Assembly: GCF_900096955.1 (NCBI RefSeq) | Contig: NZ_FMYL01000003.1 | Span: forward strand, 124,001-188,000 | Direction of reading: 5' to 3' | Source of the DNA: Acinetobacter boissieri | Lineage (GTDB): Bacteria; Pseudomonadota; Gammaproteobacteria; Pseudomonadales; Moraxellaceae | Length of the DNA: 64,000 nt | Shown here: positions 1 through 64,000 of the stretch, one piece after another | Layout: the number at the start of each line of letters is the position of its first letter | How positions within the stretch are numbered: the stretch's first letter is position 1 | Notes under the pieces: model-generated | What the model was told of the DNA's origin: nothing | Seen by the model: the letters and a program-made list of their open reading frames with translations, nothing else | The model's database searches: none | Made by a program: the position numbers and the translations under genes

Positions 1-214
1 ACGGATTTTCCACTTTCTCTGAAGTAGCTGCAGCAGCTGGCGGTGTAGGTTGAACTGAAGAAGATACCATAGCAGGTGCTTTTTGCTCTGTTACTACTTG
101 TGATGCAGCAGGTTTTTCTTCTGCCATGCTGTAAGTAGATACAAAACTTGCACTACATAGTGCAACCATTGCAGAGGCTTTTGCGACTTTTTTCAATAAA
201 GATGCTTTTTCCAT
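1..214 (-). CDS. exbB: ExbB-like TonB-energising protein, N-terminal part (runs off window)
   Basis: Only the first 71 codons are in the window. They read MEKASLLKKVAKASAMVALC, a classic signal peptide ending near STYSMA-EE, followed by an Ala/Pro/Gln-rich linker. The MotA/TolQ/ExbB membrane domain would lie beyond the left edge, so the identification is inferred: the gene starts 33 bases after tonB on the same strand, and Acinetobacter-type ExbB proteins carry this kind of cleaved N-terminal extension, which canonical E. coli ExbB lacks. It would form the proton-driven inner-membrane motor that energises TonB. The ATG at 212-214 is the first start in frame. TolQ or an unrelated periplasmic protein remains possible. 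Confidence 0.6.
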   Translation of the reverse strand, partial: MEKASLLKKVAKASAMVALCSASFVSTYSMAEEKPAASQVVTEQKAPAMVSSSVQPTPPAAAATSEKVENP

Positions 215-247
215 GTTCGTCTTCCAAATCTATTTAAATGTATAAAC

Positions 248-964
248 TTAATCAAGTTTAAAGGTATATTCCAAACTAATTGATCCAGCTACAGCAGAAC
301 CATCTTTCATTGCAGGTGCAAATACGCATTTTTTATATGCATTTACAGTTGCTTTATCTAAGTTTCTAGACCCAGATGATTTTGCAACTTTTGCATTCGC
401 AACATGACCATCAGCGCCAACATCAAGCTCTAATTTCACAGTACCTTGCTCTTCATTTGCAAGCGCTTCTTGAGGGTACTGCGGTGTTGGACAGCTTGCC
501 GAAGCACTTCCTGATACACCTTTTGTTTCACCTTTTGGCTTTTCAGGTGCTGGTGGCGCAGGTGTTGCAGTCACCTCTTTTGCAGGTGGACTCGGTGGTG
601 CTTTTACTTCACTTTGTGTCGTCACCTTCGGTGCATCTGCCTGTACTGGCGGTGCAATTTGTGGTTTTGGCACAAATGGTGCTGGTTTTACTGGTTTAGG
701 CGTTGGTTTCGGATCAGGTTTTGGAACAACTTTTTCCTTAACAGGTTTCGGTGTTTCTTTCGGCTGTATAATCGGTTTAGGCGGTGGTGGTGGCTTTACA
801 GGTTGAATAATTTGCATTTCAACCGGCGGCTCGACTGGTTTAATAATTGGTTTATCAAGACCTGTTACTAAGGCATAAATTAACAAGCCGTGAAGTAAAA
901 CAACTATTCCTATTCCTATGAATCGCTTTGTAGAACGTTCTTTGCCGTCCTGTGAAAAATTCAT
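248..964 (-). CDS. tonB: TonB energy-transducing protein
   Basis: TonB spans the periplasm and passes proton-motive force from ExbB/ExbD to outer-membrane receptors. The 238-residue protein has a basic N-terminus, one membrane anchor at about residues 14-34, a long Pro/Lys region with many PKP and PPP repeats (about 40-120), and a C-terminal TonB domain (about 160-238) with the YPQEAL start and the terminal YTFKLD strand. I start at the ATG at 962-964 because AGGTG lies about 9 bases upstream; a TTG ten codons earlier has no better ribosome site. It lies between an exbB-like gene (downstream) and a TonB-dependent receptor (upstream), all on the minus strand, so it probably serves the receptors in this window. 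Confidence 0.92.
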   Translation of the reverse strand: MNFSQDGKERSTKRFIGIGIVVLLHGLLIYALVTGLDKPIIKPVEPPVEMQIIQPVKPPPPPKPIIQPKETPKPVKEKVVPKPDPKPTPKPVKPAPFVPKPQIAPPVQADAPKVTTQSEVKAPPSPPAKEVTATPAPPAPEKPKGETKGVSGSASASCPTPQYPQEALANEEQGTVKLELDVGADGHVANAKVAKSSGSRNLDKATVNAYKKCVFAPAMKDGSAVAGSISLEYTFKLD

Positions 965-986
965 AATAGTTGCACCTATATTGCAA

Positions 987-1014
987 GCAGCCAAATATAA
1001 AATATATTGGCTGC
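987..1014. repeat. Inverted repeat upstream of tonB
   Basis: GCAGCCAAATATA at 987-999 is the inverse of TATATTGGCTGC at 1003-1014, allowing one bulged A. It sits in the short gap between the receptor stop (1059) and the tonB start (964). There is no T-run on the minus strand, so it is not a convincing terminator; an operator or an mRNA stem is possible. Confidence 0.35.
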
Positions 1015-1058
1015 CAAGTTCACAATTAATCGTTGGATAAACTTGAAAGTTTTACCAA

Positions 1059-3698
1059 TTAAAATTTATATGTTACACGACCAAAGTAGGTACGTCCCAT
1101 CGCATCACTATAACGTGCGTCATAGCCCATTTGGAAATTATCTACAACATTTGACTTCGGTGGCTGTGCATTTAACACATTTTTAATACCTAGAGTAATA
1201 CTGGTATTCTTAAAGCCAGTATACGAACCTGAAAGATTATACAGTGTATAATTTGATACTTTGTGGTTTTGATCACTTACGTTTTGATCTACATACCCTT
1301 TAAAGAAAGTTTGTTGTAAATTTAGGCTCCATGTGTCGTAGCTCCAGTTTACATTTGCATTATGTTTCCAACGAGTAATGACAGATCCAAAGTTTGAATT
1401 ATATTGACCAACAGCACTATACCACTGACCACCTTTTTCAGTTTGGAATTTATATCTATCTACATAAGTACCATCAATGCCTAGTGTTAAACGACCATAC
1501 TGAGACATTGGGCTACGCCATTGAATACCTAAATCTATACCAGATGTTTTCGTGCCGCCCATATTCTGTAGACTTTCATTCACATAATCTAAAGAACCAT
1601 CTGATTTACGTACATAGTTTGCCGCATATTTTACAGGATCTGAGAAAATTGCGCTTTCTGTAGGAGCACTTACCTGATTTTTGACTTCAATATTAAAGTA
1701 GTCTACAGATAATACGACATTTTTAATTGGCTCATACACAAAACCAACCGTAAATGTTTTTGATTTTTCTGCCTCTAGGCTTGAATTACCACCAGTTTTG
1801 GCATAGAACTGTGTATTACAGTCGCGTACTGCATTACCACCAGCAGTAGGTGTACCACCTTTACACAGCACAGGGTCATTCCAGCTCGCCGCAGTATAGG
1901 TTTTATAGTTGGCACTATGCATTTCATACAAACTTGGTGCACGGAAGCCTGTAGAGAAGCTACCACGCATCATAAACTGTTTTACCGGTTCCCAACGTAA
2001 AGCAACTTTTGGGTTAAATGTACCACCAAAGTCACTGTAATCATCATAACGTGCAGCAAGCTGCGCACTTAGACTTTTAAAAATAGGCACTTGAAGTTCA
2101 GTAAATACTGCTTTTAAGTTACGTGTACCTGTACTAGCACCCTTAGTTGAGTCAACCCCTGTACTTGCAACCAAGCTATTAACTGCTGCATTTTGGGTTT
2201 GTGACCATTCATCACGGCGTAAACCACCACCAACCGCAAAGCCAACATCACCTGCAGGTAAAGTAAAAATAGCACGGCTTGCAGTAAAGTCAAAATTCGT
2301 ACTTTCAAGTTGCGCACTTTGTGACAAACCACTAATGCTCATGCTGTTCCAAATATTCGCATTTGCACTCGCACCAAATGGGTTTAATGTGCCATTCGCC
2401 AAGTTATCGCGTACTTTTTGGTTGTCTATATAACCACTATATAGTGAATCTTCGCCTTGACTTTTTGCGTAACTAATACCGGTATTAATATCCCAATCTG
2501 CAACACTACCATCTAGACCTAATAAAACACGGTCTGCTTTTTGTGTAGTCTCACTTATACGGTTTCCAGCTTGAGAACGAATATTAAGTGACAAGTCTTG
2601 GCCATTTGCACCCGAAATTGCAGGAGTAATGCCTTTACCTGGGTAGTACGAGCTTGTACTTGGTATATAGTAATCACTACCACCACCCGCTAAAACATCT
2701 GGTGCAACAGTGGTAGTCATTCTATTTTCAGAATGCACATATTCAGCAATCGCATTTAAGTTATCTGTTAGCTTCAACGTACCTTTACCCAAAACAGAGA
2801 AAGTCTCTTCTTCAGGAATAATACCTATGTCTGCTTGACTATTATAACGACAATTTTTTCCAGATACTGTGTTCTTAGTAGTATCGCCACAACCAGTACT
2901 TGCGTATGGGTTACCAATGCCTGGAATGTTGGCAGGGAAAGAGCTACCACTGGTACGGTTCACACCGAGCTCTGGTAAAATACCGCCACGGCGTGATGCT
3001 TCACGTTGATTCGCCATTACGCTGTCTTGTTTGCCGTAAGTCGCTGCACCGTATACGTTAAAACCTTGGTCTTCTAAAGAACCATAACCACCAAATAAAC
3101 TGTAGTTCTGTTTATCGCCACCACTTTTTTGTGGGGCTGCGCCTTCAACAGTTACTCCTGCGCCTTGGTATTGTTTTTTCGTAATAAAGTTAATTACCCC
3201 ACCAATTGCATCTGTACCGTAAATTGCTGATGCACCATCTTTAAGCACTTCAATACGGTCAATCAGTGCCAATGGTATTGTACTTAAATCCACTGTAGAT
3301 GTATCGAATGGTGTATTGGCTAAACGGCGACCATTGAGCAATACCAATGTTTTATTTGGACCTAAACCACGTAAATCAGCCACAGAGCCTGCTGTACCAC
3401 TACGCCCTACATTGCTTGCAGCAACAAAAGATGATTGGTTAGCTGATACAGTAGATAAAGCCTCTTCTGCTGTAGTTACCCCTTGTTTCGCTAAATCTTC
3501 TGTTCTGACAATAGAAATAGGTGATGAACTTTGTGAAGCCACACCTTTAATGGACGACCCAGTCACGGTAATTTTTTCAACTTTAGCAGTTGCTGGTGTA
3601 TCAGCCGCATTACTGATTACACTTGTTAACGTAAAACCAATTCCAACCGTGCCGGTTAAAACTGCTCGAATAGAACGGGTAAGTCGATTCTGTTTCAT
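1059..3698 (-). CDS. TonB-dependent outer-membrane receptor
   Basis: This 879-residue protein has a signal peptide (cleavage near SNAA-DT, residue 32), a TonB-box-like stretch VEKITVTGSSI, a plug domain (about 50-175, with LRGLGPNKTLVLLNGRR and IDRIEVLKDGASAIYGTDAIGGVINF) and a C-terminal 22-strand barrel ending in the outer-membrane signature YKF. Such receptors take up siderophores, vitamins, sugars or peptides using TonB energy. The substrate cannot be read from the sequence. It is divergent from an oligopeptide ABC operon with a signal-peptide-bearing peptidase and adjacent to tonB, so a peptide-like ligand is a reasonable inference. The ATG at 3696-3698 follows AGAGGGCGACC. Confidence 0.9.
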   Translation of the reverse strand: MKQNRLTRSIRAVLTGTVGIGFTLTSVISNAADTPATAKVEKITVTGSSIKGVASQSSSPISIVRTEDLAKQGVTTAEEALSTVSANQSSFVAASNVGRSGTAGSVADLRGLGPNKTLVLLNGRRLANTPFDTSTVDLSTIPLALIDRIEVLKDGASAIYGTDAIGGVINFITKKQYQGAGVTVEGAAPQKSGGDKQNYSLFGGYGSLEDQGFNVYGAATYGKQDSVMANQREASRRGGILPELGVNRTSGSSFPANIPGIGNPYASTGCGDTTKNTVSGKNCRYNSQADIGIIPEEETFSVLGKGTLKLTDNLNAIAEYVHSENRMTTTVAPDVLAGGGSDYYIPSTSSYYPGKGITPAISGANGQDLSLNIRSQAGNRISETTQKADRVLLGLDGSVADWDINTGISYAKSQGEDSLYSGYIDNQKVRDNLANGTLNPFGASANANIWNSMSISGLSQSAQLESTNFDFTASRAIFTLPAGDVGFAVGGGLRRDEWSQTQNAAVNSLVASTGVDSTKGASTGTRNLKAVFTELQVPIFKSLSAQLAARYDDYSDFGGTFNPKVALRWEPVKQFMMRGSFSTGFRAPSLYEMHSANYKTYTAASWNDPVLCKGGTPTAGGNAVRDCNTQFYAKTGGNSSLEAEKSKTFTVGFVYEPIKNVVLSVDYFNIEVKNQVSAPTESAIFSDPVKYAANYVRKSDGSLDYVNESLQNMGGTKTSGIDLGIQWRSPMSQYGRLTLGIDGTYVDRYKFQTEKGGQWYSAVGQYNSNFGSVITRWKHNANVNWSYDTWSLNLQQTFFKGYVDQNVSDQNHKVSNYTLYNLSGSYTGFKNTSITLGIKNVLNAQPPKSNVVDNFQMGYDARYSDAMGRTYFGRVTYKF

Positions 3699-3717
3699 GG
3701 TCGCCCTCTTTTAATTG

Positions 3718-3746
3718 GGTATAAAATATGGAGTATTCGTTAACAA
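3718..3746 (-). promoter_or_regulatory. Candidate promoter of the TonB receptor
   Basis: On the minus strand TTGTTA (3741-3746) and TATACC (3718-3723) are separated by 17 bases, giving a short leader before the receptor ATG at 3698. Assigned by eye only. Confidence 0.35.
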
Positions 3747-4065
3747 TTTCGATACTTTGTAATATAACTGCAATGAGCATGCCACTTCTTTTAAAAAAAT
3801 AAAAATATTTTGATTTAATAAAATTATATTTTTTTATTATTTAATACAAAAACCTAATACCAACTAAAAAACAAACTTAAACCATTAATAAACTTATAAA
3901 AATTAATTATATTTCATTTTAATGAAAATTTGGCACAATGTTCGCATACAACTATTGTTAGATGGTTTATAGTGTACTTAACAGAATAAATGTCTATTCG
4001 TGTTCAGATTACTTTGTAATCAAATTCACATTATCTACACATTATATTCGCATTTAATGCATATT
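3747..4065. other. AT-rich divergent control region
   Basis: This is gene-free DNA between the receptor (minus) and the peptide transporter operon (plus). It contains a small dyad, TTTCAT-TTTA-ATGAAA, at 3912-3927. Immediately after it is TGGCAC-N5-TCGC at 3931-3945, which resembles a sigma-54 -24/-12 element with GG and GC correctly spaced and one mismatch. No credible small gene was seen. Confidence 0.3.
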
Positions 4066-4093
4066 TTGAGATTTAAACCACATTTTGTATACT
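4066..4093 (+). promoter_or_regulatory. Sigma-70-type promoter of the peptide transporter operon
   Basis: TTGAGA at 4066-4071 and TATACT at 4088-4093 are separated by 16 bases, with transcription expected near 4100, about 70 to 100 bases before the first gene. This is the best promoter-like match in the divergent region. Confidence 0.55.
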
Positions 4094-4168
4094 TTCAAGT
4101 ATGTTTTTTTTTGGTGCAAATATAAAAAATTGCACTAATTTAAACTAACATGCTAAAAGCAACAAAAA

Positions 4169-6055
4169 ATGGCAAAACCCTTACTTTACGAGCGTCTTCT
4201 AATGAAAACTGAATTGAATTTAACTCTCAACTGGCTAAAACCAAAACAGCAGAAGCAAAAAGCATTCACTCGTATAAAAAAACAGGGCCTCGCTTGTATA
4301 CTTTTTGCATGCCTAAATACAATACCATTACACAGCTATGCAGCAGACCCCAATAAAGTCATTCACACTTACTTTTCAGGTGCTGAAACTGGTTTTGACC
4401 CTGTGGCTACAAATGATATACCTTCTAGCCAAATTAATGATTCTATTTTTGAAACACTCTATGCTTATGACTATTTAGCAAGACCGCTTAAACTGATTCC
4501 ACTTACTGCTGTAGATTTACCTCAAATTAGTGCAGATGGCCTAACATATACTATTAAAATAAAACCGGGCATCTACTTTAGTAACGACCCTGTCTTTAAA
4601 GGCAAAAAACGGGAACTCACCTCATACGATTATGCCTATAGTTTAAAACGTTTACTAGACCCTCAATTACACTCACCGAACAGCTGGCTGATTGAAGGAA
4701 AGCTTGTAGGTAGCCAAGAGTTTGTAGATAAATCGAAAAAAACTGGCACTTTTGATTACAATACCAAATTCCCCGGTATTGAAACACCAGATCGCTATAC
4801 ACTCATTTTACGTTTAAATGAAAAAGACTATAACTTAGCAATGATACTTGCACATGGACCAACTGCTGCTGTAGCCAAAGAAGCGATTGAAAAATATAAA
4901 AATAGTGTGGGATATGCAATGGCTAACCCTGTAGGTACGGGCCCTTACCTACTCAGTAAATGGGTACGTGCATCACGTATTGTGTTAACAGCCAACCCAG
5001 ACTACCGAGGCTATACTTGGAACTTTAAATCAAAAGACTTTAATGACCGAAAAATCATTGCTGAAATGACTGGCAAAAAAATGCCGCAAATCGGTGTGGT
5101 AGATATACAAATTATTGGAGAAGCTCAGTCGCAATGGCTTGCATTTAAACAAAAACAACTCGACTGGATTAGCTTACCCGCCAATATGGTTGGAGATGTA
5201 ATTGAACATGGTGAGCTCAAACCTGAATATAAACAAGCAGGCATGACTCTCTCAAGTATTACAGACCTCATCGCAGCTTATGCATTTTGGAATATGAAAG
5301 ACCCTGTTGTGGGTGGACTCACTAAAGATAAAATTGCTTTACGAAAAGCCATTATGATGTCATTTTCCAAAGAAAAGTACCTTAATGTACTAAGTAACGG
5401 TGTAGGTATTCCCTTAAACTCGGCAATTCCACCTAATATTGTCGGTTATGATCCGAACTATCAATCTACCACACCGTATTCAGTGCGAGGTGCCAACTTA
5501 TTACTCGACAAATATAACTATAAAGTCGGCGCAGATGGCTATCGAACACTTCCGAATGGAAAACCACTCACAATCACGTATACCACCGCTACAAGTGGTA
5601 ACTCAGCAGTCAGTGACTTTTGGCAACGTAGCTTAAAAGCCATTCATATAAAATTTGTGAATAAAACCATGCAATTCCCAGATTACTTAAAAGCACAAAA
5701 ACAGTGTACTTTACAAATGGGGATACAAGGTTGGGTTGCAGATTATCCAGATGGTGACAACTTCTTGCAATTATTTTATGGGCCAAATACTTATGCATCT
5801 AACTTTGGCTGTACTGCTATTCCAGAGTTTGACAAACTCTATGCACAGTCTAAAGCCATGCCCGCAGGGCCAGAGCGTCAAGCACTGTATTTAAAAATGA
5901 TGCGCATACTTGATGTATATGCTGCGATTATGCCAATTAGTACGCCATACGAAAATACGGTAATTCAACCCTATATTCAAGGCTACAAAAGCCACCCTAT
6001 GTCAAGTGTTATCCCTTGGATATATATAGATACTACAAAAACAACAAACAAATAA
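4169..6055 (+). CDS. Oligopeptide ABC transporter, periplasmic substrate-binding protein
   Basis: The protein is a 628-residue SBP_bac_5 (OppA/DppA/YejA) family member that captures peptides in the periplasm and delivers them to the downstream permease. An unusually long basic N-terminus precedes a signal peptide that probably ends at HSYA-ADP (about residue 58). Family features include the early IFETLYAYD segment and NPVGTGPYLL. The ATG at 4169 has no clear ribosome site; the ATG at 4202 (MKTELNL) is an alternative preceded by GAGCG, so the true start is uncertain. It is the first gene of a five-gene operon; the next gene starts 14 bases after its stop. Confidence 0.88.
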   Translation: MAKPLLYERLLMKTELNLTLNWLKPKQQKQKAFTRIKKQGLACILFACLNTIPLHSYAADPNKVIHTYFSGAETGFDPVATNDIPSSQINDSIFETLYAYDYLARPLKLIPLTAVDLPQISADGLTYTIKIKPGIYFSNDPVFKGKKRELTSYDYAYSLKRLLDPQLHSPNSWLIEGKLVGSQEFVDKSKKTGTFDYNTKFPGIETPDRYTLILRLNEKDYNLAMILAHGPTAAVAKEAIEKYKNSVGYAMANPVGTGPYLLSKWVRASRIVLTANPDYRGYTWNFKSKDFNDRKIIAEMTGKKMPQIGVVDIQIIGEAQSQWLAFKQKQLDWISLPANMVGDVIEHGELKPEYKQAGMTLSSITDLIAAYAFWNMKDPVVGGLTKDKIALRKAIMMSFSKEKYLNVLSNGVGIPLNSAIPPNIVGYDPNYQSTTPYSVRGANLLLDKYNYKVGADGYRTLPNGKPLTITYTTATSGNSAVSDFWQRSLKAIHIKFVNKTMQFPDYLKAQKQCTLQMGIQGWVADYPDGDNFLQLFYGPNTYASNFGCTAIPEFDKLYAQSKAMPAGPERQALYLKMMRILDVYAAIMPISTPYENTVIQPYIQGYKSHPMSSVIPWIYIDTTKTTNK

Positions 6056-6069
6056 TCGAGTAATGACAC

Positions 6070-8079
6070 ATGAAAAAAACGCAATGTCTACCACAACGCT
6101 TAGCACTTGCAGTGAGTATGGCCTTCACTGCAACTGGCATATATGCACAAACTGATGCAACCTATCCAACCATTCCATTATTGGGTGTGCAAGATGTAAC
6201 AGTAGGCTGTAAACAACACATTCAAAATTATCACAATGATGTGAAGCAACTTGAACAAACTAAAAACAATACATCATGGTTTGCCATGTGGGACAAATTT
6301 AATGCTAAACAACAAGACTTTATGGGTCCTGTTGAAATACTGAGTCAAGTGTCGCCAGATGCAACGCTACGTCAACATGCGGAAGACTGTATTGTCGAAT
6401 ATACAAAATTTACAACTGATCTTTATCAAAATGAAATCATTTATCAAAAGTTTAAACAGAGTGCTCCACGTGATGCCATCGATACCAAATTTAAACAAGA
6501 CAATTTAGAAAGCTTTGAAGATACTGGCGTAGGTTTAAGCACAGAGAAAAAAGTACAACTTAAAAACATACTCGAACAACTCACTCAACTGAGCCAAGAA
6601 TATGATCGTAATGTCAGAGAAAATAAAACTAAACTCGAATTTACCGCAGATCAACTCAAGGGATTACCTGAAAGCTATATTACTAATTTAAAGAAAAATG
6701 CTGCGGGGCACTACCTACTCGGTTTTGAATACCCTGAATACAATCCGTTTATGCAATTGGCAGATGATGACCAAGCAAGACAAAAATACTATTATGAGTT
6801 TACCCGCCGTGGTACAGAAAAAAATCTAGCCATATTAAAAAATATAATGGATTTACGCTACCAAATGGCGCAAATTTTTGGTTATCCAAGTTATGCAGAT
6901 TGGGCAACTAAAAATCGTATGGCCAAAGACTCAAAAACAGTTAATCAATTTTTAGCTAATGTTAAAAACTTTGTCACACCACTTCAACAACAAACGCTTG
7001 ATCAACTCCAAGCATTTAAAGCAAAAACGCTTAACATTCCACTGAGTGATGCAAAAATTCAACCGTGGAGTACCAGTTATTGGGGTGAAAAATACCGCAA
7101 AGCCAATTATCAAGTAGACCAAGAACAACTTCGCCAATATTTCCCAACTGAAGCATCTCAGGCTTGGCTACTGGCCATCACTTCACACTTATATGGTATG
7201 CGCTTCGAACAAGCCCAAGTACCCGTATGGCAAAAAGAAGTGCGTTACTTTAACGTATTTGATGCAAAAACCAACCAGTTTTTAGGCGGACTGTATATCG
7301 ACCCGTTCCCACGTGAAGGAAAGTATGGCCACGCAGCTGTATGGCCAATTTATGGTTCAAGTACGCTCACTAAGCGCACGCCTATTGCGGTACTCGTCAC
7401 CAACTTTAACCGTAAAGGGCTCAATGCGGATGAGCTTGAAACCTTTGTACACGAGTTTGGGCATGCGATGCACAACATCTTGTCTAAAACCCGTTATGTT
7501 GGCCAAGCAGGAACCAGTGTTGAACGTGACTTTGTTGAAGCGCCATCACAAATGTATGAGGAATGGGCTAAAAACTTACAACCACTCAGCCAGCTCTCTC
7601 ATTACTGTTCACCAGCTTGCCCAACTGTAGACCAAGCATTAGTCACTCGTTTAAATGCCGCTAAAAACTATGGCGCAAGCATACAATATGCTCGTCAAAC
7701 CCTATATGCGCAGTATGACATGAGTATCCATGCAGCAGATGCTCTACAAAAAGACCCAATGACCGTATGGAAAAACATGGAAACGCAAACATCATTGGGT
7801 TATATGGATGGTACAGAGTTCCCAGGACAATTTGGGCATTTAGTCAGCGGTTATGGTGCGGGATATTATGGCTATATGTGGTCACAAGTGATTGCTTTAG
7901 ACATGCTGTCTGCTTACAAAGGTAATTTAATGGATAGCCAAGTTGGGCAACGCTACCGCCAAACGATCCTTTCTCAAGGCAGTCAAAAACCTGCTACTGA
8001 ATTGATTAAAGACTTTTTAAAACGCCCAACCAACAACACTGCTTTTTATCAAGAAATTGGCGGACAACGCTTAAAGTAA
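6070..8079 (+). CDS. M3-family zinc oligopeptidase with signal peptide
   Basis: This 669-residue protein belongs to the thimet oligopeptidase/Dcp/OpdA (M3) family, which cleaves short peptides. The zinc motif HEFGH is at residues 461-465 and the third ligand Glu lies in FVEAPSQ at about 490, so the active site is intact. The N-terminus (MKKTQCLPQRLALAVSMAFT, then IYA-QTD) looks like a signal peptide. This points to a periplasmic enzyme, whereas most M3 enzymes act in the cytoplasm. It lies between the binding protein and the permease genes of an oligopeptide ABC operon. Inference: it trims peptides in the periplasm before or during capture by the binding protein. Confidence 0.88.
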   Translation: MKKTQCLPQRLALAVSMAFTATGIYAQTDATYPTIPLLGVQDVTVGCKQHIQNYHNDVKQLEQTKNNTSWFAMWDKFNAKQQDFMGPVEILSQVSPDATLRQHAEDCIVEYTKFTTDLYQNEIIYQKFKQSAPRDAIDTKFKQDNLESFEDTGVGLSTEKKVQLKNILEQLTQLSQEYDRNVRENKTKLEFTADQLKGLPESYITNLKKNAAGHYLLGFEYPEYNPFMQLADDDQARQKYYYEFTRRGTEKNLAILKNIMDLRYQMAQIFGYPSYADWATKNRMAKDSKTVNQFLANVKNFVTPLQQQTLDQLQAFKAKTLNIPLSDAKIQPWSTSYWGEKYRKANYQVDQEQLRQYFPTEASQAWLLAITSHLYGMRFEQAQVPVWQKEVRYFNVFDAKTNQFLGGLYIDPFPREGKYGHAAVWPIYGSSTLTKRTPIAVLVTNFNRKGLNADELETFVHEFGHAMHNILSKTRYVGQAGTSVERDFVEAPSQMYEEWAKNLQPLSQLSHYCSPACPTVDQALVTRLNAAKNYGASIQYARQTLYAQYDMSIHAADALQKDPMTVWKNMETQTSLGYMDGTEFPGQFGHLVSGYGAGYYGYMWSQVIALDMLSAYKGNLMDSQVGQRYRQTILSQGSQKPATELIKDFLKRPTNNTAFYQEIGGQRLK

Positions 8080-8106
8080 CTTATGTACTACACAGGAGAT
8101 TGAAAT

Positions 8107-9045
8107 ATGTTGGCGTACATTATTCGACGGCTTTGGCAAATGGTTCCGACCATGTTAGGCGTGATCGTACTTGTTTTTTTCTTATTTAGTTGGGTCGGCG
8201 GTGATCCTGCATATATTCTTGCAGGTAAAATGGCCAATGCCGAACAAATTGAAAATATTCGAACACAACTGGGCGTAAATCAGCCTTATTATGTGCAATT
8301 ATGGATATTTATCAAACAAGTCATCACTTTTGATTATGGCCTGAGCTGGAGTACTGGCGAAACTGTAAGCCAAGTGATCACATCTCGTATAGGGCCGAGT
8401 TTAACACTGCTCGTTCCGTTACTCATTTTTCAAACAGTTATATCTATCATTTTAGCACTGGCCATTTCTTTGGTACGTGGTACATGGATTGACCGTTCAT
8501 TTATGGCTGCATGTACCGTTGCCATGTCTGTGAGTATTTTAGTTTATATTATTTTATTTCAATACTTCTTAGCCTATAAACTTAACCTATTTCCAGTACA
8601 AGGTTGGGGCAATAATTTTTGGAGTAATTTATTTCATTACTCGCCACTACCTATTTTAATTATGCTCGCCGTCAGTATTGCACCAACGCTCAGGTTATAC
8701 CGTAGTTTTATACTTGATGAAGTTGGACAAGACTACATTCGTACAGCACGTGCAAAAGGCGTGAGTGAGCCTAGAATTTTATTTGTACATGTATTGCGTA
8801 ATGCATCTATTCCTATTGTAACAGATGTTATGGCTGGCCTACCTGCTTTGCTCATTGGCGCATTTTTAATCGAACGCTTCTTTGGTATTCCGGGTATTGG
8901 GCGTGAAGTCATTTTAGCGGTTGAACGCAGTGACTTCCCTGTGATTAAAGCCATTACTATTTACGTGGCCGCACTTACCATGCTTTTTAACCTATTGGCA
9001 GATGTTATTTACAAAGCCATTGATCCTCGCTTGAAACTAAAATAG
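8107..9045 (+). CDS. Oligopeptide ABC transporter permease (DppB/OppB type)
   Basis: This is a 312-residue inner-membrane permease with about six membrane helices. It begins with the family N-terminus MLAYIIRRLWQMVPTM and carries the EAA coupling loop near residues 205-225 (IRTARAKGVSEPRILFVHVLRNA). It ends with the typical DPRLKLK. AGGAG lies about 8 bases before the ATG. It pairs with the following DppC-type permease to form the channel of the peptide importer. The gene starts 27 bases after the peptidase stop and is clearly in the same operon. Confidence 0.92.
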   Translation: MLAYIIRRLWQMVPTMLGVIVLVFFLFSWVGGDPAYILAGKMANAEQIENIRTQLGVNQPYYVQLWIFIKQVITFDYGLSWSTGETVSQVITSRIGPSLTLLVPLLIFQTVISIILALAISLVRGTWIDRSFMAACTVAMSVSILVYIILFQYFLAYKLNLFPVQGWGNNFWSNLFHYSPLPILIMLAVSIAPTLRLYRSFILDEVGQDYIRTARAKGVSEPRILFVHVLRNASIPIVTDVMAGLPALLIGAFLIERFFGIPGIGREVILAVERSDFPVIKAITIYVAALTMLFNLLADVIYKAIDPRLKLK

Positions 9046-9060
9046 GTCGGTGAATTAATT

Positions 9061-10140
9061 ATGTCTACATCAAATCCTTCACTAAAAGATACAAGCATGG
9101 CTCAAGCATCTTCACCATCGAATAGCTTATGGGCGCTGGCTTGGAAACGGCTTAGAAAAGATAAAGCAGCAATGATTTCTTTTGCTATTGTATTGGCTTA
9201 CTTAGTTATGCTCATTTTGTCTATGACAGGTCTTATTGCTAAAAACTGGGACAAAGAAGTGGCTGTAAGCTATGCACCACCAACACTTATGAGCTACTTT
9301 GGTAAAACAGCAGAAACAAGTAATGCGCTCACTGTTCAAGATACACTCCTCAGTAAAGCCAATTTACCAAGCTATGGTATAGAAGACCCTTTAGCAAAAG
9401 ATATGCAAGACATTCGTCAAACTGTTCAGCAACACCCTATTGATGATAAAGCGCAGCTTGCCTCTACGCTCACTTTTGGTGCAGACCGTTGGGGTGTCGA
9501 TATTATTAGTAAAACGATTAAAGGGTCAGAAACTTCAATTTTAGTCGGTATTATTGCTGCAGTATTTTCTGTCATCTTGGGTACAGCGCTAGGTGCAGTA
9601 TCCGGCTATTTCGGTGGCTGGATTGATGATGTGATTAACTGGTTTTACAACGTATTTACCTCTATTCCATATATGCTTCTCATTTTAGCGATTGCAGCTG
9701 TTTTACAAAAGCAAGGTTTAATGTCAATTATCATTATTTTAGCACTTACAGGTTGGACAGGTACTTATCGCCTCATTCGTGCTGAATACATGAAACATAC
9801 GCATCGTGAATACGTTTTGGCTGCAAAAGCCATTGGTGTAAGCCATTTTCGCCGTATGTTTGTACACATTTTTCCGAACGTAAGTCATATTGCATTGGTT
9901 CAAATGTCTATTTTAGTAGTGGGATTCATTAAAGCTGAAGTTATTTTAAGCTTTTTAGGTTTTGGTGTCCCTGTAGGAACAGCCTCTTGGGGCAGTATGC
10001 TGAGTGAAGCACAAAGTGAGTTTTTACTTGGCAAATGGTGGCAATTGGTTGCTGCTACAACAGCAATGGCCATTTTAGTCACTGCATTTTCACTCTTTAC
10101 CGATGCACTTCGTGATGCATTAGATCCAAAGTTAAAATAA
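9061..10140 (+). CDS. Oligopeptide ABC transporter permease (DppC/OppC/YejE type)
   Basis: This 359-residue permease has an N-terminal helix (about 34-57), then an extended periplasmic loop of roughly 100 residues, then five more helices. The EAA loop is near YVLAAKAIGVSHFRRMFVHIFPN and the C-terminus is DALRDALDPKLK. It is longer than typical DppC because of the periplasmic loop, a trait shared with YejE-like permeases. It is the partner of the preceding permease, 15 bases away. Confidence 0.92.
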   Translation: MSTSNPSLKDTSMAQASSPSNSLWALAWKRLRKDKAAMISFAIVLAYLVMLILSMTGLIAKNWDKEVAVSYAPPTLMSYFGKTAETSNALTVQDTLLSKANLPSYGIEDPLAKDMQDIRQTVQQHPIDDKAQLASTLTFGADRWGVDIISKTIKGSETSILVGIIAAVFSVILGTALGAVSGYFGGWIDDVINWFYNVFTSIPYMLLILAIAAVLQKQGLMSIIIILALTGWTGTYRLIRAEYMKHTHREYVLAAKAIGVSHFRRMFVHIFPNVSHIALVQMSILVVGFIKAEVILSFLGFGVPVGTASWGSMLSEAQSEFLLGKWWQLVAATTAMAILVTAFSLFTDALRDALDPKLK

Positions 10141-10153
10141 GGGCGTTTCGAAA

Positions 10154-11857
10154 ATGACTAGACCATTGCTATCGATTGAAAACCTACATGTTTATTTTAA
10201 ATCTGATAACGGTTATACCGAAGCCATTAAAGGCATTTCTTTTGAGATTGAGCCCAATCAAACTGTTGCGTTGGTCGGTGAATCTGGAAGTGGTAAATCT
10301 GTAACTTCTTTGGCAACAATGGGACTTCTGCCCCCACAGCAAAGTAAAATTGATTCACACAGTAAAATTATTTTTGAAGGTAAAAATCTTTTAGAATATT
10401 CAACTAAATCTCTCAGAAAATTATGCGGTAAAGACATTGCGATGATTTTCCAAGAGCCTATGTCATCTCTAAACCCTGTATTTAGTGTAGGCTCACAGGT
10501 TGCTGAAATATTAAAAATACATACGACACTTTCAAAAAGTGAAATCAAAAATAAAGTGATTGATTTATTTACTGAAGTAGGCTTACCCGCACCTGAAAGT
10601 AAATACAATGCTTACCCTAGTGAATTGTCTGGTGGTCAACAGCAACGTGTCATGATTGCTATGGCAATCGCTTGCGAGCCAAAATTACTTATTGCAGATG
10701 AGCCAACTACAGCGTTAGACGTAACCATACAAAAGCAAATTATAGACTTACTCGAAAGTATTCGTCAGCGTAGACAAATGTCTATGCTCTTTATCACCCA
10801 TGATCTATCACTTGTCGGTGAAATTGCAGATAAAGTAGTGGTCATGCGTTATGGTGTGATTAGAGAACAAGGCGATGCTCAACAAGTTTTAGAACACCCT
10901 AAAGATATTTATACTCAAGCATTACTTAAATGTCGCCCACAACTAGATACTCGCCCTTACTTTTTGCCAGTCACTTCTGATTATATGACTCAAGATGGTG
11001 AAAAAATTGCATCTACTCCTGAGCATTTATATCAAACAGTCAAACAAAGACAACGTGGTATTCAAGGTAATGAAGAAATTATACTTGAAGCAAAATCTTT
11101 AAGAAAAGTCTTTACTTCACGTAAAGGACTTTTTAAAAAAGAAGAGTTCGTTGCTGTTAAAGATGCCTCTTTTAAACTGGCTAAAGGTAAAACCTTAGGT
11201 TTAGTAGGTGAATCAGGCTCTGGTAAAACAACCATTGGTTTATTGCTCATGCGTTTGCATGAAGCTAGTGGTGGTAAAGTTTTAATTGATGGTAAAGACA
11301 TTTTAGCCATGTCTGAGCGAGAGTTTGAAGCATACCAACGAAAAATACAGATTATCTTTCAAAACCCGTATGCATCGCTTAACCCTCGTTTTACCATTGG
11401 GCAAATCTTAATTGAACCAATGCAAGTACATGGCATTGGCAAAGATGATGCTGAACGGAAACAAGTTGCACTTGAGTTACTTAAGCGAGTCAGCCTACCT
11501 GAAAGTGCATACAATCGCTACCCACATGAATTTTCTGGTGGGCAACGCCAACGTATTGCCATCGCACGTTGCTTAACACTAAAACCTGAAATTATCATTT
11601 GTGATGAATCTGTTTCTGCGTTAGATGTATCTGTACAAGCACAAGTGCTGAATTTATTACAAGAGCTGCAAGATGAGTTTCAGCTCAGTTATATCTTTAT
11701 TTCGCACGACTTGGCTGTTGTAAAATATATCTCAGATCAAGTCATGGTCATGAACCACGGCGATATTGTTGAAATTGCCAATTCAGATGATCTATACCAT
11801 CACCCTAAACACGAATATACTAAAAAATTACTCAGTGCCATTCCTAAAGGCATTTGA
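10154..11857 (+). CDS. Fused double ABC ATPase of oligopeptide transporter (DppDF/YejF type)
   Basis: The 567 residues contain two complete ABC domains in one chain. Domain 1 has Walker A GESGSGKS (42-49), signature LSGGQQQR and Walker B LLIADEP. Domain 2 has Walker A GESGSGKT (about 352-359), signature FSGGQRQR and IIICDES, in which Walker B ends in ES rather than EP. In Opp/Dpp systems the two ATPases are separate; fusion is typical of YejF and GsiA. It powers the two permeases just upstream and closes the operon, followed by a strong terminator. Substrate is inferred to be peptides. Confidence 0.92.
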   Translation: MTRPLLSIENLHVYFKSDNGYTEAIKGISFEIEPNQTVALVGESGSGKSVTSLATMGLLPPQQSKIDSHSKIIFEGKNLLEYSTKSLRKLCGKDIAMIFQEPMSSLNPVFSVGSQVAEILKIHTTLSKSEIKNKVIDLFTEVGLPAPESKYNAYPSELSGGQQQRVMIAMAIACEPKLLIADEPTTALDVTIQKQIIDLLESIRQRRQMSMLFITHDLSLVGEIADKVVVMRYGVIREQGDAQQVLEHPKDIYTQALLKCRPQLDTRPYFLPVTSDYMTQDGEKIASTPEHLYQTVKQRQRGIQGNEEIILEAKSLRKVFTSRKGLFKKEEFVAVKDASFKLAKGKTLGLVGESGSGKTTIGLLLMRLHEASGGKVLIDGKDILAMSEREFEAYQRKIQIIFQNPYASLNPRFTIGQILIEPMQVHGIGKDDAERKQVALELLKRVSLPESAYNRYPHEFSGGQRQRIAIARCLTLKPEIIICDESVSALDVSVQAQVLNLLQELQDEFQLSYIFISHDLAVVKYISDQVMVMNHGDIVEIANSDDLYHHPKHEYTKKLLSAIPKGI

Positions 11858-11864
11858 AAAATAT

Positions 11865-11892
11865 AAAAAAGGTGGGCTAGCCCACCTTTTTT
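11865..11892. terminator. Bidirectional intrinsic terminator
   Basis: A perfect 16-base palindrome GGTGGGCTAGCCCACC (11871-11886) is flanked by A6 and T6. It serves both the peptide transporter operon (plus) and the convergent yebC (minus). Confidence 0.9.
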
Positions 11893-11909
11893 AATCAGAA
11901 AAATTACGT

Positions 11910-12659
11910 TTAAGCATCAAGCTGTTCTAAAATATGATCTGGAATATCTACATTCGTATAAACGTTTTGTACATCGTCCAAGTCATCAAACATATCAATC
12001 ATTTTTAAAATCATTTTTGCTTGATCAATATCCGTAATTTCAGCTTTCGTTGATGGACTCATTACCACTTCAGCATTGTCAGATTTTAAACCCGCAGCAC
12101 TTAGCGCATCTTGCACATCACCAAAACTTTCTGGTGTTGTAATCACTAAAATACCATCTTCTGCGACTTCAATATCTTCAGCACCTGCTTCTAGCGCTGC
12201 TTCCATAATTTGATCTTCTAAAGAGACATCTTCAAAAGAAATTTCACCACGTTTGGTAAATAAATACGCAACTGAACCCGATGTGCCCAAGTTACCGTTG
12301 GTCTTACTAAAGCAATGACGTACATCAGGTACAGTACGGTTTAAGTTATCCGTCATGGTTTCAACCAAGACTGCTACACCACCTACGCCATAACCTTCGT
12401 AAGTCACTTCTTTTAAATCATCATTGTCTTCACCGCCTGCACCACGAGCAATAGCACGGTTAATGGTGTCACGTGTCATATTTACAGACAACGCTTTTTC
12501 AACCACAGCACGTAAACGTGGATTCGCTTGTGGCTCTGGTCCACCAAGCTTTGCAGCTGTAACTAACTCACGAATATATTTGGTAAAAACTTTACCACGA
12601 CTTGCATCTTGTTTTGCTTTACGATGCTTAATATTGGCCCACTTAGAATGACCTGCCAT
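11910..12659 (-). CDS. yebC: YebC/PmpR-family DNA-binding or translation-associated protein
   Basis: This 249-residue protein opens with [18 protein letters not shown], the hallmark of the YebC/TACO1 family, and has the family's usual length. Members were described as transcriptional regulators (PmpR) and more recently linked to translation of difficult sequences such as polyproline. I start at the ATG at 12657-12659 because AGGAG lies 9 bases upstream; the open frame extends further but the conserved N-terminus fixes the start. In many gammaproteobacteria it is next to ruvC; here it stands alone between transporter operons. Confidence 0.95.
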
Positions 12660-12731
12660 GCAAAATGCTCCTAAAAGATTGGACGTATGCCATATCAAAA
12701 GACGCGCAATTCTAACATAAGGCACAATTTT

Positions 12732-12770
12732 AAAAAAATGGCCTTTACAACTTTTATATCGTAAAGACCA
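12732..12770 (-). terminator. Terminator of the czc operon
   Basis: On the minus strand, the arms GGTCTTTAC and GTAAAGGCC (one mismatch) form a stem followed by a T7 run (A-run at 12732-12738), just downstream of the czcA stop. Confidence 0.6.
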
Positions 12771-12826
12771 CTTTTAACATCAATAAATTGTCTAAATACC
12801 GACAAAATCTTAGTTTTCAGCTTAGG

Positions 12827-15800
12827 TTAATTCTTTAATTGATTAAGCCAACGGTAAACTACAGGCAACACAATTAGCGTGAGTAATGTAGAGGACACAA
12901 TCCCCCCAATCACAACAGTGGCTAAAGGTTGCTGTACTTCGGCACCTGTACCCGTTGCAATGGCCATTGGAATAAAACCAAAAGACGCTACACATGCAGT
13001 CATGAGTACAGGACGTAAGCGTAAAATAGCCCCTTGCCATGTGGCATAAACAATATCATGTGTTTGACGTAGCTCTTTAATGAAACTAAGCATTACCAAA
13101 CCATTGAGCACAGCAACACCCGATAACGCAATGAAACCAACACCTGCAGACATAGACAGTGGAATATCACGAAGCCATAAAGCAATCACACCACCTGACA
13201 ATGCAAAAGGTACGCCCATAAACACAAGTAAGCTTTCTTGTATTCGGCCAAAGACTGCCATTAACAGTGCAAATATAAGAATTAAAGCAATAGGTACGAC
13301 AATTTGCATACGCTGTGTGGCAGATTGTAAGTTTTCAAATTGACCACCGTAACTCATCCAATACCCTGTAGGGAGTTTAGTTGTAGATAAACGGCTTTGT
13401 ACTTCTTCAACAAATGAGCCCAAATCACGGTCACGCACATTTGCTGAAACAACAATACGGCGTTTACCATCTTCACGGCTAATTTGGCTTGCGGCCAATA
13501 CTTCATTCACTATTGCAACATCTTTTAGGGCAACCAAACCACCATTTGGTAACTGTATAGGCAGATTTTTTAATTGCTCTGGGCTTTGCATACTCGGATT
13601 TAAACGTACAACAAAATCAAAACGGCGGTCACCTTGTAAAATTTGTCCTACAGACTGGCCACCTACACTTAAAGCCACTAAATCTTGTATATGCTTCACA
13701 GACAAACCATATTGAGCAGCTTGTTGGTGATTCACCTCTACATTCAGCATTGGTAAACCTTGTGTCTGCTCTACTTTAACTTCACTGGCACCTGAAATAC
13801 TTTTGAGCTGTTTTTCAATTTTTTGTGCTTCTTGTACCAAAACATCTAAGTCATCACCAAAAATTTTCACCCCTATATCGCTACGTATGCCTGAAATCAG
13901 TTCGTTAAAACGTAGTTCAATTGGTTGTGAAAACTCATTGGCATTCCCTGCAATTTGATTAACATCTGCCATCATACGCTCACGTAATTCAGCAATACTC
14001 TCTTTGGGATTTGGCCATTCTTTACTTGGTTTTAACAATACAATACTGTCTGAGATATTGGGTGGCATCACATCTGTTGCAACTTCAGCTGTACCTGTTC
14101 TTGCAAAAACAGCTTTAATCTCAGGGAATTTTTTCAATAAGTGCTGCTCTACTTTTTCTTGCATCAGTAGAGATTGTTCAATCCCCGTACTCGGTGCACG
14201 CATAAATTGGATTGCAAAGTCACCTTCTCCAAGTTTTGGGGTAAACTCACTACCCATTTTTACAAAGAGCATGCCTGTAATACACAATATTGAAATCACA
14301 CCCACCAATAAAACACGCTTATACGCATAGCAAAGGTCTAAACTACGCGCATATTTGGTTTTGATAAATTGCATCCAACGACTTTCTTTTTCTTGCACTT
14401 TGCCCGTCACGCATAACGCCACCATAGCAGGTACAAAAGTCACCGATAAAATAATCGCTCCGATTAATGCAAGCACAACTGTCATTGCCATTGGGTGAAA
14501 TAACTTTGCCTCTACACCAGTCAAAGCAAAAATTGGAATATAGACCACCATAATAATGAGCTGACCAAAAATCAATGGTCTACGTGCTTGCTGAGCAGCT
14601 AAAAAGACTTCGGTAAAACGCTCTGACTGAGTGAGCAATCGACCTTTTTGATGCTGTGCTGTGGCCAAACGCCGTATACAGTTTTCTACAATTACCACGG
14701 CACCATCAACAATAATGCCAAAATCGAGTGCACCTAAACTCATTAAGTTGGCACTAATTTTTTGCTCTGCCATACCCGTTAAAGTAAATAGCATCGACAG
14801 TGGAATCACACAGGCAGTAATTAAAGCTGCACGTAAATTGCCTAAAAAAATAAATAAAATGGCAATTACTAAAATTGCACCTTCAATTAAGTTTTTAGCC
14901 ACTGTTTTAATGGCTTTGTCCACTAAACTGGTTCGGTCATATACGGTATCAATCACGACACCCTCAGGTAAAGTTCCCTGAATTTCCTGTACTTTTTGAT
15001 GTATCTTTTGAGCAACGCTACGGCTATTTTCTCCCATCATCATCATGGCAATGCCTAGGACAGTTTCTTGCCCGTTATAGGTTGCACCACCCGTGCGTAA
15101 ATCATGCCCTATAGCAACAGATGCCACATCTGCAACACGTACAGCAATACCTTGCTTTTGCTCAACCATAATATTTTCAATATCATTAAGACGATTGATG
15201 GTATTAGGGACACGTACCGTTAACTGTTGACCATTTTGCTCAATAAATCCTGCACCACGGTTTTCATTGCTCACTTCAAGTGCTTGCAATAACGTATCTA
15301 AAGAAATATTGAGTTGCTGTAACCGCTGTAAGTTTGGTGAAACAATATATGTTTTGTTATAACCACCAATACTATTAATTTCAGCAACGCCTGCAACACG
15401 TTGTAATTGTGGACGTACAATCCAGTCTTGAATTTCTCTAAGATCTAGTGGAGTGTAGGCTTGCCCATCTGCTTTTTTAGCATTAGGTTCAGCACGAACC
15501 ACCCACTGATAAATCTCGCCTAATCCTGTAGAAATAGGTGACATTTCAGGTTCAACAGACTTAGGCATTTCTGCACGGACTTGCTGTAAACGCTCGTTAA
15601 TCAGTTGTCTTGCCCAATAAATGTCTGTGCCATCTTTAAATACAACAGTCACTTGTGATAAACCATAACGTGAGACTGAGCGTGTCTGCTGTAAGTTAGG
15701 TAAACCAGACATGGCTGTTTCAATTGGATAAGTAATTCTTTGTTCTGTTTCTAGTGCTGTAAACCCTTTGGCTGAACTATTAATTTGCACCTGCACGTTG

Positions 15801-15970
15801 GTGATATCAGGTACAGCATCTATCGATAGTTTTTGGTAACTAAAAATTCCAACTGCAATCCAAAGAAAAGTAAACAGCACCACCCATAGAGCATGTTTAA
15901 TCGAAGCTTGTATAATTCGGTCAAATAGCCCTTGTGGCTGAGGTAAGCCTTGATCTTGTTTAGTGTGCAT
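12827..15970 (-). CDS. czcA: Heavy-metal RND efflux pump, inner-membrane transporter CzcA
   Basis: The 1047 residues form a proton-driven HME-RND pump with the usual two halves, each a large periplasmic loop plus membrane bundles. The fourth-helix motif DFGIIVDGAVVIVEN carries the two Asp and one Glu that mark Czc/Cnr/Ncc-type pumps for divalent Zn, Co, Cd or Ni and differs from the Cu/Ag CusA motif. Its start overlaps the end of czcB by 11 bases. With CzcB and CzcC it spans the envelope and exports metals from the periplasm or cytoplasm. The exact metal cannot be read from the sequence. Confidence 0.95.
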   Translation of the reverse strand: MHTKQDQGLPQPQGLFDRIIQASIKHALWVVLFTFLWIAVGIFSYQKLSIDAVPDITNVQVQINSSAKGFTALETEQRITYPIETAMSGLPNLQQTRSVSRYGLSQVTVVFKDGTDIYWARQLINERLQQVRAEMPKSVEPEMSPISTGLGEIYQWVVRAEPNAKKADGQAYTPLDLREIQDWIVRPQLQRVAGVAEINSIGGYNKTYIVSPNLQRLQQLNISLDTLLQALEVSNENRGAGFIEQNGQQLTVRVPNTINRLNDIENIMVEQKQGIAVRVADVASVAIGHDLRTGGATYNGQETVLGIAMMMMGENSRSVAQKIHQKVQEIQGTLPEGVVIDTVYDRTSLVDKAIKTVAKNLIEGAILVIAILFIFLGNLRAALITACVIPLSMLFTLTGMAEQKISANLMSLGALDFGIIVDGAVVIVENCIRRLATAQHQKGRLLTQSERFTEVFLAAQQARRPLIFGQLIIMVVYIPIFALTGVEAKLFHPMAMTVVLALIGAIILSVTFVPAMVALCVTGKVQEKESRWMQFIKTKYARSLDLCYAYKRVLLVGVISILCITGMLFVKMGSEFTPKLGEGDFAIQFMRAPSTGIEQSLLMQEKVEQHLLKKFPEIKAVFARTGTAEVATDVMPPNISDSIVLLKPSKEWPNPKESIAELRERMMADVNQIAGNANEFSQPIELRFNELISGIRSDIGVKIFGDDLDVLVQEAQKIEKQLKSISGASEVKVEQTQGLPMLNVEVNHQQAAQYGLSVKHIQDLVALSVGGQSVGQILQGDRRFDFVVRLNPSMQSPEQLKNLPIQLPNGGLVALKDVAIVNEVLAASQISREDGKRRIVVSANVRDRDLGSFVEEVQSRLSTTKLPTGYWMSYGGQFENLQSATQRMQIVVPIALILIFALLMAVFGRIQESLLVFMGVPFALSGGVIALWLRDIPLSMSAGVGFIALSGVAVLNGLVMLSFIKELRQTHDIVYATWQGAILRLRPVLMTACVASFGFIPMAIATGTGAEVQQPLATVVIGGIVSSTLLTLIVLPVVYRWLNQLKN

Positions 15971-17204
15971 GGCCAGCCTCTGATTTTTCTAATTCAGACT
16001 TCAGTACAAAGCTACCTTGGGTCACATAACGCTGTTTTTGCGTTAAACCAGATTTCACTTCGACCCACTTTTCATCACTTGATGTTGCACCAACAGTCAC
16101 AGGTTGTGGTGTAAATTGTAGTTGTCCTTGTTGTTCTTTCACGACAAAAACAACCATTTGACCATCGACCTGTTGTAAGGCAGATTTAGCAATACGAGGA
16201 ACCACAACATTGTCATCATTACTTGCCAACCATACATTGACCATCACATTTGGTTTTAACAAGCTAGACTGATCTACAATTTCTGCTTGAATCTTCAATT
16301 GCCCTGTTGTGGTATCTGCCTCAGGCAATATACGCTTAACCACAGCTTGAGCAACTTGATCTGATTGTAATAACTGAACATTGATTTTTTGCTGTGCTTG
16401 AACAACCACTTGATTTGGCAAAATAAACTCAAGCCATAAACGCCCTGTTTGATCAATGGTGACGAGCTGATCTGACATTTGTACATACTCACCCACCACC
16501 AAATCTTTTTTGGACACCACACCATCTATAGGTGATGCAATGGCGTAACGTCCTTGCGCATGTGCACGTAGGCCAAGTGCTTTAAACTTACTTTGTAATG
16601 CTTGCACTTCAATTTCAGCACGTCTAAATGCATTTTGTGCACGCAAATAATCTTGTTTGGCAGAAATTCCTTGATCAAATAACGTCTTTTCACGTAAATA
16701 ATCTTGTTTTGCCAAAGCAAGGTTTTGCACTGCAATATCTAAATTTGCCTGTTGTTCTATCAAATCTGGCGCATAAATTGTCGCTAAAATTTGACCTTTT
16801 TTAACATTCTGACCTAATACCACATTAACCTGTTCAACACGTCCTGCATAACCCGATGAAATATGCGCCTGTTGGTCAAGATTACTCATAATTTTCGCAG
16901 GATAACGCTGTGTAGCACTCACATTGCCCTGTTCAACTTCAGCGAATTGAATACCTTGTGCTGTTGCTTGGGCAGAGGTCAGATGAATTTTTTCTTTTGC
17001 TTCCTCATGCTCACCTTCTTCCTCTGTATGTGCATGCTCCTCCTCACCCGCTGTTTTAGCTTCTTTTTCAGCATGTTCGTGGCCTTTTTCTTCGTCTTGT
17101 GCATGTGTATCTGACTTAAAAAATAAACCCAGTGCAATACATGCAGTCACAATCACAACAACCAAAACCCATAGCCACTCTTTACGTTTTTTTTGTATAT
17201 TCAT
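15960..17204 (-). CDS. czcB: Heavy-metal RND efflux pump, periplasmic adaptor CzcB
   Basis: This 414-residue membrane fusion protein has an N-terminal membrane anchor (about 13-32), then a strongly acidic, His-rich segment with several HEHAE and HAHTEEE runs (about 35-75) likely to bind metal, then the barrel-sandwich, alpha-hairpin and beta-barrel regions of the CzcB/HlyD fold. The C-terminus also ends in GHAH. The ATG at 17202-17204 is preceded by GGAGAG formed at the end of czcC, so translation is probably coupled. It connects CzcA to the outer-membrane channel CzcC. Confidence 0.93.
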   Translation of the reverse strand: MNIQKKRKEWLWVLVVVIVTACIALGLFFKSDTHAQDEEKGHEHAEKEAKTAGEEEHAHTEEEGEHEEAKEKIHLTSAQATAQGIQFAEVEQGNVSATQRYPAKIMSNLDQQAHISSGYAGRVEQVNVVLGQNVKKGQILATIYAPDLIEQQANLDIAVQNLALAKQDYLREKTLFDQGISAKQDYLRAQNAFRRAEIEVQALQSKFKALGLRAHAQGRYAIASPIDGVVSKKDLVVGEYVQMSDQLVTIDQTGRLWLEFILPNQVVVQAQQKINVQLLQSDQVAQAVVKRILPEADTTTGQLKIQAEIVDQSSLLKPNVMVNVWLASNDDNVVVPRIAKSALQQVDGQMVVFVVKEQQGQLQFTPQPVTVGATSSDEKWVEVKSGLTQKQRYVTQGSFVLKSELEKSEAGHAH

Positions 17205-17208
17205 TGTC

Positions 17209-18564
17209 TTACTCTCCACCAACTACAGGTAAATTAGTGCTGTTACGCCAAACTGTTTGATTTAAATCACTTACTGCATTTGTATTAGAAATTTGCTCAA
17301 AAGAAATACCCAACAATACTGCTTTTTGTTGTAAGTACTTGCTCCATAACTGCTTTTTCATTTGCAATGCATGTAACTGATATTGCTTTAACGCTGTAGT
17401 CGCCAGTTGTACATCGGTCACGGTATATTTACCTGCCATGAAACCCAGTGATGTTTTTTCTTTAATTGAGCTCACTAGGGGGATTTGTTGTTGCATAATC
17501 TGCTGATACTGCACATATAACATGTCATATTCAGCTTCAATCGTACTACTGCTTAAGGCAGTACGATGTTGATAGCGTGATTGCGCTTCAACAACACCTT
17601 GCATTTTTATCTTTTCAATCTGTTGGCGATATTGCTGACGTTGAAAAATAGCCAAGGGAATTTCCAAACCAACTCGAACTTGTTGATCTTTGACTTTAGA
17701 TTCAGCATCTTGGCTAGACACCATACCCAAACTGACTGTTGGCATCGGTTTTGCCTGTGCTTTTAAATAAGCAAGTTGTGCCTCAGATTGACGATTTTGT
17801 AATTGCATTAGACTGACATTCACATTACTTTTAGAATTCATACTCTGTTGTTCAAGTAATGAATTTTGAGTTAAATGCGCTAAGTTAGACAATTCATAAT
17901 CTGTCGTATTTTCACCCCACAGATGAGAGAGTTGACGTTTCATTACTTGCAATGCTTGGGCTTGCTGTGCGTAAGTTGCTTGTAAATCTAAATGCTGTAC
18001 ATTTACCCGCTCTACATCTAATTGAGCAATTGAGCCTGCTTTAAAACGTTGTTTAGTTGCATCTAAATTATCTTGACTCATCTGTAACTGTTGTTTCAAC
18101 AATGCAACTTCTTGGCTCAATAAATGTAATTGCACCCAAAAATACTCTAAAGCCAATGCTTGTTGTTGCTGCGTGCTTTTTTCTAACAATACCAATTGTT
18201 CAGCCTGTAGCATCACTACATCAGCAGCTTTACGGCGTACTGAAAATACATCTATGGGTTGTGAAATCGAGACTTCTAACTCTTGCTCTTGTGTATTTTT
18301 CAATCCTGTTTGTTGCACAGTTAATATTGGATTCTGCCAACTCAATTGGTGCTTACGCTCTAACTGCAATATCTCTTTTTGCTGTTGCCAAACCTTTTGT
18401 GTTTGCTGATAAGCGGTCACTTTCTCATTGAGTTCATTTAAACTTAAATTCGCTTGTGATGATATTGCAATCGAAAGTAAAGCACAGCCTGTACTGACCC
18501 GTATGCACTGTGACAAAACAGCAGGCGTCATTTGGCGACGATGTTTGAATATAAAATTGAACAT
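17209..18564 (-). CDS. czcC: Outer-membrane efflux channel CzcC
   Basis: This is a 451-residue member of the TolC/OEP family with a signal peptide (cleavage near SSQA-NLS) and long Gln-rich helical repeats typical of the periplasmic alpha-barrel. Gene order czcI-czcC-czcB-czcA matches Czc operons. Its stop lies 4 bases before the czcB ATG. It provides the exit duct for metal export. Confidence 0.92.
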   Translation of the reverse strand: MFNFIFKHRRQMTPAVLSQCIRVSTGCALLSIAISSQANLSLNELNEKVTAYQQTQKVWQQQKEILQLERKHQLSWQNPILTVQQTGLKNTQEQELEVSISQPIDVFSVRRKAADVVMLQAEQLVLLEKSTQQQQALALEYFWVQLHLLSQEVALLKQQLQMSQDNLDATKQRFKAGSIAQLDVERVNVQHLDLQATYAQQAQALQVMKRQLSHLWGENTTDYELSNLAHLTQNSLLEQQSMNSKSNVNVSLMQLQNRQSEAQLAYLKAQAKPMPTVSLGMVSSQDAESKVKDQQVRVGLEIPLAIFQRQQYRQQIEKIKMQGVVEAQSRYQHRTALSSSTIEAEYDMLYVQYQQIMQQQIPLVSSIKEKTSLGFMAGKYTVTDVQLATTALKQYQLHALQMKKQLWSKYLQQKAVLLGISFEQISNTNAVSDLNQTVWRNSTNLPVVGGE

Positions 18565-18622
18565 GAAATGCCCCGTATAAAATAAGATTTATGACGGTGG
18601 GCAATTTTTTGGCTACCCCACC

Positions 18623-19018
18623 TTATAGCGGGGCAAGTATCGGAGGGGGTGAATTAAACGCTAAATCTGGTGACTGGTATAAGTTATTCCAATCTGTTTT
18701 TTGCATAACAGAAATATAGTTATGGGCGATTGGCTGTAACTCTTGGTCTAGTTGTGACAACATAATGGGGTTCAGCGAGGGTAAATGGTCACTGTGGTCA
18801 TGTTGTTCTGAGGTTGTTAATGCATCGAGCTGTATATGCAATGTACTATGACGCTCAGTCACTACATGGTGCCCAAAATGTGGACGCTCTACTACAGCGA
18901 TAGTATTTTTATTTTCATGTAAGCACAGAGCTGCAGCCACATTCCAAACACTTTGGAGTAGCAAGAAGCAACTAAGAAACACAAAAAATACCGATTTCGC
19001 CTTCACAGCAACAACCAT
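18623..19018 (-). CDS. czcI: CzcI-like small His-rich exported protein
   Basis: About 131 residues: a signal peptide (MVVAVKAKSVFFVFLSCFLL, cleavage near VAAA) followed by a short exported domain beginning CLHENK and containing many His residues, including ERPHFGHHVVTERH and EQHDHSDH. Position immediately before czcC and composition fit CzcI, a small protein of uncertain regulatory function at the head of czcCBA operons. The ATG at 19016-19018 gives the cleanest signal peptide; a TTG seven codons upstream is possible. Ribosome site is weak for both. Confidence 0.7.
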   Translation of the reverse strand: MVVAVKAKSVFFVFLSCFLLLQSVWNVAAALCLHENKNTIAVVERPHFGHHVVTERHSTLHIQLDALTTSEQHDHSDHLPSLNPIMLSQLDQELQPIAHNYISVMQKTDWNNLYQSPDLAFNSPPPILAPL

Positions 19019-19074
19019 TAATAAGACATTAAGAATCAAAGCACATTACAGCTTAAAGATCAATCATAAATTCA

Positions 19075-19857
19075 TCAAATGACTTTAGATAAAAAGCTCT
19101 GTGTACGTTGTTGTTGTGGATTGTTCAATACAGCATCTGCACTACCGTGCTCGATGACAACGCCTTTATCCATAAATACCACATAATCAGCCACTTCTTT
19201 TGCAAAACCAATTTCATGGGTGACCACAACCATCGTTTTACCCAACTTTGCCAGCTGCTTAATCACAGCCAGTACTTCACCTACTAACTCGGGGTCTAAT
19301 GCAGAGGTCGGTTCATCAAATAAAATAACTTTAGGATCAAGTGCTAATGTGCGAGCAATCGCTACACGTTGTTGTTGGCCGCCAGACAATTGTTGTGGCC
19401 AAGCATCTATTTTTTCCTCTAACCCCACACTTCGTAGCAATTGTTTTGCACGTTCAACCGCTTCTGCTTTGGTTATTTTCTGATGTGCAAGTGGTGCTTC
19501 AATAATATTTTGTAGTACGGTTAAATGTGGGAAAAGATTAAAGTTCTGAAATACATAACCCACATGTATACGTTGTTTTAAAATATCTTTTTCTTTCAGC
19601 TCATACAACGTATCATTTTTCAGACGATAACCCATAAAATCATCATCAATTTTGATGACACCTTCATCTGCTTTTTCTAAATGATTCATGGTTCGAAGTA
19701 AGGTGGTTTTTCCAGAACCTGATGGACCTAAAATTACAGTCACTGAACCTGCAGGAATTTCTAAGCTAACATCTTTGAGTGCGTAATCGGCACCAAATTT
19801 TTTAGAAATCTTCTGAATTGAAATATGCCCAATGGCCTGTTTTATTTCTTGTGTCAT
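19075..19857 (-). CDS. Polar amino-acid ABC transporter ATPase
   Basis: This 260-residue single ABC domain of the GlnQ/HisP/ArtP family has Walker A GPSGSGKT, signature LSGGQQQR, Walker [15 protein letters not shown] and the H-loop THE. It drives uptake through the permease encoded one base upstream (19859). Substrate is not determinable; family members carry glutamine, histidine, arginine, cystine and others. Last gene of a three-gene importer operon. Confidence 0.92.
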
Positions 19858-19858
19858 T

Positions 19859-20755
19859 TCATCTCCCCCACTTTGATCTTAAAATATGGAATAACCCTTT
19901 AAAACCAGTATTGCGTTTTTGTGCTCTAGAGAGTTTAGACTCAATCGCATATTGAATAACAGAGAACACACTAGTGATAATGGTATACCAAACAGCCGCA
20001 ACCATAAGTAAAGGAATAATTTGCTGATTACGGTTATATACCATCTGTACTGTATAAAATAGTTCAGGCATAGCAAGTACATAAACTATTGCTGTACCTT
20101 TAGACAAACTAATACACTCATTGACCAGCGCAGGTAAAATACTACGAATGGCTTGTGGAAAAATAATACGGTATGTTCGATGCCACCAAGACAAGCCCAA
20201 TGCAGATGATGCCTCAAATTGGCCTTTGTCTACCGCTAAAATACCACCACGAATAATTTCAGCCGTATATGCACTTTGTACAATTGCAAGCCCAATAAGT
20301 GCTGTTGTAAATTGATCTAATGCATTAATGGTTTTATAGCTTGCAAATACAACTTCTGTAAAAGGTATAGCAATCGCAATTTTTTCATACAAATATGAAA
20401 AGTTATATAAAACAATCAAAACCACCAGTAATGGCACTGAACGAAATAACCAAATGTAAAACCATGCCACGCTCTGTACAAGCCAAGATGATGACAAACG
20501 CATCATGGCTAAAATACCACCTAAAAAAAAGCTCAACAACATAGCGGCAAACGTCAGCTTTAAGGTCAAATACAATCCGCTAATTACTGCAGGGTCAAAA
20601 AACCACAAACGAAAAACAGACCATTCCCATTTGGAATTAAAAAATACAGATTCTAGTAAAATTAAAATCAGTAATATAGCGACAGCACTACCAATATAGC
20701 GCATAGGATGACGGGCTTTCACGACCCGATAAGGTAACTGCGAGTTTTGATCCAT
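19859..20755 (-). CDS. Polar amino-acid ABC transporter permease
   Basis: This 298-residue HisM/GlnP-family permease has a cytoplasmic N-terminal tail, a first helix at about 20-40, then the core helices and the EAA loop around [33 protein letters not shown]. It is encoded between the ATPase and the binding lipoprotein with almost no spacing. A single permease gene suggests a homodimeric channel. Confidence 0.92.
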
Positions 20756-20764
20756 AATAATAAC

Positions 20765-21745
20765 CTACTCTCCAAAACCTGATGGGTTAATTTCAGAGTG
20801 TTCTAATATTTCATTGGCCAGCCCCCAACGTGCGAGAACAGCATGCATTTTTCCATTTTTAATATTGCTATTGACTGCAATTTGTATGGCTTGATCGAGT
20901 CCAGCACCTTTTTTTAAGGTTACAGCAATATCTGCTGTTTTAGGCCATCCACCATTTAAGTAACCCACTCGTTTAATATTGGCACCATTTTCCATACGCC
21001 AAGTGCCCGATGGATTAGGTACGAAATACACATCAGCCCGCCCAGATTCTATTGCTAAAATTGCCATGGCTTTATCTTCAAAGTACACAGGCGTGGTAGG
21101 TGCTAAACCATTTTTTTTGTTTTCATCTATCCAACCCAGTAAAATTTTTTCTTGATTTGTACCAGCCCCTACAATCACACGTTGACCTGCAACATCTTTT
21201 GCTTCAGAGATATGCTGAATAGGGCTATCTTTAGCCACAAATAAACCCAAACTATCTTTTCTATAGGTTACAAAATCAAAGCGTTCTTTTCTGGGTTTAC
21301 TCACCGAAATATTAATTAAAGCTGCATCATATTTACCTGAGTTAATACCCAATGGCCAATCTTCCCAAGATGTCGGCACAAGTTTTAATTGCAATCCCAA
21401 TGTTTCTGCAATTAACCGTGCAACATCAACCTCTATGCCTATTGGTGTTTTATTATCCAAGGCAAGAGTTGTAATGGGTGGTGAATTTCCTGCAATCACA
21501 GCCACTGTAAAATAACCTGAATTAACAAGATGATAATTTACAGGAATTTTAGCAACAGCCGCTTGATCTATTGCACCATGAATTGGAATTGTATTACGTG
21601 CTAACAACTCTCGCATCGGCTTTGGCATGGTGAGTATGGTTGCATTTGAAACCGAAGAGTCACTATTTTGATGGGGTTCACAACCCACCAATATTATACT
21701 TACGCACAAACCCAGCAGTGTTAAAGCTCGATTACTAAAGGACAT
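20765..21745 (-). CDS. Amino-acid ABC transporter substrate-binding lipoprotein
   Basis: The 326 residues fit the SBP_bac_3 family. The N-terminus has a lipobox LVGC with Cys22, so it is probably an inner-membrane-anchored lipoprotein instead of a free periplasmic protein. After an unusual linker of about 60 residues comes the two-lobed domain with TPIGIEVDVARLIAETLG and KYDAALINISVSKPRKERFDF. First gene of the importer operon, separated from the upstream TonB receptor by a large palindromic terminator. Confidence 0.9.
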   Translation of the reverse strand: MSFSNRALTLLGLCVSIILVGCEPHQNSDSSVSNATILTMPKPMRELLARNTIPIHGAIDQAAVAKIPVNYHLVNSGYFTVAVIAGNSPPITTLALDNKTPIGIEVDVARLIAETLGLQLKLVPTSWEDWPLGINSGKYDAALINISVSKPRKERFDFVTYRKDSLGLFVAKDSPIQHISEAKDVAGQRVIVGAGTNQEKILLGWIDENKKNGLAPTTPVYFEDKAMAILAIESGRADVYFVPNPSGTWRMENGANIKRVGYLNGGWPKTADIAVTLKKGAGLDQAIQIAVNSNIKNGKMHAVLARWGLANEILEHSEINPSGFGE

Positions 21746-21768
21746 CTTTTTTATATCCTACAAATGTA

Positions 21769-21808
21769 AAAACATGCATGTACCTATATATAGGTACATG
21801 CATGTTTT
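21769..21808. terminator. 40-base perfect palindrome, probable terminator after the TonB receptor
   Basis: Bases 21769-21788 are exactly the inverse of 21789-21808, with A-rich and T-rich outer ends, giving a 20-base-pair hairpin on either strand. It lies 12 bases after the receptor stop, upstream of the amino-acid transporter genes on the same strand, so it may end the receptor transcript or limit read-through into the importer. Confidence 0.7.
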
Positions 21809-21820
21809 AATAAAGAAAAC

Positions 21821-24223
21821 TTACCAGTGATAATTTACACGCGTGTAATAAAACGCACCGTTGGCACCAAATGGTGAGAACAAGCTGTATTGAATACTAC
21901 CACCCGTAGAACTTGCAGTGGTACGGTCTTTATCTGGATAAACATTGGTAATGTTGTCACCACCCACTTCAAATTTCCAATTGCCCGTCTTGTATGATAA
22001 TGCCAAATCAAGTAGCCATTTTGCAGAGTACTTTTGATCTAGACTTGGACTCGTATTGCTATATGACACAAAACTTCCGTAACGTGTCACATTCGTACTA
22101 ATACCCCAGTTTCCTAAAGTATAGTCATTGGTAATGGTCAATTTATGTTTTGGTGTACTGCCCGCCAAAATACCATACTGCTCACGGCGATCGATACGGT
22201 TTAAGTTCACACCTAACGCATTCAAAATGGCAGGATTGGCACGAATTTTTGTTACTTTGTTTTCATTGTAGTTATATGCAACCGAGGTATTTAACTGACC
22301 ATATGGTAAGTTATTCCATGCATAATTCGCGACTAAATCTAAGCCTTTGGTACGTGTATCTGCCGCATTATTAAAGAAACGTACCGTATCAAAGTTAATA
22401 TTGCTAATACCATTGGCTGCTAAATAAGATTTAACGGTAGCACTGCTGGCACTAATATTTGACGACAAACTAATACGGTTTTTAATATCAATTAAGTACG
22501 CATCAAACGTGAGGTAAAAATTATCCGCCGGTGTTAATACAAAACCTAAGCTATAATCACGAGATGTCTCAGGCTTTAAATCTTCTGCACCGAGTAACCG
22601 TGCCACTTGTGATGTCGTTGAGAACGTACCCGCTTCAACAATACTTTGGTTCACAAGTTGTGATGATGTCTGCGTATAATTTGACTGTGCTAAGCTAGGT
22701 ACACGAAAGCCTGAAGAGAAATTACCACGAAATGCGATCGTTGGATTGACTGCATAACGTAGTGATAACGCACCATTGTCTGCATGACCAAAGTCATTAT
22801 AATACTCATGGCGATACGCTAAAGAGCCAGATAGTTTTTCTGTAATACTTGCATCTAAATCTAAATAAGCCGCAATATTATCTCGTGACCATTTGCCTGC
22901 ATCGACATCTCTAAAACCAGCTAAGCCCGAAGAGCCTGTTTTATAATACGAATTCGGATCACCTGCTTTAATTTGGTAGTTTTGGTTTAAATATTGCGCA
23001 CCTGTAGAAAATGTCAGCGGGCCGCTTAAACCTTTAATATCAAAATCACGAGATAAATCTAAGTTAATAACAGTTTGATCATTAATCAGTGCGCCGTTAT
23101 AAAAACGTGTTGGCGTATAGCCAAAGTCTTTATACGTACTTACGTTAATGGTATCTGTACGCACTTGGTATTTGTTACGACCAAAATCTGCAGACACATC
23201 ATAACGCCAATCTGCAAGATCGCCTTTCACACCAACAACAGCTGCAAGATCTTCAGATTGACCAAAAATAAGTGGCAAATAACCATTTGGATACAATGCT
23301 AAAATATTACTACTTGAAGTACTTAAACGATAAAATGCAGCAGATTCAGCATCTTTACGGCTGTATGTTGCAAAACCATACAAGGTTGCGTTGTCTGATA
23401 AATCGTATTCACTATTTAAAGCAATTTTCACACTTTCTTGTTTAGGATCGCCGTAACGGAACGTACGTTGGCCATACGTGGTTGCTTTAGGGTCACGACT
23501 ATCTGTTCCTGCTCGGTTGGTACTGTCATCACCTTCCAATTCACCAGCAAAAGTTACAAAACCTTTGCCTTGTAAACTTGTACCACCAGAAACATAAGTT
23601 TGTTTTTGTTCACCATCGCCTTCACTATACTTACCGTAACGTACACCAACATCACCATGTTTAGTGTCTGTTTTTAGAATAATATTAATTACACCTGCGA
23701 TCGCATCTGAACCATAACGTGCAGATGCACCATCTTTAAGTACTTCAATACGGCTAACAGCAGACATTGGAATCGCATTTAAATCTGTTGGTGATGAACC
23801 ACGACCAATTGTTCCACCCATATTAATAAAAGCGCTGGTATGACGGCGTTTACCATTGACTAAAACCAACACTTGATCAGGAGATAAGCCCTTTAGCTGT
23901 GCTGGTCGCACAAACTCGGTACCGTCTGCAACTGAAGGTCTTGGAAAGTTAATTGAAGGAATAAGCTTAGATAATGCTGTACCTAACTCACTGCTACCTG
24001 TACGTTTTTGTAATTCGTCTGCAGTCACAACGTCAATTGGTTGCGAAGACTGAGTGGCTGATCGGTTTACTTTACGTGTACCAGTTACAATAATTGCACT
24101 TAAAGCTTGTACTTTGTTTTCTGTACTGGCTGGTGCAGTGTTATTTTCTTCTGCATGCACCACAGGATACAGACTGCTGGCAACAAGCAATGTCAAAAGT
24201 TTGACTTGAAACTTATTATTCAT
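21821..24223 (-). CDS. TonB-dependent outer-membrane receptor
   Basis: This 800-residue receptor has a signal peptide ending near VHA-EEN, a TonB-box-like LSAIIVTGTRK, a plug domain (about 55-175, with VLVLVNGKRRHTSAFINMGG and RIEVLKDGASARYGSDAIAGVINIIL) and a barrel ending in the aromatic residue Trp (RVNYHW). Ligand unknown. It is followed on the same strand by an amino-acid ABC importer, suggesting, but not proving, a shared small-molecule substrate. I prefer the ATG at 24221-24223 because AGGG is too close to the ATG three codons earlier (24232). Confidence 0.88.
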   Translation of the reverse strand: MNNKFQVKLLTLLVASSLYPVVHAEENNTAPASTENKVQALSAIIVTGTRKVNRSATQSSQPIDVVTADELQKRTGSSELGTALSKLIPSINFPRPSVADGTEFVRPAQLKGLSPDQVLVLVNGKRRHTSAFINMGGTIGRGSSPTDLNAIPMSAVSRIEVLKDGASARYGSDAIAGVINIILKTDTKHGDVGVRYGKYSEGDGEQKQTYVSGGTSLQGKGFVTFAGELEGDDSTNRAGTDSRDPKATTYGQRTFRYGDPKQESVKIALNSEYDLSDNATLYGFATYSRKDAESAAFYRLSTSSSNILALYPNGYLPLIFGQSEDLAAVVGVKGDLADWRYDVSADFGRNKYQVRTDTINVSTYKDFGYTPTRFYNGALINDQTVINLDLSRDFDIKGLSGPLTFSTGAQYLNQNYQIKAGDPNSYYKTGSSGLAGFRDVDAGKWSRDNIAAYLDLDASITEKLSGSLAYRHEYYNDFGHADNGALSLRYAVNPTIAFRGNFSSGFRVPSLAQSNYTQTSSQLVNQSIVEAGTFSTTSQVARLLGAEDLKPETSRDYSLGFVLTPADNFYLTFDAYLIDIKNRISLSSNISASSATVKSYLAANGISNINFDTVRFFNNAADTRTKGLDLVANYAWNNLPYGQLNTSVAYNYNENKVTKIRANPAILNALGVNLNRIDRREQYGILAGSTPKHKLTITNDYTLGNWGISTNVTRYGSFVSYSNTSPSLDQKYSAKWLLDLALSYKTGNWKFEVGGDNITNVYPDKDRTTASSTGGSIQYSLFSPFGANGAFYYTRVNYHW

Positions 24224-24265
24224 ATTAGACATATCCCTAACTTAATGTATGTTTATGTTACAAAC

Positions 24266-24295
24266 ACTATATTTTATGTAAATCAAGTTTTACAA
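24266..24295 (-). promoter_or_regulatory. Candidate promoter of the TonB receptor
   Basis: On the minus strand TTGTAA (24290-24295) and TATAGT (24266-24271) are 18 bases apart, placing the start about 35 bases before the receptor ATG. Confidence 0.4.
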
Positions 24296-24626
24296 CTATG
24301 TTTATTTAAAAAATAGATATTGTTTTAGTATCAGTGTTTTAAATTGTACGTTATCAGATCGCCCTTAACATACTTTTCATTTTATAGCGTCACACAAAAG
24401 TAATCTAAGTTATTATTTTAACTCAACTTAACATAGTAATTTATACAAAATATGTACTAGCATCAAGTATTATTGCTTTTATTTCTTCATAAATTATATT
24501 CATTAATACAAAAAATAGTTTATAAAAAAACATGAGGCATGCATTACATTAACATGACTGTATGTTCTTTTTATATACAAAGTTAAATCACTTATTCACT
24601 ACACACATACATAGAAGCAACTTTTG
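24296..24626. other. AT-rich intergenic region, no gene seen
   Basis: This is non-coding DNA between the receptor start and the stop of the UvrA-like gene, both on the minus strand. I see no convincing terminator for the UvrA-like gene, no RNA gene and no credible small reading frame. Confidence 0.4.
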
Positions 24627-26891
24627 TTACTTATTTCCCATTAAATAATGACTCAAGTAAGTCGCTGTTAGTGAAATCTGTGGTTTCTCTAATAACATTT
24701 GGACTGTACCTACAAACATAACCTGTCCCCCTTGTTCTCCTGCATCTGGCCCAATATCAATCACCCAATCTGCTTGAGCAATCAAATCTAAATTATGTTC
24801 AATCAAAATTAAAGTATTGCCTTCATCTACAATATAATTTAAAAGCTGTAATAACTTTTCTGTATCTGATGGATGCAAGCCCGTACTAGGTTCATCTAAC
24901 ACCAAAATATGGTCACGTTGACCAAGCTCTTTACTGAGCTTTAAGCGCTGACGCTCCCCACCTGAAAATGTATTTAAACGCTGACCTAATGCTAAATAAT
25001 CTAAGCCTAAGCGTATTAAGCGTTGTAACTTTTGTTGAATTTTATCTTGTGTGAAAAAGTGTTGTGCTTCTGATACTGTCATGGCTAAAACTTGGGTAAT
25101 ATTTTTGCCTTGATACATATACTCCAAAACTTCTTTTTTATAGCCTGTGCCCTGACAAACTTCACACGTCAACTCAATATTATCTAAAAATGCCAGTTCA
25201 ATTTTTTCAATGCCTAAACCATGACAATGTGGGCATGCACCTTCACTATTGTAGCTAAACAACTTCATACTCACTTGATTTTGTTCGGCAAATAATTTTC
25301 TAACATCATCTGATAAATCTAAGAAAGTTAACAAATTAGAGCGTACACTGGCCATAATCGCAGACTGATCAATCACTTTTGCATGCGGATACTGCTGTGG
25401 TAATACCTGTGTCATTAATGTACTTTTCCCAGACCCCGCAACGCCCGTGACTACAGTTAAACAATGTATAGGAATATCAACTGTGATATTTTTTAAATTA
25501 AAAATATTAGCATCTTTCACAGTCATCACTTGTTGGAATGTTCTCGCTTGCTTTTTAAAATGTCGAGGCTGTGAGAAGTACTGTCCTGTTACGCCTTGTG
25601 AAAGTGCCAATCCTGCAAAATTTCCCTGATAGACCAACTGACCGCCATGTACACCAGATTTTGGACCAATATCAATTACTTGATCTGCGATTTTAATCAA
25701 TTCTGGGTCATGTTCAACCAACAATACGGTATTGCCTTTATCTCTAATTTTTTCAATCATATGCGCAATATTTTCTACATCTCTTGGATGCAAACCTACG
25801 CTGGGTTCATCAAAAATATAAAGTAAGTCAACCAAGCTATTACCTAAATGTTTGACCATTTTAATACGTTGCCCTTCACCACCAGATAACGTATTACTAG
25901 TACGGTCTAAACTTAAATAGCTTAACCCTACCAAATCCAGCATATCTAATTTATGCACAATTTCATCGAGTAAAATTTGATACTTTGGTGCATTCATCGT
26001 ACCAATAAAGTCATGTAACTTGGTGACTGAAAGTGCTGTACACTGTGCAATATTTAAACCCTGAATGGTGCAACTGAGCGATTTAGTATTTAAACGTTGC
26101 CCATGGCATTCAGAACATGCTTTTACTTCAATAATGTCATCAAGTCTCGCTTTGTAACGATTTCTTTCTTGGGCTTGTCCTTTCATAAAATTGCGTTCAA
26201 ATCGAGTAATTAAACCTTCATATAGCGCTGTTTTTTTCCACTGTGCTGTTGGATTTTTCGGTTTATGTTGTTTGGCATTGAGTAAAATATCCCATTCTTT
26301 AGTGCTATAGTCTTTTAGCTTTTTATCTAAATCAAAGTATCCAGAATCTGCATAACGTAGCCAACGCCACGCATTCGGCTGATACGTTGGAAATGAAATT
26401 GCCCCTTCATTTAATGATTTGTTTTGATCTAAAATTTTATAAATGTTCAGTGTTTGTTCAAAACCTGTTCCCTCACAGCGTAAGCACATACCACTGGGGT
26501 GATTAAACGAAAATACTTGTGAGTATCCAACAAACGGCGTACCTACACGAGAAAATAACAACCTTAAACTGGCATAAATATCAGTCGCTGTTGCAACGGT
26601 TGAACGAATGCTTCCAGACAGTGGTTTTTGGTCAATAATCACCGGTACATTTAAGTTTTCAATACGGTCAACTTCTGCTTGTGGCGCACTTTGCAAACGA
26701 TTTCGAGTAAATGTGTCATAGGTTTCATTGATTTGACGCTGTGCTTCAGCTCCAATCGTTTCAAACACCAAAGAGGACTTTCCAGAGCCAGAAACTCCTG
26801 TAAAGACTACAATTTGATTTTTAGGAATTTGCAAAGAAATATTTTTCAAATTGTTTTGTCGTGCACCATAAATATTGATTGTTTTTATCAT
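24627..26891 (-). CDS. UvrA2-like excinuclease ATPase
   Basis: The 754 residues contain two UvrA-type ABC domains. Walker A motifs are GVSGSGKSS (near residue 35) and GVAGSGKST. Signatures are LSGGEGQR and FSGGERQR. Zinc-binding Cys pairs are visible (CLRCEGTG, CSECHGQR, CPHCHG, CEVCQGTG). At about 750 residues it is much shorter than housekeeping UvrA (about 940) and appears to lack the UvrB-binding insertion near the N-terminus, as in class II UvrA (UvrA2) proteins linked to DNA-binding drug tolerance. It is probably not the main nucleotide-excision UvrA. It stands alone, with AGGTG about 11 bases upstream of its ATG. Confidence 0.82.
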   Translation of the reverse strand: MIKTINIYGARQNNLKNISLQIPKNQIVVFTGVSGSGKSSLVFETIGAEAQRQINETYDTFTRNRLQSAPQAEVDRIENLNVPVIIDQKPLSGSIRSTVATATDIYASLRLLFSRVGTPFVGYSQVFSFNHPSGMCLRCEGTGFEQTLNIYKILDQNKSLNEGAISFPTYQPNAWRWLRYADSGYFDLDKKLKDYSTKEWDILLNAKQHKPKNPTAQWKKTALYEGLITRFERNFMKGQAQERNRYKARLDDIIEVKACSECHGQRLNTKSLSCTIQGLNIAQCTALSVTKLHDFIGTMNAPKYQILLDEIVHKLDMLDLVGLSYLSLDRTSNTLSGGEGQRIKMVKHLGNSLVDLLYIFDEPSVGLHPRDVENIAHMIEKIRDKGNTVLLVEHDPELIKIADQVIDIGPKSGVHGGQLVYQGNFAGLALSQGVTGQYFSQPRHFKKQARTFQQVMTVKDANIFNLKNITVDIPIHCLTVVTGVAGSGKSTLMTQVLPQQYPHAKVIDQSAIMASVRSNLLTFLDLSDDVRKLFAEQNQVSMKLFSYNSEGACPHCHGLGIEKIELAFLDNIELTCEVCQGTGYKKEVLEYMYQGKNITQVLAMTVSEAQHFFTQDKIQQKLQRLIRLGLDYLALGQRLNTFSGGERQRLKLSKELGQRDHILVLDEPSTGLHPSDTEKLLQLLNYIVDEGNTLILIEHNLDLIAQADWVIDIGPDAGEQGGQVMFVGTVQMLLEKPQISLTATYLSHYLMGNK

Positions 26892-27037
26892 GGCGTATTC
26901 ACCTACTTTTCTATTAAATAAATTGTCTGATTAATATACAAAAAGTAAAACACATAAATACTTTTATTTACATAACATCAACATGATGCCTTTCATAAAA
27001 AACTAACATGACATATCTATTGTTTGAGTCAGCACTT

Positions 27038-27580
27038 ATGTCAGTACATTCTTTTTTTAAAATTTTTATATTAATAATGACTGGCCTACTCAGCGCATGC
27101 TCAACCCTTGGACCACATGGTGGTTCAGTACAACAAAGATCTGCCAAACTGTCTACTGCATTGCAACGTGCTTACCATGTACCCTATGATAAAGCGAATG
27201 CCGTTTCTCCATTAATTATTCAATCCGCTGACCAATATCATGTGCCTGCAGAACTAATTGCAGCCACGATTCGACAAGAATCTAATTATCGCAGTCAGCT
27301 TAGGTCTACTGGTGGCGCGATTGGCCTTGCACAAATTATACCTAGCTATTGGTCAAATACATGTCCGGGTAACTTATATGATGATCGTGTAAATATTTAC
27401 TGTAATGCTTATATTCTAGCGCAATACAAAACTCTTTCTGGTTCTTGGTTTAAAGCTTCTGCCTATTATAACGTGGGCCCTACAGGCTATAGCTCTAGTT
27501 TTTTCACACGTCATAAAGCAAAAAAGTATGCTCGTTCTGTTAGACACTACAAAAAGCAGTTGAAACAAGCCTTGCCATAA
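27038..27580 (+). CDS. Lytic transglycosylase (SLT family) lipoprotein
   Basis: About 180 residues. The N-terminus MSVHSFFKIFILIMTGLLSAC gives a lipobox with Cys21. The SLT domain follows with the catalytic Glu in TIRQESNYRSQLRSTGGAIGLAQIIPSYW and the late motif ASAYYNVGPTGY. It should cleave peptidoglycan glycan strands to anhydro-muropeptides from a membrane-bound position. I start at the ATG at 27038 because it gives a standard lipoprotein signal with GAG 9 bases upstream; the ATG at 27008 would add ten residues and has no ribosome site. Small MltE/EmtA-like enzymes are the closest known type. Confidence 0.85.
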   Translation: MSVHSFFKIFILIMTGLLSACSTLGPHGGSVQQRSAKLSTALQRAYHVPYDKANAVSPLIIQSADQYHVPAELIAATIRQESNYRSQLRSTGGAIGLAQIIPSYWSNTCPGNLYDDRVNIYCNAYILAQYKTLSGSWFKASAYYNVGPTGYSSSFFTRHKAKKYARSVRHYKKQLKQALP

Positions 27581-27660
27581 GACTATTGTGCTACTTGTGA
27601 AACCAAAGTATCATTAAACAGTCACAGAAGTGTCATATTCTATTTGTTATGATACTCAGC

Positions 27661-27678
27661 AATGAGATCGTTCTCATT
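27661..27678. promoter_or_regulatory. Candidate operator of the LacI-type regulator
   Basis: AATGAGA-TCGT-TCTCATT is an 18-base dyad lying 12 bases before the regulator ATG and just after TATGAT (27648-27653), a possible -10 box. Position and symmetry suit autoregulation of the operon. Fur-box resemblance is superficial because the symmetry has even spacing. Confidence 0.45.
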
Positions 27679-27690
27679 TGAGTAATTATT

Positions 27691-28713
27691 ATGAGTAATC
27701 TAGTTCAAATATCTAAAATTGCTGGTGTTTCTAGAGCAACTGTTGCAAGGGCATTTTCATCCCCTGAGCAAGTAAAACTCGAAACACGAGAAAGAATATA
27801 CCAAGTCGCAAAAACACTTGGTTTTAGACCAAATTATGCAGCACGTCAGCTGAGAACTCAAAGTAGTAAAATGTTAGGCGTTATGCTCCCTACGCTTGAC
27901 AACCCAATTTTTAGTGGGCAACTAGAAGCCATGGAAAAAATGGCCAGAGAGCATGATTACTCTTTATTGGTGGCAACCACTGAATACGACCCTCAGTCAG
28001 AGCTTGAAGTCTTGGAAAACATGCTTAGACAACGTGTTGATGGCCTCATTTTAACCGTTGCTAACGCACAACAAAGTGATTGTTTAAATAAAATCAAACA
28101 AGAATCAATACCTACTGTTCTCACCCATAACCCTGTCGAAAACACAGATTTTATTACAATTAGTATAGACAACTATGCTGCAATGTATGATGCAACACAA
28201 CGCCTCATTCAATATGGTCACAATAATATTGCCATGATCACTGGACCTTTTTTTCAATCAGATCGTTCCGCTTTACGCTACCAAGGCTATGCCGATGCAA
28301 TGACAGCAGCTGGTTTAACAGCTCTGCCAGTCGTTGAAATGCAAAGTCATACCCAAGTACAAATCGATACTTTGTTGCCTCTTTTAAAACAAAATATAAC
28401 TGCTTTATTGTGCTCAAATGATCTTTTAGCGCTCAGCAGTATTGGTAACCTACAACGCTTAGGCTATTTAGTTCCAGAGCATATTTCTGTCGTTGGTTTT
28501 GATGGTATTGCTCTTGGTAAAACGCTTTATCCCGCTTTGTCATCTGTGGCACAACCACGAGAGCTTTTGGGGTGGCTCTCAGTAAAAACACTGTTACAGA
28601 TGATTTCTGGTCAGACCGTTACATCACAAACCCTATGTACTCAATTTAACCTAGAGGAAAGCATGTCAAATGCACCTCAAACAACATCTATTACTCATAA
28701 GGATATTTTATGA
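27691..28713 (+). CDS. LacI-family transcriptional regulator
   Basis: This 340-residue regulator has an N-terminal LacI helix-turn-helix (VQISKIAGVSRATVARAFSSPEQVKLETRERI, about 4-35), a hinge near NYAARQLRTQ, and a periplasmic-binding-protein-like effector domain (about 60-325). It begins the operon with the downstream phosphodiester-type ABC importer; its stop overlaps the next ATG (ATGA). It probably represses the operon and is released by a substrate-derived ligand. An 18-base dyad immediately upstream is the likely operator. Confidence 0.9.
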   Translation: MSNLVQISKIAGVSRATVARAFSSPEQVKLETRERIYQVAKTLGFRPNYAARQLRTQSSKMLGVMLPTLDNPIFSGQLEAMEKMAREHDYSLLVATTEYDPQSELEVLENMLRQRVDGLILTVANAQQSDCLNKIKQESIPTVLTHNPVENTDFITISIDNYAAMYDATQRLIQYGHNNIAMITGPFFQSDRSALRYQGYADAMTAAGLTALPVVEMQSHTQVQIDTLLPLLKQNITALLCSNDLLALSSIGNLQRLGYLVPEHISVVGFDGIALGKTLYPALSSVAQPRELLGWLSVKTLLQMISGQTVTSQTLCTQFNLEESMSNAPQTTSITHKDIL

Positions 28714-29717
28714 AAAAACAGCTTTTAAGTAGCATGCTGTGTGTTGCATCTGTATTGCCAACACTTGCATTCGCACAAAATAATACAGCGATTTGCTATA
28801 ACTGCCCACCTGAATGGGCAAACTGGGGGGTGCAAATTCAAGCGATTGCCAAAGATACTGGCGTCGTTGTACCAGCAGATAATAAAAACTCAGGTCAAGC
28901 TTTAGCACAATTGGTGGCTGAAAAAGCAAGCCCTGTCGCAGACTTTACCTATTTAGGTATTACTTTTGGCATGCAAGCTGACCAAGCAGATGTATTGGCA
29001 TCTTACAAACCTAAAGGTTGGGATAAAATTCCGAAAGATTTGAAAGATCCAAATGGGAAATGGGTTGCTGTACATTCGGGAACCATTGGTTTTATGGTCA
29101 ATGTTGATGCATTAAACGGCGCACCTATTCCAAAAAGCTGGGATGATTTATTAAAACCTGAATATAAAGGCATGGTTGGTTATTTAGACCCATCAAGTGC
29201 ATTTGTAGGCTATGCAGCAGCGACCGCAGTGAATATGGCCAAAGGCGGTACATTAAAAAACTTTGCTCCAGGTATTAATTACTTCAAAAAGCTCAGTGCG
29301 AACAAACCAATTGTACCAAAACAAACGGCGTATCCTCGTGTACTTTCGGGTGAAATTCCTATACTTATTGATTATGACTTTAATGCATACCGCGCTAAAT
29401 ACAAAGATAAAGCCAATGTTGTATTTGTCATTCCAAAAGAAGGCACAATTAAAGTACCGTATGTGATGGGGCTTGTTAAAAATGCACCACATAGTGAAAA
29501 CGGTAAGAAAGTCCTCGACTATGTATTATCAGCTCGTGGACAAAAAATTTGGGCAGACAGCTGGTTAAGACCTGTTGATGAAAAAGCCATTTCACCTGCA
29601 GCCAAAGCACAATTTTTACCTGATAGTGAATACAAGCGTGCGCATACACTCAACTATAAAGAAATGGCAGACATCCAAAAAGACTTCTCACAGCAGTACT
29701 TGCGTGAGGTCAAATAA
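28710..29717 (+). CDS. ABC transporter periplasmic binding protein (phosphodiester or phosphonate type)
   Basis: This 335-residue protein has a signal peptide (cleavage near AFA-QNN) followed by a class of binding fold shared by iron, polyamine and phosphonate/phosphoester binders (SBP_bac_6/8). Visible features are ICYNCPPEWANWG after the signal, GTIGFMVNVDAL and SWDDLLKPEYKGMVGYLDP. AAGGA lies 8 bases upstream of the ATG. Because the operon ends with a GpdQ-like phosphodiesterase, the ligand is inferred to be a glycerophosphodiester or related organophosphate; ferric iron is an alternative but the context argues against it. Confidence 0.82.
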   Translation: MKKQLLSSMLCVASVLPTLAFAQNNTAICYNCPPEWANWGVQIQAIAKDTGVVVPADNKNSGQALAQLVAEKASPVADFTYLGITFGMQADQADVLASYKPKGWDKIPKDLKDPNGKWVAVHSGTIGFMVNVDALNGAPIPKSWDDLLKPEYKGMVGYLDPSSAFVGYAAATAVNMAKGGTLKNFAPGINYFKKLSANKPIVPKQTAYPRVLSGEIPILIDYDFNAYRAKYKDKANVVFVIPKEGTIKVPYVMGLVKNAPHSENGKKVLDYVLSARGQKIWADSWLRPVDEKAISPAAKAQFLPDSEYKRAHTLNYKEMADIQKDFSQQYLREVK

Positions 29718-30556
29718 TGAAATTTGGGTTTAAGCAAAATATTTTGCCAAAAACAGTATGGTTACTTATTCCCACCATGATTGCGTTTTGTGCATTTTGG
29801 CTTATTCCTTTTGGGTACCTAGTTGTTTTAGGTACCCTTCCCGACCAATCCAATCAAAAAATGGCATATTGGTCTGTAATTAGCCAACCACATTATTTAA
29901 CAAGTTTTATTACCACATTTGTAATTTCTGCGTTAGTTGCAATCATTGCTGTACTTATTTCAACCACAATTGCTTACTTTTTAGCAAGACAACATTTTGT
30001 GGGTAAAAAGCTATTGCTGACACTACTCACCTTTCCAATCGCTTTTCCCGGTGCAGTGGTCGGCTTTTTTATCATTATGCTCGGTGGCCGTCAGGGTGTC
30101 TTTGCACAGCTGGGGCAAGCATTAGGTATGGGTAAAATTATTTTTGCATACAGTTTAGTTGGGCTGTTTTTGGGTTATCTTTATTTTTCTATTCCTCGCG
30201 TTATTATGACTTTAGTTGCTGCATGTGAAAAGATAGATATTCAACTCGAAGAAGCTGCACGTTCGCTGGGTGCAAGTCGTTGGCGTGTTGTAAAAGATGT
30301 CATTATTCCAAGCCTCTCTCCTGCGATTGTGTCAAGCATGGCCATTTGCTTTGCAACCAGTATTGGTGCTTTTGGAACTGCTTTTACTTTAGGCACAGAC
30401 CTTAATGTTTTACCACTGACTATTTATGGTGAATTTACCAATTACGCAAATTTCACTGTTTCAGCGGCACTCTCTGTGCTCATGGGACTTATTTGTTGGT
30501 TCACTCTCATTATTACCCGAAAATTAACAGGCAACTCAGCTGGGAGTCTGCCATGA
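29717..30556 (+). CDS. ABC transporter permease, first subunit
   Basis: This is a 279-residue inner-membrane permease with about six helices and the EAA loop LEEAARSLGASRWRVVKDVIIPSLSPAI. It belongs to the type I permeases of the PotB/CysT/PhnV kind. Its first base is the last base of the preceding stop codon region (TAATG), and its own stop overlaps the next ATG, so translation is tightly coupled. It forms the channel with the second permease. Confidence 0.9.
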   Translation: MKFGFKQNILPKTVWLLIPTMIAFCAFWLIPFGYLVVLGTLPDQSNQKMAYWSVISQPHYLTSFITTFVISALVAIIAVLISTTIAYFLARQHFVGKKLLLTLLTFPIAFPGAVVGFFIIMLGGRQGVFAQLGQALGMGKIIFAYSLVGLFLGYLYFSIPRVIMTLVAACEKIDIQLEEAARSLGASRWRVVKDVIIPSLSPAIVSSMAICFATSIGAFGTAFTLGTDLNVLPLTIYGEFTNYANFTVSAALSVLMGLICWFTLIITRKLTGNSAGSLP

Positions 30557-31353
30557 ACCGTTATGTTATCTTCACATTACAATTAAGCCTAACCATTTGT
30601 GTTTGCCTGTTTTTACTTGTACCGATTGCAATGTCAATCTTAGCAAGTTTTACAGAAAACTATTTTATAGGTATTAAAAGTGGCTTTACTTTACGTTGGA
30701 TTCAAGAAGTGTGGGCCATGTATGCCAACACATTTTGGCTCTCGCTCATTATTGCTTTAAGTTGTTTATGTATTACCATTGCTTTGGGCTTACCCACAGC
30801 ATGGGCATTGCTGAAAAGCCCATCAAAAATTGCAACGTACATTGAAGAGTGCCTTATGCTACCTGTGGCTATTCCCGGTATGGCAACCGCACTTGGTCTA
30901 TTACTCATTTATGGTAGTTTTCGTGAGTTCCGTGAAAGTTGGGCCTTTATTTTAGTGGGTCATGTACTGTTTACTTTACCTTTTATGGTGCGCTCTATTT
31001 TAGTCGTGATGAAATCCTCCCACCTACACACACTTGATGAAGCAGCAGCAAGTTTAGGTGCAAGCCCACGACAACGCTTTTTCAATGTCATTATTCCAAA
31101 CTGTGTGACTGGCATACTTGCAGGTGCATTTGCTGTCATTACACTCTCGATTGGTGAATTTAATATTACATGGATGCTACATACACCCATGACTAAAACG
31201 CTACCTGTAGGACTTGCAGATAGCTATGCATCAATGCGATTAGAGGTAGGCTCTGCATATACTACCTTGTTTTTTGTCATGATTATTCCACTACTACTGA
31301 CTTTACACTTTATTCGCCATTTGGTTAGCCCTTCAAGCGAGAAAAAAATATGA
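30553..31353 (+). CDS. ABC transporter permease, second subunit
   Basis: This 266-residue permease of the PotC type has the EAA loop LDEAAASLGASPRQRFFNVIIPNCVTGI and membrane helices throughout. The open frame begins earlier, but the ATG at 30553 overlaps the previous stop (ATGA) and gives the standard short N-terminus MNRYVIFTLQLSL. Its stop likewise overlaps the ATPase ATG. Confidence 0.9.
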   Translation: MNRYVIFTLQLSLTICVCLFLLVPIAMSILASFTENYFIGIKSGFTLRWIQEVWAMYANTFWLSLIIALSCLCITIALGLPTAWALLKSPSKIATYIEECLMLPVAIPGMATALGLLLIYGSFREFRESWAFILVGHVLFTLPFMVRSILVVMKSSHLHTLDEAAASLGASPRQRFFNVIIPNCVTGILAGAFAVITLSIGEFNITWMLHTPMTKTLPVGLADSYASMRLEVGSAYTTLFFVMIIPLLLTLHFIRHLVSPSSEKKI

Positions 31354-32324
31354 CTCAAACTATCCATATTCGTTTACGTCAGTGTGCCAAAACATTTCAA
31401 TCGAATAACCAAATACTGAGACCACTCGATTTAGACATTTTTGAGGGTGAAACATTAGTATTACTTGGGCCATCAGGTTGTGGTAAAACCACGACACTGC
31501 GTTTAATCAGTGGTTTAGAACAACCTGACCAAGGTGGAAAAATCTTTTTTAATGATGAAGATGTCACCCAACTTCCCATTGAAAAACGTCATCTAGGCAT
31601 GGTTTTTCAGCATTATGCACTGTTTCCAAATTTCACTGTTGGTCAAAACGTCGCTTATGCACTTAAAATACAAAAACTTCCTGCTCATGAAATAAAAGCA
31701 CGTGTAGAAGAAATGCTGAATATGGTTGATTTGGCAGGCTATCACGACCGCAACATTAATACCCTCTCTGGTGGTCAAAAACAACGCGTATCCTTAGCAC
31801 GAGCCCTTGCAGCCCGACCGAAAATATTACTTTTTGATGAGCCACTAGCCGCACTTGATGTCAAACTAAAAGACAAACTACGCGAGGACATAAAAAAATT
31901 ACTCAAGGATTTGGGAATTACTGCCATTTATGTCACACATGACCAACAAGAAGCCATGGCTTTAGGCGATCGTATTGCGGTTATGCAACATGGTCACATT
32001 GAACAAATTGGAACGGCAAAACAAATCTATCAACACCCTGAAACTGCTTTTGTCGCTCACTTTGTAGGAAGCACCAATCATATTCAAATCAATGACAAAA
32101 TTTTATTTTGTCGCCCTGAAGACTTACTACTCAACCAACAAACATCAGCTTTTACACACGGTCAAATTAACCAAATTATCTTTTTAGGACAAACTCAAAA
32201 ACTCATTGTCACCGATCAAAACAATCATACACTCACAATTACATGCTCACCCCATGAGCAATGGCATATTGGGCAACAGGTAAGCTTACATATTTCACCT
32301 GAACGACTATTTCACGCAATTTAG
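31350..32324 (+). CDS. ABC transporter ATPase of the phosphodiester-type importer
   Basis: This 324-residue ATPase has Walker A GPSGCGKT, signature LSGGQKQR, Walker B ILLFDEPLAALD and H-loop THDQQEAMALGDR, followed by a C-terminal TOBE-like regulatory region. It matches the PotA/UgpC/PhnT group, which powers importers of polyamines, glycerol-3-phosphate and phosphonates. The start overlaps the preceding permease by four bases. Confidence 0.92.
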   Translation: MTQTIHIRLRQCAKTFQSNNQILRPLDLDIFEGETLVLLGPSGCGKTTTLRLISGLEQPDQGGKIFFNDEDVTQLPIEKRHLGMVFQHYALFPNFTVGQNVAYALKIQKLPAHEIKARVEEMLNMVDLAGYHDRNINTLSGGQKQRVSLARALAARPKILLFDEPLAALDVKLKDKLREDIKKLLKDLGITAIYVTHDQQEAMALGDRIAVMQHGHIEQIGTAKQIYQHPETAFVAHFVGSTNHIQINDKILFCRPEDLLLNQQTSAFTHGQINQIIFLGQTQKLIVTDQNNHTLTITCSPHEQWHIGQQVSLHISPERLFHAI

Positions 32325-32335
32325 GAACATGTATT

Positions 32336-33166
32336 TTGAAAGACCAGTTTGTTATCGCACAAATTAGTGATTTACATATTAAAGCTCACAGTAAACTTTC
32401 TTATAAAAAAGTAGATACTTTACAAGCTTTTAAACACTGTATTACTTATTTGAATGAACTTACACCTCGACCAGATTTGGTCGCTATTACAGGTGACTTA
32501 ACTGATTTTGGCCGTAGCGATGAATACGATGCCTTTAAAGAAGTGATTGCCTCACTCAAACTACCTTGGGTCGCGATTGCAGGCAACCATGACGACAGAA
32601 CAAACCTTCGATCTGCATGTCAGGATCAACCATGGCTCCCACCAGAAAGTGTGTTTTTTAATTGGTCTATAGATCACCTGCCCATACAGATTATTGGTTT
32701 AGACTCCACTGTTCCGCAAAAGCCGTGGGGTGAATTTTGTGAAAAGCAACAACAGTGGTTAGAACACACTTTATCTCAGCATCCAAATAAGCCGACTGTA
32801 CTCATGTTGCATCATCACCCATTTCTCAGTGGTATTGGGCACATGGATGCACAAAATTTACGTGGAATTACACGTTTAGAAAGTACGCTTAAGAAACACC
32901 CTCAGGTACAACGTGTATTATGTGGGCATTTACATCGTTTTATTACGACAACGCTTGCAGGGACGACTGTCTGTAGTGCACCCGGTACATCACACCAAGT
33001 CGCTGCTGATTTTCGTCTAGATGGTCCCGCACACTTTAGCTTAGAACCAGCAGGTATGTTATTACACCGTTGGCATATAGCACATGGTTTCACAACACAT
33101 TACTTAAATATAGGTAATTACGGTCCAACTTACCCGTTTTATGATGCCAATGGTTTAATTGACTAA
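32336..33166 (+). CDS. GpdQ-like metallophosphodiesterase
   Basis: This 276-residue class III metallophosphoesterase has all the binuclear metal motifs: D-x-H (SDLHIK), GDLTDFG, GNHDD, HHHP and GHLHR. The overall sequence (RPDLVAITGDLTDFGRSDEY, then APGTSHQV) resembles Enterobacter GpdQ, which hydrolyses glycerophosphodiesters, more than the cAMP enzyme CpdA, though both are in this family. There is no signal peptide, so it acts in the cytoplasm. The start is TTG at 32336, chosen because AGGAA lies 8 bases upstream and no in-frame ATG fits. As the last gene of the importer operon, it probably cleaves the imported substrate. Confidence 0.85.
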   Translation: MKDQFVIAQISDLHIKAHSKLSYKKVDTLQAFKHCITYLNELTPRPDLVAITGDLTDFGRSDEYDAFKEVIASLKLPWVAIAGNHDDRTNLRSACQDQPWLPPESVFFNWSIDHLPIQIIGLDSTVPQKPWGEFCEKQQQWLEHTLSQHPNKPTVLMLHHHPFLSGIGHMDAQNLRGITRLESTLKKHPQVQRVLCGHLHRFITTTLAGTTVCSAPGTSHQVAADFRLDGPAHFSLEPAGMLLHRWHIAHGFTTHYLNIGNYGPTYPFYDANGLID

Positions 33167-33213
33167 GTCGTATCAAAATGGGTGCAATATCTTGTTTAAT
33201 ATTCTTTTAATCC

Positions 33214-33259
33214 CTTGACTAGACAATCTAAGCCATATAAAAAACCACTTCTAGTCAAG
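33214..33259. repeat. 9-base inverted repeat upstream of the SBF transporter
   Basis: CTTGACTAG (33214-33222) and CTAGTCAAG (33251-33259) are exact inverses, 28 bases apart, ending 13 bases before the gene. The left arm includes TTGACT, a possible -35 element, with A/T-rich -10-like sequence at 33236-33243. It could be a paired operator or a leader stem. Confidence 0.4.
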
Positions 33260-33272
33260 AGAAAGATTAAAG

Positions 33273-34262
33273 ATGATGAAATATTTGCCAGACCGATTTA
33301 GTTGCATGATTGTTGCCATGCTTATTCTTGCAACCATATTGCCAATACATGGTCAAGCAGCCTCTATATTTAATACTCTGACCAATTGTGCGATTGCATT
33401 GTTGTTTTTTTTACACGGCGCAAAGCTCTCTCGTGAAGCTATTTATGCAGGTATAACCCACTGGCGTTTACACCTAACAATTTTTGCAGCAACTTTTATT
33501 TTATTCCCAATACTTGGGCTAGCATTAAAACCAATACTCGAACCCATGCTTGGTCATCAACTATATTTAGGCATATTATACTTATGCTTATTGCCTTCGA
33601 CCGTACAATCTTCTATTGCTTTTACTTCTATTGCACAAGGCAATGTACCCGCCGCTTTATGCAGTGCATCAGCATCGAACATTCTAGGTATGTTTATTAC
33701 TCCCTGTTTGGTCGGGTTATTTTTAGTCACAGGTTCTTCTTCACAATCTTCTTTTTCGTTCAGTGCCGTACTCAATATTATAGGGCTATTGTTGGTACCC
33801 TTTGTTTTAGGCCAAATCTGTAGTAAGAAAATACGTCCAATATTACAACGCCAGCCCGCTAGAATTAAAATGGTTGATCAAGGTTCTATCTTAATGGTGG
33901 TCTATGCAGCCTTTAGCGAAGCAGTTATAGAAGGCGTTTGGACACAAGTATCTGCCGATCAGCTCATCTTATTGGTTATTATTTGTATAGTGCTACTCTT
34001 TGTTGCCATGCTTCTAATCTATTTTTCAAGCAAAAAACTTGGCTTCAATCGTGCTGACCAAATTACTATTTTATTTTGTGGTTCTAAAAAAACTTTAGCC
34101 AGTGGCGTACCTATGGCAAAAATTTTATTTGCAGGCCATGCTTTTGGTCTCATTATTTTACCTCTGATGCTATTTCACCAAATTCAGCTCATTACTTGCG
34201 GTATTTTAGCCAGCCGTTTTGCTCAACAAGCAGAGAAAAATACAAATCAACAGCAAAGCTAA
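33273..34262 (+). CDS. SBF-like (bile acid:sodium symporter superfamily) transporter, YfeH type
   Basis: The 329 residues are strongly hydrophobic, with about nine or ten helices. The conserved family segments are visible: LTNCAIALLFFLHGAKLSREA, LCLLPSTVQSSIAFTSIAQGNVPAALCSASASNILGMFITP and FCGSKKTLASGVPMAKILF. The family includes YfeH-like proteins of unknown substrate and bile-acid/arsenite carriers. It is a single-gene unit between the phosphodiester importer and the sulfate operon. The ATG at 33273 is followed directly by a second ATG. Substrate unknown. Confidence 0.85.
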   Translation: MMKYLPDRFSCMIVAMLILATILPIHGQAASIFNTLTNCAIALLFFLHGAKLSREAIYAGITHWRLHLTIFAATFILFPILGLALKPILEPMLGHQLYLGILYLCLLPSTVQSSIAFTSIAQGNVPAALCSASASNILGMFITPCLVGLFLVTGSSSQSSFSFSAVLNIIGLLLVPFVLGQICSKKIRPILQRQPARIKMVDQGSILMVVYAAFSEAVIEGVWTQVSADQLILLVIICIVLLFVAMLLIYFSSKKLGFNRADQITILFCGSKKTLASGVPMAKILFAGHAFGLIILPLMLFHQIQLITCGILASRFAQQAEKNTNQQQS

Positions 34263-34377
34263 AATCAATTATTCATTTAATTCATATAAACATGATTTTT
34301 TATTATTTTTTATGCTGAATAATTATAGGTATTCTTGCTATTCACCTCGCCATACTTAGCTACAGGGAAACAAGACT

Positions 34378-35391
34378 ATGTCATTTAAGAAGATTAAAAT
34401 AGCTGTTGTTGCAACTTTATTGAGTGCATCATCATACAGTATGGCTGCCAAAGACTTCTTAAATGTGTCTTACGACCCAACACGTGAGCTCTATACAGAA
34501 ATTAATCAAGCTTATGGCCAGTACTGGAAACAACGTACAGGTGAAAGCATTAACTTCAAACAATCACATGGCGGTTCTGGTAAACAAGCACGTGCAGTGA
34601 TTGATGGCTTAAATGCAGATGTCGTGACACTAGCACTGGCAGCAGATATTGATGCGATTGCAGAAAAAACAGGTAAACTGCCATTAAACTGGCAGTCACG
34701 CCTCCCACAAAACTCATCTCCATATACATCTACTATTGTTTTTTTAGTACGTAAAGGTAACCCTAAGCACATTAAAGATTGGAACGATTTAGTACGTCCA
34801 GACGTTGCCATTATTACACCAAACCCTAAAACCTCTGGTGGTGCACGTTGGAACTACTTGGCCGCATGGGCATGGGCAAAGCACCAACCTCAGGGTAATG
34901 ACCAAACTGCGCAAACATTTGTCAGTAAAATTTATAAAAATACGAAAGTCTTAGACTCTGGTGCTCGTGGTGCAACAACCACCTTTGCAGAACGAGGTAT
35001 TGGTGACGTACTGATCGCATGGGAAAATGAAGCATACCTAGCAACACGTGAACAGCCAGGAAAGTTTGACATCATTACTCCATCTTTGTCTATTTTAGCA
35101 GAGCCACCGGTCGCAGTTGTTGATGAAAATGTGAAAAAAGATGGAAATGCGCTCGTTGCTCAAGGTTATGTGAATTTCTTATATTCACCATGGGCACAAG
35201 ACATTATTGCGAGAAACTTCTATCGCCCTCGTAACCCTGCTGTACTTAAACAATACAGTAGTACATTTAAGCCACTCACTTTAGTGACCATTGACCAAGA
35301 ATTTGGTGGTTGGAAAAAAGTTCAAAAAACTCATTTTGAAAATGATGGGATTTTTGACCAAATCATTAAAGCCAATGCACAAAGCAAATAA
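34378..35391 (+). CDS. sbp: Sulfate/thiosulfate-binding periplasmic protein
   Basis: This 337-residue protein has a signal peptide (cleavage near SMA-AKD) and the sulfate-binding family motif SYDPTRELY directly after it. Other family segments include [16 protein letters not shown] and [29 protein letters not shown]. It captures sulfate (or thiosulfate, as CysP) for the CysTWA permease encoded downstream. First gene of the sulfate operon. Sbp and CysP are hard to separate by eye. Confidence 0.93.
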
Positions 35392-35424
35392 AGATTCACT
35401 TCAACACCTTATAGGAGCAGTAAT

Positions 35425-36054
35425 ATGACTCAACAATACAATATTATTGTTCCTGGTGTGGGTGGTAGTAATGCATCACATTGGCAAACATGGTTAGAAC
35501 AACGCCTCCCTCATAGCAAACGTGTCATACAACAGTGGGATCAGCCCATTTTAGAAGAATGGGTACAACAGTGGCTTAATACTATTGCCACAACGCAAGG
35601 GCAAAAATTACAAATTATTGCCCACAGCTTTGGTTGTTTAACCAGTATTGCAGCATTAGCTCAACATCCGCACTTACAATCACGTATTGAAAAGCTCATT
35701 TTAGTTGCGCCTGCCAACCCTGTGCGCTTTTCAAAATATGGTTTTGCCACACAAGACGATGATCATTTTCTCGAATATTTTAAATCACTAAAAATTACTG
35801 TGCCTACAGTCATGCTAATTAGTGAAAATGATCCTTGGCTCAACTTTGAAGATGCAAAATATTTTGCTAAACAATGGCAAGTCCCTTATGTTAATTTAGG
35901 AGAGGTCGGACATATTAATGTCGACTCAGGCTTTGGTGCTTTTCCTCAATTGCTACCTCATCTCGTTGCAATGCAAAAACAAAACATACGAGACCATGCA
36001 CATTATGCATTGGTAGGAAGCCATAAAAATCATGTTTTAGTGCAGTCTATATGA
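35425..36054 (+). CDS. RBBP9/YdeN-family serine hydrolase
   Basis: This 209-residue alpha/beta hydrolase begins IIVPGVGGSNASHWQTWLE, typical of the RBBP9/YdeN group. The nucleophile Ser is in IAHSFGC, Asp in ISENDPW and His in GEVGHIN, a complete catalytic triad. No signal peptide, so cytoplasmic. It sits between sbp and cysT in the sulfate operon, 33 bases after sbp with AGGAG before its ATG. A role in sulfur-compound metabolism (for example a thioester or sulfate-ester link) is only a guess from context. Confidence 0.85.
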   Translation: MTQQYNIIVPGVGGSNASHWQTWLEQRLPHSKRVIQQWDQPILEEWVQQWLNTIATTQGQKLQIIAHSFGCLTSIAALAQHPHLQSRIEKLILVAPANPVRFSKYGFATQDDDHFLEYFKSLKITVPTVMLISENDPWLNFEDAKYFAKQWQVPYVNLGEVGHINVDSGFGAFPQLLPHLVAMQKQNIRDHAHYALVGSHKNHVLVQSI

Positions 36055-36083
36055 AAAAATCGACTGCTATTTGAGAGATCATC

Positions 36084-36914
36084 ATGCGTAACAACAAAGC
36101 TGTTTTACCAGGTTTTGGTTTATCTTTAGGTTATACAATTCTGTATTTATCTATTATTGTTTTTTTACCTTTGTCAGCAGTATTTATTAAATCTTTCGGT
36201 ATTGGCTGGAATGGACTACTCGATATTATCCAAGACACTCGTATACTTAAAGCACTACAACTGAGCTTTACGACTGCATTTATTGCCGCTTTAGTGAATG
36301 TTTTTTTAGGATTACTCTTGGCATGGTGTTTGGTCAGATATACTTTTCCTGGCAAACGTATTGTCGATGCGCTGATTGACCTTCCTTTTGCTTTACCAAC
36401 TGCTGTTGCAGGTATTGCACTGACGTCACTCTATGCCTCTACAGGTTGGGTTGGTCAGTACCTAGAACCTTTAGGCATAAAAGTAGCATACACCTCTACT
36501 GGGATTACATTAGCACTTATTTTTATTGGTATACCTTTTGTTGTACGTACAGTACAGCCCGTGCTGAGTGATTTAGAAACTGAACTTGAAGAAGCTGCCT
36601 CTGCACTGGGAGCAACACGCTGGCAAACCTTTATTCGTGTGATTTTTCCAATTATTTTGCCATCACTTATTACGGGGTTTGCCCTCGCTTTTGCACGTGG
36701 TGTGGGTGAATATGGCTCTGTTATTTTTATTGCGGGTAACCAGCCTTATAAAACTGAAATTGCACCGCTCATGATTGTGTCAAGGCTTGAAGAATATGAC
36801 TATGCAGGCGCCACAACCATTGCAGTCATTATGCTCATTTTGTCATTCACTATTTTGTTGCTAATTAATATTTTCCAATCTTGGGCAACACGCCGTACAG
36901 GGAGAAATGTCTAA
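36084..36914 (+). CDS. cysT: Sulfate ABC transporter permease CysT (CysU)
   Basis: This 276-residue inner-membrane permease has the CysT features: [43 protein letters not shown] (EAA loop) and [16 protein letters not shown]. Six helices are predicted by eye. It pairs with CysW, whose ATG overlaps its stop (TAATG). Confidence 0.95.
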
Positions 36915-37786
36915 TGAGTGGCTCTAATCAACATCTTGCCAAACAATTACAAAGTAAGGATGCCACACGTGAGCCAGCATGGGTAAGGAAAGTTTTACTC
37001 AGCATTAGTATTATTGTTTTTCTCGGCTTACTCATTCTACCTTTGGTTCTCGTATTTATAGAAGCCTTCAGACAAGGTATCCAAGTTTACTTCCAAGCCT
37101 TGATTGAACCAGACACACTTTCTGCAGTTAAGCTTACTTTGCTCACTGCAGCGATTGCTGTACCTTTAAATATTGTCTTTGGTGTCGCGGCAGCTTGGGC
37201 TGTAGCAAAATTTAATTTTAAAGGTAAAACGCTACTCACTACCCTCATAGATACACCTTTTTCAGTGTCTCCTGTGATTGCAGGGCTCATGCTCGTGCTT
37301 ATGTTTGGTACGCAGGGGTGGTTAGGCTCATGGCTTCAAACGTATAATATTCAAGTTTTATATTCTGTGCCTGCGATTGTATTGGCCACTATTTTTATTA
37401 CTGTACCCTTCGTCGCACGAGAACTGATTCCACTCATGCAAGCTCAAGGCAATGAAGAAGAAGAAGCTGCTATTTTACTAGGTGCATCGGGCTGGACAAC
37501 CTTTTGGAAAATAACACTACCCAATATTAAATGGGGCTTACTCTACGGCGTGATTTTATGTAATGCACGTGCAATGGGGGAATTTGGTGCGGTATCTGTC
37601 GTCTCTGGTCATATTCGTGGTGAAACCAACACCTTACCTTTACACGTAGAAATTTTATATAACGACTACAGCTATAGTGCTGCTTTCGCTGTAGCATCAC
37701 TACTCGCATTCTTAGCCATACTCACCCTTATTATTAAAACATGGGTAGAGATTCGCCAAGAAAAAAACAACTCAAGTACCACATAG
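36914..37786 (+). CDS. cysW: Sulfate ABC transporter permease CysW
   Basis: This 290-residue permease has the CysW signature segments NEEEEAAILLGASGWTTFWKITLPNIKWGLLYGVILCNARAMGEFGAVSVVSGHIRGETNTLPLHVEILYNDY. The open frame begins earlier; the ATG at 36914 is chosen because it overlaps the cysT stop and AGGGAG lies about 10 bases upstream. Confidence 0.95.
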   Translation: MSGSNQHLAKQLQSKDATREPAWVRKVLLSISIIVFLGLLILPLVLVFIEAFRQGIQVYFQALIEPDTLSAVKLTLLTAAIAVPLNIVFGVAAAWAVAKFNFKGKTLLTTLIDTPFSVSPVIAGLMLVLMFGTQGWLGSWLQTYNIQVLYSVPAIVLATIFITVPFVARELIPLMQAQGNEEEEAAILLGASGWTTFWKITLPNIKWGLLYGVILCNARAMGEFGAVSVVSGHIRGETNTLPLHVEILYNDYSYSAAFAVASLLAFLAILTLIIKTWVEIRQEKNNSSTT

Positions 37787-37798
37787 GGAGCATGTAAA

Positions 37799-38866
37799 AT
37801 GAGTATCCAAGTTAAAAATATCGAAAAGCATTTTGGTAATTTTCACGCTCTCAACAATATTAGCTTAGACTTTCCAGAAGGCCAATTAGTAGCTCTACTC
37901 GGCCCATCAGGTTGTGGTAAAACCACCTTACTTCGAATTATTGCAGGATTAGAACAAGCAGATTCAGGAAAAATTATTCTTGAAGGTTCAGATGCAACTA
38001 AAACACATGTCAGAGAACGCCAAGTTGGCTTTGTATTCCAACACTATGCGCTTTTCAGGCACATGACAGTTTTTGAAAATGTTGCTTTTGGCTTACGTGT
38101 ACGTCCAAAGTCTACACGCCCCTCAGATGCAGAAATCAAACAGCGTGTACGTCAACTCCTAGAACTTGTACAACTTGACTTCTTAGCAGACCGTTACCCA
38201 TCACAACTCTCCGGTGGCCAACGCCAACGTATTGCTCTTGCCCGTGCTTTAGCCGTAGAGCCACGTGTTTTGCTGCTTGACGAACCCTTTGGTGCACTCG
38301 ATGCCAAAGTACGTAAAGAACTCAGACGTTGGCTACGTCACTTACATGATGAATTACACATTACTTCTATTTTTGTAACACATGACCAAGAAGAAGCTCT
38401 AGAAGTTGCAGACAAAATTGTCGTTATGAATAAAGGAAACATTGAACAAATTGGTTCACCTCGTGAAGTCTATCAACAACCAGAAACACCTTTTGTGTTC
38501 GACTTTTTAGGGCAAGCCAATCGTTTTGAAGGCACAACTCAAAATAATGTGTTACATATCGGCAACGACAGCTTAGAATTGACTTATAGCCACAACAAAA
38601 CGGGTCATGTGACTGCATTTGCTCGACCACATGAACTTATTATTCACAGCACTGCTGTGGCACATGCGATTGAAGCAACTTTCTTGCGTTATGTTTGGGT
38701 CGCAGGCAAAATTATTGCTGAACTAGAAGATCGTAATCACAACCCCATTGAAATTTTTGTGTCATCTGAAGAAGCCAGTGCACAAACACTTAGTACAGGT
38801 CAAACAGTGTGGATTACTGCAAAGCATTTACATCTATTTGAAACCAAGCCATCATCTGTGGCCTAA
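37799..38866 (+). CDS. cysA: Sulfate ABC transporter ATPase CysA
   Basis: This 355-residue ATPase has Walker [10 protein letters not shown], the Q-loop [23 protein letters not shown] typical of CysA, signature LSGGQRQR, Walker [21 protein letters not shown] and a C-terminal TOBE-type domain. It powers sulfate/thiosulfate import by CysTW. It starts 12 bases after cysW. Confidence 0.95.
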
Positions 38867-38884
38867 CAATAAGAGTACAACAAC

Positions 38885-39808
38885 ATGAATTTTCAACAAT
38901 TACGTATTATTCGTGAAACGGTTAGACAAAACTTTAACTTAACCGAGGCATCTGCTGCTCTATTCACATCACAATCGGGTGTAAGTAAACACATTAAAGA
39001 TTTAGAAGATGAACTCGGCGTTCAGCTATTTATTCGTAAAGGAAAAAGAATATTGGGCTTAACCGAGCCTGGGCAAGCATTACTTTCAGTGGTTGAACGT
39101 ATGCTTATAGATGCAGATAACATCAAACGTCTTGCCGATGAATTTAATAAAATTGATGAAGGCACGCTTACCCTTGCAACTACACATACACAAGCACGTT
39201 ATATTTTACCGCCAATTGTGAACTTATTTAAAAAACAATTTCCTAAAGTACATTTGGTTTTACAACAAGCCAGCCCGTCTGAAATTGTAGAAATGCTGTT
39301 ACAAGGTCAAGCAGATATTGGTATTGCTACAGAATCACTCACAACAGAAGACAATCTGGCAGGTATTCCTTATTACACATGGCAACACAGCATTATTACA
39401 CCTAAAGATCACCCACTAACAAAACTTGCTCACATTACGCTTGAAGATTTAGCACAATACCCAATTGTGACCTATCATGAAGGTTTTACAGGTCGAGCAA
39501 AAATCAACCAAGCATTTATTGATGCGCATTTAGATGCAGATATCGTCATGTCAGCACTCGATACAGATGTCATTAAAACATATGTTGAACTTGGGATGGG
39601 TATTGGTATTATTAACAGTATTGCTTACGATGAAAAACGAGATATTCATTTATCTCAAATAAAAACATCACTCTTTGATATCAATACGACATGGATTGCA
39701 GTGCGTAAAGGGCACTTACTGCGTGGCTATGGTTACGACTTTATTTCGCTATGCTCGCCTGAAGCCAACATTAAATCACTTAAAAAGGTCGCTTATCCAG
39801 ATGAGTAA
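38885..39808 (+). CDS. CysB/Cbl-type LysR regulator of sulfur assimilation
   Basis: The 307 residues have an N-terminal winged helix (MNFQQLRIIRETVRQNFNLTEASAALFTSQSGVSKHIKDLEDELGVQLF) characteristic of CysB/Cbl, and an effector domain with TTHTQARYILPPIV, the segment that binds sulfate or acetylserine. It activates sulfate-uptake and cysteine genes. It is encoded 18 bases after cysA and ends the operon before a terminator, so it may regulate its own operon. CysB and Cbl cannot be separated here. Confidence 0.92.
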   Translation: MNFQQLRIIRETVRQNFNLTEASAALFTSQSGVSKHIKDLEDELGVQLFIRKGKRILGLTEPGQALLSVVERMLIDADNIKRLADEFNKIDEGTLTLATTHTQARYILPPIVNLFKKQFPKVHLVLQQASPSEIVEMLLQGQADIGIATESLTTEDNLAGIPYYTWQHSIITPKDHPLTKLAHITLEDLAQYPIVTYHEGFTGRAKINQAFIDAHLDADIVMSALDTDVIKTYVELGMGIGIINSIAYDEKRDIHLSQIKTSLFDINTTWIAVRKGHLLRGYGYDFISLCSPEANIKSLKKVAYPDE

Positions 39809-39823
39809 TCTATAGTCATTCAT

Positions 39824-39857
39824 AAAAAACCTGCTCATGACGATTGGCAGGTTTTTT
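39824..39857. terminator. Terminator after the sulfate operon
   Basis: A6-CCTGC at 39824-39834 pairs with GCAGG-T6 at 39847-39857. Confidence 0.75.
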
Positions 39858-39901
39858 CACTTCAATATACAATAAAACTTCAAATAAAATAGGACATCCT
39901 T

Positions 39902-40276
39902 ATGAAGCACCCAGCAGATCGAAAATATGCCTCAACGCATGAATGGGCGAAAGTCGAAGGTGATTTAATTGTTACCGGTATATCAGATCATGCTCAAGAT
40001 GCGTTAGGCGACTTAGTCTATGTTGAACTACCTGACATTGGAACACACATTGAAGCAACGACTCAAACAGGCGTTGTAGAGTCAGTCAAAACAGCATCAG
40101 ATATTCACATGCCTATTTCTGGTACAATTGTTGAAGTAAACGAAGCACTAGATGATGATCCTGATTTTATTAATGATGACCCTTATGGTAAAGGTTGGAT
40201 TTATAAAATAAAACCAGACAACATAAGCGATATAGACAAACTATTATCCAACACAGAATACGAAGCAGGATTATAA
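39902..40276 (+). CDS. gcvH: Glycine cleavage system H protein
   Basis: This 124-residue lipoyl carrier protein has the modified Lys in [13 protein letters not shown] (about residue 64) and the family ends [11 protein letters not shown] and LLSNTEYEA. It shuttles the aminomethyl group between the P, T and L proteins of glycine cleavage and may also act in lipoate metabolism. No gcvT or gcvP is adjacent, so this is a stand-alone gcvH. AGGAC lies about 6 bases before the ATG. Terminators flank it on both sides. Confidence 0.95.
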
Positions 40277-40304
40277 AAAACACAGGCCAATAGGCCTGTG
40301 TTTT
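40275..40304. terminator. Bidirectional terminator between gcvH and aroG
   Basis: CACAGGCC (40281-40288) and GGCCTGTG (40293-40300) form an 8-base-pair stem with an AATA loop, flanked by A6 and T4. It ends gcvH and the convergent aroG. Confidence 0.85.
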
Positions 40305-40320
40305 CTTTTACATACGCTGT

Positions 40321-41340
40321 TTAAGTCGATAAATCTGCATAAACTTGCAGTACTAATTGCTCTGTTTTTTCCCAACCTAAACAGCCATCAGTCACTGACT
40401 GACCATACGTCATATTGCTAGAAATTTTCTGAGCACCATCGACCAAATGACTTTCAACCATTACACCTTTGACATGTGTTACAGATTTTTCTGCAATAAT
40501 TTGCTTTAATATTGCAGGTTGTTTTAAAGGGTTTTTACCGCTATTTCCATGGCTACAGTCAATCACCAACGCTGGCATACGTTCGCCCACGACATCTTTA
40601 ATCGTTTGCACTGATTCTGCATCATAGTTATTACCCGTATTTGCCCCACGTAAAATTAAATGTGGGAATGGGTTACCTAAACTACTTTTAAGTACAGGCC
40701 CACCATGCTGACCTAATGCAAAAAAATCATGTTTTGCAGCAGCAGATTGTATTGCATCTAAAGCAATTTGAACTGAACCATCTGTACCATTTTTAAAACC
40801 AACTGCAAAAGGTAGACTACTTGAAATTTCACGATGAATTTGTGATTCAGAAGTTCTTGCGCCAATGGCACCCCAAGTGATCAAATCATCAAAGTAACCA
40901 ATTGCCATAGGGTTAAGAATTTCACTCGCAATGGGTACGCCCGTTTCAGCCAATTTAAGATACAGCGCTCTAGATTTTTCAATCCCTTGTTTTAAGTCTG
41001 CACTCTCATCTAACATTGGATCATACAAAAAGCCCTTCCAACCCACTGTTGTTCTTGGTTTTTCAATATACGCGCGCATAACTATGAAAATATGATCTTT
41101 TACTTCTAGTTGTAATTTTTGTAATTTTTTTGCGTACTCTACAACGGCAATCGGATCATGAATAGAACATGGTCCAATAATCAACAATAATCGAGGATCC
41201 TGACCTGCCAAAATGGCATCTACAGTATGTCTATACTGGGCAATTTGTGATTTAAGTACACTAGAAAGTGGCAAATCTTTTTTAAGTTGCTGTGGTGTAG
41301 GCAGTGTTTTTTCTTGAATGGGTGAAACAACAGTATTCAT
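40321..41340 (-). CDS. aroG: 3-deoxy-7-phosphoheptulonate (DAHP) synthase, class I
   Basis: DAHP synthase joins phosphoenolpyruvate and erythrose-4-phosphate in the first step of aromatic amino-acid synthesis. The 339 residues carry class I motifs: LLLIIGPCSIHD, MRAYIEKPRTTVGWKGF, GARTSESQIHRE, PFPHLILRGANTG and VIDCSHGNSGK. The length fits AroG/AroF/AroH. Isozyme feedback type is not evident, but the upstream region has two leader peptides rich in Phe and Tyr codons and a terminator, suggesting control by these amino acids. The symbol aroG is a family choice (aroF is possible). AAAGGA lies 6 bases before the ATG. Confidence 0.95.
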   Translation of the reverse strand: MNTVVSPIQEKTLPTPQQLKKDLPLSSVLKSQIAQYRHTVDAILAGQDPRLLLIIGPCSIHDPIAVVEYAKKLQKLQLEVKDHIFIVMRAYIEKPRTTVGWKGFLYDPMLDESADLKQGIEKSRALYLKLAETGVPIASEILNPMAIGYFDDLITWGAIGARTSESQIHREISSSLPFAVGFKNGTDGSVQIALDAIQSAAAKHDFFALGQHGGPVLKSSLGNPFPHLILRGANTGNNYDAESVQTIKDVVGERMPALVIDCSHGNSGKNPLKQPAILKQIIAEKSVTHVKGVMVESHLVDGAQKISSNMTYGQSVTDGCLGWEKTEQLVLQVYADLST

Positions 41341-41374
41341 TATATGTCCTTTTATGGGGGTCGAAACCCTTAAT

Positions 41375-41467
41375 TTATTTCTGGGAAGATCGTCTTTGAT
41401 GCTGATTATCTTGGGCTACGTAAAATTTGCTATAAAAAAAGTAAAGGTTAAAAAGCTGGTCAGTCAT
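41375..41467 (-). CDS. Second aromatic-rich leader peptide upstream of aroG
   Basis: A 30-codon frame starts with ATG (41465-41467) preceded by TTGGAGA at an ideal distance of about 7 bases, and ends at TAA 34 bases before the aroG ATG. It contains FNLYFFYSKFY at residues 6-16, that is four Phe and three Tyr in eleven positions, followed by a polar Gln/Arg/Ser tail. It lies after the attenuator hairpin, immediately upstream of aroG. Composition and place strongly suggest a sensor of Phe/Tyr-tRNA charging. A small GGGT-TTCG-ACCC stem follows its stop, just before the aroG ribosome site. Confidence 0.7.
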   Translation of the reverse strand: MTDQLFNLYFFYSKFYVAQDNQHQRRSSQK

Positions 41468-41490
41468 GTGAAATCTCCAAAATATAATAT

Positions 41491-41526
41491 AAAAAAAACC
41501 TGATTGGTATTTGCCCAATCAGGTTT
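41491..41526 (-). terminator. Attenuator terminator in the aroG leader
   Basis: On the minus strand a 12-base-pair stem (41515-41526 with 41496-41507) and a 7-base loop are followed by a T8 run (A-run at 41491-41498). It lies between the first leader peptide and the second. Upstream AGGTT (41542-41546) can pair with AACCT (41521-41525) in the left arm, offering a competing antiterminator. Confidence 0.85.
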
Positions 41527-41573
41527 ATAAATGTGATGAGCAACCTATCTTTTGCCCATACGCATAAGGGCAG

Positions 41574-41630
41574 CTATCTAAAGTGCCAAAAGTATACGTA
41601 TGAAAAAACAGATTGCGTCAACGAGGTCAT
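41574..41630 (-). CDS. First aromatic-rich leader peptide of the aroG attenuator
   Basis: The 18-residue peptide MTSLTQSVFSYVYFWHFR ends in TAG. Its second half has Phe, Tyr, Tyr, Phe, Trp and Phe within nine residues (9-17). A weak GAAG ribosome site precedes the ATG. It lies about 30 bases after a promoter and is followed by a stem that overlaps its stop (GGCA 41584-41587 with TGCC 41569-41572) and then by an intrinsic terminator. This is the classic layout of amino-acid attenuation as in pheA and trp leaders. Confidence 0.7.
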   Translation of the reverse strand: MTSLTQSVFSYVYFWHFR

Positions 41631-41663
41631 GTATAGTCTTCAAAATAAATATGATCTCATTTT

Positions 41664-41692
41664 AAAATACGCTATTTTATTTATGCTGACAA
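41664..41692 (-). promoter_or_regulatory. Promoter of the aroG leader transcript
   Basis: TTGTCA (41687-41692) and TATTTT (41664-41669) are 17 bases apart on the minus strand, with the start expected near 41657, about 27 bases before the first leader ATG. Confidence 0.55.
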
Positions 41693-41709
41693 GGGTTAAT
41701 CATAAAATA

Positions 41710-41744
41710 ATGTCACTGTATACGTTGTGCTATAACAGTGACAT
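41710..41744. terminator. Hairpin after ppiD, possible terminator
   Basis: ATGTCACTGTATA (41710-41722) pairs with TATAACAGTGACAT (41731-41744) with one bulge. It is 14 bases after the ppiD stop, but the T-run on the minus strand is short and interrupted. Confidence 0.5.
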
Positions 41745-41757
41745 CAATACAAATGAA

Positions 41758-43623
41758 TTACTTAATTTTTGCAACTGATTTTAAGTAATCGATATAATCT
41801 GCCAACTCTTGCTCACCACGAAGTTGTTGATAAGCCTTTGTTGCTTGCTGGACTTGCTCTGGTGTCAGCTTACTAAAAGCATCTCTATCTACTTTAGATA
41901 CAGCAACGATCACCAATTCATCAGACAAATCTGCTGTACCTACTGACCACATACCCGCTTTAGGTACAGGCTGAGTAAATGCAACATTCGCAATATCTTT
42001 TCTCAAATTCTGACGACTAAATAGCGCAGGTTTTTCGAATTTAATATTACTTCTAGCAAGGACTTGTGTCGCAGGCTCTGTTTTAAATGCTTCAAGCGTG
42101 GTAGCAATTTTTGCTGTTGCAACTGCTGCAGCTTTTTTATTGAGCACAGTAGTTTTAATTGCATCTGTTGCTTGCGCTAAAGTTTGCAGACCTTCAGGGT
42201 AATAGTTACGTACTTTCAACCACAATGTTTCACCATTCGCTAATGTAATACTGGCTGAAATATTACGATCACCATTTTTAACTTCATTATTAAATAGTTT
42301 TGCTTTTACAGCAGGCTGACTCAAATACGGATTACTGGTCCACAGAGTCGCATTTTTAGCACTCTGAATGGTTGCAGTTTTTACTTGTTGCGTAATCACA
42401 TCTAAAGCATCTGCACTCACTGCAGCATCGTTTAGTCCATTTACTGCATCTGTATATGCATTTGCAAGTTTACTTTTCTCCAAACTTGCTTGAAGCTGTG
42501 GTTTTTCTTGCTCAAACGACGCTATTTTTACAGCATCTGTTTTTACATCAATAATATGGTAACCGAAGTTTGTTTTTACAGGTGCTGATACTGTATTGTC
42601 TTTTAATAATTTAACTGCATCATCAAACTCTGTCGAACCTAATGTTCCTACTTGATAACCTGCAATTAAACCACCTTTAGCTTTAGATGTTGGATCTTCT
42701 GAATACTGTTTCGCAGCATCTGCAAAAGATAACCCTGCTTTAATTTTGGCTTCAACATCATTGACTAACTTCAGTGCATCTGCATCAGTACGCGTGTCTT
42801 TAGTAATCAAAATATGACGAACTTCTTTTGTCGCATTATTCTTTTGCGCATCTACATACTGTGTATATGCTTGTTGCAGTTCTGCATCTGTTATTGGCAT
42901 CGTTTGCGCAAACATACTTGGCTTAACAACCACATAATCTACATCTAGAGATGCACTACGTCTAAACTCATTTTTATGCTTTTCATAGTAATTGGCAATA
43001 TCTTGATTCGATACTGTGATTCCTTTTTTATACTCATCTAGCTTTATACTTGATAAATATATCTCTCTTTGCTCAGATTGTAAGTTTACAAAGTTTTCAA
43101 CACCTTGCTTACTGGTTAGAGCATAACTTGATGCTGTTGCCGTAAGCATTTTTAAAGCATGATCTTGCTTTAAATTCGCCAATAGTGCTTCTTTCGTAAT
43201 ACCACGACTACGTAAATAGTTCCCGAATACTTCATTACTAAACTTGCCATTGACTTGAAAATCAGGCAACTGAGACAACATTTGTACAAATTGAGTATCA
43301 CTCATTTGAATGCCCAATTTGCCTGCTTGTTGTAACAGTAATGTTCGAGCAATTAAAGTATTAAGCGCCGACTCTCTAATCACATCTGTATTCAAAAGAG
43401 ATTCATCTCCTTGAACATACTGTAAATACTGTTGTTGATAAGATTTTACCAACTCATCAAGCTCTTTATTTGAAATATCCTGACCATTGACTTTTTTAGC
43501 AACATCTCCCTTGTTTGATCCACTAAAATAGCCTTCAATACCCACAAGCGCCAAAGGAATTAGGAATAAAACAAGTAATACAATACCTAACCAACCTTTA
43601 ATCAGTTTACGAAACGATTCCAT
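41758..43623 (-). CDS. ppiD: Periplasmic chaperone/peptidyl-prolyl isomerase PpiD
   Basis: The 621 residues have a short cytoplasmic tail, one membrane anchor (about 12-34), a SurA-like N-terminal chaperone domain starting VAKKVNGQDISNKELDELV, a parvulin domain around 262-355 (EVRHILITKDTRTDADA, YSEDPTSKAKGGLIAGY, TNFGYHIIDV) and a C-terminal chaperone portion. PpiD is held at the inner membrane near SecYEG and helps newly exported proteins fold. It lies downstream of hupB, the same order as the E. coli hupB-ppiD pair. Confidence 0.93.
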   Translation of the reverse strand: MESFRKLIKGWLGIVLLVLFLIPLALVGIEGYFSGSNKGDVAKKVNGQDISNKELDELVKSYQQQYLQYVQGDESLLNTDVIRESALNTLIARTLLLQQAGKLGIQMSDTQFVQMLSQLPDFQVNGKFSNEVFGNYLRSRGITKEALLANLKQDHALKMLTATASSYALTSKQGVENFVNLQSEQREIYLSSIKLDEYKKGITVSNQDIANYYEKHKNEFRRSASLDVDYVVVKPSMFAQTMPITDAELQQAYTQYVDAQKNNATKEVRHILITKDTRTDADALKLVNDVEAKIKAGLSFADAAKQYSEDPTSKAKGGLIAGYQVGTLGSTEFDDAVKLLKDNTVSAPVKTNFGYHIIDVKTDAVKIASFEQEKPQLQASLEKSKLANAYTDAVNGLNDAAVSADALDVITQQVKTATIQSAKNATLWTSNPYLSQPAVKAKLFNNEVKNGDRNISASITLANGETLWLKVRNYYPEGLQTLAQATDAIKTTVLNKKAAAVATAKIATTLEAFKTEPATQVLARSNIKFEKPALFSRQNLRKDIANVAFTQPVPKAGMWSVGTADLSDELVIVAVSKVDRDAFSKLTPEQVQQATKAYQQLRGEQELADYIDYLKSVAKIK

Positions 43624-43713
43624 CTGTATTCCAATATCTTATTTGTTTGCAATTCTAACTGAAATCACACCATCAATGCATGCATTACGCCAGATTTATT
43701 TAGTCGTCTGCAT

Positions 43714-43740
43714 AAAAAAACGCGCCTTCGGGCGCGCTTT
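43714..43740 (-). terminator. hupB terminator
   Basis: CGCGCC-TTCG-GGCGCG (43721-43736), with a T7 run on the minus strand (A-run 43714-43720), lies between hupB and ppiD. Confidence 0.85.
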
Positions 43741-43754
43741 TGTGCAAGTTGTGA

Positions 43755-44027
43755 TTAACCAACCGCATCTTTCAAGCTCTTACCGGCTTTAAAGCTTGGT
43801 ACTTTGCCTGCTTTAATTTGTAACTCTTCACCAGTTTTTGGGTTGCGACCTGTACGAGCTGCGCGTTCTTTTACAGCAAATGTGCCAAATCCAACTAAAG
43901 TGACTGCATCACCCTTTTGTAGTGCTTGTGTAATTGAAGCAATCGTTGCGTCAAGTGCTTTACCAGCATCAACCTTTGACAATCCCCCATTTTGTGCAAT
44001 GTTATCAATCAATTCTGATTTATTCAT
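43755..44027 (-). CDS. hupB: DNA-binding protein HU
   Basis: This 90-residue HU-family protein starts [18 protein letters not shown] and contains the DNA-binding arm region around [26 protein letters not shown]. It bends and compacts DNA as a dimer. GAGGAC lies about 9 bases before the ATG. A strong terminator follows. E. coli HU-beta is the closest type given the ppiD neighbour, but HU-alpha cannot be excluded by sequence. Confidence 0.95.
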
Positions 44028-44504
44028 GAAGCTTATGTCCTCTAATATAGTCTATTTAAGATCTAGTCATGTTCTATCTCTTGCCTCAGTGCCTTTATAT
44101 CAATGCTTTGGGGCAAAAGGCAAGACTCTGTTATGGCTTTTCATACTTTTTAATTTTAAAAAAACAAAAAAAATACCAAAACGAGTATATTTCATCAAAA
44201 CATACTGTTTTAAACACTTTTACTTGACCTCAAGCCACAATATCTACACGTTAAAGCAACGACTTACAGATATATACCTGCTATATAACAAGATGTCTAA
44301 GAAGTATGCAACAATACGTCATTAAAGGGGATAACCTTGCTACACATTTACTTTTCATCTATTTTAAATAGCCACTATAAAATCGCATTGAATTGGTTGG
44401 CTAAAGTAAAGTGAGCTAAAGCTGAGTTAAGCAACTTAAGTCATAAGACAAACATAAATACGCCCAGAATGTGTATAACAACATTTTATTGAGGATGCCT
44501 CATC
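44028..44504. other. Divergent intergenic region of hupB and the hypothetical gene
   Basis: The minus strand has TTGCCT (44118-44123) and TATAAA (44094-44099), 18 bases apart, a possible hupB promoter. CTTGCCT (44080-44086) and AGGCAAG (44118-44124) form an inverted repeat around it. Before the plus-strand gene, TGAGG-ATG-CCTCA (44490-44502) folds over the ribosome site. No other gene or RNA was seen. Confidence 0.4.
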
Positions 44505-45152
44505 ATGAACACACCAACAGAAGAAAAAAAATTACTTTCTTTCTTACTTGAAGCACTCATGATTGGTTTAGAAACATTTTACAGCTTTGTTTTTAAACAT
44601 GACAATGTTATACAACAACAAGCTGTGCCTTTCGTAAACAATAATATTGCGCTTAAAGTCAATTGTTATATTCCTTACTTCAATTTTTATGTCAGCTTTT
44701 CAAAGAAAGGGTTGTTATTTAATTTAAATACACCCGAACAAAAAACGATACTTGAAGTCAGTAGTACTATTTTCGGCTATGTTCAAGCATTGGCTTTAGG
44801 AAACAAAAAAAGTATTTATGGCATAAAAATCTATAGTGAAGATGCAACAACAAAAGATCAACTTCGTGACTTTTTACTTTCTTTATCACTGCCACATTTA
44901 GGCAGTGATTGGAAAAAATGGCTTTTCACACCTAATCATAGGAAAGATACTACAAGTGCTCCACTTCGTACATCTGCCTTACTTGAAAAAATAGATGAAC
45001 AACGTGCTAAAATCAATCACTTATATGTTGAAAATAAACAGCTTAAAAATCGTGTTCGGCATATCAAATCATCGCAAAAACGAATAAACATTATCTTTTT
45101 TATCATTACATTAAGCTTAATTATTGCGTTAATATATAGTCATATTCATTAA
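44505..45152 (+). CDS. Hypothetical protein with C-terminal membrane anchor
   Basis: I do not recognise this 215-residue protein. It has a soluble N-terminal part (about 1-150) with a mixed alpha/beta look, a charged coiled-coil segment (about 160-190: EKIDEQRAKINHLYVENKQLKNRVRH) and a single hydrophobic helix at the very end (about 194-212), so it is probably tail-anchored with the bulk in the cytoplasm. GAGG precedes the ATG but is within a small hairpin. It lies just before iscR but iscR has its own promoter, so it is probably a separate unit. Confidence 0.75.
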   Translation: MNTPTEEKKLLSFLLEALMIGLETFYSFVFKHDNVIQQQAVPFVNNNIALKVNCYIPYFNFYVSFSKKGLLFNLNTPEQKTILEVSSTIFGYVQALALGNKKSIYGIKIYSEDATTKDQLRDFLLSLSLPHLGSDWKKWLFTPNHRKDTTSAPLRTSALLEKIDEQRAKINHLYVENKQLKNRVRHIKSSQKRINIIFFIITLSLIIALIYSHIH

Positions 45153-45194
45153 AAAAAGTGATGTATTTACACAACCACTATTTTTATTGAGTTA

Positions 45195-45227
45195 AAACTT
45201 GACTATTTTAGTCAGGATTCTTAAAAT
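45195..45227 (+). promoter_or_regulatory. iscR promoter with overlapping IscR type 1 site
   Basis: TTGACTATTTTAGTCAG (45199-45215) fits the core of the type 1 IscR-binding consensus (YYGACTRWWWYAGTCRR) at every position. TTGACT is also the -35 box, with TAAAAT (45222-45227) 17 bases downstream as -10. Bound [2Fe-2S]-IscR would block RNA polymerase, giving the autorepression known in E. coli. Confidence 0.8.
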
Positions 45228-45261
45228 TGTAATCTCTAGTCTTAAATATGTGTATCGAGTC

Positions 45262-45735
45262 ATGCGCCTAACTACTCGCGGTCGCTACGCAGTGACTGCC
45301 CTTTTAGATCTTGCGTTACAACCAGCAGACAAAACAATTACGCTTACTGAAATAGCAACCCGTCAGACTATTTCAGTGGCTTACTTAGAACAACTTTTTG
45401 CTAAACTTAAACGTCACGGCCTCGTATCAAGCGTACGTGGTGCAAATGGTGGTTACCACCTTGCAAAAAGCGCAGATGAGATCACAGTTTTAGATGTGAT
45501 TGAAGCTGTGAACGAAACAGTCGATGCAACACGTTGTGACCATCAAGGCAATTGTCAAAATGGTGCAATGTGCCTTACACACGACCTATGGCATAATTTG
45601 TCAAACCACATTGAAAATTATTTAGCAAAGATATCGCTTGCTGACCTTACTTCTACCAAGAATGTACAGACTATAGCTATCCGCCAAAAATCAGCACATA
45701 TTGATTCAGCCACATTACAGGCGACAGGTATTTAA
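45262..45735 (+). CDS. iscR: Iron-sulfur cluster regulator IscR
   Basis: This 157-residue Rrf2-family regulator starts [18 protein letters not shown], with a winged helix (about 25-65) and the cluster ligands Cys92, Cys98, Cys104 and His107, at the same positions as in E. coli. With a [2Fe-2S] cluster it represses the isc operon. I use the ATG at 45262, the conserved N-terminus, although the open frame begins 63 bases earlier. iscS starts one base after its stop codon. Confidence 0.96.
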
Positions 45736-45736
45736 C

Positions 45737-46954
45737 ATGAAACGTCCAATCTATCTTGATTACGCAGCAACAACACCCGTAGACCCTATTGTGGCAGAAC
45801 GCATGATGGCGTGTCTTACATTTGAAGGTGATTTTGGTAACCCTGCTTCACGCTCACATGCCCATGGTTGGCAAGCTGAAGAAAAAGCAGAATATGCAAG
45901 AGAACAAGTTGCTAACCTTGTAAAAGCAGACCCTCGTGAAATTGTTTGGACTTCTGGTGCAACCGAAGCTGATAACCTAGCACTCAAAGGTATTGCTCAA
46001 TTTTACTCACAAAAAGGTAAACACATTGTTACCAGTAAAATTGAACATAAAGCAATTTTAGATACTTGCCGTGAGCTTGAATCAGAAGGCTTTGAAATCA
46101 CTTACATTGAACCAGAACCAAAAACTGGTTTGATTACACCACAAATGGTTGCTGACGTACTACGCCCAGATACCGTTTTAGTATCACTCATGATGGTGAA
46201 TAACGAACTGGGTACAGTTACAGATATTGCAGCAATTGGTGAGCTTACACGTGCCAACAAAACATTTTTCCATGTTGATGGAGCGCAAGCAGCGGGTAAA
46301 GTAGATATTGATTTAAGTACACTACAAGTCGACTTAATGAGCTTTTCTGCGCACAAAGCGTATGGCCCGAAAGGAATGGGGGCACTCTATGTACGCCGTA
46401 AACCACGTGTACGTCTAAAAGCACAAATGCATGGTGGTGGACACGAACGTGGTATGCGTTCAGGCACACTCGCAACACACCAAATTGTAGGTATGGGTGA
46501 AGCATTTGAACTTGCGGGCAAAAATCTTGTTGCTGAGCAAGCAAGACTACGTATTTTACGTGATCGTCTTTGGAATGGTTTACAAGATTTAGAACAAGTC
46601 TTTTTAAACGGACATCCTGTTCATAATGTTGCAAACTTCTTGAATATCAGCTTCAACTTTGTTGAAGGCGAATCACTCATGATGGCACTCAAAGATATTT
46701 CAGTATCAAGTGGTTCAGCATGTACATCTGCAACATTAGAGCCATCTTATGTACTTCGAGCGCTTGGTTTATCTGATGAACTCGCTCATAGCTCAATTCG
46801 TTTTAGCTTTGGTAAATATACGACTGAAGCAGAAATTGACCACGTGATTGCAATCACAAAGTCAGCTGTTGAAAAGCTACGTGACCTATCTCCACTTTGG
46901 GATATGTACAAAGACGGGATTGATCTTTCATCGGTTGAATGGGCTGAGCACTAA
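45737..46954 (+). CDS. iscS: Cysteine desulfurase IscS
   Basis: This 405-residue PLP enzyme takes sulfur from cysteine for Fe-S clusters and tRNA thiolation. The PLP Lys is in [12 protein letters not shown] and the active Cys is in [23 protein letters not shown] on the mobile loop. It begins [16 protein letters not shown]. The ATG at 45737 comes right after the iscR stop, so they are co-transcribed. Confidence 0.97.
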
Positions 46955-47024
46955 TCTCACCAACCTTTCAATTGAATCACATATATTACAGAACTTAGGT
47001 AACCCCCAGGTTAGGAGAAATATC

Positions 47025-47411
47025 ATGGCATATAGCGAAAAAGTAATTGATCATTACGAAAACCCAAGAAATGTTGGTGTATTAGACAAAAATGCAGCAA
47101 ATGTTGGTACAGGCATGGTCGGTGCGCCTGCATGTGGAGATGTCATGCGCTTACAAATCCAAGTCAGTGACGAAGGAATTATTGAACAAGCGCGTTTTAA
47201 AACATATGGCTGTGGTTCAGCCATTGCATCAAGTTCTTTAGTGACTGAATGGCTTAAGGGCAAAACTTTAGACGAAGCACAAGCCATTAAAAATATTGAT
47301 ATTGCAACTGAACTTGCCCTTCCTCCTGTAAAAGTACACTGTTCAGTACTTGCAGAAGATGCAATCAAAGCTGCAATCGAAGATTTTCGTACTAAAAAAT
47401 CTAGCGTTTAA
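47025..47411 (+). CDS. iscU: Fe-S cluster scaffold IscU
   Basis: This 128-residue scaffold has ligands Cys37, Asp39, Cys63, His105 and Cys106 and the HscA recognition motif LPPVK (99-103). Length and N-terminus ([18 protein letters not shown]) match E. coli IscU. TTAGGAGA before the ATG is a strong ribosome site and fixes the start. Clusters are built here with sulfur from IscS. Confidence 0.97.
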
Positions 47412-47437
47412 ATACCCTAACCACTGATGGAGTTTTC

Positions 47438-47758
47438 ATGATCCACTTAACCGAAAGTGCTGCAACACATATTCGCAACTACATTACAAATCGTGGTAAA
47501 GGCGAAGGCATTCGTGTAGGAGTGAAAACTTCAGGGTGTTCAGGCTTAGCATATGTTCTAGAATTTGTAGACAATATAGACCAACATGACCAAATATTTG
47601 AGAATTTTGGGGTGAAAATATTTATAGACCCTAAAAGTCTTGTTTATATCAATGGTTTAGAAATGGACTATGTTAAAAATGGTTTAAATGAAGGTTTTGA
47701 GTTTAACAACCCTAATAAAAAAGGGGAATGCGGCTGTGGTGAATCATTTACTGTTTAA
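47438..47758 (+). CDS. iscA: Fe-S assembly A-type carrier IscA
   Basis: This 106-residue A-type carrier has the conserved Cys in TSGCSG (34) and the C-terminal pair in GECGCGESF (98 and 100). It transfers clusters or iron to [4Fe-4S] proteins. Fourth gene of the isc operon; a terminator-like hairpin follows it. Confidence 0.96.
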
Positions 47759-47795
47759 GTCTTAAACAAACTTTCATCCTTTTATCATATCCTTT

Positions 47796-47816
47796 AAACG
47801 GTGTTTCACCGTTTTT
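47796..47816 (+). terminator. Terminator-like hairpin inside the isc operon
   Basis: AAACGGTG (47796-47803) pairs with CACCGTTT (47807-47814) around a 3-base loop, followed by further T. It lies between iscA and hscB and probably terminates part of the transcripts. Confidence 0.65.
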
Positions 47817-47837
47817 AGCTTTTTATGGCAATGACGT

Positions 47838-48350
47838 ATGAACTATTTTGAACAGTTTGATCTTCCTGAACAATTAGATCTTGACCTAAATGCACTTAAA
47901 GCTAATTTTCTGAAATTGCAACAGCAATACCATCCAGATCAAGCAAAAGATAAAAATGCTGCACTGATTCAATCCAGTGAAATCAATCAAGCCTATAAAA
48001 TACTCTTACAGGTCGACTCGCGTGCAGGCTACTTACTCAAGTTACATCAACAAGACCAACATCTTGACCAATCTATTCATGATTTAGAGTTTTTACAATC
48101 CGCTCTAGAGTTTAGAGAAATACTTGATGAAGCAACATCTACCGAAGAACTTGATCAGCTAAAAAAACAGATTCAATCACATATTCAAGCCTTAACGAAT
48201 ACTTTCAACGCGCATTTCACCCAACAACACTGGTTAGATGCTCAAGATAGCGTTAGAAAATTACAATTTTTCCAAAAAGTTTTAAACGATATAGATAAAG
48301 CAGAAGAAGACATTCTAGATCAACACATAAATTTAGATGATGACTTCTAA
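47838..48350 (+). CDS. hscB: J-domain co-chaperone HscB
   Basis: This 170-residue protein has an N-terminal J domain with the HPD motif (QQYHPDQAKDK) and a C-terminal helical domain that binds IscU. It delivers IscU to HscA and stimulates its ATPase. It starts 79 bases after iscA, beyond the internal hairpin, and precedes hscA by 32 bases. Confidence 0.95.
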   Translation: MNYFEQFDLPEQLDLDLNALKANFLKLQQQYHPDQAKDKNAALIQSSEINQAYKILLQVDSRAGYLLKLHQQDQHLDQSIHDLEFLQSALEFREILDEATSTEELDQLKKQIQSHIQALTNTFNAHFTQQHWLDAQDSVRKLQFFQKVLNDIDKAEEDILDQHINLDDDF

Positions 48351-48382
48351 TTCACTTTACACTTATCAAGGATTTTTAACAC

Positions 48383-50248
48383 ATGGCCCTTTTGCACATT
48401 GCAGAGCCCGGACAATCAAGTGAGCCGCATCAACACCGTATCGCCATTGGTATTGATTTAGGAACAACTCACTCTTTAGTAGCAACCATACGATCTGGCA
48501 AAGCACATGTACTGCCCGACCAAGATGGCCATGTATTACTCCCATCAGTAGTGCATTATGCGGCTGAAAATACCTCGTATGGTTACGCAGCTCAAAAATT
48601 TTTAGTCCATGACCCAAGTAATACCATTACGTCTGTAAAACGTTTTATGGGTCGTTCTCAAGCAGATATTAAATTTCAACACCCATATCAACTCATGGGT
48701 ACAGCACAAGATATGCCAACATTTCAAACAGCTGCGGGTCAAAAAACGCCTGTTGAAATTTCGGCTGATTTGCTCAAACAGCTCAAATACCGTGCTGAAC
48801 AAAGCGTAGCTCAACAAATACAAGGTGCTGTTATCACTGTACCTGCCTATTTTGATGAAGCTCAAAGACAAGCCACGCGTGATGCTGCACAGCTAGCAGG
48901 ACTCAATGTACTGCGCTTACTCAACGAACCCACTGCGGCAGCTGTTGCTTATGGTTTAGATCAAACATCTAAACTAGAGCTTGACCAAAACTATGTCATT
49001 TATGATTTGGGTGGCGGTACATTTGACGTATCTATTTTACGTTTTTCACAAGGCGTATTTGAGGTATTGGCTACAGGCGGGCATACTGCTTTAGGTGGTG
49101 ATGACCTAGACCGCCTGATTGTAAAATGGCTGAAGCAACAACTCAATCTTGAAAATATAGATAACACGAGTTATGCAAACTTTATTAACGCTGCAAAACA
49201 GGCAAAAGAAGCATTATCTACACAAACCCATGTGAATATTGCTGTTGAAGAACATAGTGTTGAATTAGATCGATTAACATTTGAAACAATTATACAGCCT
49301 GCTTTAGACCGTACCCTACACGTATGTAAACGTGTACTGAGAGATGCTAAGCTCGAGCTGAGCGAGATCAAACAGGTTGTATTGGTTGGTGGTTCAACCC
49401 GTTCATATGCGGTTCAAGATGCTGTCGAGAAGCTATTCAATCAAACACCGCTGTGTAGTATTAACCCAGATGAAGTGGTTGCAATTGGTGCTGCAATGAC
49501 TGCAGATCAACTGATTGGTAACAGTACAGAACAGGCTTTACTACTTGACGTGACTCCACTTTCTCTTGGTTTAGAAACCATGGGGGGATTAGTCGAACGT
49601 ATTATTCCACGTAATACTGCTATTCCAATTGCACGAAAACAAGAGTTTACCACGTATAAAGATGGTCAAACTGCAATGTTGATTCATGTACTACAAGGTG
49701 AACGTGACTTAGTTGAACATTGTCGATCTCTTGGTCAATTTATTTTGCATGGCATTCCACCCATGACAGCAGGTCAAGCACGTATTGAGGTCACTTTTCA
49801 AGTCGATGCAAATGGCTTACTTTCAGTATCTGCACAAGAAACCACCTCCGGCATACAAGCAAATATCGACATCAAACCCTCTTATGGTTTATCTGATGCA
49901 GACATGGAACGTTTACTGCTCGATGGCTATAAATATGCAGAAGAAGATAAACATTTGCGTCATTTGCACGAAACCAAGATGGAAGCAGAACGTGAACTAG
50001 AAGCACTCACTCAAGCCCTTACAGCAGATGCTCAATTGCTTAATGAAGAGCAACTGTTAAAATTGCAGCACGTTCAGCAACAATTAGGTACTGCATTACA
50101 AAGTGACCAAATTGATAACATCGAAAGTGCAGTAAAGCAATTAAAGCAACAGAGTGATCAATTTGCTGCTTTACGAATGAACCGTCATATTGACCATGCC
50201 CTCAAAGGCACTAAACTTGATGACTGGTCCACCCCAAGTACTAAATAG
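48383..50248 (+). CDS. hscA: Hsp70-type chaperone HscA
   Basis: This 621-residue Hsp70 specialised for Fe-S transfer has nucleotide-binding motifs [28 protein letters not shown] (as IYDLGGG) and [14 protein letters not shown], and a substrate domain beginning near [16 protein letters not shown]. It acts on IscU bound to HscB to release clusters. Co-transcribed with hscB and fdx. Confidence 0.96.
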
Positions 50249-50257
50249 GTAACCGAT

Positions 50258-50599
50258 ATGCCACGTATAAAAGTCCTTCCTCATGCACAGTTTTGTCCAG
50301 AAGGTGCAGAATTCGAAGTTGAAGAAAACAGCAACTTGTGTGCAAGCCTCCATGAGCACGGTATCAAAATTGAACATGCATGTGATATGTCATGTGCTTG
50401 TACGACCTGCCACGTTGTTATTCGTAGAGGATTTGATGGCCTAGACGAAATGAATGATGTAGAGGCAGATTTACTTGACCGTGCTTGGGGACTTGAACCT
50501 GACTCTCGTTTATCTTGCCAAGTTAAAATTGTAAATGAAGATTTAGAAGTAGAAATTCCAAAATATACAATTAACCACGCTTCAGAAGGCAGTCATTAA
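50258..50599 (+). CDS. fdx: [2Fe-2S] ferredoxin of the isc operon
   Basis: This 113-residue adrenodoxin-type ferredoxin has cluster ligands Cys42, Cys48, Cys51 and Cys87 in the pattern CxxxxxCxxC...C. It supplies electrons for cluster assembly. Last gene of the isc operon, 9 bases after hscA; a terminator follows. Confidence 0.96.
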   Translation: MPRIKVLPHAQFCPEGAEFEVEENSNLCASLHEHGIKIEHACDMSCACTTCHVVIRRGFDGLDEMNDVEADLLDRAWGLEPDSRLSCQVKIVNEDLEVEIPKYTINHASEGSH

Positions 50600-50612
50600 C
50601 AGCCTAGATAAG

Positions 50613-50644
50613 ATAAATGCTTAGACTTTATTCTAAGCATTTAT
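50613..50644. terminator. Bidirectional terminator between fdx and the cyclase gene
   Basis: ATAAATGCTTAG (50613-50624) and CTAAGCATTTAT (50633-50644) form a perfect 12-base-pair stem with an 8-base loop. It overlaps the stop codon of the convergent cyclase gene. Confidence 0.7.
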
Positions 50645-52095
50645 TCCCTATCTAAAATTTCAATCACTTCATCACTCAGTGTTAACTTAGCAACACCTTG
50701 AGTCGTGGTTATATTTTTTTGATTTTTGAGCGTTTCTGTCATTTTTTCTAAAATGCTAATGAGTTTAGTATGCTCATAGTGCTGTATTTCTTCTAAATTC
50801 AACAGTAAATGAAAGCCTTTATAGTTATAGTCAAACCATTGCTGCATATCTGCAGTATTACCCGTATATTTTTCCAAAATTTGCCACGTGTTCATAGGGT
50901 TTTGCATACCCTTAAGTTGCAAGTGTTGTTTTGGAATACAAATAAACTGATCTTTCACTAAGCTATATGTACTGTCTGCAACTAAAATCTCATCAATATC
51001 AGCAACAGCTTGTAAACGAGATGCTAAATTCACATTATGACCAATGACAGTGTAAGACATACGGTAATTTGAACCATAGTTTCCGACGTGGCAATATCCT
51101 GTACTCACACCCATACGAATATGTAATTCAGGAAATCCCATTTTTAACCATCTTTCACGTAATACATGCATTTGTTGGCGCATCATAAGTGCCATTTCAA
51201 TACACTTCTTAGCATCTTGCTCTAAACCATTCGTATGCGGATCACCAAAAAATATTAAGATCCCGTCTCCAATAAATTTATCTAATGTTGCTTCATATTT
51301 TTTAGCAATTTCGGTCATATGGTCTAGATAATCATTGAGTAAAAATGCCAACTCTTCAGGAGGCAAACTTTCTGCAAGCTCAGTAAAGCCTTGAATATCT
51401 GAAAAGAAAATCGTCATTTTCTTTCTTTTATAATCAATTTTAGCTTGTGTTTCACCACTCATAATTGACTGCCACAGTTGTTTTGGTGCATAGCGACTTA
51501 ACTGCGTTGAAAATTGGACATAGCGGTCCATTTGCTCTTGATAATAGTGTTTCGTTTTTTTCACACGTTCCAAATAGTTTTTATAAAAATAAGAAACTGA
51601 GCCCAGAAAGAGTAAAAAGCATGAAAAACTATAAAGAACCAAATGTATTTGATTTAAATTAAAATAATTTTTAAAACCAAATGCTGAAATACTGGCCAAG
51701 TAAATGGTTGTTATGCCAATTGCACTTAAAGCTACTGTGGTTATAAATGAAGCTTTAAAGGTACTACCAATAAAAATAAGACTAATGATTAACAGCAAAC
51801 TAAAAACGAGTGAAAAATGAACAGATGCAATTGCTAATGCAGCAACAATAACATCAAATACAAAAATACAGTGCCGTGCAATGGCTTCATTATTAATTTT
51901 ATATTTTAAATAATAAAATGTTTTAATAGATATCGGTAATAAAATCACACTGGCAATTGGCACTGTCCAATAAACCAACCGCATGGTTTCATCTGTATAG
52001 TAAATAAAAACAGCAACAGAAAGTATCGTATATGCAACCGCACGATAAATGCTTTCTATAGCAAATCTATTCATTGAAATACGATCAAACAGCAT
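50641..52095 (-). CDS. Membrane-bound class III adenylate/guanylate cyclase
   Basis: The 484 residues have an N-terminal block of about six membrane helices (about 10-190), then a class III catalytic domain (about 225-410). Visible catalytic residues are the metal Asp in FFSDIQGFT and GDGILIFFGDP, the purine-selecting Lys in LDKFIGDG, and the Asn and Arg in HNVNLASRL. The second purine-selecting position is Thr (SYTVIGH), as in class IIIb adenylyl cyclases, so cAMP is the likely product. No HAMP domain is apparent. It may respond to a membrane or ion signal. The ATG at 52093-52095 has only a weak ribosome site, and ATG 52074 is possible. Confidence 0.88.
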   Translation of the reverse strand: MLFDRISMNRFAIESIYRAVAYTILSVAVFIYYTDETMRLVYWTVPIASVILLPISIKTFYYLKYKINNEAIARHCIFVFDVIVAALAIASVHFSLVFSLLLIISLIFIGSTFKASFITTVALSAIGITTIYLASISAFGFKNYFNLNQIHLVLYSFSCFLLFLGSVSYFYKNYLERVKKTKHYYQEQMDRYVQFSTQLSRYAPKQLWQSIMSGETQAKIDYKRKKMTIFFSDIQGFTELAESLPPEELAFLLNDYLDHMTEIAKKYEATLDKFIGDGILIFFGDPHTNGLEQDAKKCIEMALMMRQQMHVLRERWLKMGFPELHIRMGVSTGYCHVGNYGSNYRMSYTVIGHNVNLASRLQAVADIDEILVADSTYSLVKDQFICIPKQHLQLKGMQNPMNTWQILEKYTGNTADMQQWFDYNYKGFHLLLNLEEIQHYEHTKLISILEKMTETLKNQKNITTTQGVAKLTLSDEVIEILDRE

Positions 52096-52144
52096 CTATA
52101 CACGCCTATGCAACCAGTATATTGATGAATATAGTGTGTATGAA

Positions 52145-52594
52145 CTAATCCATACGCCAATCGAACGGCATATCACCCTGTCCACGTAAAGCAAGCATCA
52201 GAGTTTGTCGCATGTGTGATAATACTTCACTGCTGTATGGTACAGCATTTAAACCCCAAACAGCTTTTGGCCATGCTGTATCATTTTGATAGCGCACGAC
52301 ATGGTGAAAATGTAATTGAGATACGACATTACCAAGCGCAGCAACATTCATTTTATCTGCACGAAAAACTTTTGCTAATTGACTAGACAACCAGCTAGAC
52401 TCTCTTAAGAATTGCTCTTGATCTGCCTGACTTAGCTCATATAACTCAGTAATACCTGGCACTCTTGGTACAAGAATCAACCAAGGGAATTGCATATCAT
52501 TAACTAAGCGACAAGTCGATAATGGAAAGTCACCAACAAAAAAGGTGTCTTGTGCTAATTGTGGATGTAAACTAAACATATCTTTATAGATCAT
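52145..52594 (-). CDS. HIT-family hydrolase
   Basis: This 149-residue histidine-triad protein has the motif QLHFHHVVR (H-x-H-H) near residues 90-97. HIT proteins hydrolyse nucleotide phosphoramidates or dinucleoside polyphosphates. The N-terminal segment FFVGDFPLSTCRLVNDMQFPWLILVPRV fits the bacterial branch. It lies 49 bases from the cyclase gene on the same strand. Precise substrate unknown. Confidence 0.85.
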   Translation of the reverse strand: MIYKDMFSLHPQLAQDTFFVGDFPLSTCRLVNDMQFPWLILVPRVPGITELYELSQADQEQFLRESSWLSSQLAKVFRADKMNVAALGNVVSQLHFHHVVRYQNDTAWPKAVWGLNAVPYSSEVLSHMRQTLMLALRGQGDMPFDWRMD

Positions 52595-52645
52595 GACAGT
52601 AGAAGTTGCTTCATATTAACATATAGATGCTATTGTGAATATCTA

Positions 52646-52683
52646 AGCACTCTATTTGTGACAATATTTGCCAATAGAGTGCT
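52646..52683. repeat. 11-base inverted repeat between the HIT gene and mfd
   Basis: AGCACTCTATT (52646-52656) and AATAGAGTGCT (52673-52683) are perfect inverses with a 16-base loop, just beyond the mfd stop. No T-run follows on the minus strand, so terminator function is uncertain. Confidence 0.45.
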
Positions 52684-52718
52684 GTCTTTAGCAACAATCA
52701 AAAGAAACCATGCCAATC

Positions 52719-55700
52719 TTATAAAAGCTTTTGCAGTAAATCTTTAATAAAAGCAATACGCTGTGCATATTCGGTCAGATTAACAGTAATTTTTAAACGT
52801 TGGCCGCCTTCCATTCTAAAATATGTGGGCTGTTTTTGCATGAGCTGAATAATCGTAATCGCTTGCACAGGTGTGGTTGGCGAAAACTCTACATATCCAC
52901 CTTGGGCCGCAATATCAATTTTGTTAATTTCCAATTGTTCTGCAGTTAAGCGAATTTCATGCACTGCAAATAACTGTTTTACAGCGTCGGGCAATATACC
53001 AAAACGATCAATCAACTCCATGCGTATATGATTGAGCTTATCTAACGTACTGGTATTACTAATACGTTTGTAAAAAAGTAGCCGCTGGTGCGCATCTCCC
53101 AAATAACTATCTGGAATTAATGCAGGTAAATGTAAATTAATCTCTGAAGTTAAATTCAGTGGTGCATCAAAGTTTGCTGTTTTGCCTTTCTGTACTGCTT
53201 TTGTTGCTTTTTCAAGCATTTCCATATACAAACTATAACCAATAGTTTGCATCGAACCACTTTGTTTTTCACCGAGTAACTCACCTGCACCTCGAATTTC
53301 TAGATCTTCGGTGGCTAACATAAAACCAGCCCCCAAGTGAGAGGCCCTTTGAATTGCATCTAAACGCTTTTCTGCATCTCCTTTTAAGCCTTTAATTGAC
53401 GGCACTAAAAGGTATGCATATGCTTGATGGTGTGAGCGACCAACACGACCACGAAGTTGATGTAATTGCGCTAAACCAAGCTTGTCCGCACGTTCAATAA
53501 TAATAGTATTGGCATTCGGTACATCAATACCCGTCTCTACAATCGTTGAACATACCAAAACATTATGTTCTTTGTGATAAAACTGCTGCATAACTTGCTC
53601 AAGCTCACGTTCACGCATTTGACCGTGTGCAACAGCCACACGTGCCTCTGGCACTAAGTTACGAATATTTTCTGCGGTACGCTCAATAGTATCGACTTCA
53701 TTATGCAAAAAGTAGACTTGTCCACCACGTAACAGCTCACGCAAAATTGCTTCTGTAATGGTTGCACTAGTCTGCTCTTGCACAAATGTCTTTACGGCTA
53801 AACGGCGTGCAGGTGGCGTCGCAATAATAGATAGATCACGCATACCACTAAACGACATATTTAAAGTACGTGGAATAGGTGTTGCGGTAAGAGTCAGCAT
53901 ATCAACATCTGCACGCAGTGCTTTAATCCGTTCTTTATCACGCACACCAAAGCGGTGCTCTTCATCAACCACCATCAGACCTAAATTTTTAAATACAATA
54001 TGGTCTTGCAAAATTTTATGTGTACCAATCACAATATCTACTTGACCATCTGCTAGATCTTGAATGGTTTTTTGATGGGTTTTATTTGAGCCAAAGCGAG
54101 AAAGTACTTCTATACGTACAGGCCAATCTGCAAAACGATCTTTAAATGATTCATAATGTTGCTGTGCCAACAATGTGGTTGGTACAAGTACTGCAACTTG
54201 TTTACCATTTTCAACTGCCACAAAAGCAGCCCGCATGGCCACTTCTGTTTTACCGAAGCCTACGTCTCCACACACCAAGCGATCCATAGGTTTAGGTTGT
54301 TGCATGTCATGCAATGTCATTTCAATGGTATTGGCTTGATCTAAAGTTTCTTCATATAAAAATGAATTTGCAAATAAATGATACGCAGTATTATCGACTT
54401 TAAACGCAAAACTTGGTTTAGCCTGACGCCGTGCTTGTACGTGTAATAACTCAACAGCAACATCATGAATTTGCTCTAATGCTTTACGTTTAGCTTTATT
54501 CCAAGCATCTGTACCCAGTTTATGTAATGGTGCTAAATCTGGATCTCCACCGCTGTATCGGCTAATTAAATGTAAATTCGATACAGGTACATATACCTTC
54601 GCCTCACCTGCATAGTTTAATTGTAAGAACTCATGTGCCTGCCCATCTATTTCTAAAAAAACTAATCCCGCATACCGACCAACACCATAGTCTATATGTA
54701 CAATTGGCGAGCCAATACTTAACTCAGTCAAGCTTTTAATTAAGAATTCTTCAGAAACTTCTTGCTGTCTTTTCTTACGGCGTTGAATGATACGATGTTC
54801 ATACAGTTGGTTTTCAGAAATAATAACTAAACGCTCAGGCACATCTAAACCACGATCTAACGGCGCATTGGTAATCGCTAAACGATACTTTTTCTTAATG
54901 AAATCTGCATAAGAGTGAACCTGTTTAACTTCACCTAAATGCGGCCGCAGTGCATCTTTTAGTGACTCTCTACGCCCTGCTGTTTCTGCAACAATCAGCA
55001 CATTCGCTGTTTGCGATACAATAAACTCACTCAGCTCGGCAAACGGATGTTGTTTTTTAATATCAACAGCCAATTTTTTGGGCAATTGGGCTGTTAAATT
55101 AACGACGCCCACCTTATCTGCTAATAAATTTTCAGACAGCTCAATACGGCGAAAAGTATTTATATGTTCTAATACTTGGTTTGGCTGTAAAAAAAGTTGC
55201 TCTGGTGCAAGAAGTGGCTGATCTAAGTTATGTCTACGGTCTTCAAAACGTCTATAGGTATCTTGCCAAAAATGTAATAAATCATCATCAATACCTTCAT
55301 ATGTAATGACAATAGAGTGGCGAGGTAAATAAGACGATACATAGCCGTCAGCCAACATGGCTTCTTCACTAAAGAACAGTGGAAAGTAAAACTCAATCCC
55401 TGGTGAAGAAATACCTTCAAGAATATCTTGATAAAATGGATTTTTTTTACTATTTGAACGTGGAAAACTCTGCGCGTAACGCTCACGAAACGTTGATCTA
55501 CCCTCTTTCAATGGAAATTCTTTGGCAGGTAACACACGAAATTCTGTTAAATTTTCAGTAGTGCGCTGAGTTTCAGGATCAAAAAACTTTAAAGTTTCAA
55601 TTTCGTCGTCAAATAGATCTATACGTATAGGCTGTGTTTGTCCAGAAGCATAAATATCCATAATACTACCACGTACAGCAAACTCACCGTGGTCGTATAC

Positions 55701-56174
55701 AGAGTCAACTAAATGATACCCTGCTTGAATTAAACGTTTTTTCTGTATTTCCAAATCAAAGTGGTGACCAATTTGAATATCAAAATGTTCACCTAAAAGC
55801 CAAGAAGTGGGGGCGACACGCTGAGAAAATGTAGATGCTGTCAGTAATAAAACGCCACTGCTTGGCATATCGGATAAAATGGCTAAACGCTCTGACACAA
55901 TGTCTTGATGAGGTGATAAGCGGTCGTAAGGCAAAATTTCCCAATCTGGAAACACAAAGGCGTGTATTCCATAAAAAGCCAGTTCACTCTCGAGTTGCAC
56001 AAGATGTTGCGTGTTTTTTGCCACTATCACAAAAAGTTGTTTTTTCTCTGTGGCTAAAATTTCTTTCATCAGCAAACTGATTGCAGACCCAGTTACACTA
56101 CCTAACCAACGTTTTTGTTTGTGTTTTAACTGATCTAACTGGAGTGCTGAAATTTCTTTTTCAAAAATAAACAT
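52719..56174 (-). CDS. mfd: Transcription-repair coupling factor Mfd
   Basis: The 1151 residues have the full Mfd layout: a UvrB-homology region in the first third (for example LPYDRLSPHQDIVSERL), an RNA-polymerase-interaction domain near 480-560 (GSPIVHIDYGVGRYAGLVFLEIDGQAHEFLQL), and a RecG-like translocase with Walker A CGDVGFGKTEVAMRA, VVDEEHRFG and LRGRVGRSHHQAYAYLL. The C-terminal TRCF domain contains DLEIRGAGELLGEKQSG. Mfd removes stalled RNA polymerase and recruits UvrAB. It is a single-gene unit divergent from rpsT. Confidence 0.97.
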   Translation of the reverse strand: MFIFEKEISALQLDQLKHKQKRWLGSVTGSAISLLMKEILATEKKQLFVIVAKNTQHLVQLESELAFYGIHAFVFPDWEILPYDRLSPHQDIVSERLAILSDMPSSGVLLLTASTFSQRVAPTSWLLGEHFDIQIGHHFDLEIQKKRLIQAGYHLVDSVYDHGEFAVRGSIMDIYASGQTQPIRIDLFDDEIETLKFFDPETQRTTENLTEFRVLPAKEFPLKEGRSTFRERYAQSFPRSNSKKNPFYQDILEGISSPGIEFYFPLFFSEEAMLADGYVSSYLPRHSIVITYEGIDDDLLHFWQDTYRRFEDRRHNLDQPLLAPEQLFLQPNQVLEHINTFRRIELSENLLADKVGVVNLTAQLPKKLAVDIKKQHPFAELSEFIVSQTANVLIVAETAGRRESLKDALRPHLGEVKQVHSYADFIKKKYRLAITNAPLDRGLDVPERLVIISENQLYEHRIIQRRKKRQQEVSEEFLIKSLTELSIGSPIVHIDYGVGRYAGLVFLEIDGQAHEFLQLNYAGEAKVYVPVSNLHLISRYSGGDPDLAPLHKLGTDAWNKAKRKALEQIHDVAVELLHVQARRQAKPSFAFKVDNTAYHLFANSFLYEETLDQANTIEMTLHDMQQPKPMDRLVCGDVGFGKTEVAMRAAFVAVENGKQVAVLVPTTLLAQQHYESFKDRFADWPVRIEVLSRFGSNKTHQKTIQDLADGQVDIVIGTHKILQDHIVFKNLGLMVVDEEHRFGVRDKERIKALRADVDMLTLTATPIPRTLNMSFSGMRDLSIIATPPARRLAVKTFVQEQTSATITEAILRELLRGGQVYFLHNEVDTIERTAENIRNLVPEARVAVAHGQMRERELEQVMQQFYHKEHNVLVCSTIVETGIDVPNANTIIIERADKLGLAQLHQLRGRVGRSHHQAYAYLLVPSIKGLKGDAEKRLDAIQRASHLGAGFMLATEDLEIRGAGELLGEKQSGSMQTIGYSLYMEMLEKATKAVQKGKTANFDAPLNLTSEINLHLPALIPDSYLGDAHQRLLFYKRISNTSTLDKLNHIRMELIDRFGILPDAVKQLFAVHEIRLTAEQLEINKIDIAAQGGYVEFSPTTPVQAITIIQLMQKQPTYFRMEGGQRLKITVNLTEYAQRIAFIKDLLQKLL

Positions 56175-56410
56175 AGACCGAATACATCATCTGCATTTTC
56201 ATAAAGCTAGATATTAGCATGTATCTAAGCGTATTGTTATGTTCTAATTTTGCACAATGATTGACTTAGACGAAATAATAAACGGCCTATTTTATGAAAT
56301 TATTTTAAAAACATGAAATGACTATAAAACATACAATACAAGAAAATTTATAGACTTTGTAAGCACATTTAAACATTTAAAAGAAAACACACGGCTTTGC
56401 TGACCGAATA
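56175..56410. other. AT-rich divergent spacer between mfd and rpsT
   Basis: This stretch probably holds the mfd promoter on the minus strand. I could not single out a convincing box pair, RNA gene or small reading frame. Confidence 0.35.
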
Positions 56411-56414
56411 AGGG

Positions 56415-56443
56415 TTGACTTCATCGCTGTGATTCATCACAAT
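56415..56443 (+). promoter_or_regulatory. rpsT promoter candidate
   Basis: TTGACT (56415-56420) and CACAAT (56438-56443) are 17 bases apart, with the start expected near 56450, just before the structured leader. Confidence 0.45.
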
Positions 56444-56457
56444 ATCGCACTTGTTTA

Positions 56458-56505
56458 CGGGCTGGTTAAGGGAAACTGTCGTAGTTTCGGTTTTGTTTCA
56501 GCCCG
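56458..56505 (+). promoter_or_regulatory. Structured leader of rpsT
   Basis: CGGGCTG (56458-56464) pairs with CAGCCCG (56499-56505), enclosing a second stem GAAACT (56472-56477) with AGTTTC (56483-56488). It ends about 30 bases before the GTG start. S20 is known to regulate its own synthesis after transcription in E. coli; this stem is a candidate site, which is inference. Confidence 0.5.
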
Positions 56506-56536
56506 CCCAGACCAATCTAATTCAAGGAGTGCAAGA

Positions 56537-56806
56537 GTGGCAAACTCTGCTCAGGCAAAAAAACGTGCACGTCAAAACGTGAAAGCACGTAAACACAACG
56601 CAAGCTTGCGTTCAATGGTTCGTACTTACTTAAAACGTACGTTAAGTGCGATTGCTTCTGGTGACTATGCTGTTGCTACAGATGCTTATAAAAAAGCAGT
56701 TCCTGTAATCGACCGTATGGCTGACAAAGGCATTATCCACAAAAATAAAGCTGCTCGTCATAAGAGCCGCTTAAATGCACAAGTTAAAGCACTTGCTTCT
56801 AACTAA
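56537..56806 (+). CDS. rpsT: 30S ribosomal protein S20, GTG start
   Basis: This 89-residue protein reads (M)[20 protein letters not shown], the S20 N-terminus, and ends VKALASN. The start is GTG at 56537 with AAGGAG 7 bases upstream; there is no in-frame ATG nearby, and the longer open frame upstream is the untranslated leader. E. coli rpsT also uses a non-ATG start (TTG), which limits its expression. A strong terminator follows the stop. Confidence 0.96.
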
Positions 56807-56818
56807 GTTGTATTAAGT

Positions 56819-56847
56819 AAAAAAGCCTCCTTTAAGGAGGCTTTTTT
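56819..56847 (+). terminator. rpsT terminator
   Basis: AAGCCTCC and GGAGGCTT form a tight hairpin at 56823-56843, followed by T6. It may also serve the convergent phosphatase gene. Confidence 0.85.
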
Positions 56848-56854
56848 ATATTTG

Positions 56855-57574
56855 TTAAAGCTGGGGTTTATCAAATACTTTGCTTATTGCTATACGATAA
56901 ACATTACCACGCCAAATCCATACCAAATCACTTTTTAAAAATTCTACACCTTCGAACCACAAAAACATGCCTTCCATCATTTGTGGCCAATGGTGTTTCT
57001 CTAAAGCACCTACACCACTTAAGTGTGCATAAATTACTGCCATAATGGTGTCATGTGTCACAACAAGATGCATACCCTCACTTTGTTTCGTGAGTTGATA
57101 TAGATCCGTCAAAATATCAAAAACACCTACTTGTACAGACTTCATACCTGGAACTTGTTCTTTTAAAAAAGCATTCACAAACCCTAAAGCACCATATTGT
57201 TTAAATGAGGGCGAAGCTTTTTCTATATTCAGTACAAAACTACCCGGTTCAACCAATAATGGATTACAGACCTGCTGTAGACTAGGCAAAGTATTTTTAC
57301 CTGCACCGAGCAACATATAGCGACTTGTATCTACACAGCGCTGAATAGGGCTTGTACTGGCACTAGCAAAAACAACGCCTTGCATTGCTAAGTGCCTACC
57401 CCATGCTTGTGCTAGGGCTACTCCATCTGGCGTAAGTTGCAAATCATAACCCGCTAATCCTTGACCATTTACAACTTCTCGAATTGAGTGTCTAGTCAAT
57501 AACACAACAGGAATATTTTTGGGTAACAAAGCAATCGCATCAAGCATGTTTGCAGGGAGTTTCGCTAAAGTCAT
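56855..57574 (-). CDS. Histidine phosphatase (phosphoglycerate mutase-like) family protein
   Basis: This 239-residue protein has the catalytic His in VLLTRHSIRE (a variant of the usual RHG) and the second His in LVVTHDTIMAVIY. It should hydrolyse or transfer a phosphate through a phospho-His, but the substrate is unknown. The replacement of RHGE by RHSIRE puts it outside the classic glycolytic mutases. I start at the ATG at 57572-57574 because GAGGAG lies 7 bases upstream; the TTG ten codons earlier is less likely. It follows cysQ on the same strand, 42 bases apart. Confidence 0.85.
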   Translation of the reverse strand: MTLAKLPANMLDAIALLPKNIPVVLLTRHSIREVVNGQGLAGYDLQLTPDGVALAQAWGRHLAMQGVVFASASTSPIQRCVDTSRYMLLGAGKNTLPSLQQVCNPLLVEPGSFVLNIEKASPSFKQYGALGFVNAFLKEQVPGMKSVQVGVFDILTDLYQLTKQSEGMHLVVTHDTIMAVIYAHLSGVGALEKHHWPQMMEGMFLWFEGVEFLKSDLVWIWRGNVYRIAISKVFDKPQL

Positions 57575-57616
57575 ACTTTGCTCCTCAATAAAAATAAAAA
57601 TCACCCACCCATGATA

Positions 57617-58462
57617 TTACAAACATTGAAATGCGTACTTTGCATACTGCATATGAGTAAAAGCAATAAAATTTCCATTTAATAAAGTTTTTCTTTGGTT
57701 ATACATAAAAGGAGTTTGCGTGTGTGACCACAACCCACCTCCAATACTTTCAAGCAAGCATTGCCCTGCACTGGTATCCCACTCACATGTAGGGTGAAAT
57801 CTTGGATAAATATCTATCAGACCTTCTAACATTAAACAAAACTTGTAAGCACTACCTGCATGTATGATCTGTAGAGGGCTAATTTTTTCTAACTGTTGTA
57901 AAAAGTATTGCATCTGTTTAGAGTCACTCTGGTGGCTCATACCAATGCGTAAAACTTGGTCTGCTAAGCATATATCTGATTTTTCGTATACCCACCATGT
58001 ATGGTCTGAAAATTGATATTTAAAAGGCTTTTTTCCAGCATAACCAATATAAAGACAGTTTTCTTGTGGTACTGAAATAATACCGAGTTCCGTTTTACCA
58101 TGCTGTACTAAACTTAAATTAATTGTAAATTCAGGTCGCTTAGCTAGAAACTCTTTTGTACCATCTAATGGATCTAACAACCAAAAAGTATCCCATGCAT
58201 GGCGCTCATTATGCTTTCCCTCTTCAGATAAAACAGGATACTTCTGAGTTAAGTTTTGCAATGCTGTAGAAAAATAGGAATGAACACTAAAATCTGCTTG
58301 AGTCACTGCAGATTGATCTTCTTTTTGTTGAATATTAAAAGTATCACTGTGCAATAAATACTGCTGATACTGTTCCCTTAAAATTTGGTTCGCTTTATCT
58401 AATAGCACAATAATTTCATTGAACAGTGTGTCTTTTGGTGCAATACATTGTTTAAACATCAT
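57617..58462 (-). CDS. cysQ: 3'(2'),5'-bisphosphate nucleotidase CysQ
   Basis: This 281-residue member of the inositol-monophosphatase superfamily has metal-binding motifs SEEGKHNER, WLLDPLDGTKEF and CEWDTSAGQCLLESIGG. CysQ removes 3'-phosphoadenosine 5'-phosphate, a by-product of sulfate assimilation and of phosphopantetheine transfer. The sulfate uptake operon at 34-39 kb is consistent with active sulfate assimilation. Ribosome site upstream of the double ATG is weak, so the exact start is uncertain. Confidence 0.93.
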   Translation of the reverse strand: MMFKQCIAPKDTLFNEIIVLLDKANQILREQYQQYLLHSDTFNIQQKEDQSAVTQADFSVHSYFSTALQNLTQKYPVLSEEGKHNERHAWDTFWLLDPLDGTKEFLAKRPEFTINLSLVQHGKTELGIISVPQENCLYIGYAGKKPFKYQFSDHTWWVYEKSDICLADQVLRIGMSHQSDSKQMQYFLQQLEKISPLQIIHAGSAYKFCLMLEGLIDIYPRFHPTCEWDTSAGQCLLESIGGGLWSHTQTPFMYNQRKTLLNGNFIAFTHMQYAKYAFQCL

Positions 58463-58593
58463 AATAAAATAGCAATAAATAAGGTTAATCTACAGTATTT
58501 TTTGCTGTAAAACATACTCCTTATTTATACAAGAACCAAAACGTGGATTTTATAGATCAAAACATGCCATAATTTCATAGACTTTATAAATAT

Positions 58594-59283
58594 ATGAGCA
58601 TGATGTTAAAACAAATTTATATGTTTGATATGGATGGTACATTACTCGATCTTGCGTATGATGACTTGATTTGGAATATAAAAGTACCCGAACACTACGT
58701 CAGAGCACATGCAACAACTTATAACGACATTCATTCACTCATGCACCACTACCACGAACAATACAAACACACGCTGTCTTGGTATTCAACTCAGTTTTGG
58801 TCACAAAAATTACAGCTCGACGTCGTAAATATACATCAACAATATGCCGAACATATTTGTACTCGGCCCTACTGTATAGAACTCCTCACCGAACTAAATC
58901 AAAGAGGACATGAATGCTGGCTAGTGACCAATGCAGATCTAAAAACTTTAAAGCTTAAGCTTGAAAAAACACAGATTGGACCTTATTTTAAACACATCAT
59001 TAGTAGCGAATACATTGGTTATGCAAAAGAAGATGCTCAGTTTTGGCATACACTGCATAAACAATTTCCATTTTGTATAAAAAATAGCATATTTATAGAT
59101 GACACGCTTGCTGTCTTACAACAAGCTGAGCAATTTGGCCTCAAACACTTATGGGGCATTGCACAGCCTTCAAGTACAAGACAAATCACCGCGAATCATC
59201 ACTACCCTATGCTAGATCAACTCACCGACCTCCTCAAATTCCTACCGAAACCGTTAAAGGAACACGATGAAACAAGTCAATGA
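58594..59283 (+). CDS. yrfG: HAD-family GMP/IMP nucleotidase-like protein YrfG
   Basis: This 229-residue HAD hydrolase has motif I FDMDGTLLDL, motif II LVTNAD, motif III Lys near KLKLEK and motif IV IFIDDTLAVL. It resembles E. coli YrfG, a purine monophosphate 5'-nucleotidase that is encoded just before hslR, as here. Its stop lies 17 bases inside hslR, so the two are translationally coupled. The first ATG (58594) is followed by MMLKQIYMFDMDG; any of the first three Met could be used. Confidence 0.88.
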   Translation: MSMMLKQIYMFDMDGTLLDLAYDDLIWNIKVPEHYVRAHATTYNDIHSLMHHYHEQYKHTLSWYSTQFWSQKLQLDVVNIHQQYAEHICTRPYCIELLTELNQRGHECWLVTNADLKTLKLKLEKTQIGPYFKHIISSEYIGYAKEDAQFWHTLHKQFPFCIKNSIFIDDTLAVLQQAEQFGLKHLWGIAQPSSTRQITANHHYPMLDQLTDLLKFLPKPLKEHDETSQ

Positions 59284-59692
59284 ATCTACAAATCACATAG
59301 AACGTATGCGTATTGACAAATGGCTTTGGGCAGCACGTTTTTTTAAAACTCGCAGTTTAGCTAAAACAGCCATTGAGGGGGGTAAAGTCCATCACTTATC
59401 TGATCGGGTAAAAGTCTCTAAAGAAGTGTATATTGGCTTAGAACTCACAATACAACAAGGCTCAGATAAAAAAACCGTTATCATTCAAGGACTATCTAAT
59501 CAACGTGGCCCTGCGCCTACAGCTCAATTATTGTATGAAGAAACTGCGGTAAGTATTGCTCGTAGAGAGTTATTAGCATCTCAACGTAAACTGGATAACT
59601 TAGCAAAACCAGATCATCGACCAAATAAAAAAGATCGTCGCCAGATTCATAAATTTAAACAAAGCCACGACGAACAGTGGACATATCCATAA
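59267..59692 (+). CDS. hslR: Heat shock protein 15 (ribosome-associated S4-domain protein)
   Basis: The 141 residues have an N-terminal S4 RNA-binding domain (RIDKWLWAARFFKTRSLAKTAIEGGKVHHLSDRVKVSKEV) and a basic tail (RPNKKDRRQIHKFKQSHDEQW). HslR binds stalled 50S subunits carrying peptidyl-tRNA and helps recycle them. AAAGGA lies upstream of the ATG within yrfG. In E. coli the order is yrfG-hslR-hslO; hslO is not here. Confidence 0.93.
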   Translation: MKQVNESTNHIERMRIDKWLWAARFFKTRSLAKTAIEGGKVHHLSDRVKVSKEVYIGLELTIQQGSDKKTVIIQGLSNQRGPAPTAQLLYEETAVSIARRELLASQRKLDNLAKPDHRPNKKDRRQIHKFKQSHDEQWTYP

Positions 59693-59700
59693 GAAAATAG

Positions 59701-59719
59701 TGCGACACATAATGTCGCA
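59701..59719. repeat. 7-base hairpin between hslR and recA
   Basis: TGCGACA (59701-59707) and TGTCGCA (59713-59719) enclose a 5-base loop, just after the hslR stop. There is no T-run. It may stabilise the hslR mRNA end or be an operator for recA. Confidence 0.4.
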
Positions 59720-59839
59720 TCAAGTGAAAACTTACTGGTAGAAATGAATTAAACCTGTCAGTATAGCCTTCGTGGAATCAAGATGTACTCAAACGTCCAC
59801 TTGGGTTACCAATTATATTTATCTTTTTGAGGTCTTCAC

Positions 59840-60877
59840 ATGGACGAAAATAAAGGCAAAGCCTTAAATGCAGCACTGGCACAAATTGAAAAACAATTTG
59901 GTAAAAACTCAGTAATGCGCTTAGGTAGTAACACTGTACAAGCAGTTGAAGCCATTTCGACAGGTTCTTTAATGTTAGATATTGCACTTGGCATAGGTGG
60001 TTTACCTAAAGGGCGTATTGTTGAAATTTATGGGCCTGAGTCTTCTGGTAAAACAACAATGACGCTCCAAGCGATTGCTGAATGCCAAAAAGCAGGCGGT
60101 ACATGTGCATTTATCGATGCTGAACATGCTCTAGATCCACAATATGCACGTAAGCTGGGTGTAGATATTGATAATCTCTTGGTTTCACAGCCAGACCACG
60201 GTGAACAAGCATTAGAAATTGCAGATATGTTGGTACGCTCTGGTGCAGTAGATATGATTGTTGTCGATTCCGTCGCAGCACTGACACCGCGTGCAGAAAT
60301 TGAAGGTGAAATGGGCGATTCGCACATGGGCTTACAAGCACGCCTCATGAGCCAAGCACTACGTAAAATTACAGGAAATGCAAAACGTTCAAACTGTATG
60401 GTTGTATTCATTAACCAAATTCGTATGAAAATTGGCGTGATGTTTGGTAGCCCTGAAACAACAACAGGCGGTAATGCACTCAAATTCTATGCATCTGTAC
60501 GTTTAGATATTCGCCGTGTAGGTCAAGTCAAAGAAGGCGATGAAATCATTGGCTCAGAAACCAAAATTAAAGTCGTTAAAAACAAAATGGCGCCTCCATT
60601 TAGAGAAGCACTGTTCCAGATTTTATATGGTAAGGGTGTAAACCATCTGGGTGAGATTGTAGACCTAGGTGTACAACAAAATATTGTGAAAAAAGCAGGT
60701 GCTTGGTACTCATACCAAGATGCAAAAATTGGTCAAGGTAAAAATAATGTAATCCGTTATTTTGAAGAAAACCCAAGTTTAGCAGCTGAAATTGAAGCAA
60801 AAATTCGTGCTGAGCTACTCACAAAAGTAACAGTAACTGAAGAAGTAGATGACGAACTCGCACCGTTAGATGAGTAA
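59840..60877 (+). CDS. recA: Recombinase RecA
   Basis: This 345-residue RecA has Walker [10 protein letters not shown] (about 67-75), the L1/L2 DNA-binding regions ([12 protein letters not shown] and [36 protein letters not shown]) and an acidic C-terminus. It catalyses strand exchange in recombinational repair. GAGG lies 9 bases before the ATG. I see no CTGT-N8-ACAG LexA box in the preceding 150 bases, which is in line with the reported absence of LexA in Acinetobacter. recX follows after a terminator. Confidence 0.98.
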
Positions 60878-60893
60878 ATAGTATTCACTAAAG

Positions 60894-60918
60894 CCGAGCA
60901 TCATTGCTCGGTTTTTTT
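60894..60918 (+). terminator. recA terminator
   Basis: CCGAGCA-TCAT-TGCTCGG (60894-60911) is followed by T7. As recX starts 29 bases later, it probably reduces recX expression relative to recA, as known for recA-recX pairs. Confidence 0.85.
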
Positions 60919-60946
60919 AATATCAAACTGCTGTGACTGCAAAACC

Positions 60947-61450
60947 ATGTATAAAAATCACCAAAAAATCCAAAGCCCAAATGAGCGACCAAAACTGAGT
61001 GGTGCAAAGCTACGTGCCTACGCATATAGACTACTGGGTCGCAAAGAATACTCTAAAGCAGAACTCACACAAAAATTACAGCAATATGCAGAAGACATAG
61101 ATGAAGTACACGTGATTGTTGAGCAAATGATTGAATATAACTACCAAAATGATGAACGATATGCACAGCAAATGTTTAGAAGTCAGCTAAATAAAGGACA
61201 AGGACCACAACGTATTAAACAGAAAGTACAGCAAAAATCTGTAGACCTACAATTTATTGAAGCACAACTCGAGTCGACCAATTGGCTTGCTGAAGCGTAT
61301 ACACTAAAAGTAAGAAGGTTTGGGCAAGAGATTGCAACTGATCCCAAAATCAAAGCTAAACAAGTAAGATTTCTACAATATAGAGGGTATAGTTTAGATA
61401 CTATTTTTAAAATTATTGAAATGAAGGAAGAAGATTTTGAAGACTTATAA
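60947..61450 (+). CDS. recX: RecA regulator RecX
   Basis: This 167-residue protein of three-helix repeats has RLLGRKEYSKAELTQKLQQYAED at about residues 28-50 and the RecX second repeat NDERYAQQMFRSQLNKGQGPQRIKQKVQQKSV. RecX blocks RecA filament growth. Length and position directly after recA are typical. The ATG at 60947 is the first in frame; the basic residues 1-18 may be dispensable. Confidence 0.94.
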   Translation: MYKNHQKIQSPNERPKLSGAKLRAYAYRLLGRKEYSKAELTQKLQQYAEDIDEVHVIVEQMIEYNYQNDERYAQQMFRSQLNKGQGPQRIKQKVQQKSVDLQFIEAQLESTNWLAEAYTLKVRRFGQEIATDPKIKAKQVRFLQYRGYSLDTIFKIIEMKEEDFEDL

Positions 61451-61459
61451 ATAAATGGA

Positions 61460-61569
<110 letters not shown>

Positions 61570-61581
61570 ATCACAACGACA

Positions 61582-61609
61582 AGTATAGAGATTTTTTTAA
61601 TTCACACAA
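61582..61609 (-). promoter_or_regulatory. ffs promoter candidate
   Basis: On the minus strand, TTGTGT (61604-61609) and TATACT (61582-61587) are 16 bases apart. Transcription would begin near 61575, a few bases before the RNA. Confidence 0.55.
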
Positions 61610-61789
61610 GTCAAAAACCTACTTTTTCGTACAAATACAGTGTGTTTGATTACTAATAAATCACTTAAAATGATGTACCCCAATAAAAAAAATGCTTAAA
61701 CTGTAAAGTATCTTCTTAATATGTATTATTACCCTGATATTTGACGATTATTTAGTTACACATGGGTAAATTTTAAATTAGGTCTGTTT

Positions 61790-62677
61790 ATGCAATTATC
61801 AAAATACAATTATGCTTTAATCTCTCTGTTGAGTTGTTCTGTGTCTTATGCGGCCATACCTATTGAAAGTATGTCTTTAAGCCAAAATAGCACAGCGTCT
61901 ATTGCACCAACAACAGCTACAAACAATACATCTACTTCAGACAATAGTACTGTACCTGTAAATATTAACTGGCAGCTCATGCAAAAAAGTGAAAAGTTAG
62001 AAGAAGAGGTACGCCGTTTACGTGGCACTATTGAAGAGCATGAAAATACAATACAACAACTGAAAAAAGACCTAGATAACCATTATGCCGACCTAGATCA
62101 AAGACTACAGATACTACAGCAGAAAGTTGATGATCAACAGCAACAACAAGCACAACAACCTAGCGCTGCACCAGTAGCGCCTTCTGTACCCGCTACACCT
62201 AAAACGGTTGTTCCACCTACTACAACCAATAAACCAGCAAGTACAAACAAAGCAACCAGTATTGCACCAGAAACAACAGCCGAAACAAAAAAAACAGACT
62301 TAACCGAGAAAGAGGCTTACACGCTTGCGCTAGAAGCTTACAAACAAGGTGGGGCTAAAAAAGCAATTGCACCTATGCAAGACTTCATTAAAAATTATCC
62401 TAAAAGTATTTATATTGGTAATGCCCACTTTTGGTTAGCGGAGTTTAATCTTGCCATTACACCTGCAAATTACGTGGCAGCAAAAAAGAACTATGATATT
62501 GTTGCCAAACAGTATGCTGAATCAGATAAAGCTTCTCGTGCTTTATATCAACTCTATAGTATTGCAAAAGAAGTTGATCATAATCTAGCTCTAGCAACGA
62601 AGTATAAGCAAATTATTTTAAGCAAATATCAAGATTCGAAAGAAGCTGGTTATTTTAAAACGACTTCAAAAAGCTAA
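61790..62677 (+). CDS. cpoB: Cell division coordinator CpoB/YbgF-like protein
   Basis: The 295 residues have a signal peptide (cleavage near SYAA-IPI), a Ser/Thr-rich spacer, a trimerising coiled coil (about 63-115: EKLEEEVRRLRGTIEEHENTIQQLKKDLDNHYADLDQRLQIL), a Gln/Pro/Ala/Thr-rich linker, and TPR repeats (about 175-290: EAYTLALEAYKQGGAKKAIAPMQDFIKNYPKS, NAHFWLAE). CpoB links Tol-Pal outer-membrane constriction with peptidoglycan synthesis. Unlike the E. coli arrangement it is not next to tol-pal here. Confidence 0.88.
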   Translation: MQLSKYNYALISLLSCSVSYAAIPIESMSLSQNSTASIAPTTATNNTSTSDNSTVPVNINWQLMQKSEKLEEEVRRLRGTIEEHENTIQQLKKDLDNHYADLDQRLQILQQKVDDQQQQQAQQPSAAPVAPSVPATPKTVVPPTTTNKPASTNKATSIAPETTAETKKTDLTEKEAYTLALEAYKQGGAKKAIAPMQDFIKNYPKSIYIGNAHFWLAEFNLAITPANYVAAKKNYDIVAKQYAESDKASRALYQLYSIAKEVDHNLALATKYKQIILSKYQDSKEAGYFKTTSKS

Positions 62678-62687
62678 TCATAGAAAT

Positions 62688-62719
62688 AAAAAAGACGAGC
62701 TATATAGCTCGTCTTTTTT
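62688..62719. terminator. Bidirectional terminator between cpoB and lpxA
   Basis: GACGAGC (62694-62700) and GCTCGTC (62707-62713) are flanked by A6 and T6. It ends cpoB (plus) and lpxA (minus). Confidence 0.85.
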
Positions 62720-62733
62720 ACCAAACCGTTTAA

Positions 62734-63522
62734 TTAACGTACAATACCACGTTTAGATTGTTCCAAAGAATCAATTAAAAGCTGTACTTCAGTTACGTTC
62801 GGTAAAATTTCCGAGCGAATACGCTCTATTGCTTGTACTGTGGTCAAGTTTTCTTTATAGATTAGTTTAAAGGCTTCACGTAAGCCATTAATAATCTCTC
62901 TAGACCAACCTCTACGCTTCATGCCTTCAATATTAAGTCCAAAAGCATGTGCCGGGTTACCAGAAGCCATCACATATGATGGTACATCTTTAGTAATCAA
63001 AGAAGCAGCACCAATCATGCTATAAGAATCAATTTTACAAAATTGATGTACACCTGAGTTACCGCCCACAACGACATGACTACCAACGTGAACATGACCC
63101 GCTATACCAACATTATTTGCAAAAATATTATGGTCACCAATTTGACAATCATGCGCAATATGCGTATTCACCATCAATAGATTATGATGCCCTATTTTGG
63201 TCAAGGCATGGTCTTGTACTGTACCACGATGTAAGCTTGAGTGTTCACGAATGGTATTATAATCACCAATTTCAAGCCATGTCTCTTCACCATGATACTT
63301 TAAGTCTTGGCATACCTCGCCAATACTCGCAAATTGGAAAATTTGATTATTTTGACCAATACGCGTGTAGCCTGCGACAACAACATGTGAATGTAACACT
63401 GTTCCAGATGCAATCGTTACTTCTGGGCCAATTATACAATACGGACCTATCGAAACATCTGATGCAATAACTGCTGATGGGTCGATAATCGCAGTGGAGT
63501 GGATATTTGCCGTATTTCTCAT
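62734..63522 (-). CDS. lpxA: UDP-N-acetylglucosamine acyltransferase LpxA
   Basis: This 262-residue left-handed beta-helix protein has hexapeptide repeats (for example IIDPSAVIASDVSIGPYCIIGPEVTI) and the catalytic His in VNTHIAHDCQIGDH. It transfers a 3-hydroxyacyl chain from ACP to UDP-GlcNAc, the first step of lipid A synthesis. I use the ATG at 63520-63522, which gives the exact family length and N-terminus MRNTANIHSTAIIDPSA; the open frame upstream is fortuitous. fabZ precedes it by 7 bases, so they form an operon. Confidence 0.96.
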   Translation of the reverse strand: MRNTANIHSTAIIDPSAVIASDVSIGPYCIIGPEVTIASGTVLHSHVVVAGYTRIGQNNQIFQFASIGEVCQDLKYHGEETWLEIGDYNTIREHSSLHRGTVQDHALTKIGHHNLLMVNTHIAHDCQIGDHNIFANNVGIAGHVHVGSHVVVGGNSGVHQFCKIDSYSMIGAASLITKDVPSYVMASGNPAHAFGLNIEGMKRRGWSREIINGLREAFKLIYKENLTTVQAIERIRSEILPNVTEVQLLIDSLEQSKRGIVR

Positions 63523-63529
63523 GCCTACT

Positions 63530-64000
63530 CTATAACTTTTGATGGGAGATAATAATTTCTGCTGTTGTTGCAACAATTCCGTCAACAGAAGCAGTACATT
63601 GATATTTATAAATACCACGTTTTTGCATAATGAGCTCAGACTTTAAAACCAACTGATCACCTGCAACAACTTGTTTTTTAAAACGTATTTTCTCAGCACC
63701 AGCAAATAAAAATAATGAGCCTGGGGTAGGCTTAACATCATTCATCACAAAACCTAAAATACCGGATACTTGTGCAAGTGCTTCAACAATAAGTACACCA
63801 GGCATAATAGGATATTCAGGAAAATGCCCTTGTAAAAACTCTTCATTAATTGAAACGTTTTTATAACCCACAATCGCATTGTCTGTAATTTCTACCACAC
63901 GATCTACCAATAAAAATGGGTAGCGATGTGGTAGATATTCACGAATTTGCTGGATATTCATTGGCAATTCGGGTTTATTTTGATTTGTTTTTTCTGACTC
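63530..64000 (-). CDS. fabZ: 3-hydroxyacyl-ACP dehydratase FabZ (5' end at or beyond window edge)
   Basis: The hot-dog fold dehydratase of fatty-acid elongation has the family motif LPHRYPFLLVDRV, VSINEEFLQGHFPEYPIMPGVLIVEALAQ (catalytic His and Glu) and FLFAGAEKIRFKKQV. From the ATG at 63959-63961 the protein would be 143 residues, but the frame stays open for 13 more codons to the window edge (ending ...NKPELP-M), and no good ribosome site precedes 63961. Acinetobacter FabZ is, as I recall, about 161 residues long, so the true start is probably just outside the window. lpxD is expected upstream. Confidence 0.93.
   Translation of the reverse strand, partial: ESEKTNQNKPELPMNIQQIREYLPHRYPFLLVDRVVEITDNAIVGYKNVSINEEFLQGHFPEYPIMPGVLIVEALAQVSGILGFVMNDVKPTPGSLFLFAGAEKIRFKKQVVAGDQLVLKSELIMQKRGIYKYQCTASVDGIVATTAEIIISHQKL

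Follow-up and report, generated by a model that had tools for sequence, protein, structure and literature searches.

Transcription attenuators of the pheA and trp type, described in E. coli and other gammaproteobacteria, share a leader peptide carrying the regulating codons, a set of alternative hairpins and a terminator with a U run, all ahead of an amino-acid biosynthetic gene. In Bacillus subtilis, the at (rtpA) operon joins a T box to the leader peptide rtpLP and senses tRNA charging twice, and in the translational attenuators of erm and cat a ribosome stalled on a leader ORF opens the start by refolding the RNA. DAHP synthase, the enzyme encoded at the locus described here, catalyses the first common step to phenylalanine, tyrosine and tryptophan. 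For genes of this enzyme, an excerpt of PMC1173090 gives predicted attenuators, taken from the Merino database, before AroAI-alpha-Y > tyrA in Vibrio, and for Shewanella, an excerpt of PMC2659441 has RNA motifs predicted at aroF and at aroH. In an excerpt of PMC5343134, attenuation of pheA and trp is taken as established in gammaproteobacteria.

We analysed the leader of an aroG-type DAHP synthase gene in a 64,000-nt stretch of Acinetobacter boissieri DNA (the window). It has the shared parts of the pheA and trp attenuators and differs from them in that it would control DAHP synthase, combines Phe, Tyr and Trp codons and alternates among five segments. With the Vibrio cases it has in common a predicted attenuator before a DAHP synthase gene; the lineage and the operon are different, the table in the PMC1173090 excerpt is on tyrA, and none of the five mentions of Acinetobacter in that paper falls in the attenuator table. 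A second aromatic ORF follows the attenuator, and we put at roughly two in three (about 0.68) the probability that two aromatic leader peptides in series control this one gene, judging from sequence comparison and modelled folds. The features are as follows.

41664-41692, minus strand: probable promoter, TTGTCA-N17-TATTTT (TTGTCA 41692-41687, TATTTT 41669-41664)
41574-41630, minus strand: L1, the first leader ORF, MTSLTQSVFSYVYFWHFR; ATG at 41630, 18 codons, stop TAG at 41576-41574
41552-41573, minus strand: first hairpin a:b (UGCCC...GGGCA), directly 3' of the L1 stop
41538-41545, minus strand: segment c (GGUUGCUC), which pairs with b or with d of the terminator 5' arm
41491-41526, minus strand: intrinsic terminator, 12-bp stem and T run, with segment d (GGGCAA) within its 5' arm
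41375-41467, minus strand: L2, the second leader ORF, MTDQLFNLYFFYSKFYVAQDNQHQRRSSQK, between terminator and aroG; Shine-Dalgarno (SD) GGAG at 41478-41475
41358-41369, minus strand: short hairpin GGGU-UUCG-ACCC between the L2 stop and the aroG SD
40321-41340, minus strand: aroG-type DAHP synthase, 339 aa (PF00793 and TIGR00034); SD AAGGA at 41351-41347

An initial annotation of this region had proposed a classic attenuator upstream of DAHP synthase, and most of its parts hold. The gene matches PF00793 with 241 bits and TIGR00034 (aroFGH) with 398.8 bits against a cut-off of 173.2, confirming the identity given to it. The 18-residue aromatic open frame is L1, in which F, Y or W fills six of the nine residues preceding the final Arg. 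The 12-bp terminator with T8 was recovered by a scan of both strands of 41200-42000, which returned two terminator-like sites where shuffles gave 0.3; its 12 pairs span 41526-41496 and its T run 41498-41491. The promoter hexamers and their N17 spacing are also present, but their score by itself is at chance level (4 promoter-like sites against 3.6 expected; p 0.30 for L001, the window's own locus in our numbering of compared upstream regions). Across loci, the best promoter-like pair has its -10 end 30-39 nt 5' of L1 in 46 of 58, and likewise in the window. Further upstream, at 41743-41704 on the minus strand, the inverted repeat TGTCACTGT...ACAGTGACA lies 3' of the preceding gene, which we take to be PpiD-like; a T-rich stretch comes after the repeat, and the two are perhaps the terminator of that gene.

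The hairpin region required two adjustments to that annotation. The stem said to overlap the L1 stop starts just past the stop codon, and the competing AGGTT:AACCT pairing proved to be one part of a larger conserved antiterminator, GGUUGCC:GGCAACC, which in the window reads UUGCUC:GGGCAA. The genus-wide segments are a (UUGCC, 3' of the stop), b (GGGCAA), c (GGUUGCCC), d (GGCAACC) and e, the terminator 3' arm; a, b, c and d are almost invariant across relatives. Folding of the 170-nt leader gives -51.3 kcal/mol, better than all 200 dinucleotide shuffles (z -6.2). In 58 sequences, 92.7% of cells were paired for a:b (2 of 9 pairs changed on both sides), 96.0% for b:c, 94.9% for c:d and 100% for the terminator over ten pairs (two changed on both sides), compared with 20-54% in slid controls. 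Pairings b:c and c:d are mutually exclusive, bearing out the competing structures expected from the initial annotation. Cells paired and covariation score exceeded all 500 shuffles in each comparison; the count of pairs changed on both sides was matched by 96, 190 and 36 of 500 shuffles, so conservation supports the L1 structure more than covariation does.

An aromatic L1 is kept in all 110 upstream regions examined (frequent form ...AYFYFWQFR), and a check for hairpins lacking conserved aromatic codons thus turned up nothing against the attenuator. Because L1 codes for Phe, Tyr and Trp, the label Phe/Tyr first given to the attenuator was too narrow and is better written Phe/Tyr/Trp. Among 33 sister pairs, L1 shows 50 synonymous and 54 nonsynonymous differences.

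We then simulated ribosome position in the 110 loci by folding transcripts that end at the terminator loop, using a footprint of -12..+14 nt. The mean probability of c:d was 0.51 without a ribosome, 0.85 with one at the start of the aromatic run and 0.81 at Trp; it was down to 0.48 when the ribosome reached the last aromatic codon and to 0.42 when it reached the L1 stop. Going from stop to run start, 78 of 110 loci gained more than 0.1, 1 lost more than 0.1 and 31 stayed within 0.1. A larger footprint gave 0.90 versus 0.44 (77 loci up, 1 down) and a smaller one 0.67 versus 0.40 (61 up, 9 down); the window itself gave 0.67 at the run start, 0.31 at Trp and 0.00 at the stop. Equilibrium folds of the full-length leader had no ribosome-dependent switch, with a terminator mean of 0.69-0.76 at every ribosome position, a mean that includes loci such as L056 at 0.00 in all states, probably from wrong terminator coordinates. 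With the full-length terminator insensitive to the ribosome, the decision must be kinetic, made during transcription, as in known attenuators. In these simulations a ribosome stalled on the aromatic codons favours the antiterminator, the right sign for attenuation.

The conserved L1, the exclusive hairpins and the ribosome-position folding together support the classic reading, and L1 very probably acts by transcription attenuation in response to Phe, Tyr and Trp tRNA charging. The ribosome would translate the Phe, Tyr and Trp codons of L1 and thereby sense charged tRNA. Under plenty, a ribosome at the L1 stop would cover a, leaving b to pair with c and the terminator to form, and transcription would end; under starvation, a stall on the aromatic run would let a:b form, c would pair with the terminator 5' arm and the polymerase would read through.

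To place the element in its lineage, we searched 149 genomes of the genus and found the gene family in all; upstream regions from 110 of them were examined for L1 and L2, and the remaining 39 include six without a close gene match. A covariance model of the L1 element, built from 58 upstream regions, matches 169 of 175 Acinetobacter genomes. The element is absent from G029-G032, G077 and G128, whose best gene matches (E 2.2e-96 to 4.3e-79) are at paralogue level or weaker; these six genomes are filed in the genus and have no close match to aroG. The window's own genome has one strong model match at 84.4 bits, followed by the next at 20.8, and two genomes (G014 and G558) carry a second match each. 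The element lies 184-308 nt upstream of the DAHP synthase match in the 52 loci measured, which include A. baylyi, A. nosocomialis, A. pittii, A. haemolyticus and A. nectaris; the closest relative locus, L002, has 89% identity. A DNA-pattern scan blind to the gene returned at least 118 loci. Among the matches listed, 85 are from Acinetobacter and 33 from elsewhere, and DAHP synthase is contained in 81 of the 85 and in 0 of the 33; for the other Acinetobacter loci (L157, L189, L213 and L232), we read the gene as lying beyond the sequence stretch examined.

At the level of the family, a search of 149 genomes from 16 genera gave a gene match in 142, and the matching non-Acinetobacter genomes had one match each, those listed being at 45-48% identity, the level of the paralogue. 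An order-wide search with the model matched 8 of 293 genomes: two from Acinetobacter, scoring 84 and 91 bits, and six others with weak scores of 28-38 bits. Those six, read individually as candidates for a wider family, were taken as unrelated terminators. Among the six, L268 carries an overlapping ORF in which YRFYEF occurs; the 1500 nt downstream contain no start of a 100-aa ORF on that strand. In 20 upstream regions of paralogous DAHP synthase genes (5 from the genus, 15 from other genera), the L1-L2 layout was absent by eye; ORFs passing the aromatic filter occurred in 8 of the 20. At L128, the paralogous DAHP synthase gene of the element-less genome G077, a TTG-started ORF, MIISIKFFQFFFVFHDIVIHI, lies 86-152 nt upstream and may be a chance product of a T-rich stretch. 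Upstream of the window genome's own prephenate dehydratase gene (L274), two GTG- or TTG-started ORFs pass the 4-of-11 filter and end at least 254 nt upstream; they are unlike L1 or L2 and were rejected as the same device. Two chorismate-binding genes (L275 and L276) have no upstream ORF passing the aromatic filter. By eye, a 12-codon ORF with one Trp codon, MKSSQVFRWRYS, precedes the trpE-like gene of L275.

The second ORF, L2, was absent from the initial annotation. An aromatic ORF occupies its position in all 110 upstream regions examined, with ...NYSYFSNFYWFYFSQ... as a frequent form, and in the window seven of the densest eleven residues are aromatic. When a start codon and an SD were required, and shuffles lacking a qualifying ORF scored zero, L2 outscored 200 dinucleotide shuffles in 57 of 58 loci (p<=0.01), its best 11-residue window holding a mean of 6.9 aromatics against 0.2 in shuffles. 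Core residues are well kept across the 110 loci, near duplicates included (column 14 Phe in 109/110, column 26 Trp in 100/110, column 28 Tyr in 96/108). In L001-L007, L050, L064, L068, L073, L090 and L102-L105, the residues differ and aromatic density is kept.

The stop of L2 falls near the aroG SD by three layouts (direct, across a hairpin, and by overlap), with residues drifting and aromatic density staying. By raw count, every locus whose gap exceeds 24 nt (99 loci, L001 included) has a hairpin of at least 4 bp; L108 is outside these counts and by eye has the usual hairpin. Most often the hairpin begins 6 nt after the L2 stop (85 of the 99) and ends 1 nt ahead of the SD (73 of the 99). The gap itself ranges from 25 to 45 nt; less the hairpin, stop and SD are 3-11 nt apart (mean 7.1, 99 loci), and the window, at 5 + 6 = 11 nt, has the longest distance of the set. 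An alignment of 45 main-group relatives, of which L001 is not one, shows both-side changes at five of the six pairs of the hairpin. Alternative layouts occur at L007, L050, L064, L068, L073 and L090, L102-L105: four hairpin-less loci have the SD 5 nt after the L2 stop, at L007 the aroG SD overlaps that stop, and the L2 of five others extends 25 nt into the aroG gene. Those five loci have the most divergent aroG (53-57% identity). The aroG AUG is 56-105 nt (median 89) downstream of the last aromatic codon of the L2 run, too far away for a ribosome stalled on the run to cover it.

Folding of the L2-aroG region fits a sensing L2 on average across the genus. RNAalifold on 45 sequences predicted UUCAU:AUGAA (L2 against the aroG start), UAUUU.AGC:GCU.AAAUA and GGUUU:AGACC together with the hairpin, with 83.9%, 95.0%, 89.8% and 94.4% of cells paired, respectively. 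The whole structure has 91.8% of cells paired against 25-48% in slid controls, and the controls reach 2-8 both-side changes versus 5 observed. In the 45 sequences no pair of helices P0, P1 and P2 around L2 changed on both sides; the hairpin alone has such pairs. With a ribosome on columns 13-30, the aromatic run, the aroG start became cheaper to open by 1.7-2.4 kcal/mol on average over 99 loci; a ribosome on earlier L2 columns saved 1.0-1.9 kcal/mol and one on columns 34-45 added 0.4-0.8, with medians mostly smaller than means. Since early codons lower the cost too, opening is not specific to the aromatic run; closing is specific to later L2.

We compared the real codons of 51 related loci with 12 synonymous recodings each. 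The real codons kept the start closed by 0.9 kcal/mol more with L2 empty or the ribosome late and by 0.03 with it stalled (Wilcoxon p ~5e-4, 1e-4 and 0.9 for empty, late and stalled, to be taken as guides only among related loci). Ranked among its own recodings, the real sequence passed the 0.9 mark in 14 of the 51 loci (mean rank 0.66); the late-minus-stalled difference exceeded 1 kcal/mol in 24 of 51, was zero or negative in 9 and was above the null mean of the locus in 37. In the window, opening costs were 2.9 (empty), 3.0 (stalled) and 3.1 (late) kcal/mol, with L002-L006 similar and L004 at 4.2, 3.1 and 3.9. The modelled folds thus support switching by L2 on the genus average and hardly do so in the window's own clade, where L2, if a sensor, would need to act through the ribosome at its stop, or otherwise. 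Base-pairing between the aromatic codons of L2 and the aroG SD was rejected as a candidate general mechanism (mean z -0.6 over 99 loci; -9.8 kcal/mol for own pairs versus -9.1 across loci); some loci do fit it (L052, z -3.7).

The geometry of the L2 stop equally suits a serious main rival of opposite sign, in which L1 is the sole regulator and L2 is a coupled upstream ORF whose terminating ribosome re-initiates at aroG. The stop lies near or past the aroG SD in every layout, and with a simulated ribosome on the final codon of L2 the aroG start becomes a little easier to open (mean -0.6 kcal/mol), both as coupling would have it. Yet aroG has an SD of its own (AAGGA in the window), starvation would reduce aroG expression and so work against L1, and coupling leaves the aromatic richness of L2 amid changing residues, beyond shuffles in nearly all loci compared, without explanation. 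We consider coupling the less likely reading.

Less probable again is that L2 is no sensor and codes for a small protein with a function of its own, such as modulating DAHP synthase. Its core, SYFSNFYWFYF, is well kept in the main group, and 33 sister pairs hold 146 nonsynonymous against 101 synonymous differences, where a rough neutral ratio would be 1:3 in favour of nonsynonymous. However, divergent lineages keep the aromatic density without the sequence, lengths range from 26 to 55 aa, and the L2 peptides scanned matched nothing in Pfam (two peptides) or NCBIfam (three). Synonymous choice is biased as well: Tyr is TAT 78 times and TAC 3 times at one column and TAC 76 and TAT 20 at another, Arg is AGA in 85 of 87 and Leu CTC in 84 of 95, compared with TAT 180 and TAC 88, AGA 40/366 and CTC 42/1109 in aroG. 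This bias indicates that the RNA is under selection too. Hardly credible at all is a terminator without a switch, with aroG transcribed from a start downstream of it: promoter hexamers at chance level in the single genome would allow for it, but L1 and segments a-d are kept genus-wide upstream of DAHP synthase.

We return to L2 as a second aromatic sensor, acting at aroG translation with the same sign as L1, for which we see the case as evenly poised; the opening seen from early L2 codons and the window's long stop-to-SD distance weigh somewhat against it. Read-through transcripts would carry L2, with its stop near the aroG SD. Under plenty, ribosomes reaching the L2 stop would keep the aroG start closed, the occlusion being by the terminating ribosome itself, with RNA folding helping in part of the genus; under starvation, ribosomes would stall on the L2 aromatic run and the aroG start would be left open. 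The full combination, in which one charged-tRNA signal is checked twice by two leader peptides, at transcription and then at aroG translation, is by a shade the more tentative proposal.

The tandem resembles, by analogy, the layout of the B. subtilis at operon, which likewise has tandem sensing, transcription then translation, and a leader stop near the SD of the gene. It differs in that the at operon has a T box as its first stage, responds to Trp only and controls a different gene; here the first stage is L1, an ORF read by the ribosome. With erm and cat it would share a stalled ribosome that opens the start by refolding, but the inducer here would be low tRNA charging, and folding supports this in part of the genus only. 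To our knowledge, the at operon is the one analogue of two serial ribosome-read sensors. An Rfam search of the leader at E up to 5 found no leader-family match and no T box; a Qrr small RNA hit was rejected as a chance match below cut-off (23.7 bits against a gathering threshold of 50), and two further weak matches were unrelated. Attenuators of gammaproteobacteria were surveyed in comparative studies of 2001 and 2004, and L1 may appear there. Open-access literature, judged by title and abstract start, yielded no paper on this leader. In excerpts of PMC2965389 and of PMC11472050 (the A. baumannii RNA interactome), the main text does not mention aroG, and an excerpt of PMC12218461 describes a different bacterial upstream ORF.

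If the two-sensor reading is true, Acinetobacter would gate entry into aromatic biosynthesis by two ribosome-read sensors in series, which would also explain the presence of the L2 leader ORF in every upstream region examined. The locus would then offer a clean system for the benefit of a second sensor, be it a steeper response, less leak or a different amino-acid sensitivity, and L1 and L2 would be added to genome maps where they are too short for gene calling.
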